DNA of 64,000 nt from Prochlorococcus marinus str. MIT 9211 (GTDB taxonomy: Bacteria; Cyanobacteriota; Cyanobacteriia; PCC-6307; Cyanobiaceae), in the NCBI RefSeq assembly GCF_000018585.1, contig NC_009976.1, forward strand, positions 367,982-431,981. Reading direction: 5' to 3'. The notes beneath the pieces are model-generated. The model had not been told where the DNA came from, did not search any database, and saw only the letters and a list, made by a program, of their open reading frames with translations. This document shows, one piece after another, positions 1 through 64,000 of the stretch (its first letter is position 1; each line of letters starts with the position of its first letter). The position numbers and the translations under genes are program-made.

Positions 1-119
1 ATCAATTGTCCCTTCAAGATTGTTCCATGGGGATGAGCCGAGATTGGGAAGACGCAATAGAAGCGGGTGCAACATGGATTCGATTGGGATCAATTTTGTT
101 TGGAGAGCGCCATAAATAA
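1..119 (+). CDS. YggS/PROSC-family PLP-binding protein, C-terminal end (partial)
   Basis: Only the last ~38 codons are inside the window, read in the frame starting at base 3 and ending in TAA. The visible segment contains SMGMSRDWEDAIEAGAT followed by IRLGSILFGER, the C-terminal signature of the YggS/PROSC family of pyridoxal-phosphate-binding homeostasis proteins (MSxDxxxAIxxGxTxVRxGxxIFG). Family knowledge: these proteins bind PLP and buffer it in the cytosol, with no settled enzymatic reaction. The gene lies just upstream of sepF and proC, the usual order in cyanobacteria, where yggS and sepF are often neighbours in a division-related cluster. The start lies outside the window. Confidence 0.85.
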   Translation, partial: QLSLQDCSMGMSRDWEDAIEAGATWIRLGSILFGERHK

Positions 120-271
120 TAAAAATACATAGCTATATAAATAAAAACAATTGAAAAACTTGCTACTGCCTACAAATAACGCTACTTAGGGATAGGACAT
201 ATTCCTTTTTGAGGAGATGATCCTTTTCGGTATTACCGATAATCTAAAAATTCTTCGAGAGGGCTTTACTG

Positions 272-850
272 GTGTCGCTTATTCAACGTCTTCGAGCAGT
301 TGTCGCTGGTGATGACTATTTAGATAGCGATTTTGATGAACTAGATGATTATTCAAGAGATGAGTTCGACGCTGGAAATCGTAATCCGAGAGAGTATACG
401 AGTGGATTAGCTTCATTCTCAGGTTCTAACCCTTTCGATGTCAGCGGTGGCTCATCTTCAAATGTTATTGGTATGCCTGGGATTTCAACTGCAACAGCAG
501 AAGTTAATTTAATGGAGCCCAGAAGCTTTGATGAAATGCCTAAAGCTATTCAGGCGCTTAGAGAAAGAAAGACAGTGATCTTAAACTTAACAATGATGGA
601 GCCAGATCAGGCTCAAAGAGCCGTGGATTTTGTTGCTGGGGGTACTTTCGCTATAGATGGTCATCAAGAGAGAGTTGGAGAAAGCATTTTCTTGTTTGCT
701 CCAAGTTGTGTGAGTGTTACTAACTCCTTTCAAGAAGAACCAGCACCGTCAAATGTAACTACTACTACTCAACAGTCTGAGGAGACCATATCAGAAAGTG
801 TTACTGCCCCTGAGCCTGCTTGGGGAACCCCAGTTGCTTCTGCTATTTGA
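272..850 (+). CDS. sepF: Cell division protein SepF
   Basis: 192 aa, GTG start preceded by GAGAGG at 258-263. SepF is a cytoplasmic protein that binds FtsZ and helps anchor and bundle the Z-ring. An N-terminal short amphipathic segment (residues ~1-10, [10 protein letters not shown]) could contact the membrane; residues ~15-75 are acidic, Ser/Gly-rich and probably disordered; the conserved SepF fold lies at ~78-148 ([13 protein letters not shown], then [23 protein letters not shown] and an IFLFAPS end strand). A variable tail follows. It sits 8 nt before proC, with yggS upstream, a typical cyanobacterial arrangement. Length and motifs match cyanobacterial SepF (Cdv2). Confidence 0.93.
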
Positions 851-858
851 AGATTTAG

Positions 859-1689
859 GTGCCTTTCTCTATAGGGATAATTGGTCTAGGGCGAATGGCT
901 CAGGCTATTTTGACCCCTTTACTGGAAAGAGGTGATTTTAAACCTGATGAAGTTTTGGGTGTTGTTGGTCAGAGAAGTAGTGTTAAAAAAGTCTTAGGAG
1001 AGTTTTCTCAAGATCTATCTATTGTTTCCTCAGACAATCCAGTTTCTCTTGAGGTATGGAATTCTCCAATACAACTTTTAGCAGTAAAACCACAACAGTT
1101 AAATGATATTAAAGAGCAGGTTTCTCAACTGGAGATTGTCCCAGATAGACCCAAGCCAGTTCTCATTTCTATTTTAGCTGGTGTTAATTTAAAAAGGTTG
1201 CAATCAATCTTCCCTGCTCATAATTGTGTGCGAGCAGTTCCCAATATTCCTGTAATTGTCAGGTCAGGACTGACGGGCCTATCATGGGGTGCAGGAGTTA
1301 CAACCGATCAGCGCCTATCTGTAGAAGCCATTTTTAAACCTATTAGTGAAGTACTTGAATTGCCTGAGAAGCAGCTTGATGCATTTCTTGCTTTAACTTC
1401 TTCAGGACCTGCTTATGTGGCCGTGATTGCAGAAGCTTTGGCTGATGGAGCGGTTGCGGCTGGTTTGCCTCGCTCATTAGCAAATGATTTGTCGAATATG
1501 ACTCTTGCTGGATCTGCAAAATTATTGAAGGAAAGCAATTTGCATCCTGGAGAGCTTAAAGATATGGTTGCTTCTCCTGCCGGCACAACTATTACTGCTC
1601 TGCGCCATCTAGAGATGGCAGGTATTCGCTCAGCTTTGATCGAGGCTGTTGTTTTGGCCGCGGAAAGAAGTCGGGAGCTTGGTTGCTAG
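859..1689 (+). CDS. proC: Pyrroline-5-carboxylate reductase
   Basis: 276 aa, GTG start, 8 nt after sepF. Catalyses the last step of proline synthesis: NAD(P)H-dependent reduction of 1-pyrroline-5-carboxylate to proline in the cytosol. The N-terminal Rossmann motif IGLGRMA is at residues ~8-14; the P5CR signature in the C-terminal dimerisation domain (DMVASPAGTTITALRHLE) is at ~235-252, with LTSSGPAYVAVIAEALADG before it. Length is normal for the family. The last ~98 bp are also read, on the other strand, as the end of the downstream glycosyltransferase gene, so the two genes overlap tail to tail. Confidence 0.95.
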   Translation: MPFSIGIIGLGRMAQAILTPLLERGDFKPDEVLGVVGQRSSVKKVLGEFSQDLSIVSSDNPVSLEVWNSPIQLLAVKPQQLNDIKEQVSQLEIVPDRPKPVLISILAGVNLKRLQSIFPAHNCVRAVPNIPVIVRSGLTGLSWGAGVTTDQRLSVEAIFKPISEVLELPEKQLDAFLALTSSGPAYVAVIAEALADGAVAAGLPRSLANDLSNMTLAGSAKLLKESNLHPGELKDMVASPAGTTITALRHLEMAGIRSALIEAVVLAAERSRELGC

Positions 1690-2857
1690 TGGATGATTTC
1701 CTTAAGACCTTGTCATAAAGAATCTCTAAAGAGTCAATGTTTCTTTTCAGTGTGAATTGATCTACAACTCTTTGACGAGCTCTTTGCCCTAGCTCAGCAG
1801 TTAAAGATGGGTGTTCTTTTATCAAAGGTATCAGTGTTTTTAATTGTGATGTAACACTATCTGTACTTAACACTATGCCAGCCCCTTCTTCAAGGACTTC
1901 ACCATCTGCTCCCGCATCAGTAGCAATGCATGCAGTGCCAGTTGCCATTGCTTCAAGGAGAGCTAATGATAAACCTTCTACAAGGCTTGGGAGAATAAAA
2001 ACTTCAGTACATTGAAGGAGGGCGACTTTTGTATTCAGATCGGACTCATACCCCCACCAGAGGATTTGACTGTCATTAGTTGAATTGAAATGGTTTTCAA
2101 GAGTTGGTCTCAGTGGTCCATCTCCAACAATCACAAGTTGACAACCTTTTGTATTTAACGCTCTCCATGCTTTTAGGAGAGCCTCAACATTTTTTTCTGC
2201 TGCAATTCTTCCCATATATAAGAAAGCTCTTTCGCTGCCAAGACGTCTCATCACCTCTTCCTTCCTAGGATTTATGGAATTTTTATTAGAAGGCTTCCAG
2301 ATCGTAGTGTCGACACCATTCGGTATAACTTCAAGGCAATTTTCTTTTACGCCAAGCTTTGCAAGGACTTCAGCTTGTCTATCGGAAAAAACAATTACTT
2401 TTTCGTATTTTGCGAGTGATGGAGCATATAGCTGGTAGGTGAGTTGTTGAGTGCTAGCAGTAAGGTTTCTTAGTTTGGAGTCAAAAGCTGGATGAAAAGT
2501 TGCGACCAAAGGTAGACCTACTTGCTGGCATAGTTCAGGGAGCCTGAAATCCAGTGGAGAGAGTGTCAAGCTGGCATGAACAAGATCAGGCTTTAATCTT
2601 TCAAGAGATTCTCTAAGTTCTCTTTGCGATCTTAGGGATGGGATTGTATAGACCTGGGATTTAATTAAATAGGGAAGACTTACTTCAGGATCATTAGCAA
2701 GTAGAGAAGTTTTTGTATTATTCGCGTTACTTGGGTTATCGAAATGAATAAAGCTGACTTGGTGCCCTCTTTCCCTAAGGGTCATTGTTGTAGTTATGCC
2801 GTAACTGACATTCCCACAAAAAGGTGACTTCTTACCTAGCCAAGCAATATGAGCCAC
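1592..2857 (-). CDS. GT4-family glycosyltransferase (possible DgdA-type glycolipid synthase)
   Basis: 421 aa. A GT-B fold, family 4 glycosyltransferase: N-terminal acceptor domain beginning AHIAWLGKKSPFCGNVSYG, a linker GVDTTIWKP (~180-190), the GRIAAEKN motif of the nucleotide-sugar domain, and the E-x7-E motif in PSLVEGLSLALLEAMATG (around 290-305). The N-terminal WLGKKSPFCGN resembles cyanobacterial enzymes proposed to make digalactosyl-diacylglycerol (DgdA), but acceptor and sugar cannot be read from sequence, so the assignment is tentative. Last gene of the leftward hpf-deoC-recO-MFS run. The final ~32 residues (Pro/Gln/Ser-rich) are encoded antisense to the end of proC and are probably a lineage-specific tail. 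Confidence 0.88.
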   Translation of the reverse strand: MAHIAWLGKKSPFCGNVSYGITTTMTLRERGHQVSFIHFDNPSNANNTKTSLLANDPEVSLPYLIKSQVYTIPSLRSQRELRESLERLKPDLVHASLTLSPLDFRLPELCQQVGLPLVATFHPAFDSKLRNLTASTQQLTYQLYAPSLAKYEKVIVFSDRQAEVLAKLGVKENCLEVIPNGVDTTIWKPSNKNSINPRKEEVMRRLGSERAFLYMGRIAAEKNVEALLKAWRALNTKGCQLVIVGDGPLRPTLENHFNSTNDSQILWWGYESDLNTKVALLQCTEVFILPSLVEGLSLALLEAMATGTACIATDAGADGEVLEEGAGIVLSTDSVTSQLKTLIPLIKEHPSLTAELGQRARQRVVDQFTLKRNIDSLEILYDKVLRKSSTSNQAPDFFPRPKQQPRSKLSEYLPSLDGAEQ

Positions 2858-2894
2858 CCGTAAATTAATTAGCTTTCTTGAAAGCTAGCAGTAG

Positions 2895-4193
2895 TTACAG
2901 AAAATTTTCGAATAATGCACCAAATAGTGCAAGTCCTGCCAAAAGAAATAGAACAGGTGTAACTCCCAATTGCGTTACTAATGCACCTGCGATTAAGAGA
3001 GGGAGGCTCAGAGCAATATTGATTACATTGTTTTGAAGACCAAGTACTTTCCCAAGTGATTCTTCTGGTGTGTTTTTTTGAACACTTGTTTGAGCTGGGA
3101 TTGCCACTAGAGATGCCCCTACACCAAGAAGAGTACAAATTGCGAGAGTAAAACCTAATAATCCTTTGGATTGCTCTAGTAAAAGTAAGCTCAATGCTAT
3201 TAAGCAAAGACCTATTGCTGGTAATTTATGCCCTTGAATCAGATTTGCTTTCTGAGCCATAAGAAAAGCTCCAAATGCAAGGCCAATAGCAGTGAAAGAA
3301 AGAAGTACCCCAAACTTTGTAGGACCTAGAATAGTTATGGAAGAAGCAAGTCCTATAGATAAAACATATAAGCTTGCCATTAAGCAATAAAGTATTACGA
3401 GTTGAAGAATTGCCTTCCTAACAGTTGGGACTTTTTTGAGAACTATTAATCCAGAATTCAAGTCGTAAAAGATATTCTTCTTCAGTTTAGGCTTCAGAGA
3501 TTCTTTTAACTTTATTTTATTTAGTATTAATGATGCTGCTCCATAGCAGATAGGTAGAAGAAGAAACTCTCCTCCTAAAATACCTATTGATTGAAAGGTC
3601 TCTCCAAGTATTTTTAGTAAAGGCTCGCCAAAAGCAAAGCCAATTATTATTGCCCCCATCGTAGTTGACTGATAAATAGAATTGGCTGCTAAAAGCTTAT
3701 TACTACTAACTATTAATGGTATTGCTGATTGTTCGGCTGGAGTAAATAATTGTGTAAGACATGATATAAGAAATATAATTATTAGTAAAAACCAATACCC
3801 CCAGGATACGCCATTTATAATTGGCCCAGGTATTAAGCAAACTGGGATTAAGATTACCAATACTGCCCTAAGTACATTTGATGCAATCATAATGGGAACT
3901 TTTGGCCATCTATCTGAAAAAACTCCAGCAATAGCGCCTAAAAATATTGCAGGAAGACTATTTGCTAAATAAACACCACTGGCCAAAAGTGTAATTGCCT
4001 TTTCTGGTTGATCTGAAAAAGTAGGTATGGAGTTTGACCAGTTTTTACTGATAATAAAGATCGTTAAAACTATTAAAAACTTATCTCCTAGTTGAGAAAA
4101 TACCTGTGCTATCCAAATTTTTCGAAAGTAATTAATTGCAATTACTTCCTTTAGGCCACTTTCTTTTTTATAAAGATATTTTTTTCTTGTCAA
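2895..4193 (-). CDS. Major facilitator superfamily transporter
   Basis: 432 aa, about 12 hydrophobic segments, inner-membrane MFS permease of the multidrug/EntS-like type. The start is followed by WIAQVFSQLGDKFL, equivalent to the family TM1 motif, and GVFSDRWPKVPIMI (~90-105) is the TM2-TM3 loop motif A (GxLaDRxGRk). Substrate cannot be deduced. Lies 12 nt downstream of recO and 37 nt upstream of the glycosyltransferase, so very likely co-transcribed with both. The N-terminus has a lysine-rich stretch and the true start could be the internal Met-free region near residue 15 with a TTG/GTG start, but ATG at 4193 is the simplest choice. Base composition looks more A+T-rich than neighbours. Confidence 0.9.
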   Translation of the reverse strand: MTRKKYLYKKESGLKEVIAINYFRKIWIAQVFSQLGDKFLIVLTIFIISKNWSNSIPTFSDQPEKAITLLASGVYLANSLPAIFLGAIAGVFSDRWPKVPIMIASNVLRAVLVILIPVCLIPGPIINGVSWGYWFLLIIIFLISCLTQLFTPAEQSAIPLIVSSNKLLAANSIYQSTTMGAIIIGFAFGEPLLKILGETFQSIGILGGEFLLLPICYGAASLILNKIKLKESLKPKLKKNIFYDLNSGLIVLKKVPTVRKAILQLVILYCLMASLYVLSIGLASSITILGPTKFGVLLSFTAIGLAFGAFLMAQKANLIQGHKLPAIGLCLIALSLLLLEQSKGLLGFTLAICTLLGVGASLVAIPAQTSVQKNTPEESLGKVLGLQNNVINIALSLPLLIAGALVTQLGVTPVLFLLAGLALFGALFENFL

Positions 4194-4205
4194 AATCTTT
4201 TGTCT

Positions 4206-5006
4206 TTAGTTTGTTGTGATTTCTTTTCTTTCATTGGCATTTATTGATGCTTTTAATATTTGGAGGGCATTTAGCTTTTGTTGTAGATGGGTTTCAATCC
4301 AAGCTTCCAAGACAATTAATAATTTAATCCAAACTTTGAATGGTCCAAGTAGCTCACCATTACTTTTTATTGGCAGGTTTGGCTTTATCAGACGTTGAAG
4401 CAGGGCTAGCTCAGAGGCATTAAGTTCAATTGTTGCATTAGGGATTGATCCGACTGCAAAACCTTCACTTGCAAGAAAACTGCATCGCCAACTCCAGTTT
4501 CCAATAGGGGGCTCAAGAGCTTCTCCAGTTCTCCAACACTCCTGAATAGGCAGATTGTATCCGCCTAGAGCTAGTAGATGAACACATGATTGTATGCAAT
4601 TGGCTAAGGTAAATAATGTTCCAGTTTGTTTACTTTCTAGTCGTTCTAAATGAATCAAGGCTGCTTTGAGAATTCCTGGCTGTGGGTCATTTGCGCCTAC
4701 TAAAAGAATTGATAACTCTGCTATGACTTGAGCTGCTGCAAGAGTTTCAAGACTTTCGCCTAGTTTACTAAAGCTTTTTAATATTTTAATTTGATTAACT
4801 CTTCTAAGGCCTGTTTTCCCTCCAATCTGCAATTCAAGGAAAGTTAGTGGCGTTGTGGCTGAAAGACTACTTTTAGGTCGCCTAGCTCCAGGAACCGCGA
4901 GCCGAACAATCCCCTCTTGAGCACTAAGGATGGTTAAAAGTCGATCATTTTCTCCCAATGGGCCAACTTTTAGAGAGAGCCCTTGGATTCTTGATGAGCT
5001 TTTCAT
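4206..5006 (-). CDS. recO: DNA repair protein RecO
   Basis: 266 aa. RecO loads RecA with RecF/RecR at gapped DNA. N-terminal OB-fold begins GLSLKVGPLGENDRLLTIL, followed by the basic PGARRPKS segment (~38-46), both typical of RecO; the helical C-terminal domain contains several cysteines (CIQSCVH, QECW, WRCSFL) where many bacterial RecO proteins bind zinc, though the canonical four-Cys spacing is not clean. Overlaps the end of deoC by 4 bp (ATGA-type coupling), and is followed closely by the MFS gene. Length close to the family norm. Confidence 0.93.
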   Translation of the reverse strand: MKSSSRIQGLSLKVGPLGENDRLLTILSAQEGIVRLAVPGARRPKSSLSATTPLTFLELQIGGKTGLRRVNQIKILKSFSKLGESLETLAAAQVIAELSILLVGANDPQPGILKAALIHLERLESKQTGTLFTLANCIQSCVHLLALGGYNLPIQECWRTGEALEPPIGNWSWRCSFLASEGFAVGSIPNATIELNASELALLQRLIKPNLPIKSNGELLGPFKVWIKLLIVLEAWIETHLQQKLNALQILKASINANERKEITTN

Positions 5007-5686
5007 CGATTCTTGTTTTTAAGCTCTTTCATTAAATCTGGACCTAATGATGTACCGATTTCTGTGGCTCCTGCAGCTATCAGTTCCAACGCTTGATCTA
5101 TCTTTTTTATCCCACCCACAGCTTTTAGAGAACATCTTCCTTTTACTAAAGCAGTTAATTCAGCAATTAAAGGATTTGAGACTTTTGGGCCAAAGCCACT
5201 ACCTGTTTGAATGCCTCTAACTCCTGCATCAATACATGCCTCTACAGCTACAGCAAGTTTTTCTTGAGGAAGCCTTGCTGCGTCAAGTATGACTCTTGTA
5301 GGTAGACCCATATTGCATATTTCTGCAATCTCTTCTGCAAATATTTCTACTTTGTTTTCATGTATTGCAAGAAAATTTGGGACTAACTCTAATTCTTCTG
5401 CTCCATGCTCTGCGGCCCATTCCGCTTGAAAACTTTTGATTTTATGTGGAATGTCACCAAAAGGGAAACCAATTACAGTAATGAGTTTTGTTGTTTGACT
5501 CTTCCCTAGTCGTTTTCTTGCAGCAGATATGCGAATAAGGCTGGTGACAAGACCTGAAAAACTAAAATGCCTAGAGGCATCACAAATTTCATTAAGTGAC
5601 TCGAGAGGTAAGTGAGGGTCTAGTGCAGCTTGGTGAATAAATGAAGAGAGTTCCGCGTTGCTTGTATTGATATCGTTGGATGTCAT
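5003..5686 (-). CDS. deoC: Deoxyribose-phosphate aldolase
   Basis: 227 aa. Class I aldolase of deoxynucleoside catabolism: 2-deoxyribose-5-phosphate to acetaldehyde and glyceraldehyde-3-phosphate. TIM-barrel motifs are visible: ITVIGFPFG near residue 70, ELELVPNF (~98-105), RVILDAARLPQEK (~130-142), GIQTGSGFGP, and the C-terminal LKAVGGIKK segment that carries the Schiff-base lysine region (family VKASGGIR), then GATEIGTSLG. It is 11 nt downstream of hpf and overlaps recO by 4 bp, the order seen in other picocyanobacteria. Substitution of the usual KASGG by KAVGG is a small family variation. Confidence 0.93.
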   Translation of the reverse strand: MTSNDINTSNAELSSFIHQAALDPHLPLESLNEICDASRHFSFSGLVTSLIRISAARKRLGKSQTTKLITVIGFPFGDIPHKIKSFQAEWAAEHGAEELELVPNFLAIHENKVEIFAEEIAEICNMGLPTRVILDAARLPQEKLAVAVEACIDAGVRGIQTGSGFGPKVSNPLIAELTALVKGRCSLKAVGGIKKIDQALELIAAGATEIGTSLGPDLMKELKNKNR

Positions 5687-5697
5687 CAGAGTAAGAA

Positions 5698-6291
5698 TCA
5701 GTCTTCATCTTTGGCTTGGATAATGCCGTAACCCCCATGAGTTCTTCTATAAATAACTTGTAGTTGCTGAGTCTCTATCTCTTTGAACATATAGAAGTCA
5801 TGATCTATTAGGTCAAGTTGATGCCTAGCTTGTTCGGTACTCATTGGCGGCATTGAGAAGTATTTACGACGGATCCCTGGAGTTGGGAGGTGGGCTTCTT
5901 TCCCCTGAATTAATGAACTATCTATTGCTTTATCCTCCACAACGGCTTCAGTAGTTGGGGTTAAAGAAGCACTATGACCATGACTATGATGGTGGTCGCT
6001 ATGACGCTCCTTATATTTTCGTAATTGTCGACAAAGCTTTGTGGCTACGAGATCAATACTTGCATAAAGATTCTGACTTCGTTCTTGAGCACGTATGACA
6101 GTACCATTCGCAAAGACAGTCACCTCAGCAATTTGTTGAGGGACACTAGGATTTTTTGCTATGGATAAGTGGACGTCAGCTTCCTGTACGATTCCATCAA
6201 AGTGATGTATGGCTTTTTCTAATTTTGACTGGGTATATTCGCGAAGAGAAGGGGTTAGTTCAAGATTGCGACCATGAATAAGCAATTTCAT
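5698..6291 (-). CDS. hpf: Ribosome hibernation promoting factor, long form (LrtA)
   Basis: 197 aa, the long HPF type called LrtA (light-repressed transcript) in cyanobacteria. The N-terminal HPF/YfiA domain (~1-105: KLLIHGRNLELTPSLREYTQSKL through LVATKLCRQLRKYKERHSD) binds the decoding region of the 30S subunit; a His/Ser-rich linker (HSDHHHSHGHS) leads to the C-terminal dimerisation domain (~140-197: RRKYFSMPPMSTEQA ... FYMFKEIETQQLQVIYRRTHGGYGII) that drives 100S ribosome dimers. First gene of the leftward run with deoC and recO. Its ATG overlaps the 5' end of lipB head to head by 18 bp. Confidence 0.95.
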   Translation of the reverse strand: MKLLIHGRNLELTPSLREYTQSKLEKAIHHFDGIVQEADVHLSIAKNPSVPQQIAEVTVFANGTVIRAQERSQNLYASIDLVATKLCRQLRKYKERHSDHHHSHGHSASLTPTTEAVVEDKAIDSSLIQGKEAHLPTPGIRRKYFSMPPMSTEQARHQLDLIDHDFYMFKEIETQQLQVIYRRTHGGYGIIQAKDED

Positions 6292-6981
6292 TCTTGTTCT
6301 CCAGATCCAGATGATGGGGAAAAGTTAGATATAGATTATTTATCAGATGAGGGTCCTTCAACGTTAATTTTTGAACCATCTGAATTAATAGATTTTAGGG
6401 TTGCATGGGATTGGCAGAAGCAAAGGCAAAAACTGCTTTTTGAAAAACCAGGCTCTTCGCAGGCAGTTTGGTTACTTGAACATTCTGAATGCTATACCCT
6501 AGGAAGAGGTGCAACTGAAGATAATCTTTTATTCAATTTAAGTAATTCCCCATGGGATGTATACCGTATTGATAGAGGTGGAGAAGTTACGCACCATATG
6601 CCAGGTCAACTTGTTGTTTATCTGGTTTTAGACCTTCGTCGCTATAAGACGGATTTAAATTGGTATTTACGTCAGTTAGAGCTTGTGCTTTTAGACACGC
6701 TTAAAGATTTGGGTATCGTTGGCAAAAGAATTGATGGAATTACAGGGGTTTGGATTAATGATTTCAAAGTTGCCTCAATTGGTGTTGGCTGTAGAAGATG
6801 GATTACGCAACATGGACTTTCAATTAATGTTGATTGTGATTTGAGAGGTTTTGAGCGAATAATTCCATGTGGATTGACTGGCTCAAAAGTAGGGAAATTG
6901 AGTTCTTTGATCCCTGATCTAAAGACAGTGGACGTTAAACCGTTCATCAAAAAGTCATTAACTGAACGTTTCGGTTTGTGA
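6274..6981 (+). CDS. lipB: Octanoyl-[ACP]:protein N-octanoyltransferase LipB
   Basis: 235 aa. Transfers octanoyl from ACP to lipoyl domains such as the one in the nearby PdhC, first step of lipoate assembly. Motifs: YTLGRGA (~75), RGGEVTHHMPGQLVVYLVLDL (split across ~104-124), the conserved VASIGVGCRRWITQHG (Lys in FKVAS, ~166), and the catalytic cysteine in IIPCGLTG (~194) . About 27 N-terminal residues precede the conserved TLIFEP core; no other start codon lies between, so ATG at 6274 is the only choice and produces an 18-bp overlap with the divergent hpf start. Confidence 0.94.
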   Translation: MNKQFHSCSPDPDDGEKLDIDYLSDEGPSTLIFEPSELIDFRVAWDWQKQRQKLLFEKPGSSQAVWLLEHSECYTLGRGATEDNLLFNLSNSPWDVYRIDRGGEVTHHMPGQLVVYLVLDLRRYKTDLNWYLRQLELVLLDTLKDLGIVGKRIDGITGVWINDFKVASIGVGCRRWITQHGLSINVDCDLRGFERIIPCGLTGSKVGKLSSLIPDLKTVDVKPFIKKSLTERFGL

Positions 6982-7057
6982 TGTATCTAGTAATAAATAC
7001 TTTCGCCTTGGATAAGAATTAAAGCTAATGGTAATAGGTGCTCCTCCTAGTTGAAAA

Positions 7058-9052
7058 ATGGCAAAAAATTTATTTCCTAAAGACCAAACAAATAATCTTC
7101 GGACTGCTACAGCAGAGTGGAAACCTACTGAAAATGAATTAAAAGCTTTAAAAGCGCATTCTTATATACATGCAATCGATCGAATTGATCAAATATGGCC
7201 TCTTTTGGAACAAAAACATGGAGAGCTAAGAGCATTAGAAGCACCACATGCCTTATATCCAGAGACTTATAGCTATGCGGAGCTTGCCGATAAAATATCA
7301 AAGGCTGCTTCAGCCTTTAACTCTTTAGGCATTAATAGAGGAGATGTTGTATCTCTCTTCGCTGAGAATAGCCCTCGATGGCTAATTGTTGATCAGGGCT
7401 TAATGAGAGTAGGAGCAGTAGATGCTGTCCGAGGGGCATCTGCTCCGGTTTCTGAACTTCGTTATATTTTGCAGGATTCATCTTCGGTGGGACTAATCGT
7501 TCAATCCATTGAATTATGGAAAAAACTTACATTAAATGAAGACCAAAAACAGCAATTAAAGTTTGTTTTGGTTTTGGAAGGCCAGTCAACTGATTCATTA
7601 CTTGCGTGGGATGACTTTTTTCAAGAGGCTTCCACAAACTTCTCAATAGAAGTGCCTAAAAAAGCTTCTTATGGTGATAAGTCAGACTCACCAATTGCGA
7701 CGATTCTTTATACCTCTGGTACAACAGGAAAGCCTAAAGGTGTTCCTCTTACTCATGCAAATTTTTTGCATCAGATAAGTTCTTTAGCATGCATTGCTAA
7801 TCCTTCCCCAGGGACACCACTTCTGAGTGTTTTGCCAATTTGGCATTCTTATGAAAGGAGTGCTGAGTATTATTTCTTTTCTTGTGGATGTACACAGAAT
7901 TACACGACAATCAAGCATTTCAAAGAAGATCTTCAAAGGGTTAAACCTGTCGTGATGGCAACTGTTCCGCGGCTTTGGGAATCTGTAAAAATTGGTTTTG
8001 ATGATGCAATCAAGAAGATGCCATCATTTAGGCAGAACATTATCAAAGCAGCCCTAAATAATAGTGGTGCTTATAAGTTGGCGCTAAGAAAACTTAGGAA
8101 CTTGTTGATTAATGATGTCTTCTTTTTAGAACGAATTTTTGCTCTAGGAGAAGTTGCACTTAGATGGCCTGTTCATTTCATGAGTTCTTGCTTGCTTTGG
8201 CCAAAGGTTCTTACCCAATTATGTGGTGGAAGATTGCTTTTCCCAATAAATGGTGGTGGAGCGATAGCTCCGCACGTAGATCAATTTTTTGAGTCTTTAG
8301 GAGTGGAATTATTAGTAGGTTATGGACTTACAGAAACTAGTCCAGTACTTAGTTGTCGTAGGCCCTGGCGAAATATTAGAGGCAGTTCTGGACCACCTCT
8401 TCCTGAAACAGCATTTCGAATAGTTGACCCTGAAGATGGCAGGGTTATGAATTATCGAGAAAAGGGTTTGGTTCTTGCAAAAGGACCTCAAGTAATGAAA
8501 GGTTATCTCGGTAATCTAAAAGCAACTGCGAAGGTCTTTGATGAAGAAGGTTGGTTTAATACTGGTGATTTAGGGATGCTGCTCCCAGATGGATCCCTTG
8601 TTCTGACTGGAAGAGCTAAAGATACAATTGTTCTTAGTAGTGGTGAGAATATTGAGCCAGGACCATTAGAAGAGGTTTTGGTCGCTTCTCCTTTGATTAA
8701 GCAAATAATGCTTGTTGGGCAAGACCAGAAGCAATTAGGAGCCTTGGTGGTACCTAACGCTGAGCAAGTTTTGTCTTGGGGAATTGATCAGGACTTAGAA
8801 TTGCCTAAGGATCTTGGGGGATATCCAGGAAATATAGATTTAAGAAAGCTTTTAAGAAAAGAGATAAATCTTTTACTTGCAAGGCGCCATGGCTCTCGTC
8901 CGGAGGAGAGAATTACTGGTGTTGCTTTAGTATCAGAGTTTTCTATTGAGAATGGATTGCTTACTCAGACTCTTAAGCAAAAAAGAGAAAAAATAACTGA
9001 ACGTGATCAAGATGCAATAGCTTCAATTTATGGTCTTGATGTATTTAAGTAA
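7058..9052 (+). CDS. Long-chain acyl-CoA/acyl-ACP synthetase (AMP-binding)
   Basis: 664 aa, ANL superfamily adenylate-forming enzyme. Motifs: ATP/AMP signature ILYTSGTTGKPKGVPLTHAN (~218-237), PINGGGAIAPHV, the YGLTETSPVLSCRRP motif (~423-437), and the hinge TGDLGMLLPDGSLVLTGRAKDTIVLSSGE (~504-532, broken here by family variation). Family knowledge: the single FadD-like enzyme of cyanobacteria works as an acyl-ACP synthetase (Aas) that recycles free fatty acids from membrane lipids, so that is the likely role rather than beta-oxidation. ATG start at 7058 follows GTTGAAAA without a strong Shine-Dalgarno site. 76 nt downstream of lipB. Confidence 0.93.
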   Translation: MAKNLFPKDQTNNLRTATAEWKPTENELKALKAHSYIHAIDRIDQIWPLLEQKHGELRALEAPHALYPETYSYAELADKISKAASAFNSLGINRGDVVSLFAENSPRWLIVDQGLMRVGAVDAVRGASAPVSELRYILQDSSSVGLIVQSIELWKKLTLNEDQKQQLKFVLVLEGQSTDSLLAWDDFFQEASTNFSIEVPKKASYGDKSDSPIATILYTSGTTGKPKGVPLTHANFLHQISSLACIANPSPGTPLLSVLPIWHSYERSAEYYFFSCGCTQNYTTIKHFKEDLQRVKPVVMATVPRLWESVKIGFDDAIKKMPSFRQNIIKAALNNSGAYKLALRKLRNLLINDVFFLERIFALGEVALRWPVHFMSSCLLWPKVLTQLCGGRLLFPINGGGAIAPHVDQFFESLGVELLVGYGLTETSPVLSCRRPWRNIRGSSGPPLPETAFRIVDPEDGRVMNYREKGLVLAKGPQVMKGYLGNLKATAKVFDEEGWFNTGDLGMLLPDGSLVLTGRAKDTIVLSSGENIEPGPLEEVLVASPLIKQIMLVGQDQKQLGALVVPNAEQVLSWGIDQDLELPKDLGGYPGNIDLRKLLRKEINLLLARRHGSRPEERITGVALVSEFSIENGLLTQTLKQKREKITERDQDAIASIYGLDVFK

Positions 9053-9111
9053 TTGGTTTGGTTGACCTATTTCACATTAGTTGAGAGTCTTGGCCTTGAG
9101 AAAACTTTTTT

Positions 9112-9555
9112 ATGTCTGAAAGAATGACTATTTCTATTAAGCGTTCTATTAATATTAGAGCGGTCGTAACACCAGCATGGAAAGAAGAAGCAGAAAGAGA
9201 AATAAGCAGTGCAATTGCTAGCACTGATCAGCAGCTTGCTCAGTTAGAGAAAGAAGGCCAACAGATAGTTGAAGGAATAAGAAGTCAGAGCGCAAACCCA
9301 TTAGATCCCAGGGTTCAGGAACAGGTCGCGCAAGTACAGCAGCAGGTCGCTGGCAAGCGCTCTGAACTGGAAGAACAAAAGAGAAATTTACTTCAAAATC
9401 AATCTCAAGTAAGAGAATTAAAAATGGAAGAAATAGTTGACCAGGGACAGATTGAAAGTTTCTGTGACCTTAATGTTGGGGATAATTTAGTTAATAAAAT
9501 GAATGTCTCTCTATTGGTTAGGGATGGTGTCGTAGAGGCTATAGATCAGAATTAA
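9112..9555 (+). CDS. YlqD-family coiled-coil protein
   Basis: 147 aa. Resembles the YlqD family: N-terminal SIKRSINIRAVVTPAWKEEAE strand-rich start, a long Gln/Glu-rich coiled coil at ~25-100 (QLAQLEKEGQQIVEGI, VQEQVAQVQQQVAGKRSELEEQ), then a short beta-rich end (IESFCDLNVGDNLVNKM ... LVRDGVVEAID). No enzyme motif and no signal peptide; function unknown across the family. 59 nt after the acyl-activating enzyme and probably transcribed with it. Conserved in this position in picocyanobacteria as far as I recall. Confidence 0.8.
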   Translation: MSERMTISIKRSINIRAVVTPAWKEEAEREISSAIASTDQQLAQLEKEGQQIVEGIRSQSANPLDPRVQEQVAQVQQQVAGKRSELEEQKRNLLQNQSQVRELKMEEIVDQGQIESFCDLNVGDNLVNKMNVSLLVRDGVVEAIDQN

Positions 9556-9667
9556 AACACACACTTTTTTTTAATGAATGAATAAAAATCTTTAAAAGAT
9601 CTTCCCAGGACTATTGATTGTAAAAGTTAAAGCGAATAGATATTGCTAAGCATTTTAATTCGCTTAT

Positions 9668-9698
9668 AAGCTATTTATCTCTAGAGTCCAAATAGCTT
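9668..9698. terminator. Candidate bidirectional terminator hairpin
   Basis: AAGCTATTT (9668-9676) and AAATAGCTT (9690-9698) form a perfect 9-bp stem with a 13-nt loop, in the gap between the convergent ylqD gene and the membrane-protein gene ending at 9717. A second weaker inverted repeat (AAGCGAAT/ATTCGCTT, about 9630-9663) precedes it. The stem is A+T-rich and lacks a long T-run, so the call is modest; position between convergent genes is the main support. Confidence 0.4.
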
Positions 9699-9716
9699 TA
9701 ATAGGCTATGTGGTTC

Positions 9717-10466
9717 TTAAGCCCGATGGGATGTATCTGCCAGATTGAAATTGTATTTTGTGGAGCTATGACTCTCAGTTGCATCAAGATAAGCTATATA
9801 TCCAGTTGTATATAGCCAGCAGGTTATAAATCCACCAAAAAACTCATTTATAATTAATAAAAGAAAATTTTGATTTAAGTAAGGGTCAAATTTCGAGACT
9901 ATACTTAAGTAAATCACTCTCAATATTGTACTGCCTATTAAGATGAGTAAACAAGCAGATATGTATCTCCATCGATTTATTTTTGACAGTTCAGTACTTT
10001 TTCTTAAAACCTCTTTATTATTAATCTGTTCAATAGCTTTGATTTCAGATATATAGATATATCTAAGTGCAAGTACTATGCCTGGTAATATAAGGAGAAT
10101 AGTTCCTAATATAATACGTATACTAGCGATAATGTTTACACCCCAAAGAGCAAAAGATTTTTTTAAGAAGGGAGTAAAGCCAATTGAGAATAATGACATG
10201 CCCTTCTTCCTATTGTTTTCAAGTATTACGTATATAGCAGTACAAAAGAAGTACGAAATGATTGAATTTAAGATTAACTCTCCTTGAAAACCAAGGAATG
10301 AATCAGGGTTTTGTATGGCATATTTTACACTTGCAATGTTTATAATTCCATAGCAGATGAAGTAAGAGATAATAGTTTCTTTTCTTGTAACTATGGTTTT
10401 AAATTCTGTGAAACCTGCAACTGCTAACTCTATAGGTCCTTTTAGTTTTCGAGTGCTTATTGACAT
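9717..10466 (-). CDS. Hypothetical multi-pass membrane protein
   Basis: 249 aa, no recognised family. About five to six hydrophobic segments: IISYFICYGIINIAS (~33-47), SIISYFFCTAIYVIL (~67-82), NIIASIRIILGTILLILPGIVLAL (split, ~112-135), YISACLLILIGSTILRVIYLSIV (~170-192), and NEFFGGFITCWLYTTGYIAYL (~208-228). The arrangement loosely resembles the YciC/glycerophosphodiester-phosphodiesterase membrane-domain type (internal AVAGFTEFKTI and RYIYISEIKAIE segments), which is only a guess. It is markedly A+T-rich, lies alone on the minus strand between ylqD and pdhC and interrupts an otherwise same-strand core series, so it may be a later insertion. Confidence 0.7.
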   Translation of the reverse strand: MSISTRKLKGPIELAVAGFTEFKTIVTRKETIISYFICYGIINIASVKYAIQNPDSFLGFQGELILNSIISYFFCTAIYVILENNRKKGMSLFSIGFTPFLKKSFALWGVNIIASIRIILGTILLILPGIVLALRYIYISEIKAIEQINNKEVLRKSTELSKINRWRYISACLLILIGSTILRVIYLSIVSKFDPYLNQNFLLLIINEFFGGFITCWLYTTGYIAYLDATESHSSTKYNFNLADTSHRA

Positions 10467-10689
10467 CTCTTTTGCAGTTATAATTTTTATATAGTAGCTA
10501 ACTAATAGACCTTATTTTCATCTGTGCTTTTATCCTAAAGGTCTTATTATTTAGTTTTTTCATGCAAGTGCCTGTATTTTGATGACGCTTTAAAATATGC
10601 ATTGACCTAGAGCATTCTTTCGGCAAGGCTGGAAGAATGTTGTATAGGGAGCTGGGTACAACCTCTAAACCCTTTCCAGGAGAATAGTT

Positions 10690-12060
10690 TTGGCAACACA
10701 CGACATTTTTATGCCCGCTCTTAGTTCCACTATGACGGAGGGGAAAATAGTTGAATGGCTTAAGAATCCCGGCGAAAAAGTTGCCCGAGGAGAGGCTGTT
10801 CTTGTAGTGGAGTCTGATAAGGCTGACATGGAAGTCGAGTCATTTCAGGATGGATACCTCGCTGCAGTGCTTATGCCAGCAGGCAGTACAGCCCCGGTTG
10901 GTGAAATAATTGGTTTGATTGTTGAAACAGAAGATCAGATTGCTGAAGTAAAAGCTAAGAATCCGACAAAAGATCAGGCCTCAAAAGAAGTCAGCTCAAG
11001 CGACTCTGAATCTTCTAAGCAGACACTTGAAGTAGCCTCTCAAGATCAAGGATCTGTTTTAGAAGTTCAAGCATCAAAAAAAGCTGAATCTTTGCCTCCT
11101 CGAGCCGTTGTGAATGATGGTCGTATCATTGCCACCCCTAGAGCCAGAAAGCTTGCCTCGCAATTAGGCGTAGACTTGGCAACTGTGCTTGGGACAGGAC
11201 CGCATGGACGAATTCAAGCTGAAGATGTTCAAACTGCCCAAGGACAACCAATTACTGTCCCATGGGTGGCAGAAAGTGATGCACCAGCACGATTAGAGGT
11301 CTTCAACTCTCAAGCAGCTAATACAGGCGCTCCTCAAGAAGAGACTAAGGTGAATGAAGCTCCCAAGGGTAATAGTTTTGGGGCCCCTGGGGAGACAGTC
11401 TCATTCAATACTCTTCAGCAAGCAGTCAATAGAAATATGGAGGCAAGCTTATCTATTCCTTGTTTTAGGGTGGGTTATTCAATAAATACAGACAAGCTTG
11501 ATATTTTTTATAAGCAAGTAAAACCTAATGGAGTCACTATGACTGCTTTATTGGCTAAAGCAGTTGGGAAGACGCTTGCTCGACATCCTCAATTGAATGC
11601 AGCGTGCAGTAATGAAGGCATGTCTTATCCAGAGCAAGTTAATGTAGCAGTTGCAGTTGCAATGGAAGAAGGGGGGCTAATCACACCGGTACTTCAGAAT
11701 GCAGATACTACGGATCTATTTGAGTTGTCACGTCAATGGGCAGATTTAGTTAAACGTTCAAGATCAAAACAACTTCAACCTAATGAATACAGTAGTGGCA
11801 CTTTTACCATTTCTAATTTAGGAATGTTTGGCGTAGACCGTTTTGATGCCATACTCCCACCTGGGACTGGTGCAATCTTGGCAATTGCTGCTTCAATTCC
11901 TCAGGTCGTGGCAGCTAAGGATGGGTCGATGGCTGTAAAACGCCAAATGCAAGTGAATCTTACTGCCGATCACCGAGTTATTTATGGTGCGGATGGCGCA
12001 GCATTTTTGAAAGACCTTTCAAGGTTGATTGAAAACAACCCTGAACAACTTGCTACTTAA
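10690..12060 (+). CDS. pdhC: Pyruvate dehydrogenase E2 (dihydrolipoamide acetyltransferase)
   Basis: 456 aa. Core of the pyruvate dehydrogenase complex; transfers the acetyl group from lipoyl to CoA. TTG start at 10690 is preceded by AGGAG at 10678-10682. Domains: one lipoyl domain (~3-78) with the lipoylated lysine in ESDKADMEVESF (~45); a Ser/Ala/Glu-rich linker; the E3/E1-binding domain (~148-182, PRARKLASQLGVDL ... GPHGRIQAEDV); and the catalytic domain (~230-455) ending with the HxxxDG motif in DHRVIYGADG (~428). LipB nearby supplies the octanoyl group for its lipoyl lysine. Length normal for cyanobacteria. Confidence 0.95.
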   Translation: MATHDIFMPALSSTMTEGKIVEWLKNPGEKVARGEAVLVVESDKADMEVESFQDGYLAAVLMPAGSTAPVGEIIGLIVETEDQIAEVKAKNPTKDQASKEVSSSDSESSKQTLEVASQDQGSVLEVQASKKAESLPPRAVVNDGRIIATPRARKLASQLGVDLATVLGTGPHGRIQAEDVQTAQGQPITVPWVAESDAPARLEVFNSQAANTGAPQEETKVNEAPKGNSFGAPGETVSFNTLQQAVNRNMEASLSIPCFRVGYSINTDKLDIFYKQVKPNGVTMTALLAKAVGKTLARHPQLNAACSNEGMSYPEQVNVAVAVAMEEGGLITPVLQNADTTDLFELSRQWADLVKRSRSKQLQPNEYSSGTFTISNLGMFGVDRFDAILPPGTGAILAIAASIPQVVAAKDGSMAVKRQMQVNLTADHRVIYGADGAAFLKDLSRLIENNPEQLAT

Positions 12061-12115
12061 GCAATTGCTATGTGTACTGTAAAAAACCTTTTAACTTTCC
12101 TAGGAATAAGATCAT

Positions 12116-13243
12116 TTGTTAGTTAATTCTCAAGACTTATCACTTAGTTCTTATGACTATGAGTTGGACTCCAAGCTTATAGCTCAAAAGCCTTTAAATC
12201 CGCGCCATGATGCACGCTTAATGGTTGTATCTAAAGACAATGGCCCAAATCTTTGTGTTAGTCATTTAAAAGTTTGGAATTTGTTAGACGAGTTGCGTGC
12301 TGGCGACTTGCTCGTAATTAACAATACTCGGGTTCTTAAGGCAAGGCTAAGAGTTCGACTGAAAAGTGGTGCAATGGCTGAACTCTTGTTATTAGAACCT
12401 CATGGAGATGGACGTTGGCTATGTCTTGCAAAACCAGCTAAGAAATTTTTACCTGGGGATTATGTTTGGATGGAGGCATTGGAACAGGAATCATTAAAGC
12501 TTCAGGTGCTTACTAAGGATCTTGAAACTGGTGGAAGAATTGTTCAATTCCCACAAGAGTTTAGTAATAGGAAAAGTATTGAGAACCTTTTGGAGCGTTA
12601 TGGGGAAGTGCCACTGCCACCATATATTCGTCAACATGACCCTTCGGACGCAGATCGTTATCAGACTAGATTTGCCTCCACCCCCGGCTCAGTAGCTGCT
12701 CCTACAGCAGGCCTTCATTTAAGTGATGAGATTTTAAATGCTTTAATTCAACGAGGGATTGAGAAGGCAAGCGTAACCTTGCATGTAGGGCTTGGTACCT
12801 TTCGACCTATAGAGGAAGAGGATCTTACTAACTTGAAGCTTCATAGTGAGTGGGTCGAGGTAGGGGAAGAGGTTGTCAGTGCAGTTCAAGCTTGTCGTTC
12901 TAGAGGTGGACGTATATTTGCTGTTGGGACAACAACTGTGAGATCACTTGAGGCTTCTTTTTTGCTTGGAGGTGGTTCTATGAAAGCTTTCCAAGGCTTA
13001 GTAGATTTAGTTATAAAGCCTGGCTATCAATTTGGTGTCGTAAATGGTCTTTTAACAAATTTCCACCTTCCTAAAAGTTCTTTACTACTACTAGTAAGTG
13101 CCTTAATAGGCAGAGAACGTCTACTTGAGCTCTATCAAGAAGCTATAGAGCGCAAGTATCGTTTCTTCTCTTATGGGGATGCAATGTTTATTACGCCAGA
13201 AGCTGTTTTGCCTGGTGCTAAGTCGCCTCGGGTCCTTCAATAA
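12116..13243 (+). CDS. queA: S-adenosylmethionine:tRNA ribosyltransferase-isomerase QueA
   Basis: 375 aa. Adds the epoxycyclopentane ring to preQ1 at tRNA position 34, the penultimate queuosine step. Motifs: [25 protein letters not shown] at the start (split), [13 protein letters not shown] (~63-75), [11 protein letters not shown] (~162-172), and [14 protein letters not shown] (~193-206), [21 protein letters not shown] (~305-325), all family signatures. A TTG start with AGGAAT 10 nt upstream is used here; the conserved region begins a few residues in. The 3' end overlaps cysK tail to tail by 26 bp. Belongs with pdhC by strand and a 55-nt gap. Confidence 0.94.
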
Positions 13244-14204
13244 TTCCAGTTGGAACATCTGCAAACAAAACAGAAGAGAGGTATCTTTCTGCTAGATCAG
13301 GTAAGACTACAACAATGGTTTTCCCCGCAAACTCTTCTTGCTCAGCCAACCGTACTGCAGCGACTGCAGCAGCTCCACAGGAGATCCCAACTAGTAGGCC
13401 TTCTTCTTTGGCAAGACGAAGAGCCATGGCAATTGATTCTTCATTAGTCACTTGCTCAACTCGATCTACAACGGAGAGATCAAGATTTTTAGGAATAAAT
13501 CCGGCTCCGATTCCCTGAATCTTATGAGGACCAGGCTTTACTTCTTGGCCATTGAGGGTTTGCGAAATAACAGGACTATGTGAGGGCTCTACTGCAACGG
13601 AAAGCATTGACTTACCTTTCTCTCCCTTTATATACCTGGAGATACCAGTAATTGTTCCACCAGTACCTACTCCTGCAACAAGCACGTCAATGTTCCCATC
13701 GCAGTCATTCCAGATCTCCGGTCCAGTTGTTTTGAAATGAATTTCAGGATTAGCAGGATTATCAAACTGTCCTGGCATGAAATATTTCTGTGGATCACTT
13801 TGAGCGATCTCTTTTGCTTTGGCAATTGCACCTGGCATGCCTTTTGACGCTTCAGTAAGAATTAACTCCGCACCGAGCACTGCCATTACTCTACGCCTTT
13901 CAAGTGACATTGACTCTGGCATCGTAAGCACTAGCTTGTACCCTCTAGCAGCAGCAGTAAATGCAAGAGCTATTCCAGTATTCCCTGAAGTTGGCTCAAT
14001 AATGGTTTGTCCTTGCTTGAGGAGGCCTTTTTGCTCGGCATCCCAGATCATGTTTGCGCCAATCCTGCACTTAACACTGTAAGCAGGATTACGCCCTTCG
14101 ATTTTTGCTAGGACTGTTGCTTTGGTATTTTTGGTGACAGAGTTCAGTTTCACCAAGGGAGTGTTGCCGATCGCGAAGCTGTTATCTTTGTAAATGCGAG
14201 ACAT
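13218..14204 (-). CDS. cysK: Cysteine synthase (O-acetylserine sulfhydrylase)
   Basis: 328 aa. PLP enzyme making L-cysteine from O-acetylserine and sulfide. Fold-type II motifs: [10 protein letters not shown] (~13-22), the PLP lysine in [11 protein letters not shown] (~45), the [11 protein letters not shown] loop (~70-80), the phosphate-binding [10 protein letters not shown] (~178-187), and [10 protein letters not shown] (~272-281). Length normal. Lies 88 nt upstream (in the map) of the two cystathionine gamma-synthase-like genes, all on the minus strand, forming a sulfur amino-acid block, though the 88-nt gap before its ATG can hold its own promoter. Its 3' end overlaps queA by 26 bp. Confidence 0.95.
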
Positions 14205-14292
14205 TGTGAGAGATCAGTAATTAATCATTAGCCAAAATCTAATCATCTTGCACGAACCTTTGCTGAATTAATAACTATTAGAAATCTTGGCT

Positions 14293-15765
14293 TTAGGAAT
14301 TCAAAGCTCTTTTAAAGCGGTCCCATAGATCATCAGGATCTTCGAGACCAACTGAAACTCTAAGAAGACTAGATGGGAGTCCACATTTTGCAGCCCAGTC
14401 TAATTCTTCATAATGAGCCAAAAGAACATATGGACATACCAATGTAAAGTTAGTACCTAAGCTAGGACCTTTGCATACTTGAAGGGAATCATAGAATCTT
14501 TGGGCTTTTGATAAACCCTCTTTTAATTCAAAAGAAAGGAGACATCCAAAACCTGATTGAGGTCGCATTAGAGATTTGAAATTTGTGCAATTAGCTGGAT
14601 GCAGCACTTTAGAAATATCAGGGTGATCTTCTAGATGTTGCTTTAAGGTAATGCATGATTTATTTAATTGATGAACTCGCACATTGACATCCTGACTAGC
14701 TTCTTCGAGCTCTATTGCATCTGCGTCAGATAAGGTGGCCAGGAGGCAATTCGGAATTAACTCTTTAAAAAGATTTTTCCAAGGAGATTCAGGACTGATT
14801 ACTAGAGATCCTGCAAGAATGTCACCCCTCCCAGCAAAACTTTTAGTTAATGAGCTAAAGATTAAGTCTGCATAAGGTAGAGGGTCAATATTGACCGATG
14901 AACCAATAGTGTCATCTGCAATAACTGGTATCCCTCTAGCATGGGCCATCTTGGCTATTAAAGGTAAATCCACGCATTCAAGCATTGGGTTGCTTGGCAG
15001 TTCAACTATTACGGCGGAGGGCTTCCTCTGATCAAGTTCTTTTGCTATGCGGATTTCTTCTTGCTCGAGGATCAGCTCACTTCCAGCAAAGATTTCTTGA
15101 GGTAGTTTTAATACATCAACATAGGGGAACCCTAGTTGCAAGGTAGGCTTGTTAGGATAGAGTCTTGCTAAAGCTTCAAGGGCCGTTGTTAGTGCAGCCA
15201 TCCCTGATGGATGTAGTTGAATTAATTCTGGCTCGCAACCATATATTTTTGCCAATCTATTCTTTATAGACTTTCTGGCATTGTCTCCTGAATTTCTTGA
15301 AGGTGGTTTTACTTGATTAAGTGCTATCGAGGCTTGTCTTGAAGAAGCTCCAAGACCTGTGTGCTGCCAAAATGCTTTTGCTGATGGTGTCGTTTGATTA
15401 TCCACAACTAAACAGTGGAGTCCAGACAATTCCTGAATGATTGATTTTGAGTTTTTGTTTATACGTCCACAGTATTCTTTGGCTTTTTCTGCAGTTAAAA
15501 AGTTTGGATAAGGCCAACAGCTACTTTTATCTTTACCATAAAGCATTAAAGCTTTCTGCGAGATTGCAGCAACTAATGGGTTGAGGCCAAATCTTGGATA
15601 TATCGATTGAAGTGTTTTCATGCACAAAGGATCTTTTTCTTCATATGCAATGACATCTTCCCAACGGGGTAATGCGACTGAAACAGCATGTGGACTTTTA
15701 GGTATTGCCTTGCCAAGATCTTTGGCTTCCCAATAGGGATCTATCAGCAGATTTCTTGCAATCAC
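14293..15765 (-). CDS. Cys/Met-metabolism PLP enzyme, cystathionine gamma-synthase-like with N-terminal extension
   Basis: 490 aa, ~100 residues longer than typical trans-sulfuration enzymes. The C-terminal ~350 residues have the fold-type I Cys/Met pattern: PSGMAALTTALEALA (~186-200), LPSNPMLECVDLPLI (~255-269), VIADDTIGSS (~280-289) and the PLP lysine in FSSLTKSFAGRGDILAGS (~307). The N-terminal ~150 residues (IARNLLIDPYWEAKDLGKAIP...) have no family match I know. Overlaps the end of the canonical gene upstream by 4 bp (ATGA), so the two are translated as a pair. Exact reaction is uncertain: cystathionine gamma-synthase or beta-lyase-like. Confidence 0.85.
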   Translation of the reverse strand: MIARNLLIDPYWEAKDLGKAIPKSPHAVSVALPRWEDVIAYEEKDPLCMKTLQSIYPRFGLNPLVAAISQKALMLYGKDKSSCWPYPNFLTAEKAKEYCGRINKNSKSIIQELSGLHCLVVDNQTTPSAKAFWQHTGLGASSRQASIALNQVKPPSRNSGDNARKSIKNRLAKIYGCEPELIQLHPSGMAALTTALEALARLYPNKPTLQLGFPYVDVLKLPQEIFAGSELILEQEEIRIAKELDQRKPSAVIVELPSNPMLECVDLPLIAKMAHARGIPVIADDTIGSSVNIDPLPYADLIFSSLTKSFAGRGDILAGSLVISPESPWKNLFKELIPNCLLATLSDADAIELEEASQDVNVRVHQLNKSCITLKQHLEDHPDISKVLHPANCTNFKSLMRPQSGFGCLLSFELKEGLSKAQRFYDSLQVCKGPSLGTNFTLVCPYVLLAHYEELDWAAKCGLPSSLLRVSVGLEDPDDLWDRFKRALNS

Positions 15766-16931
15766 TGCAATATATTTAGCCCTTGAGCTACATCATTGCT
15801 CAAGTCAATAAAATCTTCACATCCAATTGAAAAGCGAACAAGTGATTCGTTAATTCCAAGCTTTTCTTTGGTCTCTGAAGAAACAGCAGCATGAGTCATT
15901 GTCGCTGGATGGCAAACCAGGCTCTCAACACCACCTAGACTCTCGGCCATAGTGAAATAGTTGAGACTTTTACAGAATGAATAAGTTTGACTTTGATTGG
16001 ACTTGAGACTTGTCGTCACAATTGCTCCGCCCAAATGCATTTGTTCTCTAGCGAGACTAAATTGAGGGTGATCGGAACGGAATGGATATCTTACCCAATT
16101 TACTGATGGATGATTAGCTAATTGATCAGCTAGAGCGGCAGCGTTACTCACTTGCTTTTCGATACGTAAATTTAGTGTTTTTACTCCTCTTGTAATTAGC
16201 CAGCAATCAAAGGGCGAGGGGTGAAGGCCTAATGATTTTTGTGCAAACTTCATACGTCTATCCCAATCTGGATCATTGGTACAGACTGAACCACCCAGAG
16301 CATCTGAATGACCATTAATGTATTTTGTTGTGCTTGTCAATGAAAGAGTTGCACCTAAATGTAATGGCTTTTGGATTATCGCTGTAGCAAATGTATTGTC
16401 TACTACTACTGGTATTCCTTCTCCTTTTGCGATATCACAAATTTTCTTTATATCGACTACTTTTAAGAGAGGATTCGTAGGACTTTCCAGCCATAGCATG
16501 GTTGGATTTTGACTCTTAATAGTATTAATTGTAGATGCTTCACTAAAGTCTACCCACTTGGTCTTAATCCCAAATTTTTTAAAGACTTGTTCAAATAATC
16601 TAACAGTACAGCCATATAGATTTTCTTCGCAAAGTATCAGGTCATTCGCTTTTAGAGAAGCAACTATTGCTGTAATGGCACTAACTCCAGAGGCAAAAAC
16701 AGTCGAATAACGGCACTCTTCTAATGAGGTCAGCACCGATTCTAAAATTCTAAAGTTTGGGTTCCCCGAGCGAGTGTAATCGAATCCTGCTGGGTTCCCA
16801 TGAGCAAAAGTAGAGCTTTGGAAGATAGGCGCCATAACTGCCCCAGTCTCTTGAGCAAAACTTTCTCCATGATGAATTAAGCGAGTGTTTATGCCAGGCA
16901 GGTGGCTCTTTGAGGGGTTAGTTGAGGCCAC
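15762..16931 (-). CDS. metB: Cystathionine gamma-synthase
   Basis: 389 aa. PLP enzyme condensing an activated homoserine with cysteine to cystathionine on the methionine route. Motifs: NTRLIHHGESFAQETGAVMAPI (~15-36, split), FDYTRSGNPNFRILE (~50-64), FASGVSAITA (~78-87), LWLESPTNPLLKVVDI (~140-155), VVDNTFATA (~175-183), and the PLP lysine in SLTSTTKYINGHSD (~203). Standard length. First of a two-gene unit: the larger paralogue follows with a 4-bp overlap. cysK, the source of its substrate cysteine, is next on the same strand. MetB, MetC and MetY are hard to separate from sequence alone. Confidence 0.9.
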   Translation of the reverse strand: MASTNPSKSHLPGINTRLIHHGESFAQETGAVMAPIFQSSTFAHGNPAGFDYTRSGNPNFRILESVLTSLEECRYSTVFASGVSAITAIVASLKANDLILCEENLYGCTVRLFEQVFKKFGIKTKWVDFSEASTINTIKSQNPTMLWLESPTNPLLKVVDIKKICDIAKGEGIPVVVDNTFATAIIQKPLHLGATLSLTSTTKYINGHSDALGGSVCTNDPDWDRRMKFAQKSLGLHPSPFDCWLITRGVKTLNLRIEKQVSNAAALADQLANHPSVNWVRYPFRSDHPQFSLAREQMHLGGAIVTTSLKSNQSQTYSFCKSLNYFTMAESLGGVESLVCHPATMTHAAVSSETKEKLGINESLVRFSIGCEDFIDLSNDVAQGLNILQ

Positions 16932-16970
16932 TATGACAATTTACTTTCTGCAGGTTTAATAATTGTAGGA

Positions 16971-16997
16971 AAAGCCCCCTTTAAAAAAGAGGGCTTG
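16971..16997 (-). terminator. Rho-independent terminator downstream of rpsD
   Basis: Between rpsD and metB. AAGCCCCCTTT (16972-16982) pairs with AAAGAGGGCTT (16986-16996) around a 3-nt AAA loop; the single mismatch becomes a G-U pair in the minus-strand RNA, giving an 11-bp stem followed by UUUU (complement of 16968-16971 region). Position and orientation fit termination of rpsD transcripts before metB. Confidence 0.75.
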
Positions 16998-17051
16998 GCT
17001 AGATACTAAAGAAATGAAATTAAAGGCTTTGACGATAATTGATGAAGTTTT

Positions 17052-17660
17052 TTAGACTTTACGTGAGTAGTACTCTACAACTAGCAACTCATTAATTTCT
17101 ATTGCGACCCATTCGCGCTCGCACTTCCCAGTAATTTTCGCTGACATTTTTGACTTTTCAAATTCCAGATGTGGAGGCACATTCGCAAGGCCTGGGAATT
17201 CTAAGTTCCCTTCGGCTAATTTTTTGCTGCCTTTTTTTTCTCTAATTGAGATCACATCACCTGGTTTGCATTGATAGCTTGCTATGTCTAGGACCTTGCC
17301 ATTGACAGTGACATGGCCATGGTTGACTAGTTGGCGTGATCCAGGAATCGTAGGGCCAAATCCAAGCCTAAAACAAACATTATCTAGCCTATTTTCTAAT
17401 AACTTTAAAAGGTTTGTTCCCGTAGAACCTTCAAGGGAACGAGCTTTTTTTACATACCTGACAAGCTGTCTTTCAGAGATTCCGTAATTAAAGCGCAGCT
17501 TTTGCTTTTCTTCTAGACGGATCGCGTATTCAGAGCGCTTGCGACGGGCTTGGCCGTGCTGACCTGGCGGATTAGACCGTTTTGCAGCCTTCCGGGTGAG
17601 ACCTGGTAGATCTCCCAAGCGACGCGTGATCCTCAGTCGAGGTCCACGGTATCGAGACAT
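17052..17660 (-). CDS. rpsD: 30S ribosomal protein S4
   Basis: 202 aa. Primary 16S rRNA-binding protein that nucleates 30S assembly. N-terminal [20 protein letters not shown] with [19 protein letters not shown] (typical cyanobacterial/plastid S4), [17 protein letters not shown], then the S4 RNA-binding domain (~90-150: [31 protein letters not shown], split here). C-terminal VVEYYSRKV is the family end. Monocistronic by its own terminator at 16971-16997 and divergent from yidD 60 nt away. Length exactly as in other cyanobacteria. Confidence 0.97.
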
Positions 17661-17786
17661 AATTAGCTAAATAGGGGATAATCGTGATTAAATCATCATG
17701 CTGGAATAAATTTAACCAGCTTGATTATTTTGATGCACGAGCTTAATACTCTATCCTTTAATCCGCTGAATCAGCTAAATAACGCC

Positions 17787-17999
17787 ATGAGAATGTTTCT
17801 TTTAGCATTTATACGTTTTTATCAGCGCTGGATTTCCCCATTAATGGGCCCTAATTGTCGCTTTATTCCTACTTGCAGTGAGTATGGGGTTGAGGCTATC
17901 TCACGTCATGGTCCTTTGAAAGGAGGCTGGCTGACAATGAAAAGACTTTCTCGATGCCATCCTTTCACTCCTTGTGGCTGTGACCCAGTCCCTGATTAA
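17787..17999 (+). CDS. yidD: Membrane protein insertion efficiency factor YidD
   Basis: About 70 aa from ATG at 17787; an open frame extends upstream to TTG 17721 or ATG 17733 and could add ~18-22 residues. The family core starts [21 protein letters not shown], followed by [17 protein letters not shown] with the conserved Cys pair, and [14 protein letters not shown] at the end. YidD proteins sit at the inner face of the membrane through an amphipathic helix and assist YidC-dependent insertion. The stop codon shares a base with the start of the next gene (TAATG), so both are translationally coupled. Start chosen by family length. Confidence 0.9.
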
Positions 18000-18310
18000 T
18001 GCGTGTTGTTCAATTAACTCTGTACTCAAGGGTAGGATGCTGTTTATGCAAAGGCTTAGAAGACAAGCTCAGGGATATCTCATGGCAAAAAATACACCCT
18101 CAATTAGATTTTTCCGTTAAAAATATTGATGGTTTTGAAGTGACAGATGATGAGCGAGCTCGTTTCTCCATGGAAGTTCCAGTTTTGACACTTCATTCAA
18201 CGAAGGGAAGTTTGGTTGAGTTGCCAAGAGTTTCACCCAGGTTGAGGGGAAAAGATCTTGCAATCTGGCTTCACAAACAGATTCAGATGAATATTGAAAG
18301 AGTTAACTAG
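17999..18310 (+). CDS. Glutaredoxin-like (DUF836) protein
   Basis: 103 aa. Thioredoxin-fold protein of the DUF836/glutaredoxin-like family: N-terminal VQLTLYSRVGCCLCKGLEDKL with a CCLC active-site-like motif (residues ~14-17; C-x-x-C as C14..C17), then a VPVLTLH cis-Pro strand (~60-66). Redox partner unknown. The start ATG overlaps the yidD stop by one base, and murE follows after 21 nt, so yidD, this gene and murE look like one transcription unit. Conserved in cyanobacteria near yidD. Confidence 0.82.
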   Translation: MRVVQLTLYSRVGCCLCKGLEDKLRDISWQKIHPQLDFSVKNIDGFEVTDDERARFSMEVPVLTLHSTKGSLVELPRVSPRLRGKDLAIWLHKQIQMNIERVN

Positions 18311-18331
18311 TCTTGGCTTGGAGTTCTTAAA

Positions 18332-19849
18332 ATGAGTCACAGTCTCCATTCTCTCTTAAAGGCTATCGGATTAGATGTCCCAATTGATTTGCAAGATCCT
18401 GAAATAAAAAATATCTCTAGTGATTCTCGCTGCGTAAAGAAAGGAGATTTGTTTTTTGGACTTCCTGGTCAAAAAGATAATGGAGGGGCTTTCTGTAATG
18501 AGGCTTTTTTAGCTGGTGCTGTGGCAGCGGTGGTGGGAGATTCTGCAAGAGATTGTATACCTCATGATAAGAAAAACTTAGTAGTAGTTGTACCTGACCC
18601 AGTAAGTCAATGGATGGGCGAGATTGCTTCTGTGTTTTGGGGCAAACCTTCTTTAGAGATGGCTTTAATTGGTGTAACTGGAACTAATGGGAAAACGACT
18701 ACGACTCATTTGATTGAACACCTTAGTAAGAGTTCAGGGAAAGCAACTGCATTATTAGGGACTTTAATCAATCGGTGGCCTAAGTACTCCGAGCAGTCTA
18801 TTCATACCACTTCATTTGGAGACACTTTGAATGCCCAGCTTTCTCAAATTGTCGCCTCAGGGGCTTCGTTATGCGCGATGGAGGTTAGTTCTCATGCCCT
18901 TTCGCAGAGACGTGTTGCTGGGTTGTATTTCTCTGGCGCGATATTTACAAACCTTACTCAGGACCATCTGGATTATCACAAATCTATGGAGGCTTATTTT
19001 GAGGCTAAGGCACTTTTGTTTCAATCGTATTTAATTAAAGATGGTCAGGCAAGGGCAGTAGTGAACATTGATGATCAATGGGGCTTTCGCTTGGCAAAAC
19101 GATTGGGAAGGAATTGTTGGAAGTCTTCTTTAGATCTTAAGAATATTCAATCTGTCAGGCCTGAATTATTTATCACAGGTATAAAAATGACTGCTGCAGG
19201 AGCAGAAGGTTTTATTCATACTCCTTTTGGAGAGGGCCCTTTCATGACGCCTTTAATAGGGCGATTTAATTTGATGAACTTGCTTCAATCAATTGGAGTA
19301 CTTCTTCAGCAAGGATTTAAATTAGATACACTCTTGCACGCAACTGCTACTTTCTCAGGAGTTCCAGGACGGATGGAACAGGTGAAAGTCCCTGTTAAAA
19401 GTGACAGCCTTCCGATGCCTATTGTTTTAGTGGATTACGCACATACACCAGATGGATTAAAAAATGCATTAAAAGCTGTTAGGCCTTTTGTTTCTGGAAA
19501 ACTTATTTGTGTATTTGGATGTGGTGGTGATAGAGATAAAAGCAAGAGGTCTTATATGGGTGAAATAGCAGCTGAAATATCAGATATCGTAATAGTAACT
19601 TCAGATAACCCAAGGACTGAAGATCCTATGGCAATTATTGAAGATATTCTTTCTGGAATACCTACTACCTTTGAGGCAATAGTTGAGTTGGATAGATGTA
19701 AAGCAATTGAGATGTCTATATTACATGCAAAATCTAACGATTTAATCATTATTGCAGGGAAGGGACATGAAGATTATCAGATCCTTGGGGATAAAAAAAT
19801 CTATTTCAATGACAAGGAAGCGGCAATAGAAGCACTAGAAAAACGATAG
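18332..19849 (+). CDS. murE: UDP-MurNAc-tripeptide synthetase MurE (meso-DAP adding)
   Basis: 505 aa. Adds meso-diaminopimelate to UDP-MurNAc-L-Ala-D-Glu in peptidoglycan synthesis. Three Mur-ligase domains: N-terminal UDP-binding (SSDSRCVKKGDLFFGLPG, ~28-46), central ATPase with P-loop GVTGTNGKTTTTHLIE (~112-127) and EVSSHALSQRRV (~182-194), and C-terminal domain with DYAHTPDGL (~363) and TSDNPRTEDP (~421-430). DNPR is the meso-DAP specificity motif. It ends at 19849 with the convergent aminotransferase gene ending at 19850, so there is no intergenic base between the stops. Confidence 0.96.
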   Translation: MSHSLHSLLKAIGLDVPIDLQDPEIKNISSDSRCVKKGDLFFGLPGQKDNGGAFCNEAFLAGAVAAVVGDSARDCIPHDKKNLVVVVPDPVSQWMGEIASVFWGKPSLEMALIGVTGTNGKTTTTHLIEHLSKSSGKATALLGTLINRWPKYSEQSIHTTSFGDTLNAQLSQIVASGASLCAMEVSSHALSQRRVAGLYFSGAIFTNLTQDHLDYHKSMEAYFEAKALLFQSYLIKDGQARAVVNIDDQWGFRLAKRLGRNCWKSSLDLKNIQSVRPELFITGIKMTAAGAEGFIHTPFGEGPFMTPLIGRFNLMNLLQSIGVLLQQGFKLDTLLHATATFSGVPGRMEQVKVPVKSDSLPMPIVLVDYAHTPDGLKNALKAVRPFVSGKLICVFGCGGDRDKSKRSYMGEIAAEISDIVIVTSDNPRTEDPMAIIEDILSGIPTTFEAIVELDRCKAIEMSILHAKSNDLIIIAGKGHEDYQILGDKKIYFNDKEAAIEALEKR

Positions 19850-21046
19850 TTAGATCTCTTTAGTTAAATCATTTAGAGATTTAACCAGTTTATTGATCTC
19901 ATCAGTATTGCTTGTTATATGAACACAAGCACGAAGCCATGTAGGATCCTCAAGTAGCCTTATCCAAAGGTTTTGTCTCCCAAGAATTTTAACTATTTCC
20001 TTGGATGAATATTTTGAGGCTACAGAAAAGCTAATAAGTCCTGACGCTGGAGGCCCCTCAAGAATAGGATTTACGCCATTAATCCCTTTGAGCTGTGACC
20101 AAAGTGCTTTGCTCATCCTTTGGATCTGATGCAATCTTTGGGTAACAGTTCCTTCTTTTTCCATAAGTTTCAGTGATGATCTTAAACCCGCAAATAATGG
20201 AATGCATGATGTAGCAACTTCAAAACGACGAGCATCTTCATGAAAAGGGTTGGGATTATTTTCATAAATACTTCCTTCGCTTTTTAAACTTCTCCATCCA
20301 ATGAGAGTTGGATTTGATGCGCCGAGAACCCTAGGAGAAATGGCAACTGCTCCTAGCCCCTCTGGCCCACAAGCCCACTTGTGACCAGTGAATGCATAAA
20401 TATCTGCCAGAGAGGCTGCTTCTGCAATAGGCAATTGTCCAAAACTCTGGGCTGCATCCACTAGAAGAAAAGGCTTGTTTGTATGCTTGTTAAGCTTTTC
20501 TGCTACAGAAGGAATTGGTGTTATTACACCTGTATTCCAGAGTAGATGAGATAGAACCACTAGCCTTGTCTTTGGATTTAAAGCAAAATCCAAACCTTTT
20601 AACAACTGGTCGTTTAGCTCATGACTATTATTGACACCTTGGTGGAGGTGCTGAACTGGGAATATATCTATATAGAGACTTTTTCGACGAGCTAGTTCTT
20701 TGCATGCAGAAACAATACCTGGATGCTCGCAATCACTTATTAGAATCCTGTCCCCTTCCGAAAAAGTTAATCCCCATAGGGGCAAAACACATCCACTAGT
20801 TACATTTTCTGTAAATCCAATACGTCTCTTAGATACACCACAAATTTCTGCAAGCATATTTCTTGTAGCCTCTATCTCATCATTGACATATGGCCAGACC
20901 TTATTGGTAAAAGGACCCAACTCTTGTATCTTTTGCCAACTAGTTATTATTGCTTCTAGAGATGGTTGAGGCAATGGCCCTTGTCCACCATAATTGAAAT
21001 AACTTTTGTTGGCCAGAGCTGGCATTAAGGCTCTTAAGGAGGTCAC
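19850..21046 (-). CDS. Class V aminotransferase-fold enzyme (cysteine/cystine C-S lyase or desulfurase-like)
   Basis: 398 aa. Fold-type I PLP enzyme: N-terminal YFNYGGQGPLPQPSLEAI, RIGFTENVTSGCVLPLWGL (~76-94), ILISDCEHPG (~105-114), VDAAQSFGQLPI (~197-208) and the PLP lysine in YAFTGHKWACGPEGLG (~223). Closest remembered relatives are cyanobacterial L-cysteine/cystine C-S lyases (C-DES) that release persulfide sulfur for Fe-S clusters; kynureninase- or EgtE-like activities are alternatives. No IscU/SufE neighbour except the distant nfu gene. Stops abut murE directly. Confidence 0.85.
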   Translation of the reverse strand: MTSLRALMPALANKSYFNYGGQGPLPQPSLEAIITSWQKIQELGPFTNKVWPYVNDEIEATRNMLAEICGVSKRRIGFTENVTSGCVLPLWGLTFSEGDRILISDCEHPGIVSACKELARRKSLYIDIFPVQHLHQGVNNSHELNDQLLKGLDFALNPKTRLVVLSHLLWNTGVITPIPSVAEKLNKHTNKPFLLVDAAQSFGQLPIAEAASLADIYAFTGHKWACGPEGLGAVAISPRVLGASNPTLIGWRSLKSEGSIYENNPNPFHEDARRFEVATSCIPLFAGLRSSLKLMEKEGTVTQRLHQIQRMSKALWSQLKGINGVNPILEGPPASGLISFSVASKYSSKEIVKILGRQNLWIRLLEDPTWLRACVHITSNTDEINKLVKSLNDLTKEI

Positions 21047-21221
21047 TTTAAAGACTTGTTCATGGATGATTGACTCCTGAAATGTTGTTAATCAAATTGA
21101 TAATTCTATGGGGTTGGAGGCAATTATTTTTATCGTCATAGCACCAGTAGGCATAGGTGAAATTTCTTGTCATAAAAAAGAATTAATCTAGGTCTCACAC
21201 GTATCATGATATAAGTGCTTT

Positions 21222-21250
21222 AATAAAAATTATTTCACTCAATAGTGAAA
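21222..21250 (-). terminator. Candidate rho-independent terminator of the 73-aa gene
   Basis: TTTCAC (21233-21238) and GTGAAA (21245-21250) with a 6-nt loop; on the minus strand the stem is followed by a U-rich stretch (complement of AAAAATTA at 21225-21232). It lies 15 nt past the stop of the gene ending at 21265. Stem is short and A+T-rich but the T-run supports it. Confidence 0.5.
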
Positions 21251-21264
21251 ATTATGTACATATT

Positions 21265-21486
21265 TTATAAATGCTGTGGGCATTTTAGCATCGCTACAGC
21301 TACAGCTGAAAAATTTAAACCATCTGAATCCTTTATAACCTTTTTCACTTCATTAACGCCATACTCTTGACTAGCATCACTATAAGAAAGCAGTAATGAC
21401 TTATAAGTGTCATTTCCTGCTGATCGATATTCGCAGAAATTCTCACCTACGGAATTTAATAATGCTAGTAAAGTAAGTTCAACCAT
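21265..21486 (-). CDS. Small hypothetical protein, 73 aa
   Basis: 73 aa, unrecognised. Starts VELTLLALLNSVGENFCEY, mostly helical composition with an acidic middle (SYSDASQEYGVNEVKKVIKD) and an end SAVAVAMLKCPQHL. Two cysteines (C18, C70). No signal peptide cleavage site is obvious although residues 4-12 are hydrophobic. A terminator-like hairpin follows its stop, and an upstream A+T-rich region could carry a promoter, so it is plausibly a real monocistronic gene. It lies in a patch of small or unusual genes between the aminotransferase and nfu. Confidence 0.55.
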   Translation of the reverse strand: MVELTLLALLNSVGENFCEYRSAGNDTYKSLLLSYSDASQEYGVNEVKKVIKDSDGLNFSAVAVAMLKCPQHL

Positions 21487-21688
21487 TGGAATGTACTCCT
21501 AATGCTTGAATAATGGACACTTCTTTTTAACGTAGATTTTTATTTTTGACACCCAAGCACTTTAGAAATGACTCATTTTTCTTAAGCTTACAGTCATTAT
21601 CTATAAAGCAAAGTGGTTACTTCTCTTGATCAAGAGGTACGCATGATTCGTAATAGGGGCTTTGGCCTGGCTGATGTTAATAAATGCT

Positions 21689-22483
21689 TTATAAGTAACC
21701 TGTTAAGGTTATTGATCGAAATTCAATACCTTCAATAACTTTCCATGGCATTGAGGAACGATCTACACAGATTACTTCTTTAAAACCCAAATTTTTGAAG
21801 TCATTTATGAACTGATCCTCTTGCCAGGCTCCACTAATGCAACCACTCCAAAGTTCAGGGTCTTCTTGGAGATTTAAAGGCACTTTCTTATTGGAGACTA
21901 TGTCACTAATGGCTACTCTTCCATTTCTCCTTAGAACTCTCTTGATGTTTCTTAGTAAACGTTCTCGATCTGAGGGATTCACTAGATTCAAGACACAATT
22001 GCTTATTACGACATCGATACTTGCATCCTTGACCAACTGTTCTCCGTTGCCTTGCATTGAATCAAGAGCTTGAATATCTCCTTCTAAGAAAGTCATATTC
22101 GAAAAACCAATTCTTGCGGCGACTATAGGCGCAGCTTGCCTTGACAAGGCAAGCATCTCATTGTTCCTGTCTATTCCAATAACATGACCAGATTTACCTA
22201 CTACCTGAGCGCAAATGAAAGCATTTTTGCCACTTCCACTACCAAGGTCAAGAACTATATCTCCTTTCTTGATCCACCGAGTTGGGTCACCACATCCATA
22301 ATCTTTTTCTATATTTTCAGCTGGAATGACTTCTAATAGTTTTGGATTAAAGGCAATGGGCGAGCACAAACATTTCTCTTGATCTATAGCGGCAGCTCCA
22401 TATCTCTTATCCACCGCACTAGTTTGATTTATATTGCTTTGATCATTATTGTTTTCAGATTGATTGCAGCACTTGTTAGTCAA
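21689..22483 (-). CDS. ArsM-like arsenite methyltransferase, probably C-terminally truncated
   Basis: 264 aa. SAM-dependent methyltransferase with motif I VLDLGSGSGKNAFIC (~78-92), IGIDRNNEML (~103-112), and the features of ArsM/AS3MT: YGAAA near ~28, DYGCGDP (~61-67), ISNCVLNL (Cys ~164) and SGCISGAW (Cys ~216), which correspond to the arsenic-binding cysteines. An extra Cys cluster is near the N-terminus (NKCCN, EKCLCSP). ArsM methylates trivalent arsenic in the cytosol. The chain stops after IEFRSITLTGYL, where family members continue TLTAYKGK into a C-terminal domain, so about 80-100 residues seem missing. Activity is therefore uncertain. Confidence 0.82.
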   Translation of the reverse strand: MTNKCCNQSENNNDQSNINQTSAVDKRYGAAAIDQEKCLCSPIAFNPKLLEVIPAENIEKDYGCGDPTRWIKKGDIVLDLGSGSGKNAFICAQVVGKSGHVIGIDRNNEMLALSRQAAPIVAARIGFSNMTFLEGDIQALDSMQGNGEQLVKDASIDVVISNCVLNLVNPSDRERLLRNIKRVLRRNGRVAISDIVSNKKVPLNLQEDPELWSGCISGAWQEDQFINDFKNLGFKEVICVDRSSMPWKVIEGIEFRSITLTGYL

Positions 22484-22566
22484 GATGATTAATTTGATCG
22501 TTGTTTATTTTATATAGATTCCAGTTTCTTCAAAACTTTGAAAAGAGATTTGAATTAAAGATCTAA

Positions 22567-22596
22567 AAAATGCCCCCCTTGTGAGGGGGGCATTTT
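22567..22596. terminator. Strong bidirectional rho-independent terminator
   Basis: AAAATGCCCCCC (22567-22578) pairs perfectly with GGGGGGCATTTT (22585-22596) around TTGTGA: a 12-bp stem with six consecutive G-C pairs and A/T tails on both sides. It follows the stop of the minus-strand DUF4278 gene (22618) and precedes arsM, so it should end the DUF4278 transcript and separate the two genes. Confidence 0.88.
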
Positions 22597-22606
22597 GTTG
22601 TGAATG

Positions 22607-22641
22607 AGAGGAGTTGATTACTTTTGGTAATCAACTCCTCT
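22607..22641. repeat. Perfect 14-bp inverted repeat over the stop codon of the DUF4278 gene
   Basis: AGAGGAGTTGATTA (22607-22620) and TAATCAACTCCTCT (22628-22641), 7-nt spacer. The stop codon of the small gene (complement of 22618-22620) forms the inner end of one arm and its last coding codons the other arm. It lies 11 nt before the terminator hairpin at 22567-22596, giving tandem 3' stem-loops in the mRNA. Confidence 0.85.
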
Positions 22642-22785
22642 GTATTTGAGGATAGGATGATCTGTAGAGATCTCTTGTCGACGAGTGGAGTAGATGTTAC
22701 GTCTGTATGTCAGTTCAACAAACTGCTTTGGAGCAGCTTCTTTGGTCTGAACATACTCTTTGCCACGATAAGTAAGTGTAGGCAT
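22618..22785 (-). CDS. DUF4278 small protein, 55 aa
   Basis: 55 aa: begins MPTLTYRGKEYVQTKEAAP and ends LKYRGVDYQK, with a middle VELTYRRNIYSTRRQE. The repeated TYRG/KYRG motif and size fit the cyanobacterial DUF4278 family, very basic small cytosolic proteins of unknown function. ATG at 22785, TAA complement at 22618-22620. Downstream are a perfect 14-bp hairpin over the stop and a strong terminator; upstream is a stretch of three hairpins (22807-22883). This degree of RNA structure on both sides suggests a well expressed, possibly regulated short mRNA. Confidence 0.8.
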   Translation of the reverse strand: MPTLTYRGKEYVQTKEAAPKQFVELTYRRNIYSTRRQEISTDHPILKYRGVDYQK

Positions 22786-22806
22786 TGTGAGAGTCCGATT
22801 AGATGA

Positions 22807-22883
22807 CCAGGTCCCCGTTCCATGGCCTGGTTCTAATTTGCGCCCTGGTTGAAACAGGGTGAACGCTTGTAGCCATTGCTACA
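22807..22883 (-). promoter_or_regulatory. Structured leader upstream of the DUF4278 gene
   Basis: Three short inverted repeats in series: CCAGG/CCTGG (22807-22811, 22826-22830), CCCTG/CAGGG (22843-22847, 22855-22859) and TGTAGC/GCTACA (22868-22873, 22878-22883, 4-nt loop). On the minus strand a TAATAA -10-like box lies just upstream (about 22886-22891), which would start the transcript right before the first hairpin and give a ~100-nt structured 5' leader. On the plus strand the last hairpin is followed by GTTTTATTATT and could instead act as a terminator of a short RNA. Confidence 0.4.
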
Positions 22884-23078
22884 GTTTTATTATTCCTGCT
22901 TTTTTTCTGCGTATGTAGTTCAAAAGGATACAAAACGGATTTATTTTCAGGTTTGGTTAAGATTTCGTCTTGAGGGTCTAAACTAATCTCCAGGTGAAAT
23001 TCTTGCTTGACTTTCTCGTTAAAGGGCTTCTTTCGACTCTTGAATTATGAAATTCTTCTTAAACAGGTTCCTTAGAAG

Positions 23079-23342
23079 ATGAAAATACTATTCTTTTTCC
23101 TTGGCACTGCAATCAGGTCAATGGCTTTAAAACCTTCTAGATTCATTGTTTTTCATACCTATATCTCTTTCATTTATTTAGTTATGTATGTTGCCAAGAC
23201 AAGCTCTTTTGATGGCTATGGTTTGTTGTTTACATCGCTAGTGCTTGCACCATTGTTTTTAGCTATATATGGCGGTCTTCCCGTTGATTGTCTAAATTAT
23301 CAGACGGCTATAAGTCGTGAGCTTGAGGTAATTGATAATTAG
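23079..23342 (+). CDS. Small conserved-looking membrane protein, 87 aa
   Basis: 87 aa, unrecognised. ATG at 23079 preceded by AGAAG. Two hydrophobic segments: FIVFHTYISFIYLVMYVA (~22-39) and YGLLFTSLVLAPLFLAIYGGLPV (split, ~47-68), with a short basic N-terminus and an acidic end, so probably a two-span inner or thylakoid membrane protein. No domain assigned. About 290 nt of upstream non-coding sequence holds its promoter and the divergent leader of the DUF4278 gene. Function not deduced. Confidence 0.6.
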   Translation: MKILFFFLGTAIRSMALKPSRFIVFHTYISFIYLVMYVAKTSSFDGYGLLFTSLVLAPLFLAIYGGLPVDCLNYQTAISRELEVIDN

Positions 23343-23589
23343 ACCTGAAAAGGAAGTAATTCATCGCTTTGCATTCATAAAATCTCACAACAGATAATTA
23401 TCGTATGAATTAATCTAAGTATTCTTTGACTGCTTGACTTCTGCTCGCTTTTCGTCTTTGTATCCTAATTCTAATTGAAGAAATTTATATCTCTATTTAT
23501 GTGCAACATTGTAAAGCAGAAGCACCTTTAGGGGCCCGAATATGGCAATGAATCTAATGTCGAATAGATTTTCGAGCTAGTATTAAAGC

Positions 23590-23835
23590 TCAAAGGATTT
23601 GAACAACTTCGCTGACTTCGGGGATCATTTCACGTAGCTTTCTCTCAATTCCCATTTTTAAGGTCATGGTGCTGCTGGGGCAACTTCCACATGCTCCTTG
23701 AAGACGAACTTTGACGATTGGACCATCAATTTCTACTATTTCAACATTGCCTCCATCAGCCATTAGGAATGGCCTTAATTCATCAAGTACTTTTTCGACA
23801 TTGTCTTTAGTAAGGGGCATTGTTTCTTGAGTCAT
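23590..23835 (-). CDS. nfu: NifU C-terminal-domain protein (Nfu-type Fe-S scaffold)
   Basis: 81 aa. Consists only of the NifU C-terminal domain: [30 protein letters not shown] then [20 protein letters not shown] with the CxxC cluster-binding motif (residues ~53-56). Family knowledge: the cyanobacterial and plastid Nfu proteins assemble and pass [4Fe-4S] clusters, notably for photosystem I. ATG at 23835 lies 75 nt from the divergent mqo start; the 250 nt beyond its stop contain no supported gene. Confidence 0.95.
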
Positions 23836-23910
23836 AATGTTGATTGAGTGGTTGATTGCTTTGAGCTTAGTTAACTAACTCACTTTGTGAATAAAAACAG
23901 AAACTAATCA

Positions 23911-25413
23911 GTGTTTATCTCTGAAGCTATTGGACCAGAAGATCGATTCGATGCAGTGCTAATAGGTGCTGGGATTATGAGCTCAACATTGGCTGTATTG
24001 CTTCATGAACTAGACCCTTGTATGCGAATCCTCATTGTTGAAAGATTAGATTCCCCGGCACTTGAGAGTACATCAGCTTTTAATAATTCAGGTACAGGCC
24101 ATGCAGCCAACTGTGAATTTAATTACACCCCATTACAATCAAACGGAAGAATAGAAATAGAAAAAGCTTTAAGCATTAACTCTTCATTTGAGAGGAGCTT
24201 GGAGTTTTGGGCTTCACTAGCTGAAATGGGAAGGATATCTCCTGCAACCTTCCTTAATTTTTTACCTCATATAAGTTTTGTATGGAAAGAAGCGGACTTG
24301 GATTTCTTAAAACAACGTTATTTGCAGCTAAGTTCAGAAGTGGCTTTTCAAAGAATGGAATGGAGTGATGATAAAGCCGAGCTTAAAGAGTGGATGCCAA
24401 TTGTTATGCAGGGGCGGCCTACCTCAGAAAAAGTTGCAGCAACTCGAATTCAACGTGGTACAGATGTAGACTTTGGTGCGCTTACTAGGGCCTATTTTGA
24501 TTCACTTGAAGAGAGTGGGTCTGTGCATATTCGACTCTCTACAGAGGTAATAGATATTCAAAGGTTTGGTCAGGATCCATGGAAATTATTCTTGAAAAGC
24601 GATTTAAATTCTTATTGCGTGGAAGGTAAGTTTGTTTTCCTTGGAGCCGGTGGAGGTGCATTATCGCTTTTGCAAAAATCTGGTATCCCTGAAGGTAAAT
24701 TTTATGGAGGCTTTCCTGTAAGTGGTCAATGGCTTGTTTGTAATGAGACGCAAGTAACAAATAACCATAACGCTAAAGTATATGGGAATGCAGACGTTGG
24801 CTCTCCGCCAATGTCCGTCCCTCATTTAGATACCCGTTGGATAAGAGGACGAAAATCACTTCTGTTTGGTCCTTTTGCAGGATTTAATACAAAGTTTTTA
24901 AAATATGGTTCAAATTGGGATTTATTTCGTTCTATTCAAATGGGCAATGTGGGAGCAATGGTTCAAGCTGGACTAGAAAATATTGATTTAATTAAGTATT
25001 TATATGGTCAACTTCAGCAAGACCATATATCTCGAGTTGACTCCTTGCAGAACTTCCTTCCAAATGCAAAATCAAAAGATTGGCATTTGTCTTTGGCGGG
25101 CCAAAGGGTGCAAATTATTAAAAAAACTTCAAAGGGAGGAAAATTAAAAATGGGTACTGAGATGGTCTCTTCTTCCGATGGTTCATTGGCTGCTTTACTC
25201 GGAGCATCACCAGGAGCAAGTACAGCTGTTGCAATTATGATTGATTTGTTACGCTCTTCCTGGGGAGAAAAGATGTCTACCAAGATTTGGCAGGACAGGT
25301 TAAGAAGGTTAATACCAAGTTTTGGAGAAGATCTTAACTCAAATGAATCTATGCTTAAAGCCACTCGTGACCGTAATGATTCTTTGCTGGGCTTTGGTGA
25401 AAAAAATCAATAG
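23911..25413 (+). CDS. mqo: Malate:quinone oxidoreductase
   Basis: 500 aa, GTG start. FAD-dependent peripheral membrane enzyme that oxidises malate to oxaloacetate and reduces quinone. FAD-binding motif [21 protein letters not shown] (split, ~14-34), [18 protein letters not shown] (~57-74), [18 protein letters not shown] (~183-200), [11 protein letters not shown] (~246-256), SGQWLVCN, and the C-terminal [18 protein letters not shown] (~428-445) are Mqo signatures. Not universal in Prochlorococcus; here it sits between nfu and lepA. In cyanobacteria it can feed the plastoquinone pool and complete malate oxidation. Confidence 0.95.
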
Positions 25414-25493
25414 TATCCTCTGGGAAGATAGGGTTAGCTATATAAGAGCAGATTGCCACATTATGCCTCTTAGCGAATTGAAGCTTTAATCAC

Positions 25494-27302
25494 ATGACCA
25501 ATGTCCCTGTTTCTCGGTTGAGGAACTTTTGCATAATTGCTCATATAGATCACGGGAAGTCCACGCTTGCGGACCGGCTTTTGCAAGATACGGCTACAGT
25601 CGCTTCTCGGGATATGCAAGATCAATTTTTGGACAACATGGAGCTTGAGAGAGAGAGAGGAATAACTATTAAATTACAGGCTGCGAGGATGAAATATACC
25701 GCTACCGATGGTAACGAATATGTACTTAATTTGATTGACACTCCAGGCCATGTTGACTTTTCTTATGAAGTTAGCCGCTCCTTGCAGGCTTGCGAAGGGG
25801 CCCTATTGGTTGTAGATGCAAGTCAGGGGGTTGAAGCTCAGACATTGGCAAATGTCTACTTAGCTTTAGAAAATGATTTGGAAATTATTCCTGTTCTAAA
25901 CAAAGTTGATTTACCAGGCTCTGACCCTGAGAAAATTAAAAAAGAAATTGAGTCAATTATTGGGCTGGATACTTCTCAAGCAATTTCTTGTTCCGCCAAA
26001 ACAGGTTTAGGAGTTACTGATATTCTTCAAGCAGTTGTTGAACGTGTTCCGCCACCCAAAGATACGTTAGAACAGGCAACCCAAGCATTGATTTTTGACT
26101 CTTATTACGATCCATATAGAGGAGTGATTGTTTATTTTCGAGTAACTGCAGGAAGTATTTCAGCAAGAGATCAAATTCTATTGATGGCGAGTAAGAAGAG
26201 CTATGAGCTTGACGAGATCGGAATCATGGCACCAGACCAACAAAAGGTCAATGAACTACATGCAGGAGAAGTTGGTTATTTAGCGGCATCGATTAAAGCG
26301 GTATCAGATGCTCGAGTTGGTGACACCATTACTTTACTTAATGCTCCCGCGGCTGACCCATTGCCAGGCTATACAGAAGCAAAGCCAATGGTATTTTGCG
26401 GTCTTTTCCCTACTGATGCAGATCAATATCCTGACTTAAGAGAAGCCTTAGAGAAATTACAGCTTTCAGACGCTGCTTTGAAGTATGAACCTGAAACAAG
26501 TAGTGCTATGGGGTTTGGTTTTAGATGTGGCTTCCTTGGTCTCCTTCACATGGAGATCGTTCAGGAAAGATTAGAGCGAGAATATGATTTGGACTTAATA
26601 GTGACAGCCCCGTCAGTAATTTATCAAGTCAACATGCTTAATGGGGAAGCCCTGATGATAGATAATCCTGCGACTTTGCCTGACCCGCAACACCGAGACT
26701 CTATAGAAGAGCCATATGTTCGTATGGAGATTTATGCTCCTAATGATTACAATGGAACTCTGATGGGCCTTTGCCAGGATCGACGGGGTGAATTCGTAGA
26801 TATGAAGTATATAACTACAGATAGGGTGACACTTATTTATGAGATGCCTCTTGCTGAGGTGGTAACTGATTTCTTCGATCAAATGAAGAGTCGGACTAAA
26901 GGATATGCTTCCATGGAATACCATTTAATTGGTTATCGTAAAAATGATTTGGTTCGCTTAGATGTCTTGATTAATTCAGACAAGGCAGATCCATTAACTA
27001 CAATTGTTCATCGTGATAAGGCTTATGGGGTAGGGAGGGCACTGGTCGATAAGTTAAAAGAGCTTATCCCTAGGCAGCAGTTTAAAATACCTTTACAAGC
27101 TTCTATTGGCAGTAGAATTATTGCAAGTCAGAATATCAGTGCCTTACGTAAGGATGTTTTAGCAAAGTGTTACGGTGGTGATATCTCACGAAAGAAAAAA
27201 TTACTTCAAAAGCAAGCGAAAGGCAAGAAAAGAATGAAGTCTATGGGTAAGGTCGATGTACCTCAAGAGGCATTTATGGCTGTATTGAAGTTGAATTCAT
27301 AG
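25494..27302 (+). CDS. lepA: Translation elongation factor 4 (LepA)
   Basis: 602 aa. Ribosomal GTPase that acts on stalled or mistranslocated ribosomes. G1 P-loop [15 protein letters not shown] (~16-30), G2 RERGITIK (~53-60), G3 DTPGHVDF (~82-89), G4 NKVD (~136-139) and G5 SAKTG are all intact; the LepA-specific C-terminal domain ends with [26 protein letters not shown] (split). ATG at 25494 gives the conserved [15 protein letters not shown] beginning. Length standard. Followed by an orphan peptide-type ABC permease gene on the same strand. Confidence 0.97.
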
Positions 27303-27492
27303 GTAGAGAACTAACATGAAAGATTCTTTGGGGTTTATTGTTCAAGAAAATTGTTCGCTGGCTTGGAGTTAATTCAGTTTGATTTGGACTTTTCTTTTTG
27401 CTAATAGTAGACCAAGCAATGAATACTAAAAATAATACTCCTATTGTTATGGTTAATTCACCTACTGTTAGGCCATCATTCTTTAAATTCAT
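27274..27492 (-). CDS. Possible small single-span membrane protein, 72 aa
   Basis: 72 aa. One clear membrane segment near the N-terminus ([21 protein letters not shown], split, ~10-30) followed by a basic KKKSP stop-transfer and a polar tail; N-out or N-in not decided. The last ~9 codons overlap the end of lepA antisense by 29 bp. It lies divergently from the ABC permease gene 72 nt away. The hydrophobic profile argues for a real gene; the lack of a recognised family and the antisense overlap argue for caution. Confidence 0.4.
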
Positions 27493-27564
27493 TTTGAGTT
27501 TATTTAGTAATTATATTTAAGCGCTTCTTACTTCACATTTCTACCCTTATCATGACTTTAAGAA

Positions 27565-28452
27565 TTGGTTTTTGCATTGAGCTTTCCTCTTTCCCCTAGG
27601 GTGTTTGGGAGTAAGACTCTTTCTAGTCAGATGGCTCGATGGGGGATCTTAATCTTATGTGCTTATTTTGCTGCAGCATTGATCACCCCAGCTCTTACCA
27701 GTCTCGGCTTCTTGCCAGACCCTCAATTAGGCCTTGATAATCCGATTTACGCCTCGCCCTCATTAGACCATTGGTGTGGAACAGATCGTCTGGGCAGAGA
27801 TGTGTGTGTACGAACTTTGACAGGAAGTAGAGTTGCTCTGACTGTTGTCTTGCTCGCTGTGAGCTTGGCAGTCTTAATAGGAGTTCCTTTGGGAATATTA
27901 AGTGGATATTTAGGTGGTTTTTTTGACAGAGTAATTGTTCTATTAATGGAAACACTATATACGATGCCTGTATTACTACTTTCAGTAGTTATTGCATTTT
28001 TACTTGGCCGTGGGATTGTCAATGCGGCAATTGCTTTGTGTGTTGTATACGTCCCGCAATACTTTCGTGTTGTCAGAAACCAAACGGCTCAAGCTAAAGC
28101 AGAGCTTTATGTTGAAGCTGCACGAGCAATGGGAGCTGGACCTTTGTGGATAATGCGAAAGTATTTATTGAAAAATGTAATTACATCTGTGCCTGTGCTT
28201 TTAACTTTAAATGCTGCTGATGCAGTCTTGGTCCTAGGAGGTCTTGGGTTCCTAGGGTTAGGATTGCCCGAAGCTATACCCGAATGGGGTAGTGATTTAA
28301 ATATGGCATTAGATGCTGTCCCTATAGGGATTTGGTGGACTGCTCTGTACCCTGGCATCGCAATGTTTGGATTGGTATTGGGACTCTCTTTCGTTGGTGA
28401 GGCTCTAGAAGAATTTATGAATCTGAACAATGTTGAAGACAGTGGAATTTAG
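27565..28452 (+). CDS. ABC transporter permease, DppC/OppC type
   Basis: 295 aa. Inner-membrane permease of the peptide/nickel (DppC/OppC) family: N-terminal TM then a periplasmic loop with HWCGTDRLGRDVCVRTLTGSR (split, ~70-90), typical of DppC (GTDxLGRDvxSR), five further membrane segments, and the EAA coupling loop VEAARAMGAGPLWIMRKYLLKN (split, ~190-211). TTG start at 27565 assumed; the conserved region starts near residue 20. No ATPase, second permease or binding protein lies next to it, so its partners must be elsewhere. Confidence 0.9.
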   Translation: MVFALSFPLSPRVFGSKTLSSQMARWGILILCAYFAAALITPALTSLGFLPDPQLGLDNPIYASPSLDHWCGTDRLGRDVCVRTLTGSRVALTVVLLAVSLAVLIGVPLGILSGYLGGFFDRVIVLLMETLYTMPVLLLSVVIAFLLGRGIVNAAIALCVVYVPQYFRVVRNQTAQAKAELYVEAARAMGAGPLWIMRKYLLKNVITSVPVLLTLNAADAVLVLGGLGFLGLGLPEAIPEWGSDLNMALDAVPIGIWWTALYPGIAMFGLVLGLSFVGEALEEFMNLNNVEDSGI

Positions 28453-28490
28453 TAATTATCAGAAAATCTAATTCATTTTAATTAGTAGGC

Positions 28491-29180
28491 TTAACATCTA
28501 ACTTTTATTGCTCTTGGTATATGTTCAAGAATCTCTCCTTCTGAATTCAATTTAGGGTACTGCCTTCCCTCTTGATTGCACCAGTTGGCGACTTCAGGAT
28601 AACACCACTCAAACAAGATTTTTTCATATATTTCATTGGGTAGGCCTTCACCATTTTGAGGAAGAGTTCCGCTTACTTCTCTTTGACGTAATGCCTCGAA
28701 GAGTAGTGCACTCGCGGCTACCGAGACGTTTAAAGATTGCACCATTCCTCTCATTGGGATGTAAATTGCAGCATCCATTAATCTTGTAGCAGGTTCACTT
28801 AGTCCCCATTTTTCTGCACCTAAAACAAATGCTGTTGGGCCAGTATAATCGCAATAACGATAATCTATAGCGTCAACACTTAGATTGGTTCCGTAAAGCT
28901 TAAAACCTTGCTTTTTTAGAAAGAGAGCGGCCGCTTCGATATTCTTATGATCTTTAAGGGGGACCCATTTTTGACTCCCTTGGGCAGTGCTATTAAAAGT
29001 TCTTGTTTTAGTTTCACGTGCTACTGCATGTGCTTCTAAAACTCCAGCTGCATCACATGTACGCATAATGGCTGAGAGATTATGGGGTTTTTCTACTTGC
29101 TCAACAAGGATTGTTAGGTCAGAGATGCGACGATTAAGTATAGATTTAAGCTTTTTAAATCGTCGGGGCAATAAAGGCAT
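28491..29180 (-). CDS. trmH: tRNA (guanosine-2'-O-)-methyltransferase TrmH
   Basis: 229 aa. SPOUT methyltransferase that 2'-O-methylates G18 in the tRNA D-loop. Motif 1 VEQVEKPHNLSAIMRTCDAAGV (split, ~28-50), motif 2 FVLGAEKWGLSE (~118-129), motif 3 IPMRGMVQSLNVSVAASALLFEA (split, ~146-168) with the trefoil-knot SAM site, and a C-terminal TrmH extension (WCYPEVANWCNQEGRQYP). Standard length. Divergent from rsmB across a 350-nt gap that may hold a small ORF just upstream of trmH. Confidence 0.94.
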   Translation of the reverse strand: MPLLPRRFKKLKSILNRRISDLTILVEQVEKPHNLSAIMRTCDAAGVLEAHAVARETKTRTFNSTAQGSQKWVPLKDHKNIEAAALFLKKQGFKLYGTNLSVDAIDYRYCDYTGPTAFVLGAEKWGLSEPATRLMDAAIYIPMRGMVQSLNVSVAASALLFEALRQREVSGTLPQNGEGLPNEIYEKILFEWCYPEVANWCNQEGRQYPKLNSEGEILEHIPRAIKVRC

Positions 29181-29530
29181 GAGATGGAACTTTTAATGGA
29201 CTAGTTTTCAATAGTGTGTTCAATTGGAACCTCTATGAAATAGTTGATTTCTGGATGCAATGGGGCGGGGAGCCTCGACGCTAGAAGGAGGATGGATGGT
29301 TTGACTGATAAGGATTCGATCGTCAACATAAGCTTAAGAGAGCTATATTTCAAAGGTAGCCAGTATCTATAAGAGTGTATTCAATGCAATCTTGTTGCTC
29401 GAAACTTAGACTAAAAGTTAGTAATTATCTTTACTAGGAATTGTCTGGAAACCATTAGGAAACTTTTCTAACTTGGTATAAAAAATAAAAGGAGTCTTTT
29501 ATCTCAATCGAAACTTCAAAATCTGGACTA
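29181..29530. other. 350-nt intergenic region with two mutually antisense 42-codon ORFs
   Basis: Lies between divergent trmH and rsmB. Minus: ATG at 29329 to TAG at 29201, 42 aa (MLTIESLSVKPSILLLASRL... ending EVPIEHTIEN), 20 nt before trmH. Plus: TTG at 29244 to TAA at 29372, 42 aa, containing an internal AAGGAGG (29285-29291) 9 nt before a TTG at 29301 that would give a 23-aa peptide. They cover the same bases, so at most one is real. Otherwise it must contain the promoters of both flanking genes; I see no RNA gene. Confidence 0.35.
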
Positions 29531-30829
29531 TTGCCAAGAATGGCTGCTTGGAAGGTTTTGCAGGCTGTCTCTGCTGGTGCTTATGCAGAGACGGCCCTTG
29601 ACCAGGTCTTAAACAAATACTCTATGAAAGCAATTGATAAAGCTCTGACAACAGAGATTGCTTACGGTTCAATTCGACAAAGGAAGTATTTAGATTCTTG
29701 GATTGATAACTTGGCAAAGATTTCGGCCTTAAAACAACCTCCTAGGCTGAGATGGCTACTGCATATAGGCCTTTACCAAATCTTTTTAATGGAGAGAATA
29801 CCTGTTTCTGCAGTAGTGAATACAACCGTTCAATTGGCCAAAAACAATAATTTAAATAAGCTTTCTTCGGTAGTAAATGGAATTCTTCGCAATGCGATTC
29901 GAATTAGAGAGGCTGGGCAAGGCTTACCATTCAAGTCAAATGCTTCGGAAGAGTTAGCACAGTCTTTCTCGATCCCATTATGGTTGGCTAATTCATTGAT
30001 CACTTGGCGTGGCGAACAAGGTGCAAAGAGTATTGCTATGGCTTTTAATCAGCCCCCTGCCTTTGATTTAAGAATTAATCGATGTAAAACAAACCCTAGG
30101 AGTGTGCAAGAGATTTTTGATAAATTTGGGATTACGAGTCTACCTATTAAAGGATGCACTTCAGGATTGCAAATAACCTCAGGGATGGGTGACTTACGCA
30201 AATGGCCTGGATATGAAGGAGGTGAATGGTCAGTTCAGGATAGATCATCTCAGTGGATTGCTCCATTGCTTGAAGCTGAACCTGGCGATCGAATTTTAGA
30301 TGCATGCTCTGCTCCAGGAGGCAAGGCAACTCATCTTGCGGAATTGATTGACGATAATGGTGAGATATGGGCAGTTGATCGCTCTCCTAAACGTCTACAG
30401 AAAGTGTCTGAGAACGCGACGCGTTTAGGCTTGAATTCTCTTAAATGCTTGGCTGCTGATGCCTCAATGTTATTAGACTGTAAGCCCCACTGGAAGGGCT
30501 ATTTTCAAAGAATTTTGGTTGATGCCCCTTGCTCGGGTTTGGGAACATTGAGTAGAAATCCAGATGCTCGTTGGCGAATGACTCCCGAAAAAATTGATGA
30601 GTTGATTATTTTACAAGCCCGGTTACTGAGAGGAGTTCTACCTTTATTGTCTCCTGGAGGGAGAATCGTATATTCAACCTGCACTATGCACCCAGAAGAA
30701 AACTTCAAACAAGTTGGGGAATTTTTAGCATTGCACCCCAAAGTAAAACTTAAGTATCAAAATCAAATTTGGCCAGATGATGCACAATCAGGAGATGGTT
30801 TCTATGCGGCAGTTATTGATATAGATTAA
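29531..30829 (+). CDS. rsmB: 16S rRNA (cytosine-967-C5)-methyltransferase RsmB
   Basis: 432 aa from TTG at 29531. NusB-like N-terminal RNA-binding domain (~1-135), then the methyltransferase: SAM motif DACSAPGGKATHLAEL (~256-271), DAPCSGLGTLSRNPDARW (~332-349) with one catalytic Cys, and YSTCTMHPEEN (~379-389) with the second Cys. Start is ambiguous: the frame opens at 29489 and the best Shine-Dalgarno (GGAG, 29491-29494) is 6 nt before an in-frame ATC at 29501, which would add ten residues (ISIETSKSGL) resembling the usual N-terminus; no ATG is available. Confidence 0.93.
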   Translation: MPRMAAWKVLQAVSAGAYAETALDQVLNKYSMKAIDKALTTEIAYGSIRQRKYLDSWIDNLAKISALKQPPRLRWLLHIGLYQIFLMERIPVSAVVNTTVQLAKNNNLNKLSSVVNGILRNAIRIREAGQGLPFKSNASEELAQSFSIPLWLANSLITWRGEQGAKSIAMAFNQPPAFDLRINRCKTNPRSVQEIFDKFGITSLPIKGCTSGLQITSGMGDLRKWPGYEGGEWSVQDRSSQWIAPLLEAEPGDRILDACSAPGGKATHLAELIDDNGEIWAVDRSPKRLQKVSENATRLGLNSLKCLAADASMLLDCKPHWKGYFQRILVDAPCSGLGTLSRNPDARWRMTPEKIDELIILQARLLRGVLPLLSPGGRIVYSTCTMHPEENFKQVGEFLALHPKVKLKYQNQIWPDDAQSGDGFYAAVIDID

Positions 30830-30847
30830 GTGCTTTATATATAGCCC

Positions 30848-32656
30848 TCATGGTTTTCTGGGAAACTTTAAAGGTTCAAAATCATCGTCTATTCCTTCTA
30901 TAAATTGCTTCCAAATCAATGCAGCTTCTCCACTACTACTTTTTATCTCTTTATTATTGTCATAGCCCAGCCAAACACCTGTTGTAAGTTGTGGGATCGA
31001 CCCAATAAACCAAAGGTCTCTATTGCCTTCTGAAGTCCCAGTCTTGCCAGCGACTTGCCTTGTCTTTAGCGATGCTGCCACACCAGTACCTTCGCTAACA
31101 ACTCTTCTTAGCATCCAGTTTATTGTATCTGCTACTCGCTTGGAGAGGACTCTTTTGCTTCTCTTTTTGTTTATCTCGTTGCTCCAAATAATGCTGTTGT
31201 CAGGCCCCCTAATTTCTTCAAAAGGAGATGGCTCTATGTATAAACCGCGATTATTAATTCCAGCATAAGCCCCTGTCATGTTTAACACTGTCTCTTCATA
31301 TGCTCCAATCGCTAAAGGGTAGTAATGGCCAAGTTTGGCTTCATTCCCTACACCCAGTTGATTGGCCATGGCAATGACTTTCTTAAAGCCTACTTTTGCT
31401 AAAAGATCAATAGCAATGGTATTTAATGATTTGCTGAAGGCTTCTGAAAGAGAAACTTCACCATAATATTTCCCTCCAAAATTTTTAGGGCAGTAGCCAT
31501 ACCAACATCTTGGGGTATCAAACATTAAATCCTCAGGTTTAAAACCTTCGTTTATTGCTACTGCATAGGGGAATACTTTAAAAGTTGACCCAGGAGAGCG
31601 ATATGCCTGAGTAGCACGATTGAATTGATTACTACTAAAATCTTTTCCTCCTACTAATACTCTTATCAACCCTGTACTTGGCTCGATAGAGACTATTGCC
31701 CCTTCCCTCTCCCCTGGGCTTTGGTTACGCAGGATTGATTTTGCTTTGGATTGCCAATTAAGGTTTAAACTAGTTTTTATTTGTAGGCCTCCAACTTCGA
31801 GCTGCTCTTTAGAAAGAAAATATGGCAGTTTTTGCTCTACCCAGCTTGTGAAAAATGGAGCAGTGCTTTTAGAATATTTGGGGTAAGCCGGCTTAAGGCT
31901 TAATGGAGATCTTAAGGATGTCATTAACTCAGAATTAGAGATGAAGCCTTGAAGATGCATTTTCTTTAAAACAATTGCTCTTCGTTTGATTGCTAAGTCA
32001 CTATTAACTAGGGGTGAATACAATGAGGGAGCAGGCGTTAGCCCTGCTATTAGTGCAACCTCTTCAAGTGTTAAAAGATCAGGGGATTTAGAAAAATATA
32101 TCCAGGCAGCATCAGCAACACCATAAGCACTAGAACCAAGGTAGACGTTATTTATATATTGCTCGAGGATTGTTTTTTTACTGAAGTGACGTTCTAGCTT
32201 GTATGCGAGAGCAATCTCTTTCAGCTTTCTTGTATAAGTTCTCTCTTGGGTTAAGAAAATTATTCGTGCCAATTGTTGTGTAATAGTACTTGCGCCTTCA
32301 GCGACTCTTTGTTGACGGATATTGGTTATAAGAGCTCTTCCAATTCCCCAGAAATCAACACCTTTATGCTCATAAAATCGTCGATCTTCAGCCGCAACAA
32401 AGGCTTGTTCGATTAGCCTTGGCATTCCCCCAGGCCTGATCTTGTGGCGAGTGTTAGGCCCTAATTTTTGAATTATTTCTTCGTTTGATGCAAGTAGTGT
32501 AATAGTGCCAGGACGACTATATGAAGTTATTTTGCTTGGATTAGGGAGTAAAGAATCTATTGAATCAGTCGCAAACCTTTCAGTAATTGCGATTAATGAA
32601 CCAATTGTTAATGAGCCGAAGGCTATAAATAGAAATGCCGGTAATTTTCGGCCCAC
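30848..32656 (-). CDS. Class A penicillin-binding protein (PBP1-type glycosyltransferase/transpeptidase)
   Basis: 602 aa. Bifunctional cell-wall synthase: N-terminal signal anchor (PAFLFIAFGSLTIGSLIA, ~5-22), GT51 glycosyltransferase (~70-240) with EDRRFYEHKGVDFWGIGRAL (~91-110; catalytic Glu in AAEDRRFYEH) and EGASTITQQLAR (~118-129), and transpeptidase (~290-585) with SxxK in SPGSTFKVF (~353), SxN in SLNTIA (~408) and KTGTSEG (~536). Smaller than E. coli PBP1a and without a PASTA tail. Its ATG overlaps the chlG stop by 1 bp (TAATG), so it is translated behind chlG. Confidence 0.94.
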   Translation of the reverse strand: MGRKLPAFLFIAFGSLTIGSLIAITERFATDSIDSLLPNPSKITSYSRPGTITLLASNEEIIQKLGPNTRHKIRPGGMPRLIEQAFVAAEDRRFYEHKGVDFWGIGRALITNIRQQRVAEGASTITQQLARIIFLTQERTYTRKLKEIALAYKLERHFSKKTILEQYINNVYLGSSAYGVADAAWIYFSKSPDLLTLEEVALIAGLTPAPSLYSPLVNSDLAIKRRAIVLKKMHLQGFISNSELMTSLRSPLSLKPAYPKYSKSTAPFFTSWVEQKLPYFLSKEQLEVGGLQIKTSLNLNWQSKAKSILRNQSPGEREGAIVSIEPSTGLIRVLVGGKDFSSNQFNRATQAYRSPGSTFKVFPYAVAINEGFKPEDLMFDTPRCWYGYCPKNFGGKYYGEVSLSEAFSKSLNTIAIDLLAKVGFKKVIAMANQLGVGNEAKLGHYYPLAIGAYEETVLNMTGAYAGINNRGLYIEPSPFEEIRGPDNSIIWSNEINKKRSKRVLSKRVADTINWMLRRVVSEGTGVAASLKTRQVAGKTGTSEGNRDLWFIGSIPQLTTGVWLGYDNNKEIKSSSGEAALIWKQFIEGIDDDFEPLKFPRKP

Positions 32657-33621
32657 TAAAAATTACTAAGTGGACTATGCCCTATTGCCAGGGCAGTTAC
32701 TAGCATTCCTAGAATTAAGAAAGGTTGGGCGCTAGCTTGATATTTTACGTCATATTTTAATGGATCATTTAAGAGCCATATATCTTGGAAAGTAATCTGA
32801 GGAATGATTAGCAAAATAAGTATTACCGATGCTAGATTTTGCCCTATAGCTATTAAGACTCCAACCATTGCCAACTGAAAAATATCTATCATCCCAGCAC
32901 TTATAAAACTCGCATTTTTAATTCCAAAAACTACCGGCAAAGATTGGAGCCCTAATGCTTTGTCTCCTTCAACACTTTTGAAATCATTTATTACTGCTAT
33001 GCCTAGCCCAGCCAAGCTATAAGCAAGTGTAAGTATGGCTGTAGTCCAAGTGAGATGACCAAATAGTGCTTGCCCTGCCCACCATGGAAGAGCTATATAG
33101 CTTGCACCAAGAGCATAGTTACCAATCCAGCCATTTTGCTTGAGCTTAAGTGGGGGTGCTGAGTAGATATAACTGACAAATGAGCCTCCTAAGGCAAGTA
33201 ATAATACTGATGGTGTTGAGTGCCCAGCCCATAAGTCCAACCCATAGGCAAATAAAAGTCCTAGTCCTAAAAGAACCCATATTTGCAACTTCACTTGCAA
33301 AAGTGATATTGCTCCAGAAGGGATGGGACGATTTGGTTCATTGATCGCATCTATATCTCGGTCATAGTAATCATTGATAGTTTGTGTATACCCAGCTAGT
33401 AAGGGGCCACTCATCACCATGCAGGCAATAGATGCTATGACATTGCTCAAGGACCAATGGTAATTACCGCTGGCAGCTGCTCCGCAAATTACCCCCCATA
33501 GCAATGGGATCCAGGTGATTGGCTTCATGAGCTGCAATCGCAGTTTCCAGGAATTTTTTGTTTCAGCTGCTCCTTTTATTCCAAGCAGTTGGCGTGCATC
33601 ACTCACTTTTAGAATCCTCAA
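32656..33621 (-). CDS. chlG: Chlorophyll synthase ChlG
   Basis: 321 aa. UbiA-superfamily prenyltransferase that esterifies chlorophyllide with phytyl or geranylgeranyl diphosphate in the thylakoid membrane; in Prochlorococcus it makes divinyl-chlorophyll. First Asp-rich motif NDYYDRDIDAINEPNRPIPSG (split, ~87-107) and second AVINDFKSVEGDKALGLQSLP (split, ~211-231) are diagnostic of ChlG. Eight to nine hydrophobic spans. Overlaps the DUF2862 gene upstream by 4 bp and the PBP gene downstream by 1 bp, forming a tight three-gene unit. Confidence 0.96.
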   Translation of the reverse strand: MRILKVSDARQLLGIKGAAETKNSWKLRLQLMKPITWIPLLWGVICGAAASGNYHWSLSNVIASIACMVMSGPLLAGYTQTINDYYDRDIDAINEPNRPIPSGAISLLQVKLQIWVLLGLGLLFAYGLDLWAGHSTPSVLLLALGGSFVSYIYSAPPLKLKQNGWIGNYALGASYIALPWWAGQALFGHLTWTTAILTLAYSLAGLGIAVINDFKSVEGDKALGLQSLPVVFGIKNASFISAGMIDIFQLAMVGVLIAIGQNLASVILILLIIPQITFQDIWLLNDPLKYDVKYQASAQPFLILGMLVTALAIGHSPLSNF

Positions 33622-33842
33622 CCACGTCTAAATTCATCCTCAAAGAACCATCTCTTTGAGCCATCATTCAATTTCACTATTACACCAACACCACCACCAT
33701 CAGTCATTTTGTAATCCAAAACAGTACCACTGGGGTCTTTAGTAAGCTTTTTAATCAATTTCCCTGGTATACGATCGCGAACTTGATCAAGATCAACCTT
33801 GATCCGGGAGCCGATTCTTGTAAGGTTTACTGATTGGGGCAT
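33618..33842 (-). CDS. DUF2862 small cyanobacterial protein
   Basis: 74 aa from ATG at 33842, which has an AGG 6 nt upstream and begins MPQSVNLTRIGSRIKVDL; an upstream ATG at 33875 would add 11 residues (CCPHTQIVQV). The domain has RIGSRIKVDLDQVRDRIPG, GTVLDYKMTDGGGVGVIVKL and a C-terminal RWFFEDEF, features of DUF2862, a cyanobacterial and plastid-lineage family. No function known; its stop overlaps chlG by 4 bp, a strong hint of a role linked to pigment synthesis or the photosynthetic membrane. Divergent from hisF, 59 nt apart. Confidence 0.85.
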   Translation of the reverse strand: MPQSVNLTRIGSRIKVDLDQVRDRIPGKLIKKLTKDPSGTVLDYKMTDGGGVGVIVKLNDGSKRWFFEDEFRRG

Positions 33843-33901
33843 GACCTGCACGATTTGGGTGTGTGGGCAACACACTAACAGTCACCGTAATTTAATTAAC
33901 C

Positions 33902-34678
33902 ATGGTTGCCCTTCGATTAATCCCTTGCCTTGATGTTGCTAATGGTCGAGTTGTAAAGGGCGTCAATTTTGTAGGACTTCGTGATGCAGGAGATCCTGTT
34001 GAACTTGCCTATAGGTACAGCAAGTCTGGAGCTGATGAGTTGGTTTTTTTGGATATAGCTGCAAGTCATGAAGGAAGAGCAACTTTGATAGAAATTGTTC
34101 GGAGGACTGCAGAATCTGTAACTATTCCTTTTACTGTTGGAGGAGGCATTAGCTCAATTGAAGGCATAAAAGAACTTTTACGTGCAGGGGCTGATAAAGT
34201 CAGTTTGAACTCTTCTGCTGTTAGGGATCCAGAGCTAATTGCTCAGGGGGCAAATCAGTTTGGATCACAATGCATTGTTGTTGCTATAGATGCAAAACGT
34301 AGGGAAAATTGCACATCAGAATGGGATGTTTTTGTTAATGGGGGAAGGAAAAACACCAAATTAGATGCTTTGGAATGGGCAAAGAAAGTAGCCGGTTTAG
34401 GCGCAGGAGAAATACTTCTTACCTCCATGGATGGTGATGGGACCCAAAATGGTTATGACCTAAAATTGACCAGAACTATTGCCGATGCTCTGCAAATACC
34501 TGTAATCGCTTCTGGTGGAGCTGGCTCCTTGGAACATATTCTTGAAGCTTTTACTGAAGGCAAAGCTTCTGCGGCCCTTTTGGCATCTCTTCTTCATGAT
34601 GGAGAATTAACGATTGAGCAAATAAAAGATTATTTGCTAAAAAATCAATTGTTAATAAGACCTGTTCTTGATATGTAA
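33902..34678 (+). CDS. hisF: Imidazole glycerol phosphate synthase subunit HisF
   Basis: 258 aa. Cyclase half of the HisFH complex: uses ammonia from HisH to convert PRFAR to IGP and AICAR in histidine synthesis. (beta-alpha)8 barrel: [22 protein letters not shown] (split, ~5-26, catalytic Asp ~11), [31 protein letters not shown] (split, ~78-108), VVAIDAKR (~127-134, second catalytic Asp), [14 protein letters not shown] (~175-188), and [16 protein letters not shown] (~203-218). Complete and standard length. The following 114 nt are A+T-rich non-coding before ubiE. Confidence 0.97.
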
Positions 34679-34792
34679 AAAATTATTTGTATAAATCTGA
34701 AATATGCATTGACTTGGAAAATTACTTCTTGACGAAGTATTAATATTCTTTGTATAAAAAATTCTATTATTTAACTCATAAAGTTATCTTCA

Positions 34793-35494
34793 ATGCGACC
34801 TAAAGATTCACTCCCAATAAAGGAATTGTTTGATACTGTTTCGCCTACTTATGACTTTTTAAATGATTTATTTAGTTTTGGCTTGCATCGGCTTTGGAAG
34901 CGACAGTTTTTACGATGGTTGAATCCAACTTATGGAGAAAATTGGGCAGATCTTTGTTGTGGAACAGGCGATTTGAGTATTTCTTTAGCTAAATTACTTG
35001 GCCCCAATGGAAGTGTATTAGGCATAGACTTTTCATCTAGTCAAATAGCTTTGGCTAAGAAGAGAGCTTTTAAAGCTTCAATACAATCTGTATCCTGGCT
35101 TGAAGCAGATGTTTTAGATAATCAACTCCAATCAAGTTCATTCGATGGAGTAGTTATGGCCTATGGACTTAGAAATCTTTCCGATCCAGCATCAGGCTTG
35201 CATCATATGCAAAGGCTTTTGAAGCCAGGTGGGAGGGCTGGAGTGTTGGACTTCAATCACACAAGAGAAGGTTCTTTAAGCTCTGTTTTCCAGAAATGCT
35301 ATCTGCGTAAATTTGTAGTTCCCTTGGCATCCACAATGGGTCTTCGTGAAGAATACTCTTATTTGGAAGAGAGTTTAAAATCGTTTCCAACAGGCTCACT
35401 TCAGAAGGATATGGCAATTAGCGTTGGGTTTAAGAAGGCTAGTTATAGGCTCATCGCAGGTGCTCAGATGGGAGCTTTGTTGCTGCAGGCATGA
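34793..35494 (+). CDS. menG: Demethylphylloquinone/demethylmenaquinone methyltransferase (UbiE/MenG)
   Basis: 233 aa. Class I SAM methyltransferase for the final ring methylation of phylloquinone (photosystem I cofactor) in cyanobacteria, which do not make ubiquinone. Signatures: VSPTYDFLNDLFSFGLHRLWKR (split, ~16-37), SAM motif WADLCCGTGDLSISLAKLLG (~46-65), GIDFSSSQIALAKKR, MAYGLRNLSDPASGLHHM (~121-138) and KPGGRAGVLDF (~144-154). Lacks some C-terminal residues of bacterial UbiE but matches cyanobacterial length. Convergent with the DciA-like gene (8 nt between stops). Confidence 0.93.
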   Translation: MRPKDSLPIKELFDTVSPTYDFLNDLFSFGLHRLWKRQFLRWLNPTYGENWADLCCGTGDLSISLAKLLGPNGSVLGIDFSSSQIALAKKRAFKASIQSVSWLEADVLDNQLQSSSFDGVVMAYGLRNLSDPASGLHHMQRLLKPGGRAGVLDFNHTREGSLSSVFQKCYLRKFVVPLASTMGLREEYSYLEESLKSFPTGSLQKDMAISVGFKKASYRLIAGAQMGALLLQA

Positions 35495-35502
35495 GGAGAA
35501 AA

Positions 35503-36033
35503 TCAAGGGTTCTTTTTTTCGAAAAGATCCTTTCTTCTGCAAAGGCCACATTTTCCCCATAGAGAGATCTCTCCTGCTGGTGCAGGACCATTACAGAAGC
35601 TGCAATTAGCTACTCCATGAATATCAACTCTGCTTGGATGCTTGCCCCATACAAGTTGCTCTGCCTCTTTTGATTCATGCTTGACGGGATAGTGGCTTTG
35701 TACTTTTAAAGCTTTGACTTGATGACCTTTTGCTTTTAGCGCCGCTAATAGTTGATTTCTATTAAAAATTAGAGCTTGTATCCATTGAGGGTGACTTGCT
35801 CCAATAATTAGTACCCCCCTATTAATTGTTAGAGGAGTGCAGTGCTCGGCTAGATCTTTACCTGCAATTTTTGGCCAGTCTTGCCACAAAGCAGCTATTT
35901 TTTGGTTCTTATGTAATTGTTGTTTTACATCTTCAAGGCACTGAATTAGGGAAGAAGGAGTGTTTGGAATACCTTCTTTCAGTAACTTTTCTTGGCTGGA
36001 GCTACTTAATGGGCGATCATTGGCTGAATTCAT
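35503..36033 (-). CDS. DUF721 (DciA-like) protein with C-terminal zinc ribbon
   Basis: 176 aa. Middle region (~30-105: QCLEDVKQQLHKNQKIAALWQDWPKIAGKDLAEHC ... GVLIIGASHPQWIQALIFNRNQLLAAL) is the DUF721 KH-like domain, whose bacterial members (DciA) load the replicative helicase DnaB. The C-terminus has a likely four-cysteine zinc site, CSFCNGPAP (~143-151) and CGLCRRKD (~162-169), absent from classical DciA. Short charged N-terminus. Divergent from vipp1, 66 nt apart. Role as helicase loader in cyanobacteria is inferred from the family only. Confidence 0.8.
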   Translation of the reverse strand: MNSANDRPLSSSSQEKLLKEGIPNTPSSLIQCLEDVKQQLHKNQKIAALWQDWPKIAGKDLAEHCTPLTINRGVLIIGASHPQWIQALIFNRNQLLAALKAKGHQVKALKVQSHYPVKHESKEAEQLVWGKHPSRVDIHGVANCSFCNGPAPAGEISLWGKCGLCRRKDLFEKKNP

Positions 36034-36099
36034 ATCTTCACTTTACGTCGAGATATGACAAGGCTAGCTAGTCTTTTGAAGGCCTTATTGCATGACTCC

Positions 36100-36903
36100 A
36101 TGGGATTTTTTGACAGGTTGGGCAGATTGTTACGTGCCAATCTCAATCATTTGGTAAGTAATGCTGAGGATCCAGCCAAGATTCTTGATCAGTCTGTAAT
36201 TGATATGCAAGCAGACTTAGAAAAGCTTCGCCAGGCAGTAGCAGCTGCTATGGCTAGCCAAAAAAGACTTGCTAGGCAAGCAGAGCAGGCTCAGGATCAG
36301 GCGACAATTTGGTATCAACGAGCTGAACAGGCTATTCAAAAAGGAGAAGAGGCTCTTGCCAAGGAAGCACTAATTAGACGAAAGACATTTCAAGAAACTT
36401 ATTCTTCTTTATCTAATCAGCTAGTCGGACAAGATGGTCAAGTGGAGATGCTGAAAAGGAGTCTTATTTCCCTGGAAGGGAAGATAGCTCAGGCGAGAAC
36501 AAAAAAGGACATGCTCAAGGCAAGGGCGCAGGCAGCTCAAGCACAACAACAACTTGGCAGTGCAGTAGGTGCATTGGGAAGTAATTCAGCAATATCTGCT
36601 TTTGAAAGAATGGAAGATAAGGTTGAAGAACTTGAAGCATCTGGGTTAATAGCAGAGGAGCTTGCAGGTTCAGACTTGGAGAGTAAGTTTGCTTCAATCG
36701 AAGGAAGTGATGATATTGATGAAGAGTTGAGTAAATTGCGAAATAATCTTCATCAAGGAACTAATGCTCCTACTTTGATTGGTTCAAGTGATCAATCTTC
36801 CCTTGAATCTATATCTATCTCAGAAGTAGAAATTGAATCTTTGGATAATGATGATGCAACAGAAGAATTTAAAGAAAGCAAGAGAGAAATTGAGGAGAAT
36901 TAA
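36100..36903 (+). CDS. vipp1: Vipp1/IM30 (PspA-family membrane remodelling protein)
   Basis: 267 aa from ATG 36100 (MGFFDRLGRLLRANLNHLVS, the canonical Vipp1 N-terminus with an amphipathic membrane-binding helix); an in-frame ATG at 36055 adds 15 non-conserved residues and is less likely. Long coiled coil at ~25-215 with AEDPAKILDQSVIDMQADLEKLRQ (split) typical of PspA/IM30. ESCRT-III-fold protein that forms rings and rods and is needed for thylakoid biogenesis and membrane repair. The acidic C-terminal extension (~220-267) distinguishes Vipp1 from PspA. Followed by birA after 52-61 nt. Confidence 0.93.
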   Translation: MGFFDRLGRLLRANLNHLVSNAEDPAKILDQSVIDMQADLEKLRQAVAAAMASQKRLARQAEQAQDQATIWYQRAEQAIQKGEEALAKEALIRRKTFQETYSSLSNQLVGQDGQVEMLKRSLISLEGKIAQARTKKDMLKARAQAAQAQQQLGSAVGALGSNSAISAFERMEDKVEELEASGLIAEELAGSDLESKFASIEGSDDIDEELSKLRNNLHQGTNAPTLIGSSDQSSLESISISEVEIESLDNDDATEEFKESKREIEEN

Positions 36904-36964
36904 CTCATCTTTAGAAAACTAGTTTTTCCTGAGAAATGAATAAAAAAATTATCTATTGAATGTA

Positions 36965-37723
36965 ATGGCCCGATACTTGAGATGCAAAGGTGCTTCTTCA
37001 GTTGCCTCTTGGTTGAAAATTAATTCCTCGAGAAAGTCATGGCTCTTGAGGTGGAAGCCTGTTTCTGGAAGTACTGAGACGGATCTATCCCAATGGCTTA
37101 ATGAAAAACCATTTAACTCTAAATATCCTCGGGCATTCTTAGCAGGACGACAGTCACATGGTAGAGGCCAATATGGTCGTTCATGGCATTCTCCTCAAGG
37201 GGGGGTATGGCTTAGCGCTGCGATACCTTTTACATGTCCTAAAGAATCAACAGGCTTATTTGGCTTGGCAGTTGCCGTTGCGCTTTCAAATAGGCTGTTG
37301 AACAGTTCTGTCCCTGTTCAAATTAAGTGGCCAAATGACCTGCTCGTTTATAACAGAAAATTAGCTGGTTTCTTACCAAGGGTAATCATTAAAGGAAGGC
37401 ATTTAAAATTTGCAAGAATAGGTATAGGACTTAACGTTTTTAATAGAGTTCCAAAAGGCGCAATATCTTTGTCAGAAATCCTTTGTCAAGGTAATTGCCG
37501 GATTGATCTATGGTCTGCAGAAGTTTTGATGGCATTAGAGAATGCAATTATGCTTTTAGAAAATCAAGAACAACTTTGTCAAATGGCTGAGAGCTTACTT
37601 TGGTCTGATCAAGTTACAGATCCTTCAACAGGAGAAATCTGGAAAATTGACGGATTTAATTTGAATGGATCTCTTAGAGTTATTAAAGGGTCTAGAACAA
37701 AAGATTTTTATCGTTGGGAATGA
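36965..37723 (+). CDS. birA: Biotin--[acetyl-CoA carboxylase] ligase
   Basis: 252 aa from ATG at 36965 (a TTG 9 nt upstream is also open). Attaches biotin to the BCCP subunit of acetyl-CoA carboxylase through biotinyl-AMP. Motifs: SGSTETDLSQWL (~39-50, family SxSTNxdL), GRQSHGRGQYGRSWHSPQGG (~67-86, the GRGRxGRxW biotin/AMP loop), IKWPNDLLVYNRKLAGFL (~122-139, KWPNDxxxxxKKxxGIL) and IGIGLNV (~155). No N-terminal helix-turn-helix, so it is a monofunctional ligase rather than the E. coli-type repressor. Confidence 0.92.
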   Translation: MARYLRCKGASSVASWLKINSSRKSWLLRWKPVSGSTETDLSQWLNEKPFNSKYPRAFLAGRQSHGRGQYGRSWHSPQGGVWLSAAIPFTCPKESTGLFGLAVAVALSNRLLNSSVPVQIKWPNDLLVYNRKLAGFLPRVIIKGRHLKFARIGIGLNVFNRVPKGAISLSEILCQGNCRIDLWSAEVLMALENAIMLLENQEQLCQMAESLLWSDQVTDPSTGEIWKIDGFNLNGSLRVIKGSRTKDFYRWE

Positions 37724-37728
37724 AATAT

Positions 37729-38445
37729 TTAAGAAATTTCGATTATTTTCCCATCTTTAAATTTGGCAACCTTTTGCGCTCTTTTCGCAACTTCGTCTTC
37801 ATGAGTAACTAGCACCAAAGTTATACCTTGCTTATGTAATTCATCAAATAAGTTTAGAACATCTTCAGTAGTGCTTGAGTCAAGTGCACCTGTTGGTTCA
37901 TCAGCCAATAGCAATGAAGGTTGATTGATGATTGCTCTTGCTATTGCTACTCGTTGCTGCTGTCCTCCAGAAAGTTGATTGGGATAATTTTGCATTCTTT
38001 CCATAAGCCCAACTTTTTCTAATGCTTGTTTGGCAAGTTCTTCCCTAGCTGATTGAGGGATGCCTGCATAGATCATTGGAAGTAATACATTCTCTAATGC
38101 AGTGGCATCTTGAAGAAGATGGAATTGCTGGAAAACGAAACCTAGTTCTTGGTTCCGCAAGTCTGCTAGTGCATCATCATTGAGTTCTTCAACTTGTAGA
38201 CCATTTAGTAAGTAACTGCCATGGGTTGGTCTATCTAAACAGCCCAAAATATTCATAGCAGTACTCTTGCCCGAACCACTAGCTCCCATTACAGCTAGAT
38301 AATCCCCTTTATTTACTTCTAAATTAATTTTGTCAAGAGCCTTTACGAGAAGGTTCCCTTGCCCATAAAACTTAGAGACATTTTCTAATTTAACTACTGG
38401 ATTCTTGATGGTTTGTTGATTACCCAATGGTTCCTTTCCCAGCAA
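37729..38445 (-). CDS. ABC transporter ATP-binding protein, LolD/MacB/DevA type
   Basis: 238 aa. Walker [19 protein letters not shown] (~54-71), Q-loop [22 protein letters not shown] (split, ~106-127), signature [15 protein letters not shown] (~158-172), Walker [13 protein letters not shown] (~179-190) and switch His in LVTHE (~215). Closest group: MacB/LolD/DevA, which energise lipoprotein or glycolipid export (DevBCA in heterocyst formers). No permease or membrane-fusion partner is adjacent. Its 5' end overlaps the end of ndhB by 26 bp on the same strand, so the two are coupled in this genome although functionally unrelated. Confidence 0.92.
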
Positions 38446-39991
38446 GGGTTAATGTTTCTTGCAGGATTGGTGTCCCTGTTACTGCATTGTTAGCCCATTG
38501 AAAAAGTGGGTTAGATATTATTCCTCCTATTGCGGTGACTAATACACATGTAAGTAATGCAAATCTTAGGGGTGGCAGTCCCAATGTTTGCCAGTGAATT
38601 GAAGGATAGCTTTTCACTAATTCTGAGGCTTCTTGAGGCTCTTTGACTACCATCATTTTTATAACAGAGATGTAGTAATAAATTGATATTACGGAAGTTA
38701 CCAGACCAACTATTACCAACAGATATTGTCCATTTGCCCATCCTGCAAAGAAAAGGTAGATTTTTCCAAAAAAGCCCAACATAGGAGGTATCCCTCCAAG
38801 AGAAAGAAGGCAAAGGCTCAAACCTAAGGTAATCAGAGGATCTTTTTGGTAAAGCCCCGCATAATCAGCTATACGATCGCTGCCTGTTCTAAGTGAGAAG
38901 AGAATAATGCATGCAAAAGCTCCAAGATTCATGAATAGATATGCCGCCATGTAAAGGACCATTGCTGCATATCCGTCTTCTGTCCCACACACTAGGCCAA
39001 TCATTACAAAGCCTGCTTGTCCAATTGAGCTATATGCAAGCATTCTCTTCATTGATGTTTGAGCCAGAGCAACAATGTTGCCCAAACTCATGCTTAAAAC
39101 TCCTAAAACAGTAAAAAGTAGCTTCCATTGACTGTCAAAAGCATAGAAACAACCTACTAATAGTCTGATGGCTAGGGCAAAGCCAGCTGCTTTTGAACCT
39201 ACGGACAAGAAGGCAACAACAGGAGTGGGAGACCCTTCATACACATCAGGTGTCCATTGGTGAAAAGGAACAGCAGCTATTTTGAAAGCAACAGTTGCAA
39301 GAATGAAAACCAAAGCCAAGGCAGCCAAAGGGGTAGGACTGTCTATAAGGGCAATGCTAATTTCATGAAGGTTGGTAGAACCGCTTAACCCATATAGAAG
39401 AGACGCTCCATATAAGAAAATTGCTGCTGCTGCTGATCCCACCAGGAGATATTTCAGTGCTGCTTCAGAACTTCTAGCGTCTCGTTTCATATATCCAGAT
39501 AAAAGATAACTAGCTACGGAAAGAGTTTCTAGAGAGACGAAAATGCTTATGAGATCTGTTGAACCACAGAGGAGCATCCCCCCTAGGGTCGCTGCTAGAA
39601 GTATTGCTGCGTATTCTCCAACTGGGCTACCACTCTTTTCTGCATATCTCCAGCTTATTAGTAATGAGATAAGGGTTGAAAGTGCTACAACTCCTCTAAA
39701 TGCAATTGCAAGATTGTCAGCAAGAAAAGCTCCCAGGAAGGAAGGCTCTAGCTCTCCATTCCATTGAAGTGCAAGAAATAACAGTGCAGCACCTAATCCT
39801 AGATAGCAGATAGGTGGAGACCATTTTGCAGCAGTTTCTTCTCCTGCAAGGTCAACTAACAAAGTTCCAATCAATGCTAGAAGGACAAATCCTTCTGGAG
39901 CAACTGCCATTGCATTTAGAGAAAGATTGAGAAGCTCTCCTGGGGCAGTCATGGACTGTGCAGTGATAAAGATTGCACCCATCTCGGGCAT
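38420..39991 (-). CDS. ndhB: NAD(P)H-quinone oxidoreductase subunit 2 (NdhB)
   Basis: 523 aa, about 14 membrane helices. Antiporter-like membrane-arm subunit of the cyanobacterial NDH-1 complex used in respiration, cyclic electron flow and CO2 uptake. Conserved: [30 protein letters not shown] (split, ~137-166), [39 protein letters not shown] (split, ~246-284) with the key proton-path lysines, and [16 protein letters not shown] (~323-338). ATG at 39991; the N-terminal ~16 residues before the conserved [19 protein letters not shown] could be trimmed if an internal start is used. Divergent from topA. Confidence 0.96.
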
Positions 39992-40120
39992 GGTTTTTGC
40001 AAAAAAAAGACCAGGTTTTCAAACTCTAGCGATGTTATGAATTATGCCTTAGATATCAGCATGGTCTATGCAGTTTGGCTGATGATGCGATAAAGATGAA
40101 GAACAGTTATATGTTTGCTT

Positions 40121-42820
40121 GTGGCGCAAGCTCTAGTAATCGTTGAAAGTCCAACAAAGGCACGAACTATAAAAAGCTTCTTGCCGAAAGACTTTGAAGT
40201 GGTCGCTTCCATGGGGCATGTCAGGGATCTTCCCAATAGTGCAAGTGAGATCCCTGCTGCTCAAAAAGGCGAAAAATGGGCAACTTTAGGGGTGAATACG
40301 ACGGCGGACTTTGAACCTTTGTATGTTGTACCAAAAGATAAAAAAAAGATTGTTAGGGAGCTTAAAACTGCTTTAAAAGGCGCTGACCAGCTTTTGCTTG
40401 CAACTGATGAAGATCGAGAAGGCGAAAGCATTAGCTGGCACTTATTGCAGCTTCTGAACCCAAAGGTTCCTGCCAAGAGAATGGTTTTTCATGAGATTAC
40501 AAAGGACGCAATATCTCATGCTCTGACTCAGACAAGAGATCTTGATATGGAATTGGTCCATGCTCAAGAGACCAGGCGTATTCTTGACCGATTAGTGGGA
40601 TACACCCTTTCACCTCTTCTTTGGAAAAAGGTTGCATGGGGACTTTCTGCTGGAAGAGTTCAATCTGTTGCTGTCCGACTCCTAGTTCTCCGTGAACGTG
40701 CCCGTAGAGCTTTTAGAAGCGCGAATTATTGGGATTTGAAAACTACTTTACAAAATCAAGGGAACTCATTTGAGGCAAAACTGGCAACTCTGGGCGGCCA
40801 GAAAATAGCTAGCGGGATTGATTTTGATGATTCCACTGGCTTGATGAAGGATGGAAATAATGCTCGCTTGGTCAGTGAAAAAGAAGCAAAAGATCTTGCA
40901 AAAACACTCCAATTGAATGAATGGAAAGTTAGTTCGATTGAAGAAAAGCCTACAGTTAGGAGACCAGTACCCCCATTTACTACAAGTACTCTTCAACAGG
41001 AGTCAAACCGCAAGCTTAGGCTCTCGACTAGAGAAACGATGAGATGTGCACAGGGTCTATATGAGAGAGGTTTTATAACTTATATGCGAACTGATTCAGT
41101 TCATCTCTCAGAGCAGGCAATTAAAGCTTCTAGAAAATGTATTGAGTCTAGATATGGAGCTGATTACTTAAGTAATAAAGTCCGTCAATTTAGCAATAAG
41201 TCTAGAAATGCTCAAGAAGCACATGAAGCCATTCGGCCTGCGGGAGCAACTTTTAAGATGCCAGATCAAACAGGGCTTGAAGGTAGAGATCTGGCGCTTT
41301 ATGAATTGATATGGAAAAGAACGGTTGCGAGTCAAATGCAAGAAGCTCGCTTGACAATGATTGGAGTTGAAATAACAGTTGGTGATGCTGTGTTTCGTTC
41401 TTCTGGTAAGAGAATTGACTTTCCTGGTTTCTTCCGAGCTTATGTGGAAGGAAATGATGATCCAGATGCAGCCTTAGAAGGTCAAGAAGTCCTTCTTCCA
41501 AGTTTGGAGGTGGGAGATACACCTATTGTCGAAAAGATAGAGCCGTTAGCTCATCAAACACAACCACCTGCCCGCTATAGTGAAGCTTCCTTGGTAAAAA
41601 TGCTTGAGAAGGAAGGTATTGGAAGACCTTCTACGTATTCAAGTATTATTGGAACCATTGTGGATAGAGGTTATTCCTCTATCCACAATAATTCTTTAAT
41701 ACCTAGCTTTACAGCATTTGCAGTAACGGCTTTATTAGAAGAACATTTCCCAGATCTAGTTGATACTAGGTTTACTGCTAGAATGGAATTGACTTTAGAT
41801 GAAATCTCTACAGGTAAAGTGGAGTGGTTACCATATTTATCAGGCTTTTATAAAGGAGAGGATGGCCTTGAAAATCAAGTCGAGAAAAAAGAAGGAGACA
41901 TAGACCCAGGTTTATCTAGAACTATTGCTTTAGAAGGCCTAAAATGTGTTGTCAGGATTGGACGCTTTGGAGCCTATCTTGAATCGAGACGTCTAGGAGA
42001 TAATGGCGAAGAAGAGTTGATTAAAGCCACACTCCCTCAAGAAACGACCCCAGCAGATCTGGATGAAGAGAAAGCAGAGTTAATTCTGAAGCAAAAATCA
42101 GATCAACCTGATCCTTTGGGGACGGATCCTGAAACAGGTGAAGAGATTTATTTGCTCTTTGGTCAATATGGCCCTTATGTTCAGAGAGGGCAAGTAACTG
42201 ATGAGGTGCCGAAACCAAAAAGAGCTTCAGTGCCAAAAGCAGTTAAACCAGAAGATCTGACTATAGAGGAAGCCCTTGGGTTGCTTAAATTGCCACGTGC
42301 TCTTGGGGAGCATCCTGATGGGGGTAAGATTGCTGCAGGTCTTGGGCGCTTTGGTCCTTATATTGTTTGGAATAAAGGAAAAGGAGAAAAAGATTATCGA
42401 TCACTAAAAGGAGCTGATGATGTTCTTGAAGTAAAGATTGAAAGAGCACTTGAGTTATTGGCTATGCCAAAGAGAGGTAGAGGTGGTAGGACTGCATTGA
42501 AAGACCTTGGCATACCTAAGGGACAGAAAGATAAGGTTGAGGTTTATAACGGCCCCTATGGACTTTACGTAAAACAAGGGAAAGTCAATGCTTCTTTGCC
42601 AAAAGGTAAAAGTGCTGAAGAAATTACCATCGAAGAAGCAGTTGAATTGCTCGAAGCTAAACTTACAAGTAAAAAAACTAAAAAGAAAAAAGTAGCTAAA
42701 CCCAAAAGCTCTACAAAAAGCAAAGCAAAGTCCAATAAAGCGACTCCTAAAGCTCCATCTACTACTAAGTCAGGACGATTAAGAGCAAGTGCGGTAAGAG
42801 TTATTAAGTCTGGTAATTAA
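40121..42820 (+). CDS. topA: DNA topoisomerase I
   Basis: 899 aa from GTG at 40121 (MAQALVIVESPTKARTI); a TTG two codons upstream is also open. Type IA enzyme that relaxes negative supercoils. TOPRIM domain with IVESPTKA and LATDEDREGESISWHL (~95-110), the catalytic Tyr in GFITYMRTDSVHLS (~320), and KEGIGRPSTYSSIIGTIVDRGY (split, ~495-516). The tail (~590-850) has several TopA C-terminal repeats (GRFGAYLE, FGQYGPYVQRG, LGRFGPYIVW, YNGPYGLYVKQG) but no zinc fingers, then a Lys-rich end. A perfect 14-bp inverted repeat lies inside the gene at 41657-41689. Confidence 0.97.
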   Translation: MAQALVIVESPTKARTIKSFLPKDFEVVASMGHVRDLPNSASEIPAAQKGEKWATLGVNTTADFEPLYVVPKDKKKIVRELKTALKGADQLLLATDEDREGESISWHLLQLLNPKVPAKRMVFHEITKDAISHALTQTRDLDMELVHAQETRRILDRLVGYTLSPLLWKKVAWGLSAGRVQSVAVRLLVLRERARRAFRSANYWDLKTTLQNQGNSFEAKLATLGGQKIASGIDFDDSTGLMKDGNNARLVSEKEAKDLAKTLQLNEWKVSSIEEKPTVRRPVPPFTTSTLQQESNRKLRLSTRETMRCAQGLYERGFITYMRTDSVHLSEQAIKASRKCIESRYGADYLSNKVRQFSNKSRNAQEAHEAIRPAGATFKMPDQTGLEGRDLALYELIWKRTVASQMQEARLTMIGVEITVGDAVFRSSGKRIDFPGFFRAYVEGNDDPDAALEGQEVLLPSLEVGDTPIVEKIEPLAHQTQPPARYSEASLVKMLEKEGIGRPSTYSSIIGTIVDRGYSSIHNNSLIPSFTAFAVTALLEEHFPDLVDTRFTARMELTLDEISTGKVEWLPYLSGFYKGEDGLENQVEKKEGDIDPGLSRTIALEGLKCVVRIGRFGAYLESRRLGDNGEEELIKATLPQETTPADLDEEKAELILKQKSDQPDPLGTDPETGEEIYLLFGQYGPYVQRGQVTDEVPKPKRASVPKAVKPEDLTIEEALGLLKLPRALGEHPDGGKIAAGLGRFGPYIVWNKGKGEKDYRSLKGADDVLEVKIERALELLAMPKRGRGGRTALKDLGIPKGQKDKVEVYNGPYGLYVKQGKVNASLPKGKSAEEITIEEAVELLEAKLTSKKTKKKKVAKPKSSTKSKAKSNKATPKAPSTTKSGRLRASAVRVIKSGN
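41657..41689. repeat. Perfect 14-bp inverted repeat inside topA
   Basis: ATTGTGGATAGAGG (41657-41670) and CCTCTATCCACAAT (41676-41689) with loop TTATT. It codes for TIVDRGYSSIHNN at a conserved region of the topoisomerase (IVDRGY). As RNA or extruded DNA it would be a 14-bp stem with a 5-nt loop, far stronger than expected by chance in this A+T-rich genome. Confidence 0.85.
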
Positions 42821-43326
42821 TGATTGGTTTCAAATCATTGTTAGGAAATTACTCATTCAAAAATATTTTCCTTTGGGTAGTATTGCTTTTGATGCAGTCT
42901 TGCTCAAGCTCTGAGCTAGAGAAAAAGCTTTCGAACAGTTTTGACACTCCTGTTGCTCCAAATGTTACTTCTACTCCTCAATTAAAACCTAAAGGGAATG
43001 AACCTAGTTTGGTTAGTGGAAAAGCTAAAGAAGTTCAAAAAAAAGAAGGTTTGCAAGGATATAATCCAAAAGAAAAAGAAATTGTGCAGACCAATAAAAT
43101 TATATTTAATTCTGTTAGGGCAAAAAAAACACAAAAGAAAAACATTCTTGCTCCTTTCAAGCCGGCACCTTATCGGATCATAATTAAATTATCTGGTGCT
43201 AATCCCTCTGCACCCGCCGAAACTGTGACTAGTGCATTAAGAGATGCCGGAATTATCTTTGAGGTTGAGAAGATCGAACGCTTTGAAGAAAAATCTTTAC
43301 TTGATCCCAGATCTGATAAGAGGTAA
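42820..43326 (+). CDS. Putative lipoprotein, hypothetical
   Basis: 168 aa. Signal peptide (FKNIFLWVVLLLMQSCSSS, residues ~13-31) ending in a lipobox-like LMQSC, so C28 is a likely lipidation site. The following ~80 residues are Lys/Pro/Gln-rich and low complexity; a small conserved-looking domain is at ~120-160 (PYRIIIKLSGANPSAPAETVTSALRDAGIIFEVEKIERFE split), similar in look to ferredoxin-like/ACT-sized folds but unassigned. Its ATG shares a base with the topA stop (TAATG) and it is 5 nt from the DUF2232 gene, so it belongs to a topA-lipoprotein-DUF2232-CobT-like unit. Confidence 0.75.
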   Translation: MIGFKSLLGNYSFKNIFLWVVLLLMQSCSSSELEKKLSNSFDTPVAPNVTSTPQLKPKGNEPSLVSGKAKEVQKKEGLQGYNPKEKEIVQTNKIIFNSVRAKKTQKKNILAPFKPAPYRIIIKLSGANPSAPAETVTSALRDAGIIFEVEKIERFEEKSLLDPRSDKR

Positions 43327-43331
43327 ATAAA

Positions 43332-44009
43332 TTGAAAAAACTGATAAAAGACAACACATCAACTTTGTCTACTTCAGTAGCACGTGAACAATCAATCAGA
43401 TTGGTTGAAACTGCTTATTTGGCTGCAGCAACAGCTTTGATATGGATAGCTCTTTATTACCTACCAGTAGGTGGTGCTTTCTTTAGGCTTGCTTTACCTC
43501 TTCCTTTAGCCCTTTTACAGGTCAGGAGAGGTCATCAGGCTGGATTGGAAGGAGTGTCACTACTGATAATGTTATTGATTGTTTTAATGGGACCTATTAG
43601 AGGCCCTTTGGTTCTGTTCCCCTATGGATTCCTTTCACTTTGGCTGGGTTGGAGTTGGTGTAGAAAGTTGAGTTGGTGGTTGAGTTGGAGTGTTGGAGCT
43701 TTTTTAGGAACTATAGGATTTCTTATAAGAGTATTGTTTTTGTCAATTTTGGTGGGCGAGAACCTTTGGGTTGTAATTACTCGTGCCGCCTCGGCTCTAT
43801 TAGAAAGGATTATTGATATTTTTAATCTTCCTTTGATCCCTGATATGGCGCTTATACAGTTGGCAGCTTTATCCTTAGTGGTTATTCAAGAATTGATTTT
43901 TGTCCTTACATTGCATGCAGTAGCTTTTTGGGTGTTTCCTAGACTTAGCGCTTCAATACCTCATCCCCCTCGTTTATTGAATGGTCTAATCGGTTGGGAG
44001 CCAACTTAG
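43332..44009 (+). CDS. DUF2232 membrane protein
   Basis: 225 aa. TTG start at 43332 with AGAGG 10 nt upstream. Six or so hydrophobic spans: [23 protein letters not shown] (split, ~32-54), [88 protein letters not shown]. This pattern, with the [16 protein letters not shown] motif, is that of DUF2232 proteins, common in cyanobacteria and predicted to be substrate-binding (S-component-like) membrane proteins by some annotators, without proof. Overlaps the CobT-like gene by 16 bp. Confidence 0.82.
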
Positions 44010-45196
44010 AATGTATTAATTTGGTCAAAAGTTTTTCTTACTCTAGCCTTCCATTTGGATGCAAGGCATTTGGTGTTGGAATAACACCTATGAAAGTCGA
44101 CAATTGGTTAAAGAGTTGGAATTGTTCTATTAGGGATATTGACTTTCTTTTAGTTTTAGCAGGCTCTCTTACTGCTGAGGTGGAGGGAATTTCTGCAGCT
44201 GGTGCGACTATAGACTCCAGAAGGTATACGGCAGTAGCAGATGCCGAGCTTTTAATTAAAGGGCCTTCTTGTTCAAGGACGTGGCCTTTGCCCCCTTTAC
44301 CAGCAGGTGTTTCTCCTGCACTCATCAGCCATGTCGCTTCTAAATTACTAGCGCTAAAGCCTAGGGTTCTTACTGCAGGCTTGCTAGAAACTCCTTGCCT
44401 TCCTCATATAGCGATAGATTCGCTTTCTTATGGCCCTGCTAAATGCTTGAGCACTGGTAAGGCAATGGATCTTAATCGTGTAGAAGACTTATGGGAGAAA
44501 GGGATCGTAATGGGGCGTAGGTTGTGCCATCCTCTTTTGCTTGCGGAATGTGTGCCTGGTGGAACGACTACTGCTCTTGCTGTGTTAACAGGGTTAGGGA
44601 TGTCTGTAGGAGATTTGGTTAGTGGTAGTAATCGTGTACCTCCTATGAGGTTAAAGAATAATTTGGTTGCAAAAGGGTTGGCAAGTTCAGATATTGGACC
44701 AAAATCACACCCTAAAAAATTATTAGCTGCTGTAGGTGATCCATTTCAAGCCGTAGGTGCAGGATTACTTCTAGGAGCCAGAGAGGCAGGAGTTCCTGTT
44801 TTGTTAGGAGGAGGCAGTCAAATGGTTGCTGTTTTGGGTATTGCTTTGTCAACTATTGATTCGACACATAGATCTGATTTTGTAAGAGAGATTGCCATTG
44901 GAACAACAGCATGGCTTGCAGAGGAGGTAATTGTTCAGCCTCAAAAGCAAAGCTCTTTCACTAGTTTAATAAAGACTTTTGCTGACTTTTTTAATGTGGA
45001 TCTTCTAGGATTATCCAGTGGATTGCGTTTTCACAATAGTTCGAAGAAAGTTTTACGAGATTATGAATTGGGATTTATAAAAGAAGGAGTTGGTGCTGGG
45101 GCACTAGCTCTTTTGGCACAAATTAATGGGATTAGTTGTCAAACATTGCTTGAAGAATGTGAAATCGCAGTTGATCAATTGAATAATATTGGTTAG
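43994..45196 (+). CDS. CobT-like nicotinate-nucleotide--dimethylbenzimidazole phosphoribosyltransferase family protein
   Basis: 400 aa. Matches the cyanobacterial/archaeal CobT-related family (TIGR00303 type): [28 protein letters not shown] (split, ~53-80), [17 protein letters not shown] (~186-202), [16 protein letters not shown] (~248-263), [17 protein letters not shown] (~269-285) and [10 protein letters not shown] near the C-terminus. In classic CobT this activates the lower ligand of cobalamin. Marine picocyanobacteria make pseudocobalamin with adenine, so the substrate may not be dimethylbenzimidazole. ATG at 43994, 16 bp inside the DUF2232 gene; family core starts ~25 residues in. Confidence 0.85.
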
Positions 45197-45225
45197 GTGC
45201 GCCATTTCATGCTTAGGTTTAAATC

Positions 45226-46227
45226 ATGAACGATTTACTTCTAGGAAGAAGAGATTTTCTTCGATTAGGCATCGTGGCTGGTGTTTTGGGTTTGTCTAGT
45301 TGCGGTATCAGTAAGAAGGCAACATTGGGTTCTTTTCATGGCATTTTACCTAAGGAGCTATTAAAATCTTTACCATCAGAGTGGCGCTTCAAATTACTAG
45401 ACTCAAATATTTCAACTGATCCATATAAAACTTATTTTGCAAAGGAGATAGATTTAATTGCGATTGGAGATGGGTGGCTGAGAACCTTAGACTTTAAAAC
45501 TGTTCAACCTATTGGTGAAGCTAAACTTCAAGGTCGTCTTAATAGACAAGCAATTATTTTCTTAAGTAGCTTTGGTCCTGATATTGCGAGCAAATTGTTT
45601 CCAGTTGGATTCTCTCCTTGGGCAATGCTTTTTCGTGGAGGAGGGACTTGGCTACCTAAGGCTAAAGAAACGTGGGAAGTACTACTTGAGCCCGACTTTG
45701 AAGGCAAGATAGTTCTACCCAGCAGTCCAAGACTTGTCATGTCTTTAGCTGATCGTATGGGGTATCAAGATGAGCTAAGACGTTTAAGAGGCCAGGCCAT
45801 AACTTTTGATGATCAGAATGCCTTGAATTGGATTATATCTGGGAGGGCAAAGGTGGCCGTATTGCCTCTACAGCATTGCATGGGAGCACTTTCAAAAGAC
45901 CCTAGACTGAGAGTAGTAATACCAAATCAAGGAGCACCTCTGAATTGGACTATCTTAACTAGACCTAAAATGTCACAAGAGCCTTTGCCTTATTCGTGGA
46001 TCAAAGAGGCATGGGAATTACCTTTAATGGGTCGGCTTATTTCTAAGGGTTGGCTCCCTCCCCTTTCTTATTCGGAAACTCTCAAGGCAATTAATTTTCT
46101 TCCAAAAGAACATCAGTCAATTATATTCTCTTCAGAAGAAGTTTTTGATCGTTTTTGGTCTTTATCTCCATTAGATGAATGGGATCAAAAAATTCTTGAA
46201 GACCGTTGGCTTAAGTCAACCCCATAA
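45226..46227 (+). CDS. Extracellular solute-binding protein (polyamine/iron-type) with lipoprotein or Tat signal
   Basis: 333 aa. N-terminus RRDFLRLGIVAGVLGLSSCG combines a twin-arginine RRDFLRLG motif (residues ~8-15) with a lipobox-like LSSC (C25). The body resembles periplasmic binding proteins of the PotD/type II class (ALLFRGGG-like GGGTWLPKAKETWEVLLEPDFEGKIVLPSSPR, split ~145-178; later AKVAVLPLQH and GAPLNWTILTRP). Probable role: capture of a small solute at the outer face of the inner membrane. No ATPase or permease gene is next to it. Ends 12 bp inside the convergent aldo/keto reductase gene. Confidence 0.8.
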   Translation: MNDLLLGRRDFLRLGIVAGVLGLSSCGISKKATLGSFHGILPKELLKSLPSEWRFKLLDSNISTDPYKTYFAKEIDLIAIGDGWLRTLDFKTVQPIGEAKLQGRLNRQAIIFLSSFGPDIASKLFPVGFSPWAMLFRGGGTWLPKAKETWEVLLEPDFEGKIVLPSSPRLVMSLADRMGYQDELRRLRGQAITFDDQNALNWIISGRAKVAVLPLQHCMGALSKDPRLRVVIPNQGAPLNWTILTRPKMSQEPLPYSWIKEAWELPLMGRLISKGWLPPLSYSETLKAINFLPKEHQSIIFSSEEVFDRFWSLSPLDEWDQKILEDRWLKSTP

Positions 46228-47352
46228 TCTTCTTTTAGGTCTATCTAATAAGTGATGATGTGTTTGTTCAAGTAAGTCCGGTATTTTTAGATGATTTGGA
46301 CAACGTGGTAGACAATCCCCACACTTCTTGCAAGCACTAGCATCAACCTCTTCCCACCAATGCCCTGCTTTCCCTATGAGGTTATATCTTTCTTTTGAGA
46401 AGGAAGTTAGATCATGTCCGATAGATAAGTTTCGCAATCGCAATATCTCAGGTATTGGAACATTGTTTGGACATGGGATACATTCTCGACATTGCCCACA
46501 TAAAGTATCCCCTAGCCGACGCTTCCCCTCTTGATATAGACGATTCATAGAGGCTTCCTCTGCTTTGGTTAATTGCCCATTTGCTGCTACTAGCTTTTTA
46601 GCTATAGAGAGCTCTTCTGGCTTATTGGCTCCTAGTGTTAATGTACTGACCCCTTGAGCTAATAGAAATCTATATGCCAATTCGATAGGAGATATTGGAG
46701 AGCAATCTTTAATTAAGGTTTGACTTGGAGTATGCAAGTGACCACCTTTGTCTGCTGGTGAAATAGCCATTACCCCCATGTCTTGATTCAAAGCAAGTTT
46801 GCTAAGATGGAGCCTACCTTGGTCGAGAAGATGTAAATGTAGACTACAAAAATTAAATTGGCGACTTTTTATAGCTTTCTCTATAAGGGATTGATCACCA
46901 TGAGAGGTAAACCCGAACTGGGCAATAAGATTTTTTTCTTTAGCCCACTGAATCAGTTTAATCCCGTCTCCATGTAGGGCCCATGTTAAATGTTCAGGAA
47001 GATTAAGACCATGAACTGCAAGATTGTCAATCTTTGGAATCCCAATGTCTACTAAAGTTTGCTGTAGTTGCCTTTGGCCTTCTGAGAAGGTAATGCCTGG
47101 AAGGATCTTGCTTGTGACTACCCAGCCATTCTGAGGATTGATTTTATGAAATCTAAGTTTTTGTAAAGATTCGCCTAGGAACTTTTGAGCAGGTCCATAT
47201 GAAGGAGAAGTTTCTATGTGATTGATCCCAGCCAAGCAAGCCTCTTTAACTACCGCATACATTGCTTCAGAAGACTCAAGGGCTCTCATGGTCCCTAATG
47301 TGAACAGGCTGACTTCCACTTCTTTTCCAAAAGGTCTTCGAACAATTTTCAT
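46216..47352 (-). CDS. Aldo/keto reductase fused to a 4Fe-4S ferredoxin-like domain
   Basis: 378 aa. Residues ~1-270 form an aldo/keto reductase-like TIM barrel (FTLGTMRALES, NHIETSPSYGPAQKFLG ~42-58, LAVHGLN, QFGFTSHGD ~150, FLLAQGVSTLTLGANKPEEL ~228-247). The C-terminal ~100 residues hold two Fe-S type motifs: CGQCRECIPCPNNVPIPE (~288-305) and CKKCGDCLPRCPNHLKIP (~337-354). Such fused proteins are widespread in cyanobacteria with no known substrate. Its ATG (47352) overlaps the stop of a 47-codon ORF (ATGA). The 3' end overlaps the solute-binding protein gene by 12 bp. Confidence 0.9.
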   Translation of the reverse strand: MKIVRRPFGKEVEVSLFTLGTMRALESSEAMYAVVKEACLAGINHIETSPSYGPAQKFLGESLQKLRFHKINPQNGWVVTSKILPGITFSEGQRQLQQTLVDIGIPKIDNLAVHGLNLPEHLTWALHGDGIKLIQWAKEKNLIAQFGFTSHGDQSLIEKAIKSRQFNFCSLHLHLLDQGRLHLSKLALNQDMGVMAISPADKGGHLHTPSQTLIKDCSPISPIELAYRFLLAQGVSTLTLGANKPEELSIAKKLVAANGQLTKAEEASMNRLYQEGKRRLGDTLCGQCRECIPCPNNVPIPEILRLRNLSIGHDLTSFSKERYNLIGKAGHWWEEVDASACKKCGDCLPRCPNHLKIPDLLEQTHHHLLDRPKRRLWG

Positions 47353-47492
47353 TGCTTTCTAAAAGTTTTTGAGGAATTTCTTCTTGGCATTCCTGAATTG
47401 ACTAATTTGATTGAATTGAGCTTTGCTTTAAGCTCATTTTCTATAAGGTTCAGATGGTTTCGTTTTAGCTTTTTTAAAAGAAGATTTTTCAT
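47349..47492 (-). CDS. Possible small basic protein coupled to the aldo/keto reductase gene, 47 aa
   Basis: 47 aa from ATG at 47492: MKNLLLKKLKRNHLNLIENE, then LKAKLNSIKLVNSGMPRRNS and a basic end. The TGA stop (47349-47351) overlaps the next gene's ATG (47350-47352) as ATGA, the common signature of translational coupling. Strongly basic and probably helical; no family recognised. No clear Shine-Dalgarno upstream, but that is usual here. Real-gene probability is moderate. Confidence 0.45.
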   Translation of the reverse strand: MKNLLLKKLKRNHLNLIENELKAKLNSIKLVNSGMPRRNSSKTFRKQ

Positions 47493-47748
47493 TGTAATAG
47501 GAATTTCTATCTTGAAATTACTAATGCATTAGTAAAAGGTGTTTTATGAAATGATTGAGTTGTTTTAGTAGTAATAATGTTGTTAGTTTGGGTATTGTTG
47601 AAGGTAAGCAGTATGCGTTTGATTTCTAAGACTTTCCCAGAAAAGTGGGTTGAGCTTGGTTCCCCAGGAGCACTTAGAGTTCAATCGATCCTCTAAATTT
47701 TGTTGCTATGACTATGGCTAATATCTTTCTTTATAGCTTCTTAAAATA
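47493..47748. other. Intergenic region upstream of ribE with a 39-codon ORF
   Basis: About 250 nt without a recognised gene. On + an ATG at 47577 opens 39 codons to TAA at 47694-47696: a short hydrophobic start (LLVWVLLKV) then MRLISKTFPEKWVELGSPG. No matching family, no strong ribosome site (nearest purine run is weak). The last 50 nt before ATG 47749 are A+T-rich and probably hold the ribE promoter. No riboswitch (such as FMN) could be seen. Confidence 0.3.
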
Positions 47749-48414
47749 ATGTTTACAGGTCTTATTCAAGCAGTAGCTAAGGTTCAATACCAAGGTAATA
47801 ACCTATTTGTAGAGGGGAATGAGCTGCCTTTTTCAATCAATATTGGTGACAGTGTTTCAGTTGATGGGGTTTGTTTAACAATCGCAGCTTTTCGTGGAAA
47901 TGGTTTTTTGGCAAATATAAGTGAAGAAACTTTACAACGAACAACTCTTGGTAAGAAAGCTGCAGAGAAGGGCTTTGTGAACCTTGAACCAGCACTTTGT
48001 CTCTCTGATCGGTTAGGCGGACACTTGGTAAGTGGACATGTTGATGGACTAGGGACCGTAAGCTCTCTAGATAACTTACCTAATTCATGGAATTTAGAAA
48101 TTAATTGGCAAAATAGTAGCTTTGCAAAATATATATGTGATAAAGCAAGCATTTGCTTAAATGGCATAAGCCTTACTGTCTCCGGACAGAAAAAAGAAGG
48201 GAAGGTCTTCTCAATAGCTGTAATTCCTCATACTTGGATCAATACCTCTTTGCAATATCTGCGCATAGGTGACTTGGTGAACCTTGAGGCGGATCTTATG
48301 GCTAAATATGCCGAAAAACTATTATTAGAAAGATTTCCCTCCAATAATCAAAAACTTAGTAATAACCAACCTGATATCTCCACTGATTGGTTGGTGAATC
48401 AGGGCTGGCAATAA
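47749..48414 (+). CDS. ribE: Riboflavin synthase subunit alpha
   Basis: 221 aa. Converts two 6,7-dimethyl-8-ribityllumazines into riboflavin and a pyrimidine. Duplicated lumazine-binding domains: first MFTGLIQAVAKV with SVDGVCLTI (~38-46) and FLANISEETLQRTTL (~52-66), then RLGGHLVSGHVDGLGTV (~84-100); second copy with SICLNGISLTVSG (~131-143), VIPHTWINTSL (~153) and LVNLEADLMAKYAEKLL (~171). Length slightly above average owing to a short C-terminal tail. Monocistronic by layout. Confidence 0.96.
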   Translation: MFTGLIQAVAKVQYQGNNLFVEGNELPFSINIGDSVSVDGVCLTIAAFRGNGFLANISEETLQRTTLGKKAAEKGFVNLEPALCLSDRLGGHLVSGHVDGLGTVSSLDNLPNSWNLEINWQNSSFAKYICDKASICLNGISLTVSGQKKEGKVFSIAVIPHTWINTSLQYLRIGDLVNLEADLMAKYAEKLLLERFPSNNQKLSNNQPDISTDWLVNQGWQ

Positions 48415-48471
48415 AGTATTTGCATTAACTAAATTGGCTGTAGTTCAAGTCTGACAAAATTTTTTAGAGAA

Positions 48472-48834
48472 TTAGCTTTTCTTTTCCATAGGAAGCAAAC
48501 TTATTGCACCAGAATCTTTTTTCACATCAATTCTGAATTCTTGGCCTGGGACGAGACCAAGTTTTTTTGTATATGCATGACCTATTAGAAGGTTTCCATT
48601 CCCATGAACCTTAGTACGAAATTCAGCTTGCCGTCCTCTTGGTGATCTGTTGCCAGGCCTACCAGGACCATTTGAGCGTAATTTATATCCCTTTGCTTGA
48701 ACTAATGCTCTATAGAAACTCTTACGAAGGACCCTCCCACTAGGGCCTACATAACCACAACCTCTTGCAATTTCATCCTCTGGATGATTGCTTAAAGATC
48801 TGGCTTTGTCGAGGAGTTCCTTGCCTACTAGCAT
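48472..48834 (-). CDS. AbrB-like transcriptional regulator (cyAbrB)
   Basis: 120 aa. Cyanobacterial AbrB-family DNA-binding protein: MLVGKELLDKARSLSNHPEDE, GCGYVGPSGRVLRKSFYRALVQAKG (split, ~25-50), then a basic AT-hook-like SNGPGRPGNRSPRGRQAEF (~54-72) and the AbrB swapped-hairpin half KVHGNGNLLIGHAYTKKLGLVPGQEFRI (~75-102). Family knowledge: cyAbrB proteins are global regulators of carbon/nitrogen balance and of the NDH-1/bicarbonate genes. Single-gene transcript by layout; no clear target site near it. Confidence 0.92.
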   Translation of the reverse strand: MLVGKELLDKARSLSNHPEDEIARGCGYVGPSGRVLRKSFYRALVQAKGYKLRSNGPGRPGNRSPRGRQAEFRTKVHGNGNLLIGHAYTKKLGLVPGQEFRIDVKKDSGAISLLPMEKKS

Positions 48835-48927
48835 CTATGAGTTTTAATCTTTATTAATTCTGACGACAAATTGCAATTGTGGCAAGAAGTATTTTTAAAT
48901 TTTCTCTCTAGGTATCAAATTTTCTTT

Positions 48928-49548
48928 TCAAAGTAGATAGAGGATGATGAACAAAATTACCCAGATTCCATCTACGAAGTGCCAATAGAGTTCAGCTGCC
49001 TCTAGAGGAAATGTGTTTTTGTTTGTTATTCGTCCATCGGGATAACGGGCTTGCCACCAAACAATCAAAATCATCAGAGTCCCAAGTGTTACATGAAGTC
49101 CATGGAAACCAGTAAGAGCGTAGAAAGTACTCGCGTATAAATTGTCGGTAAGGCCAAAAGGCAAAGTGAAGTATTCCACCATTTGACTTGCAAGGAAAGC
49201 AATTCCAAGACCTGCGGTAAAAAGAAGCCATTTTTGGCAGATTCTTGCTTCACTACGTTGTAATGCTTTACCAGCACGGTGAAATGTTGCGCTACTTACA
49301 AGAAGCAAAATAGTGTTTAGAGTTGGTAGAGGTAGTTCGAGCTCGTATATTGCATCAGGGAGTAATGGGTTGACTGCTTTAAAGGTCAAGTAAGCTGCAA
49401 AAAATCCAGCAAAGGTCATCCCGTCAGCAACGAGAAAAGCTATAAGCCCAAATAATCTATGGTCTTCGTGCTCATGTTGAGATTCCTTTTCCTTTGAATT
49501 AGGTATTGATTCTTGAGGATTATCATCAAGTGGTGTAATAGTTGTCAT
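48928..49548 (-). CDS. ctaE: Cytochrome c oxidase subunit III
   Basis: 206 aa, five to six membrane helices. Core subunit of the aa3-type oxidase in the thylakoid/plasma membrane. Conserved helices: FGLIAFLVADGMTFAGFFAAYLTFKAVN (split, ~33-60), LLLVSSATFHRAGKAL (~80-95), STFYALTGFHGLHVTLGTLMILIVW (split, ~139-163), and AELYWHFVDGIWVILFIILYLL at the end, all typical of subunit III (FH...H...VHxxxxWHFVDxVW). Third gene of ctaCDE, 3 nt after ctaD. Confidence 0.96.
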   Translation of the reverse strand: MTTITPLDDNPQESIPNSKEKESQHEHEDHRLFGLIAFLVADGMTFAGFFAAYLTFKAVNPLLPDAIYELELPLPTLNTILLLVSSATFHRAGKALQRSEARICQKWLLFTAGLGIAFLASQMVEYFTLPFGLTDNLYASTFYALTGFHGLHVTLGTLMILIVWWQARYPDGRITNKNTFPLEAAELYWHFVDGIWVILFIILYLL

Positions 49549-49551
49549 TAA

Positions 49552-51210
49552 TTAAGTCTCCTTGGCATTTCCAATAGAAGGATTCTTTTCTTTTTGTGGC
49601 TTCTGACCATAACCATAAGGCTTGGTGACTAGAGGGGCTTCTCCTGGCCAATTCTCTACGGGAGGCGGTGAGCTAGTAAGCCATTCTGGGGTTAATGCTT
49701 GCCAAGGATTGTCACCAGCGATTGGGCCTTTAAAAGCGCTATATATAATATTCCATAAGAAAGGAATAGTACTTACTGCCATTAAGAGAGCCCCTGCGCT
49801 ACTTAATTGATTTACAAAAGCAAATTGAGGATCATATTCAGCTACACGCCTTGGCATTCCATTAAGACCTAGCCAATGTTGAGGAGCAAAGCATAGATTG
49901 AATCCAATAAAAGTAATTATGAAGTGAAGCCGGCCAATATTCTCATTGAGCATTCTTCCAGTGAATTTTGGATACCAGTGGTAAATAGATGAAAAGATTA
50001 CAAAAACTGACCCTCCATAAACTATATAGTGGAAGTGGGCTACTACGAAGTAGGTATCATGAACGTGGATATCGAAAGGAACTTGAGCCAAGGCAACTCC
50101 AGTTATTCCACCTAAAACAAAATTAACAATAAAACCGCATGAAAAAAGAATTGCTGTGTTAACAGATATACGACCTCCCCAAAGAGTAGCTACCCAGTTA
50201 AAAAATTTTATACCTGTTGGTACTGCTATAAATGCTGTCGCAATTGTAAAGAAGAGCCTCATCCAGGGGGGGGTACCACTGGTAAACATATGATGAGCCC
50301 AGACGATTAACCCTAAAAAAACGATTGCCATTATTGAATAAACCATAGTGTTGTAGCCAAATAAAGGCTTTCTGCTATGTACGGGTAGTATTTCGCTTAC
50401 CAAACCAAATGCCGGAAGTACCATAATGTAAACAGCTGGATGGGAATAAAACCAAAAAAGATGTTGATAGACGATTACATTCCCACCAAGAACTGGGTTG
50501 AAAAAGCCTGTATGAGCAACAATATCGAAGCTTAAGAGAATTAGGGTTCCTGCTAAAACAGGTGTGGAGAGGACAACTAAAAAACTTGTTCCTAGCATTG
50601 CCCAGCAATACATTGGCAATTGCATTAACTTGAGTCCTGGTCGTCGAAGCTTGAGAATAGTTGCTATAAAATTGATACCGCCAAAAATCGAACTTCCTCC
50701 TAATAGCAAGACACTTATAATCCAGATGATTTGGCCTGCAGCAGGCGTGGTGATACTCAGGGGTGGATATGCAGTCCAACCTGACTGCGCAGCACCATTT
50801 ATAAAGTAGCTTGTTATGAGCATTAACCCTGCAGGGGGTATTAACCAGAAGGCGACAGCGTTTAGTCGAGGGAAAGCCATGTCTCTAGCCCCTACAAAGA
50901 AAGGGATCAAGTAGTTGCCAAAGGCTCCATTGACTACTGGAACAATCCAAAGAAAAATCATGATTGTTCCATGCAGAGTCAATATTTGGTTGTATACATC
51001 CCTAGGCATAAAGTCTGAGACTGGGCTTGTTAACTCAATTCTTATTGCACTAGCGAGTGCACCACCTATAAGATAAAAAACAAACCCACAAACTAAATAT
51101 TGAAGCCCTATTACTTTGTGATCTAGGCTAAAGCTAAAATAACGCAACCAGCCTTGTGGTTGAAGGCTTTTTGAATTATTAGGCGTTGTTGGAGGAATTG
51201 AAATTGTCAT
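49552..51210 (-). CDS. ctaD: Cytochrome c oxidase subunit I
   Basis: 552 aa, twelve helices. Carries heme a and the heme a3-CuB site. Motifs: LTLHGTIMIFLWIVPVVNGAFGN (split, His ~73), HLFWFYSHPAVYIMVLPAFG (~250-269, includes CuB His and the cross-linked Tyr region), WAHHMFTSG (~301-309, CuB His pair), HVHDTYFVVAHFHYIVYGGS (~375-394, heme ligands). Complete catalytic set, so an active oxidase is expected. Overlaps ctaC end by 4 bp upstream and is 3 nt before ctaE. The GHxxNxxFxxxxxR end is replaced by a Pro-rich tail. Confidence 0.97.
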   Translation of the reverse strand: MTISIPPTTPNNSKSLQPQGWLRYFSFSLDHKVIGLQYLVCGFVFYLIGGALASAIRIELTSPVSDFMPRDVYNQILTLHGTIMIFLWIVPVVNGAFGNYLIPFFVGARDMAFPRLNAVAFWLIPPAGLMLITSYFINGAAQSGWTAYPPLSITTPAAGQIIWIISVLLLGGSSIFGGINFIATILKLRRPGLKLMQLPMYCWAMLGTSFLVVLSTPVLAGTLILLSFDIVAHTGFFNPVLGGNVIVYQHLFWFYSHPAVYIMVLPAFGLVSEILPVHSRKPLFGYNTMVYSIMAIVFLGLIVWAHHMFTSGTPPWMRLFFTIATAFIAVPTGIKFFNWVATLWGGRISVNTAILFSCGFIVNFVLGGITGVALAQVPFDIHVHDTYFVVAHFHYIVYGGSVFVIFSSIYHWYPKFTGRMLNENIGRLHFIITFIGFNLCFAPQHWLGLNGMPRRVAEYDPQFAFVNQLSSAGALLMAVSTIPFLWNIIYSAFKGPIAGDNPWQALTPEWLTSSPPPVENWPGEAPLVTKPYGYGQKPQKEKNPSIGNAKET

Positions 51211-52082
51211 ACTTCTAGGTCAGGCTTTTTGGCATTCTTTGCGAACCAGTTTTGGTAGTCTTCAAGCTCTTCAACAACCACTGTTGAGCGCATGCCTCCA
51301 TGGTATGGGCCACACAACTCTGCGCAAATAATTGGGTATTTACCTACTCTAGTCGGTGTGAAATTTAATATTGTTGGTTGACCAGGGATCACGTCTTGCT
51401 TGAGACGAAACTCGGGAACCCAGAAAGCATGTATAACATCTTTTGACTCCATCTTCATAGTCACTGGTTGTCCAATCGGCACATGAAGCTCTCCTGAAAT
51501 AATGTCACCATCTGGATAATGAAAAAGAAAAGCAAACTGCATTGCAGTTACTTCAACTGGAATTAATGTTCCATTAGCTCCTTGCATAGACTTGTCTTTA
51601 GAGCCAATGCCACCCCAAATTCTTTGTTTAGAAGCCATTTGATGGTGGTGTTGATTATTAGCCCCTAGTGATTCCATCCCACCCATTCGCTCATATATGT
51701 CATAGCTATAAAGCCCAACAAATAATATTACTATTGCAGGAACTGCTGTCCAGAAAATTTCTAGTGGAAGGTTGTCTTCTATTGCAAGGCCATCACCTGT
51801 TTGTCCTGGTTTCCTTCGAAATTGAATAAGACTATAAACTACTAGGCCTAACATCCCAAAGAATAAAAGGGTTCCGATAATGAAGAGAACCTTGAATAGC
51901 TCGTCATATATTGGAGCATTAGAACTAGCAACAACAGGAAGTAGATTCACGTTGCTGCCTACCCAAATCCCTCCAATGATTAGACCTAAACTAATCAGAA
52001 TCGTATAGATGGCCGTTAAGGACGGCAATATCAAACTCCCAAGATATATACCTAGGTTATTAATAAATAACCATTTGCGCAT
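51207..52082 (-). CDS. ctaC: Cytochrome c oxidase subunit II
   Basis: 291 aa. Two N-terminal hydrophobic spans plus a further helix pair (~30-45, ~65-88), then a lumenal/periplasmic cupredoxin domain that accepts electrons from c-type donors via the CuA site. CuA ligands: SKDVIHAFWVPEF (~205, His), PIICAELCGPYHGGMRSTV (~248-266, with two Cys, Glu, His and Met). Note CAELC rather than the usual CSELC. First gene of leftward ctaCDE; the next divergent gene is ctaA. ATG at 52082. Confidence 0.95.
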   Translation of the reverse strand: MRKWLFINNLGIYLGSLILPSLTAIYTILISLGLIIGGIWVGSNVNLLPVVASSNAPIYDELFKVLFIIGTLLFFGMLGLVVYSLIQFRRKPGQTGDGLAIEDNLPLEIFWTAVPAIVILFVGLYSYDIYERMGGMESLGANNQHHHQMASKQRIWGGIGSKDKSMQGANGTLIPVEVTAMQFAFLFHYPDGDIISGELHVPIGQPVTMKMESKDVIHAFWVPEFRLKQDVIPGQPTILNFTPTRVGKYPIICAELCGPYHGGMRSTVVVEELEDYQNWFAKNAKKPDLEV

Positions 52083-52329
52083 TCAGTAATTATCTTGCAA
52101 AGGACATTCGATAGATTTTCTTTCTTTTGTACAAAGTTTCCATGAGAAATAATCATTATTTTCCTTGCTTTTGTCAGGAATGGGAGACTTAATTGATTAT
52201 TTAGATGTTGTACTCCTGTAAATAGCGTGCTGTAAGGCTGTAAATAGCTACCTTGCTCAATGACAATCCATTTTTCAGTATCTGAATTTAAGCTTATCTC
52301 CATCGACCGCTCGGCATCGTCTGGGACAA

Positions 52330-53211
52330 TTGTCTGCTCATATTGTGGTGGCTCTTGTTGCATTAGTTGTTGTGGGCGGAGCCACTCGGGTAATGGAGGC
52401 TGGCTTGGCTTGCCCTGATTGGCCTCTTTGCTATGGGTCCTTTTTCCCAAAAGGACAAATGAACATACAGGTCTTCCTTGAGTGGTTTCATCGCCTGGAT
52501 GCGTTTTTTGTTGGGGTATCTATCTTAGTTCAATTCTTTTTTTCCCTAACCTATAAATCTCTTTTGCCAAAATGGTTTCCATGGATAAATGGAGTAGTAC
52601 TTTTTTTGATTCTTTTGCAGGGTGCTTTAGGTGCTTTGACAGTTTTTGAGCTTCTATCATCAATTGTGGTGATCTCTCATTTGCTAATAGCTTTGAGCTT
52701 AGTTGCTCTTATGAGTGGATTAGTTCAGAGACTTCTTCAGAATGAAGGTACAGAGCCCCCTGTTTGGTGGAAGTTATCAAGTGGATGCTCCCTTTTAGCA
52801 GTCATTGTGCAGAGCCTTGTTGGAGGAAGGGTGGCTACTACATGGTCAGCCCGAAGGTGTATCGCTCAGACTGTTGATTGCCAATGGTTAGACCTACATC
52901 GCTTTACAGCGTTTCCTGTTGCCTTATGCATCATCTCTTTTGTTGCCTTTTCTTTATACAAAGGTGGCTGGTTTAGAGAACAATGGCCTTTCTTGGCAGC
53001 TATTTCTGGTTTATTGATTTTGCAAATTATGCTTGGTGTCTTTTCTGTTCATTTGAATCTGAATGAACCTTTGGTGACAGTTTTTCATCAGTTGGTGGCT
53101 ACTTTATTAGTTGCGTTTACCGCTGCTTTAAGTTTTCGTAGGCCTAACTTAATTCCTTTGACTTGCTCGAGGAACTTTGTAGATTCAGCTTTTGAGGCCT
53201 GTCATGGTTAG
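52330..53211 (+). CDS. ctaA: Heme A synthase (CtaA/COX15)
   Basis: 293 aa from TTG at 52330. Oxidises the heme O methyl group to make heme A for CtaD. Eight membrane helices; conserved [24 protein letters not shown] (split, ~16-38), [12 protein letters not shown] (~50-61, heme His), [17 protein letters not shown] (~112), [19 protein letters not shown] (~185-203) and [15 protein letters not shown] (~262). The frame is open upstream to 52264 and codes for residues (ARHRLGQ) resembling the normal N-terminus, without an ATG/GTG, so the real start may be a non-standard codon. Overlaps ctaB by 8 bp. Confidence 0.92.
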
Positions 53212-54205
53212 TTCAACCTCACAGATTCTTGAGAATCCCTCTAGCCGTAATAAATTTGTACCTTCTAGAAAGTTGGTAAAGCTTCCTGCTTGGTTGGAAG
53301 TCGCAAAGCCAAGATTGATTCCTTTGTTGCTGGCTACCACATTAGGAGGGATGGCTTTAAGTGAGGGTTGGCCGTTACCCTCTCCTAGGCTTGCATGCAC
53401 GCTAGGTGGTGGAGCCCTTGCCGCTGCTGCTGCAGGTGCATTGAATTGCCTTTGGGAGCAGGATCTTGATGGTCGTATGGAAAGGACAAGTTCAAGAGCA
53501 TTGCCTTCTGGACGTTTATCACCTTCTACTGTTTTTGCAGGTGCTATCTCTTGTACTTTGGCCGCTGCCACCCTTTTAGTAAGTGGAGTCAACTGTCTTG
53601 CCGCTGGTTTGTCGTTGTTAGGTATATGTTGTTATGTCTTGCTATATACAGCATTGCTTAAGCCACGTACATCTCAAAACATTGTTTTTGGGGGAGTGGC
53701 AGGAGCAATTCCTCCTTTGGTTGGAGCTGCTGCCGCTACTGGGCATGTAGGACTGAGTGGATGGTGGTTATTTGCGTTAGTGATGGTATGGACTCCAGCT
53801 CATTTTTGGGCCTTGGCAATTCTTCTGAAGGATGACTATAGGTCTGTTGGCATACCAATGCTTCCAGTAGTAAAAGGCTCTGTCTTTACGGCGAGGGCCA
53901 TATCTCGTTATGGCTGGGCAACGGTTTTTTTGAGCACATTCGGTGTTTTTGCCTTGCCTGACGGTGGTCTTTTGTATGGGCTTTTATTAATACCTTTTAA
54001 TGGAAGATTGCTTCAGATGGTTCATAGACTAGCTTCCGATCCAGATGATTTAACAAATGCAAAAGGACTTTTCCGTTGGTCTATCCTTTATATGTTTGGC
54101 ATTTGTCTTTTACTTGTAATTAGTCGTTTCCCATTGGCGAGTCAATTTCATAGTCAGGGCATTGTTTTATTCACAAACATTGCTAATACTCTTTCTATTG
54201 CTTAA
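53204..54205 (+). CDS. ctaB: Heme O synthase (protoheme IX farnesyltransferase)
   Basis: 333 aa from ATG at 53204, which gives an 8-bp overlap with ctaA (TTG at 53192 would add four residues). UbiA-superfamily enzyme that farnesylates protoheme. Motifs: [19 protein letters not shown] (~31-49), [23 protein letters not shown] (split, ~85-107; family NxxxDrdiDxxMxRTxxRPLP), [17 protein letters not shown] (~164-180), and [27 protein letters not shown] (split, ~192-218). Product is passed to CtaA next door. Convergence with ctaCDE from the other side makes a full oxidase-assembly locus. Confidence 0.95.
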
Positions 54206-54285
54206 ATAAAAAGATCTAGAGTTTTTAATGCAATTGAATTTACTTTCTATATTTCTAATATTCACTTAAAGGATCACCTTTTTTA

Positions 54286-55299
54286 ATGTCACTGGTTGAA
54301 CTGCATGATCTCGTGAAGTCTTATGGCTCAGTAAAGGCTTTGAATAAATTGAGCTTAAGAGTTCCGGAGGGCTCTCTTTTTGGTCTTCTTGGTCCGAATG
54401 GTTCCGGTAAGAGTACTACTTTGAGAATCCTTTGTACTTTGTTAGCACCGGATTCAGGTAATGCGATAGTGGCAGGCGTAGATGTTTTAAAGAACCCTCG
54501 CTATATAAGGCAAAACATTGGTTATGTAGCTCAGGAAATTGCAATTGATAAAATCCTTTCTGGAAGAGAACTTCTCCAATTACATGGCGATCTTTATCAT
54601 TTGAGTAGAAATGATCGGGATCTACGTATAGAAGAGTTGGTTCGTCAACTTGAGATGGGTGAATGGGTTGATCGACGCTTAGGTTCTTATTCAGGCGGTA
54701 TGAAAAGAAGGCTTGACCTTGCTTCTGGTTTACTGCATCAGCCCAAGTTATTGATTTTGGATGAACCAACCGTTGGCTTGGACATAGAGAGTAGGTCAAC
54801 GATCTGGAACTTATTAAGAGATCTTCGAGAAAAAGGAACAACAATTCTTCTTAGTAGTCATTACCTTGAGGAGGTTGATGCACTCGCTGACCAGATGGCG
54901 ATTATTGACAAAGGACAAGTCATTGGGTATGGATCACCTCAAGAGCTTAAAGATAAATTAGGAGGTAATCGCATAACACTTAAAGTGAGGGAATTTAGTG
55001 ATGAAAGAGAATCAGAGAAAATAAAACAATTGGTAAAAGAAATTGAGGGAGTGGGAAAAGTTGTTGTGAATAGAGCACAGGGATTCTCATTAAACCTTGT
55101 CGTTGATGATCAAGATGTTTTGCAAAAGTTGAGGGCAAAGTTAACTGAGTCAGGATTCGATGTATTCGCTTTATCTGAAAGTCGACCAAGCTTGGATGAT
55201 GTTTACTTGCAGGCAACTGGCCGAACAATTGCAGATGTAGAATTGGAGGTAGCTGGCAAGCGGGATATTAAGGGCGAGGCAAAGAAGTCAATGAGGTGA
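54286..55299 (+). CDS. ABC transporter ATP-binding protein, DrrA/CcmA type
   Basis: 337 aa. Walker A LLGPNGSGKSTTLRIL (~33-48), Q-loop GYVAQEI (~84), signature SYSGGMKRRLDLASGLL (~138-154), Walker B LLILDEPTVGLD (~159-170), switch His in LLSSHYLEE (~191). C-terminal ~100-residue extension, as in DrrA-type drug or polysaccharide exporters. Next gene (65 nt on) is its ABC-2 permease. Substrate unknown; orthologues flanking ctaB in cyanobacteria are usually left as multidrug-type. Not part of the oxidase by any sequence evidence. Confidence 0.92.
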   Translation: MSLVELHDLVKSYGSVKALNKLSLRVPEGSLFGLLGPNGSGKSTTLRILCTLLAPDSGNAIVAGVDVLKNPRYIRQNIGYVAQEIAIDKILSGRELLQLHGDLYHLSRNDRDLRIEELVRQLEMGEWVDRRLGSYSGGMKRRLDLASGLLHQPKLLILDEPTVGLDIESRSTIWNLLRDLREKGTTILLSSHYLEEVDALADQMAIIDKGQVIGYGSPQELKDKLGGNRITLKVREFSDERESEKIKQLVKEIEGVGKVVVNRAQGFSLNLVVDDQDVLQKLRAKLTESGFDVFALSESRPSLDDVYLQATGRTIADVELEVAGKRDIKGEAKKSMR

Positions 55300-55364
55300 T
55301 AGCAAAAGTTGCGTTGTATTTGCTACAACTTAAACCTTCTTTTTAAAACCTGCTAAATCAATTA

Positions 55365-56219
55365 ATGAAAACGCCTACTTTAATTTCTTCTAATATCCGG
55401 GGGCAAGAGTCAAAGCTCTCGGAGTTTAGCCAAGAAACCATGGCCTTAACCAAGAGATTATTTCTCCAATTAATACGTCGTCCATCAACTTTGATTGCTG
55501 GTATTTTACAGCCATTAATTTGGTTGGTTTTATTTGGAGCATTGTTCTCTAATGCGCCAGAGAGCATATTGCCAGGAGAGATGGATTATGGACGGTTCTT
55601 AGGTGCAGGGATCATTGTATTTACTGCTTTCAGTGGAGCCCTTAATGCAGGCTTACCAGTGATGTTTGATCGTGAGTTCGGATTCTTAAATCGCTTGTTA
55701 GTTGCTCCTCTCCAAAGTAGAAGTTCAATAGTTGCTGCTTCTGTGATTTACATAACGTCTATTACTATCTTGCAATGCCTTGCAATTATGGGGATGTCTT
55801 TTTTTATTGGCTATGGCTGGCCAAACTCGGAAGGGATTCTGTTGGTACTGCTAACCCTCTTGATATTGGTCTTTGGTGTTACGGCATTGAGTTTAGGCTT
55901 GGCATTCATTTTGCCAGGACATATTGAACTTATTGCAGTCATATTTGTAGTCAACCTTCCTTTGCTTTTTGCAAGCACTGCTTTGGTTCCAATTTCTTTC
56001 ATGCCTGCTTGGTTAGGCTGGCTAGCAGCGATTAATCCCCTTACCTTTGCAATAGAACCTATACGAATTGCTTATAGCGGTTCAATTGAACTAAGCACAG
56101 TCCTTATTCATGCTCCATATGGAGACGTAACAGGATATGGATGCTTAGCTCTTCTTACGGTTCTAACAATTGGACTGTATCTAGCCATTCGTCCACTCCT
56201 TAACCGCAAACTTGTTTGA
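55365..56219 (+). CDS. ABC-2 type transporter permease
   Basis: 284 aa. Six membrane spans in the ABC-2 pattern: a short N-terminal amphipathic segment, then RPSTLIAGILQPLIWLVLFGALF (split, ~40-62), GIIVFTAFSGALNAGLPVMFDREFGFLNRLLVAPL (~79-114) with the conserved E(F/R)G..L..P loop, and C-terminal spans (LLVLLTLLILVFGVTALSLGLAF; IAVIFVVNLPLLFASTALVPI; LTVLTIGLYLAIRPLLNR). Works with the DrrA-type ATPase immediately upstream. ATG at 55365. Ends 8 bp inside the next gene. Confidence 0.92.
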   Translation: MKTPTLISSNIRGQESKLSEFSQETMALTKRLFLQLIRRPSTLIAGILQPLIWLVLFGALFSNAPESILPGEMDYGRFLGAGIIVFTAFSGALNAGLPVMFDREFGFLNRLLVAPLQSRSSIVAASVIYITSITILQCLAIMGMSFFIGYGWPNSEGILLVLLTLLILVFGVTALSLGLAFILPGHIELIAVIFVVNLPLLFASTALVPISFMPAWLGWLAAINPLTFAIEPIRIAYSGSIELSTVLIHAPYGDVTGYGCLALLTVLTIGLYLAIRPLLNRKLV

Positions 56220-56760
56220 GCCTGTGACTTCAACAAAACAAACGGAATTCATTTCTTTCAGAAAAGCATCTCTTCAGAATCAAATCACTGAAGCTATGGC
56301 ATTGAACGATGACAAGCAGCTTTGTGCCTTGAAAGCACAATGGGTTCATCGCTATGGGTTGGAAACTTTGCTTGAGCCTGAGGTTCAAGACTCAACATTG
56401 TTAGTTAGAGAACCTTTTGCATCTATTCAAGATATTAATGATATAGCAACACTTGAGAATGATCCGATTGAATCTTTTGGCAACACCTCAAAGTTTGATA
56501 CTTCTGTTGAAGACTGTTTAAAGCCTATTGCCAGGTGTGAGAAAGACTTGCTGGGAGAATTAGAGATAGATCAAACTTCTTGCGAACCTTTGAGCAAAAC
56601 TCAATATGCTCAGGCTGTCATTACGAATGAAGCGGAAGAAATTGAGAACACATTAAGTGATTCATCGCCTGTTATAGCACCTGCACCACCATCTCCTGAA
56701 ATTAGCCATTTACGTAGATGGCTACCTTCTTTTGAAGATAATTCTATTAAGGCTTCTTAG
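56212..56760 (+). CDS. Hypothetical acidic protein, 182 aa
   Basis: 182 aa from TTG at 56212 (GTG at 56224 is an alternative). Acidic, no membrane segment. N-terminal ~60 residues (ISFRKASLQNQITEAMALNDDKQLCALKAQWVHRYGLETLLE, split) look helical and folded; the rest is Glu/Ser/Pro-rich and probably disordered, ending in a short basic-aromatic HLRRWLPSFEDN motif. No family I recognise. Overlaps the ABC permease gene by 8 bp, so translation may be coupled, but function as a transporter partner is only inferred from that. Confidence 0.65.
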   Translation: MFEPVTSTKQTEFISFRKASLQNQITEAMALNDDKQLCALKAQWVHRYGLETLLEPEVQDSTLLVREPFASIQDINDIATLENDPIESFGNTSKFDTSVEDCLKPIARCEKDLLGELEIDQTSCEPLSKTQYAQAVITNEAEEIENTLSDSSPVIAPAPPSPEISHLRRWLPSFEDNSIKAS

Positions 56761-56824
56761 TACAGTGTTCCATCTTTTTTCTCAAATATATGATGTGGTT
56801 TCGATAATTTTGAATTGATAAGGA

Positions 56825-58522
56825 TTACATCATTCCAGGCATACCCATGCCACCCATGCCACCCATCATACCACCCATACCACCCATACCACCCATACCA
56901 CCCATACCACCCATTGGGTCTCCAGCCCCTTCTGCCCCTGGAGCTGCTGGTGGTTCAGGCTTGTCGGCAATTACTACTTCTGTAGTGATGATTAGTGAAG
57001 CGATTGAAACTGCATCTTGAAGTGCTAGTCGTATTACTTTCACTGCATCGATTATGCCAGTGGAAAGAAGGTCCTCATATTGTCCTGTGGCAGCATTAAA
57101 GCCTTTCCCCAGTTGTTCAATTTGAGATACAACAACATCTCCATTCTCTCCTGCATTTACAGCTATTTGCCTGGCTGGAGCTGATAAGGCTTTTTTAATT
57201 ATGTCAACTCCAGTTTTCTTATCACCACTTAACTCTTTTGAAAGACTATTGAGCTCATTACTTAATTGAAGAAGAGTGCTCCCACCTCCTGCAACAATTC
57301 CTTCTTCTACTGCAGCACGAGTTGCATTTAAAGCGTCTTCAATCCTAAGTTTTCGATTCTTTAACTCTGTTTCAGTTGGCGCCCCTACTTTAATTACAGC
57401 TACTCCCCCAGCAAGTTTTGCTATTCGCTCATTCAACTTCTCTCGGTCGTAATCAGAATCAGTGCTATCTAATTCTCTTTTAATAGAAGCTACTCGTGAC
57501 TCCACAGCTTTGCGATGGTCATCATTAGCAACGATAGTTGTCGAGTCTTTTGTAATGGTTATTTTTCTGGCTTTACCTAAATCTGAGAGAGAAACTTTTT
57601 CTAATGACATTGCTTTATCTTCGCTTATTAATGTCCCTCCAGTTAGAACACTAATATCTGCAAGAGCTGCTTTACGCCTTTCCCCAAATGATGGGGCGCG
57701 AACAGCTGCTACTTGTAAAACTCCACGATTTTTATTTACTACTAAAGTTGCCAATGCTTCTCCTTCAACTTCTTCAGAAAGAATCACTAAAGGAGAGCCA
57801 CTTTTTTGGACTGCTTCTAAAACAGGGACTAGGTCACCTATGGAGCTAATTTTTCTATCGGTTATTAAGAGTAAAGGGTTTTCAAACTCGCAAATTTGAC
57901 GGTCAGCATCAGTAACAAAGTAAGGCGAACTATAACCTCTATCAAAAGCCATCCCTTCGGTTATTTCCAGCTCAGTGTTTAAGGACTTTGATTCTTCGAC
58001 TGTAATTACACCATCTACACTGACTTTCTCCATGGCCTCAGCCACCATTTCCCCGATCTCTTCATCACCACCCGAACTAACCGTTGCTACTTGAAGAATT
58101 TCATTGCCACTTATGCCTTTACTTTTTTGTTGCAATTTTTCAACTATGAATGAAACTGCTTTTTCCATGCCACGACGAAGCTCGATAGGGCTTGCCCCTG
58201 CGGCAGTATTTTTTAGTCCCTCATGAACCATTACTTGAGCTAAAACAGTGGCTGTTGTTGTGCCATCACCAGCTTTATCTTTCGTTTTAGAAGCAACCTG
58301 CTCAATAAGCTTTGCACCTAAGTTTTCAAAGGGGTCTTCTAGTTCTATGTCTTTGGCTATGGAGACCCCATCGTTAACTATATCTGGAGCTCCAAACTTC
58401 TTTTCTAGTACTACATTTCTGCCTTTGGGACCAATGGTTACCTTTACTGCGTTGGCAAGTGCATCTACCCCTTTCTCAAGGGCGCCTCTAGATTCATCTG
58501 AAGAACTAAGGAGTTTGGCCAT
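56825..58522 (-). CDS. groEL: Chaperonin GroEL (separate, no groES)
   Basis: 565 aa. ATP-dependent protein-folding chaperonin. [19 protein letters not shown] (~28-46), [18 protein letters not shown] (~81-98), apical and intermediate domains complete, and [16 protein letters not shown] (~400-415). The C-terminus is Gly-Met repeats (GGMGGMGGM...GMPGMM) as in standard GroEL. groES is not adjacent, so this is probably the second, monocistronic cyanobacterial GroEL (groEL2-type). No CIRCE palindrome is visible in the 80 nt upstream. The C-terminal repeats correspond to DNA repeats of CCACCCATA units at 56830-56920. Confidence 0.95.
56840..56916. repeat. Tandem trinucleotide-based repeat coding the GroEL Gly-Gly-Met tail
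   Basis: Direct repeats of the 9-bp unit CCACCCAT[A/G] on the plus strand, several nearly identical copies in a row, coding for (Gly-Gly-Met)n on the minus strand. Copy number may vary between strains by slippage; it is a normal feature of chaperonin tails. Confidence 0.8.
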
Positions 58523-58650
58523 TTTTGTTTGTTACTGGCATCAGTTTGAATAACACTCTTACGAAATGGGATGTGTTAATAAGTGGGGAAAGCCGAATGC
58601 TTTGGACATTTTTAGTTTCAACAATCCTGAAAGGTAGGTATGGTCCAAAT

Positions 58651-58827
58651 ATGAATGATCCAGGAGCTTTGTTTTTTGTGCTGATGGCAGGGCTGGCAGG
58701 CACAATGACGTTGATATACTTCCCAGTGCGTTTATTTCTTACAGCAACTGCCAGAAGTAGAAGATTAAAGCTTTTACAGCGTATTCGTAAGTTAAGAGAT
58801 GAATTGGGTCAGCCGCTTGAGAGCTGA
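58651..58827 (+). CDS. Small membrane-anchored protein, hypothetical
   Basis: 58 aa from ATG 58651 (MNDPGALFFVLMAGLAGTMTL...), the family-like start; the frame is also open from ATG 58597 (76 aa) and TTG 58525 (100 aa), so the N-terminus is uncertain. One membrane segment (ALFFVLMAGLAGTMTLIYFPVRLFL, split, ~5-29), followed by a basic helix (ARSRRLKLLQRIRKLRDEL). Similar small proteins occur in picocyanobacteria, function unknown. Head-to-head with groEL; AGGTAGG lies ~12 nt before ATG 58651. Confidence 0.65.
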   Translation: MNDPGALFFVLMAGLAGTMTLIYFPVRLFLTATARSRRLKLLQRIRKLRDELGQPLES

Positions 58828-58932
58828 AAGAAGTAGAGAGTATTAACTAACGATAAAAATTAAAAGTTTCGTACTAGTTGTTATGAACAAAACTAATCAC
58901 AACAAATAATCTTCCTAAGTTATCCGTAAAAG

Positions 58933-59094
58933 TCATGGCAGTGATTGAGGTAATATGCTTATTTCAAGAGACTTACTGGGTAAGCACTCATGAGGGTAGG
59001 AAGTCACATGCTTAGCGGTAAATCCTGCTCCGATAGCAATCAACCCAATTGCAAATATCCATTTAGATCTGCCTGTGGTTAAGAAACTTTTCAT
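58933..59094 (-). CDS. Small single-span membrane protein, 53 aa
   Basis: 53 aa, ATG at 59094 to TGA complement at 58933-58935. MKSFLTTGRSKWIFAIGLIA followed by IGAGFTAKHVTSYPHECLPS: a positively charged start, one hydrophobic segment (WIFAIGLIAIGAGF, ~12-25), then a polar end with one Cys. No family known to me. It occupies an otherwise empty 468-nt region between two plus-strand genes and its composition looks protein-like. No Shine-Dalgarno visible upstream. Confidence 0.5.
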   Translation of the reverse strand: MKSFLTTGRSKWIFAIGLIAIGAGFTAKHVTSYPHECLPSKSLEISILPQSLP

Positions 59095-59295
59095 ATCTTA
59101 GTTATGTGGTTTTTTAGATTCCTTGTTTACTTAGCAGTAGAACATGTCTATATGAAACGGCATTTTTAGAATAGAGCCTAGTCCGCTTAGTTTCTTTTGA
59201 TTCACTTTTTTGTGACGTAATAAGATGTACATTTCGAGAAACTATTGCATCATTTCGAGTTCGATTTATAAAAGTATAAGCTCGACACTAAGTCA

Positions 59296-59598
59296 ATGCT
59301 CTCAACAGCTACTCGACTTCGGATACAGAAGATCCTTACAAGGCTTTCAAATGGAGAGTTGGTTACACTTCAAGAAAGGGTCTATATAAATAAATTTGCA
59401 AGTAGAGATCAAACCGTTTCAAATTGGTTGAAAAGAGCTATTAGGATTCAACAAAATTTTGAAGCTAATAATCCAATTGATAAATTGATTAATGAGCTCG
59501 ATCTAGGATCTTCAGATCCAGAATCAAGTTTTAATCCTGATCAAGATGATTTAGGTGATTGGTTTACTGGTGCTCCTTCATGGCTTGGAAGAAGTTAA
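59296..59598 (+). CDS. Conserved-looking small cyanobacterial protein, 100 aa
   Basis: 100 aa. MLSTATRLRIQKILTRLSNG with VTLQERVYINKFASRDQTVSNWLKRA is helical and basic and reads like a small cyanobacterial family common beside fabG in Prochlorococcus and Synechococcus (often annotated conserved hypothetical). The C-terminal ~30 residues are acidic (SSDPESSFNPDQDDLGDWFTGAPSWLG). No catalytic motif. The gap of 79 nt before fabG's stop has no other gene. Confidence 0.7.
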   Translation: MLSTATRLRIQKILTRLSNGELVTLQERVYINKFASRDQTVSNWLKRAIRIQQNFEANNPIDKLINELDLGSSDPESSFNPDQDDLGDWFTGAPSWLGRS

Positions 59599-59677
59599 AA
59601 GCAAGATTTTCGCCTATTCCTTTTCCCCTTCAGTTCATCCTTGTAACTCGAATACATAGTCTTAAAAAGTAGGGCTT

Positions 59678-60430
59678 TTAACTCATTAACATACCTCCAT
59701 CTACTTGTAAAACTTGTCCAGTTATATAAGCTGCTGCTGGGTCTGTGGCAAGAAATCGCACTGTTCCAGCAATATGCTCTGGACTTCCAAATTCACCTAG
59801 TGGAATTGCAGAGAGGATTTGTTCTGAATCAAGGTCTTTTGTCATATCTGTCTCAATAAACCCAGGTGCTACTGCATTAACTGTTATGCCTCTACTGGCA
59901 AACTCTTTGGCTGTGCTTTTTGTTAGACCCACTACTCCAGCTTTTGCTGCAGCATAATTTGCTTGTCCAGCATTACCCATTAGACCTACGACGGAAGTGA
60001 TATTTACAATCCGACCTGTTTTCTGCTTAAGCATGGGTCTTGCTACCGCCCTTGTACAAAGGAAGACCCCGGTCAAGTTGAGATTAATAACTGACTGCCA
60101 ATCTTCTGTTCTCATCCTCATTAATAATCCGTCTTTAGTTATGCCTGCATTATTGATTAGGGCATCTATTCGGCCACTTCTTTCTAAGACTTTTTTTATT
60201 AGATCATTTACAGATTCTTCATCTGCGACATTGGCTTGAAGTGAATATGCTTTGCCTCCTGAAGCGGTGATTGCCTGGACGACATCCTTGGCGCTTTCGG
60301 CAGAATTCGCATAGTTCACAACAATTTCTGCGCCTGTTGTAGCAAGATTTAAAGCAATTGCTCGCCCAATACCTCTACTGGCTCCAGTTACTAAAACAGT
60401 TTGCCCTTCACAAAGATTTTGATTAGTCAT
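59678..60430 (-). CDS. fabG: 3-oxoacyl-[ACP] reductase FabG
   Basis: 250 aa. NADPH-dependent reductase of the fatty-acid elongation cycle. SDR motifs: TGASRGIGRAIAL (~15-27), NNAGITKDGLLMRM (~92-105), NITSVVGLMGNAGQANYAAAKAGVVGLTKS (split, ~143-172; catalytic Ser, Tyr-x3-Lys), VNAVAPGFIETDMT (~185-198), and C-terminal YITGQVLQVDGGMLMS. Standard length. Divergent from ispD (122 nt gap, which should hold both promoters). Confidence 0.96.
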   Translation of the reverse strand: MTNQNLCEGQTVLVTGASRGIGRAIALNLATTGAEIVVNYANSAESAKDVVQAITASGGKAYSLQANVADEESVNDLIKKVLERSGRIDALINNAGITKDGLLMRMRTEDWQSVINLNLTGVFLCTRAVARPMLKQKTGRIVNITSVVGLMGNAGQANYAAAKAGVVGLTKSTAKEFASRGITVNAVAPGFIETDMTKDLDSEQILSAIPLGEFGSPEHIAGTVRFLATDPAAAYITGQVLQVDGGMLMS

Positions 60431-60552
60431 TGTTTTTTTTTTGATTGTTTGTAATCGTAAGAAGAAAACTAGTTTCGACTCAAGTAAAAAGTAAAGAAAT
60501 TGAGTGATGATTGATCAAAAGTCTTGAACTTTTCTATTGAGAGGAATTTGTT

Positions 60553-61233
60553 TTGCATTTGCTAATTGCAGCAGCAGGTAGTGGCAGCCGAATGGGTGCA
60601 GATTGCAACAAGTTGTTGTTGCAAATAGAGGGAGAACCCATCTTAAAATGGACTTTAGAGTCAGTTGCTTTGGCTAGTTCAATTAAATGGATTGGCATTA
60701 TTGGCCAGCCTTGCGATAAACATGCAATTATGCAGATTGTTCAGGATTTTTCTAAACCTGTCCAATGGATAAATGGGGGTAAAACGCGTCAAGAGTCAGT
60801 TCAAAAAGGATTAGCTGCTTTGCCTGATGAAGCAATACATGTATTAATACACGATGGAGCTAGATGTTTAGTAGAGCCTGAGTTGTTTGATCAGTGTGCA
60901 CAGATGGTTTTGAAGGGTGTTGCCATCATTGCTGCCACGCCAGTTGTCGACACAATAAAGACAGTTGATAGTAATGGTTATATATCAGGTACTCCAGATA
61001 GATCTAAATTGTGGGCCGCTCAAACGCCCCAGGGATTTTCAGTTGAACAACTCAAGGAAGGTCATGCGACAGCTATTGCTAAAAATTGGAATGTCACAGA
61101 TGATGCTTCACTTTTCGAAAAACTAGCCTGGCCAGTAAGGATTCTCGAATCTTCTCCATCAAATATAAAGGTCACAACTCCATTTGATTTGTCAATTGCC
61201 CAGTCAATAATTGCTATGAAGAGACAATCCTAA
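60553..61233 (+). CDS. ispD: 2-C-methyl-D-erythritol 4-phosphate cytidylyltransferase
   Basis: 226 aa. Third step of the non-mevalonate isoprenoid route: MEP + CTP to CDP-ME, feeding chlorophyll phytyl chains, carotenoids and quinones. TTG start at 60553 with GAGAGGA about 10 nt upstream. Motifs: [22 protein letters not shown] (split, ~3-24), [13 protein letters not shown] (~75-87), [16 protein letters not shown] (~97-112), VVDTIKTVD, and [17 protein letters not shown] (~177-193). Its 3' end overlaps ldcA by 20 bp. Confidence 0.95.
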
Positions 61234-62116
61234 GTATTCCTCGCTCTCCATCAAGTAATGCTTGGCTTCCAATAGGAAGTGCTGCATTTCCGCAAAGGTG
61301 ACCAATAGGTAGATTCCCAACTACTGGGATATTGAGGCCCTTAGATCTTTCTTTTAAAACTTCATCAATTCTAAATCCTTCACCTACTTCAATACTTTGT
61401 GGATCTACGCAATTAACAAAATTGCCAAATCCAAGTCCTGCAAGCCCTTGGAGTAACCCTGCTAATCTCCATTGGGTCAACATTCGGTCCACCCGATAAG
61501 GCTCTTCTCCAATGTCTTCAATGATTAAAATTGCGCCTTTTAGATCGGGGATATGGCTACTACCAAGTAGATGAGATGCCACAGTTAAATTGCATGCAAC
61601 TAAGGGCCCTTTTGCTAAGCCGCCAATCCAGGGCTCTCCATATAGGTCTGGTATTAATTCTCCAAAAAGAATAGATTTTAGTCTTTCTTTGCTCCATGCA
61701 GGCTCATATGCCAAAGAAGTGATCAAAGGACCATGTATGCCTCCGCTAAATCCTGCAGAGAGCCTAGAGAGGAGAATAGAGCTGACGTCTGAGAACCCAA
61801 GAAGCCATCCTCTTTCCCAGGGTTGATGATGTTCTAATAGCCTTGCTGCTCCCCATCCACCTCTAGCAAATGCCTTGAGAGCTGCAGATTTCTTGGGATG
61901 AAGTTCATTTAATCTTGTTTTGTCGCTTCCAGCGAGATAGCCCCAATGACGCCCTACGACACTGTGCTCTCGACAATGTAGTCCCCACCCTTCAAAAACT
62001 TTTAACCCTGCAATAAGAGAATCTTGATCTTTAACAGCTGAGCTAGCAGCAATTGTTATGACTTCGTCCCCGCTTTTGAGAGGTTTTGGAATGGTTTCTG
62101 ACTTAATAGCGAGCAT
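61214..62116 (-). CDS. ldcA: Muramoyltetrapeptide carboxypeptidase (LD-carboxypeptidase)
   Basis: 300 aa. Family S66 peptidase that removes the terminal D-Ala from recycled murein tetrapeptides. Catalytic region: [15 protein letters not shown] (~88-102), [13 protein letters not shown] (~113-125, nucleophile Ser in FSD), then [24 protein letters not shown] at the C-terminus (~268-291) and [18 protein letters not shown] (~200-217). Slightly short of the E. coli enzyme but complete. Two nt after ubiA's ATG-distal gene end: ubiA and ldcA are on the same strand and tightly spaced. Overlaps ispD by 20 bp. Confidence 0.92.
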
Positions 62117-62118
62117 AT

Positions 62119-63054
62119 CTAATTAACTTTACTGAGAATTAAGCCTAATAAAAATAGGCTTCCAAGCAGTACTTGGTTACTAAAATGTCTACTAATCATA
62201 GAGGTGCTAATAGCATTTAGATTTATTAAATGTATTTCCCTTTGCATCCCTATACTCGCTATTAACCAAATTGGCCAAAAAACTAAACTTGTATCTGCCT
62301 TAAACGCTCCAAATCCAAGGAGGACACTGGTTATGAAATAGCAGATAGAAACAGTTATTTTTGCGTTTCCTCCAAGACTTAAAACACTACTATGGAGCCC
62401 TAAGTTTTTGTCATCATTCTTATCTGCCATTGCATAAACAGTGTCAAATCCAAAAGTCCATGTCATGGTTGCAAGCCAGCATGAGATAAGAGGCCAGCCA
62501 CCACTTAAAGAGGACTCGCTTGCTGCCCATGGGATTAGTACAGAGAATCCCCAGCAAAGTGCCAAAAGAGCTTGCGGATATTTAAACCATCGTTTTGAAG
62601 ACGGATATATAAGAATCGGGATCAATGAAGCAGAAGCAAGTTGTAAGCACAGAACTCTGCTAGAGCCAGGTAGTAGCAAAACTATGAGAAGACTAAGTGT
62701 TAATGCTGTGACTAATAGTCCCCAAGCGGTTGAGGTTTTAATCTTGCCACTGGCTAATGGACGATTTTTTGTACGCTTAACTTTACTATCAAGATTGATA
62801 TCCCAAAGATCATTAGCTATACAGCCTGCAGCACTTGTGAATATGCCACCTGTGATAATTAAAGCAATGAGCAACTTTTGAGGTGGGGCTGATGGTGTTA
62901 GCCACAGAGACCATCCAGCTGGAATTAATAGAATCAACCTTCCGCTTGGCTTATTCCAACGTAAAAGATGGATCCAATTTTTGAGTTCAGTTTTATAGTG
63001 AAGGCTTTTCACAGATAATTTTTTTTGAGAAAAATTTAGAGGATTTTTAACCAA
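62119..63054 (-). CDS. ubiA: UbiA-family prenyltransferase (4-hydroxybenzoate/homogentisate-type)
   Basis: 311 aa, eight to nine membrane helices. UbiA-superfamily: first Asp-rich motif ANDLWDINLDSKVKRTKNRPL (split, ~80-100; family NDxxDxxxD ... RtkxRPLa), and the second in YAMADKNDDKNLGLHS (~213-228). In cyanobacteria this family member (often annotated UbiA) is thought to use 4-hydroxybenzoate for plastoquinone. Distinct from the two other UbiA-fold genes here (chlG and ctaB). Upstream of ldcA by 2 nt. ATG at 63054; opposite strand to ppx 47 nt away. Confidence 0.88.
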   Translation of the reverse strand: MVKNPLNFSQKKLSVKSLHYKTELKNWIHLLRWNKPSGRLILLIPAGWSLWLTPSAPPQKLLIALIITGGIFTSAAGCIANDLWDINLDSKVKRTKNRPLASGKIKTSTAWGLLVTALTLSLLIVLLLPGSSRVLCLQLASASLIPILIYPSSKRWFKYPQALLALCWGFSVLIPWAASESSLSGGWPLISCWLATMTWTFGFDTVYAMADKNDDKNLGLHSSVLSLGGNAKITVSICYFITSVLLGFGAFKADTSLVFWPIWLIASIGMQREIHLINLNAISTSMISRHFSNQVLLGSLFLLGLILSKVN

Positions 63055-63101
63055 GTTAGGTTTTTAAATGCCAAAGTGTCTATGCCCTAGGTTCTGGTCA
63101 T

Positions 63102-64000
63102 ATGCCAGGAGACAAGACTCTCTATGAGTCGGTAAAAACTAATCTTGGCAATGAAAAAACGCGTTGCATTGGGGCAATTGATATCGGGACAAATTCAACG
63201 CATTTGTTAGTGGCATCAGTGGCAACTGATTTGCATACTTTTAGCATTGACCTTGCGGAAAAATCATCCACAAGGCTGGGAGAGAGGGACCCTGATTCTG
63301 GCAATTTGACGGCTGTTGCTATGGAAAGGGTTTTTGATGCTTTGAAGAGATTTAAGGATCTTGCCTTTAGCCATCAAGTCGAAGATTTAATTATTGTTGC
63401 CACTAGTGCTGTGAGAGAGGCTCCTAATGGAAGAGAATTTGTAAATCGACTTCAAAATGAGCTTGACCTAAATGTTGAGTTGGTTAGTGGTGCAGAAGAA
63501 GCAAGGTTAATTTATTTAGGTGTTCTCTCTGGAATGCCATTTGGAGACCGCCCTCATCTCTTGGTTGATATTGGAGGTGGGTCAACAGAAATGGTTCTCG
63601 CAGATGGACGAGATGCCAAGGCACTTACTAGCACTCGTGTTGGAGCAGTTCGTCTTCAAAGAGACTTTATTAATAATGAACCCATACCACCTGAAAGAAA
63701 AGAGTTTTTGCAGACTTTTATTCAGGGTTCTTTGGAGCCAGCTGCAACCAAAATCGCAAGAAGAATGAAGTATGGGGAGACTCCTGTAATGGTTGCGACA
63801 AGTGGTACTGCAATGGCTATTGGAGCAATAGCTTCTGAAGATGCCAATCCTTCTGTATTGAAATTACATGGATTTAAATTGACCAAGGATTCTTTGGATA
63901 AAATCATTTCAAGACTCTTAGTACTAAATCCTGAGGAAAGGAAAAAGTTACCTTCAATAAGTGATCGGCGTGCTGAAATAATTGTTCCAGGGGCTTTGAT
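63102..64000 (+). CDS. ppx: Exopolyphosphatase / Ppx-GppA phosphatase (partial)
   Basis: At least 299 codons from ATG at 63102, running off the window end without a stop. ASKHA fold: N-terminal phosphate-1 motif CIGAIDIGTNSTHLLVASV (~23-41), EDLIIVATSAVREAPNG (~93-109), and phosphate-2 LLVDIGGGSTEMVLADG (~153-169). Ppx hydrolyses polyphosphate or pppGpp. The start agrees with the family (short N-terminal lead of ~20 residues). Divergent from ubiA. Confidence 0.94.
   Translation, partial: MPGDKTLYESVKTNLGNEKTRCIGAIDIGTNSTHLLVASVATDLHTFSIDLAEKSSTRLGERDPDSGNLTAVAMERVFDALKRFKDLAFSHQVEDLIIVATSAVREAPNGREFVNRLQNELDLNVELVSGAEEARLIYLGVLSGMPFGDRPHLLVDIGGGSTEMVLADGRDAKALTSTRVGAVRLQRDFINNEPIPPERKEFLQTFIQGSLEPAATKIARRMKYGETPVMVATSGTAMAIGAIASEDANPSVLKLHGFKLTKDSLDKIISRLLVLNPEERKKLPSISDRRAEIIVPGAL

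Follow-up and report, generated by a model that had tools for sequence, protein, structure and literature searches.

In marine picocyanobacteria, a glutamine-II riboswitch in front of a DUF4278 gene is an established arrangement, and an NtcA motif has been described in the promoter of one such gene, PMM1846 (PMC6316151). Riboswitches of this class are reported to bind glutamine and to act as ON switches (PMC6316151, PMC6698751); a crystal structure and a proposed translational mechanism have been reported (PMC6698751). Yfr6, an RNA of 244/239 nt with a 33-aa ORF in MED4 and SS120 (PMC1242208), was proposed to be a dual-function RNA (PMC1242208, PMC2518516), a proposal that predates the review in which such leaders are described as riboswitches (PMC6316151). 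The half-life of Yfr6 in MED4 was given as ~2 min (PMC1242208), and a decay rate of 4.0 min is listed for it elsewhere (PMC2897979). The review also raised the question of whether DUF4278 proteins replace the glutamine synthetase inactivating factors that are missing in picocyanobacteria (PMC6316151).

Here, we describe a locus of this type within a stretch of 64,000 nucleotides (the window) of the genome of Prochlorococcus marinus str. MIT 9211, which consists of a single contig of 1,688,963 bp. At first sight an anonymous small gene rich in hairpins, it becomes, as judged by its sequence, a probable nitrogen-sensing unit with defined parts (Table 1). We favour, with a probability of roughly 0.86, the reading that the locus gives rise to an NtcA-repressed, glutamine-activated small mRNA for a DUF4278 protein, and that a palindrome covering the stop codon is private to this lineage and has little or no required role. 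The operator-like site, the aptamer, the protein and the terminator are conserved, while the stop-codon stem is absent in the examined relatives. In the picocyanobacterial loci examined, these four conserved parts mostly occur together. The fold of positions 22560-22890 is well above chance, with a minimum free energy of -112.7 compared to -71.1 (sd 5.3) for 100 dinucleotide shuffles (z -7.9). A sequence-only reading of this DNA had proposed a 55-aa gene on the minus strand and a short, regulated mRNA for a small protein. The ORF runs from ATG to TAA as proposed, and with a regulatory-RNA leader and an intrinsic terminator at the 3' end such an mRNA is likely; its span is ~320 nt and not the ~270 nt (22885 to 22567) that had been suggested.

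Table 1. Parts of the DUF4278 locus, with positions in the window.
Feature	Position	Strand	Basis or remark
Putative -10 element AATAAT	22889..22894	-	6 nt before GTAGC palindrome; from sequence and hexamer spacing among relatives
NtcA-type operator GTAGCAATGGCTAC (GTAN8TAC)	22869..22882	-	Putative; probably +1..+14
Glutamine-II riboswitch aptamer (Downstream-peptide, type 2 glutamine)	22806..22868	-	Rfam RF01704
Linker from aptamer to start codon, 20 nt, SD-like CGGAC	22786..22805	-	Possible AUUAGA:UCUAAU pairing
DUF4278 ORF, 55 aa, ATG to TAA, three Y-R-[GR] repeats	22618..22785	-	PF14105
Perfect 15-bp hairpin over last codons and stop codon	22607..22641	-	Seen only in own genome
Intrinsic terminator, 13-bp stem and U-tract	22567..22596	-	Strict terminator rule

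In a cmscan search, the leader matched the complete RF01704 model (positions 1-60 of 60) with 63.8 bits, against a gathering cut-off of 33, and the aptamer sits 20 nt before the ATG of the DUF4278 ORF. The three leader hairpins of the sequence-only reading are all present in the minimum free energy fold, but their identity had been missed: the second and third correspond to the aptamer helices CCCTG..CAGGG and ACCAGG..CCTGGT, while the first is an NtcA-type DNA palindrome. Within the aptamer, the stretches CGUUC and GAACG would be the partners of a pseudoknot. RF01704 was detected in 27 of the 60 genomes searched, the own genome included, which contains three glutamine-II aptamers (at this locus, at C1:1063005-1063065 and at C1:553204-553260). 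In a set of 84 distinct homologous loci, the aptamer core GAACGGG was recognised by pattern in 81. As part of these loci were fetched by an aptamer search, the co-occurrence of aptamer and gene is better judged on the 72 loci brought in by protein search; 70 of them have the core by pattern, and the remaining two (L054, L083) have the aptamer on inspection. The same holds for L039, the third pattern miss among the 84. The causes of the misses were a start codon called too early in two loci and one altered core base in L083.

The proposed occlusion of the ribosome binding site (RBS) was evaluated through the complementarity between the third strand of the aptamer and the Shine-Dalgarno region, which amounts to -5.1 kcal/mol versus -3.9 kcal/mol (sd 0.2) in letter shuffles. 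Native pairs were no better than swapped ones, with 1589 of 5000 permutations reaching the native value in a test where some rows (e.g. L081, L088) had been parsed with the wrong segment; hence, this step is without covariation support. In the own genome both pairing sides differ from those of L007 and L008 yet still pair, and an AUUAGA:UCUAAU interaction of the linker with the third strand is plausible from the sequence.

The encoded protein matches DUF4278 (PF14105) over residues 3-53 of 55, with 37.2 bits at a gathering cut-off of 25.3, while no NCBIfam model and, by sequence, no PDB entry matched it at E <= 1. Homologues (E <= 1e-6) are present in 145 of the 300 genomes of the family, including the own genome, and all ten named relatives that carry the gene belong to Prochlorococcus. 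The protein is conserved, with 22 invariant columns in an alignment of 11 sequences. An AlphaFold2 model shows the order strand-strand-helix-strand-strand and is poor (mean pLDDT 63.9, pTM 0.24). We looked for an inhibitory C-terminal region like that of IF7 and found none; since DUF4278 fills nearly the whole chain, there is no room for a separate IF7-like half, and the protein is not filed as an inactivating factor. It is set apart from IF7 by domain coverage, and could still act like an inactivating factor. Spread of the gene by phages was considered and rejected, as none of ten IMG/VR stretches matching the peptide pattern encodes a relative and a tblastn search of 50,697 phage records gave no match at E <= 1e-3.

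The NtcA operator has the consensus GTAN8TAC. At the presumed transcription start, 6 nt after a -10-like hexamer, this consensus is matched exactly, and in 74 of the 81 core-bearing loci it lies at a distance of 3-9 nt ahead of the aptamer, whereas shuffling of the same stretches would yield 0.85 such loci. The exact form GTAGCN4GCTAC is found a single time in the 1.69-Mb genome. Among 64 representatives (loci under 90% protein identity), 37 have a -10-like hexamer ending 6 or 7 nt before the palindrome, a spacing at which the first G of the palindrome would be +1. The start reported for the Yfr6 transcript, ~20 nt before the motif (PMC2864571), agrees with this putative +1. For gif genes, repression by NtcA from core-promoter sites has been reported (PMC6316151), and an NtcA operator is hence the likeliest role of the palindrome.

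Alternatively, the palindrome might have been selected as a hairpin which stabilises the 5' end of the RNA, either instead of or in addition to binding NtcA. In 58 of the 64 representatives the pairing of GTAGC-N4-GCTAC is complete, with all five pairs, and a transcript starting here would carry it as a 5-bp hairpin at its 5' end. In L024, L029 and L031 both sides of a pair have changed, the L031 form breaking GTA/TAC with the pairing retained, and the loop of L048 (also of L049 and L050) has 3 nt, a length that a dimeric operator would not be expected to tolerate. On the other hand, the element varies least at its GTA and TAC ends. They are retained as GTAN8TAC in copies with a 33-aa ORF that break pair 5 (L001, L009, L020) and in loci before another small protein that break pair 4 (e.g. 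L153, L158, L162), and the reported repression of gif genes by NtcA argues in the same direction. We regard a stabiliser hairpin as rather unlikely, while the changes on both pair sides in L024, L029 and L031 and the short loop of L048 make an RNA-level role possible as an addition to that of an operator. A further minus-strand element, GTATCCTTTTGAACTAC (window 22915-22931), is located ~33-49 nt upstream of the presumed start and is kept as GTATCN5GAACTAC in L007 and L008; it is possibly a second NtcA-like site.

At the 3' end, a perfect, GC-rich 13-bp stem with a loop of 4 nt is followed by T residues, as is characteristic of an intrinsic (Rho-independent) terminator; the stem reads terminator-like on the plus strand, too. 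The sequence-only reading had placed this terminator correctly, while giving its stem as 12 bp; the gap between this stem and the stop-codon stem is 10 nt. Applying a strict rule, a terminator is found behind 67 of the 84 homologous loci and none behind the other 17. As the sequences differ among the loci, what is kept is the function and not the sequence.

Gene order was compared in 19 loci (16 distinct), 15 of which belong to the other 83 homologous loci, and is largely syntenic: a NifU-like gene is found in 19 of 19, an 87-aa ORF in 18 and an aminotransferase gene in 15, the window's own locus (L006) not reaching the latter. The conservation of the NifU-like gene and the 87-aa ORF identifies the compared loci, both other genomes of the genus among them, as orthologues. 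The 87-aa ORF (plus strand, window 23079-23342) has no Pfam match and, being kept in all but one of the loci, is probably a real gene. Just downstream of the DUF4278 gene lies a methyltransferase gene (window 21689-22483), which is present at this place in four of the 19 loci (L006, L047, L050, L059) and thus seems to be gained and lost in the interval that separates the DUF4278 gene from that of the aminotransferase.

The hairpin covering the stop codon is perfect over 15 bp, one more than first noted at the same position, with the minus-strand loop CAAAA and the TAA (22618-22620) within its 3' arm. For the 56 nt around the stop codon a z of -8.8 was obtained. The lowest value among 382 control stops was -3.6; these belong to ORFs with 120 aa or more from a genome sample of 464 kb, composed of the window and twenty 20-kb stretches. 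Perfect inverted repeats with a stem of 10 bp or more and a loop of 3-10 nt were found 35 times in this sample, and two mononucleotide shuffles of the window gave none with a stem of that length. Only one other stop codon of 544 (ORFs of at least 50 aa, in a list that omitted the 55-aa gene itself) is spanned by such a repeat, which has 11 bp. Inverted repeats in the vicinity of E. coli stop codons are described as lying mainly behind the stops and as being mostly terminators (PMC6060812), and a strong repeat reaching into the reading frame is unusual by this yardstick, too. Elsewhere in the sample, a perfect 14-bp repeat with a 5-nt loop is located at window 41657-41689, and the longest one, of 27 bp with a 6-nt loop, at G000:C1:622012-622071 (L126:2012-2071).

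A second terminator at the stop-codon stem was rejected, as no T-tract follows it. A repeated or mobile palindrome was likewise rejected: with up to 2 mismatches, the arm GAGGAGTTGATTACC was found in the genome in the two arms themselves and at four scattered sites with 2 mismatches, which do not constitute a family. Other Rfam families gave only sub-threshold matches at the 3' end, mostly on the plus strand and of the kind drawn by long hairpins.

All 83 remaining distinct loci, including those of the two further genomes of the genus, lack the stop-codon stem. The longest perfect Watson-Crick stem spanning the stop codon measures 15 bp here and at most 9 bp (in L053) in the other loci, in a scan covering loops of up to 12 nt; a longer-looped stem in L108 surfaced in the analysis of fold z values. 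In that analysis, the stop-spanning folds of L057 and L108 reached z values of -4.4 and -4.3, and L087 has a stop-spanning stem of 14 pairs once G-U pairs are counted. The stems of the locus had earlier been viewed together, as one pattern which relatives might share or lose. In the examined relatives, the protein persists without the stop-codon stem, whereas the leader fold is retained, as is a terminator in 67 of 84 loci. Thus, the stop-codon stem is not supported as part of a conserved design.

The stop regions of the family have a mean z of -0.95, with 13 of 64 below -2, compared to -0.05 and 11 of 382 for the stops of the own genome (p ~1e-7). They are also more structured than the starts of the same genes (mean z 0.01), whereas the difference from the gene interior (-0.69) is not clear (p 0.13). 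As the controls come from one genome and the 64 loci are related, this is a weak tendency at most, and stop-spanning structure was not retained as a family trait; a purely private accident does not explain the tendency.

The 5' arm of the stem encodes a conserved RGVDY segment, while L007 and L008 have nothing comparable to the 3' arm, which includes the stop codon. Perfect RNA-hairpin stems can arise through a single template-switching event (PMC8794818), and the stem would be best explained by such an event, in which the coding arm was copied as its reverse complement directly after the stop codon. Laid down behind the coding arm, the copy would leave the protein unchanged. Since it is found in none of the examined relatives, the stem is probably an accident of the lineage. 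In summary, the hairpin is real, strong and private, and most likely dispensable; it may contribute a degree of protection at the 3' end, which the unit does not need. It offers a natural example of a strong palindrome that spares the protein, and a useful test of whether such stems matter.

The exceptional strength of the hairpin relative to the control stops, its perfect pairing and the missing T-tract, which shows that it is not simply a second terminator, could instead point to a selected regulatory element that couples mRNA stability to the state of the riboswitch, for example by slowing terminating ribosomes or by forming only in untranslated mRNA. The mild family-wide excess of structure at the stop would fit as well, as would the unrelated stop-spanning folds of L057 and L108 and, when G-U pairing is allowed, of L087. 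Yet the element as such is absent from the other 83 distinct loci, including those in both other genomes of the genus, and the family excess is not clearly above the gene interior; we consider selection for either mode of action improbable. Less probable still is a more specific version, a stability switch gated by translation, which would read the decision of the riboswitch a second time. At low glutamine, the mRNA would be untranslated and the 15-bp stem would form, inviting processing by RNase III/E or trapping the 3' end, whereas at high glutamine ribosomes would hold it open; the weaker, unrelated folds in L057, L108 and L087 would have been reached by other lineages to the same end.

The sequence-only reading had also suggested a stable transcript and a dual-function RNA, i.e. 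a riboregulator and mRNA in one, as was proposed for Yfr6. The transcript is indeed highly structured (z -7.9), and Yfr6, with its 244 nt and 33-aa ORF, has been compared with RNAIII (PMC1242208, PMC2518516). However, the leader structure is accounted for by the riboswitch aptamer and the 3' structure by the terminator and the private stem. Moreover, the protein is conserved and the sequence behind the stop codon is not; in comparisons of the homologous loci, the conservation that was seen was confined to the operator, the aptamer, the ORF and the terminator. A dual function is thus very unlikely, and the stability of the transcript is doubtful, given that the paralogous Yfr6 of MED4 was reported to be short-lived.

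Taken together, we propose a monocistronic mRNA of ~320 nt which encodes the DUF4278 protein of 55 aa and is subject to two kinds of nitrogen control. Under nitrogen scarcity, NtcA would bind GTAN8TAC at the transcription start and repress. When glutamine is high, it would occupy the glutamine-II aptamer and stabilise the CGUUC:GAACG pseudoknot, by which the RBS would be freed and translation switched on. Transcription would end at the 13-bp terminator. Since repression by NtcA at low nitrogen and glutamine-dependent translation point the same way, synthesis of the protein would be expected under nitrogen-replete conditions. DUF4278 also forms the N-terminal part of the inactivating factor IF17, and the product therefore probably tunes nitrogen assimilation, perhaps via glutamine synthetase.

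The third aptamer of the genome (C1:553204-553260, 35.2 bits; locus G000:C1:553204-553560, L003 and L162) lies outside the window and precedes a small basic protein without DUF4278, with the consensus MNxLxLIRxxxxKAxRLHxAQL. Such an ORF follows the aptamer in 11 of 12 weak-aptamer loci, the own one included. The protein profile matches in 12 of 145 genomes of the class, all in the window's own family, and no Pfam or NCBIfam name was assigned above the cut-off. The own-genome copy carries an internal duplication, while the copy at L160 (G012:C1:1418740-1418913) looks decayed, with a TGA inside the profile match and no start-to-stop ORF behind the aptamer. At L163 (G032:C2:28600-29900), a glutamine-II aptamer precedes a 60-aa protein with an LIR..RLxxAQ start and two Y-R-G repeats, which scores 22.1 bits for DUF4278, under the cut-off of 25.3. 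By linking the two riboswitch-controlled families, this protein suggests that one regulatory system serves both.

Compared with described systems, the unit shares the glutamine riboswitch, NtcA control and the DUF4278 domain with gifB/IF17 of Synechocystis (PMC6316151), whereas gifB has a glutamine-I aptamer and IF17 an IF7-like C-terminal half. With Yfr6 it has the type of leader in common (PMC2864571), and the own genome also contains an aptamer (C1:1063005-1063065) before a 33-aa DUF4278 peptide with two repeats (G000:C1:1062871-1063065); the gene described here is a three-repeat, 55-aa form at another locus. The perfect 15-bp stop-codon hairpin, found in none of the 83 other loci, among which PMM1846 was not identified, distinguishes the unit from that of PMM1846 in Prochlorococcus MED4. 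The aptamer, the small DUF4278 ORF and the NtcA-type promoter motif are the same in both, and the unit belongs to a well-described kind.
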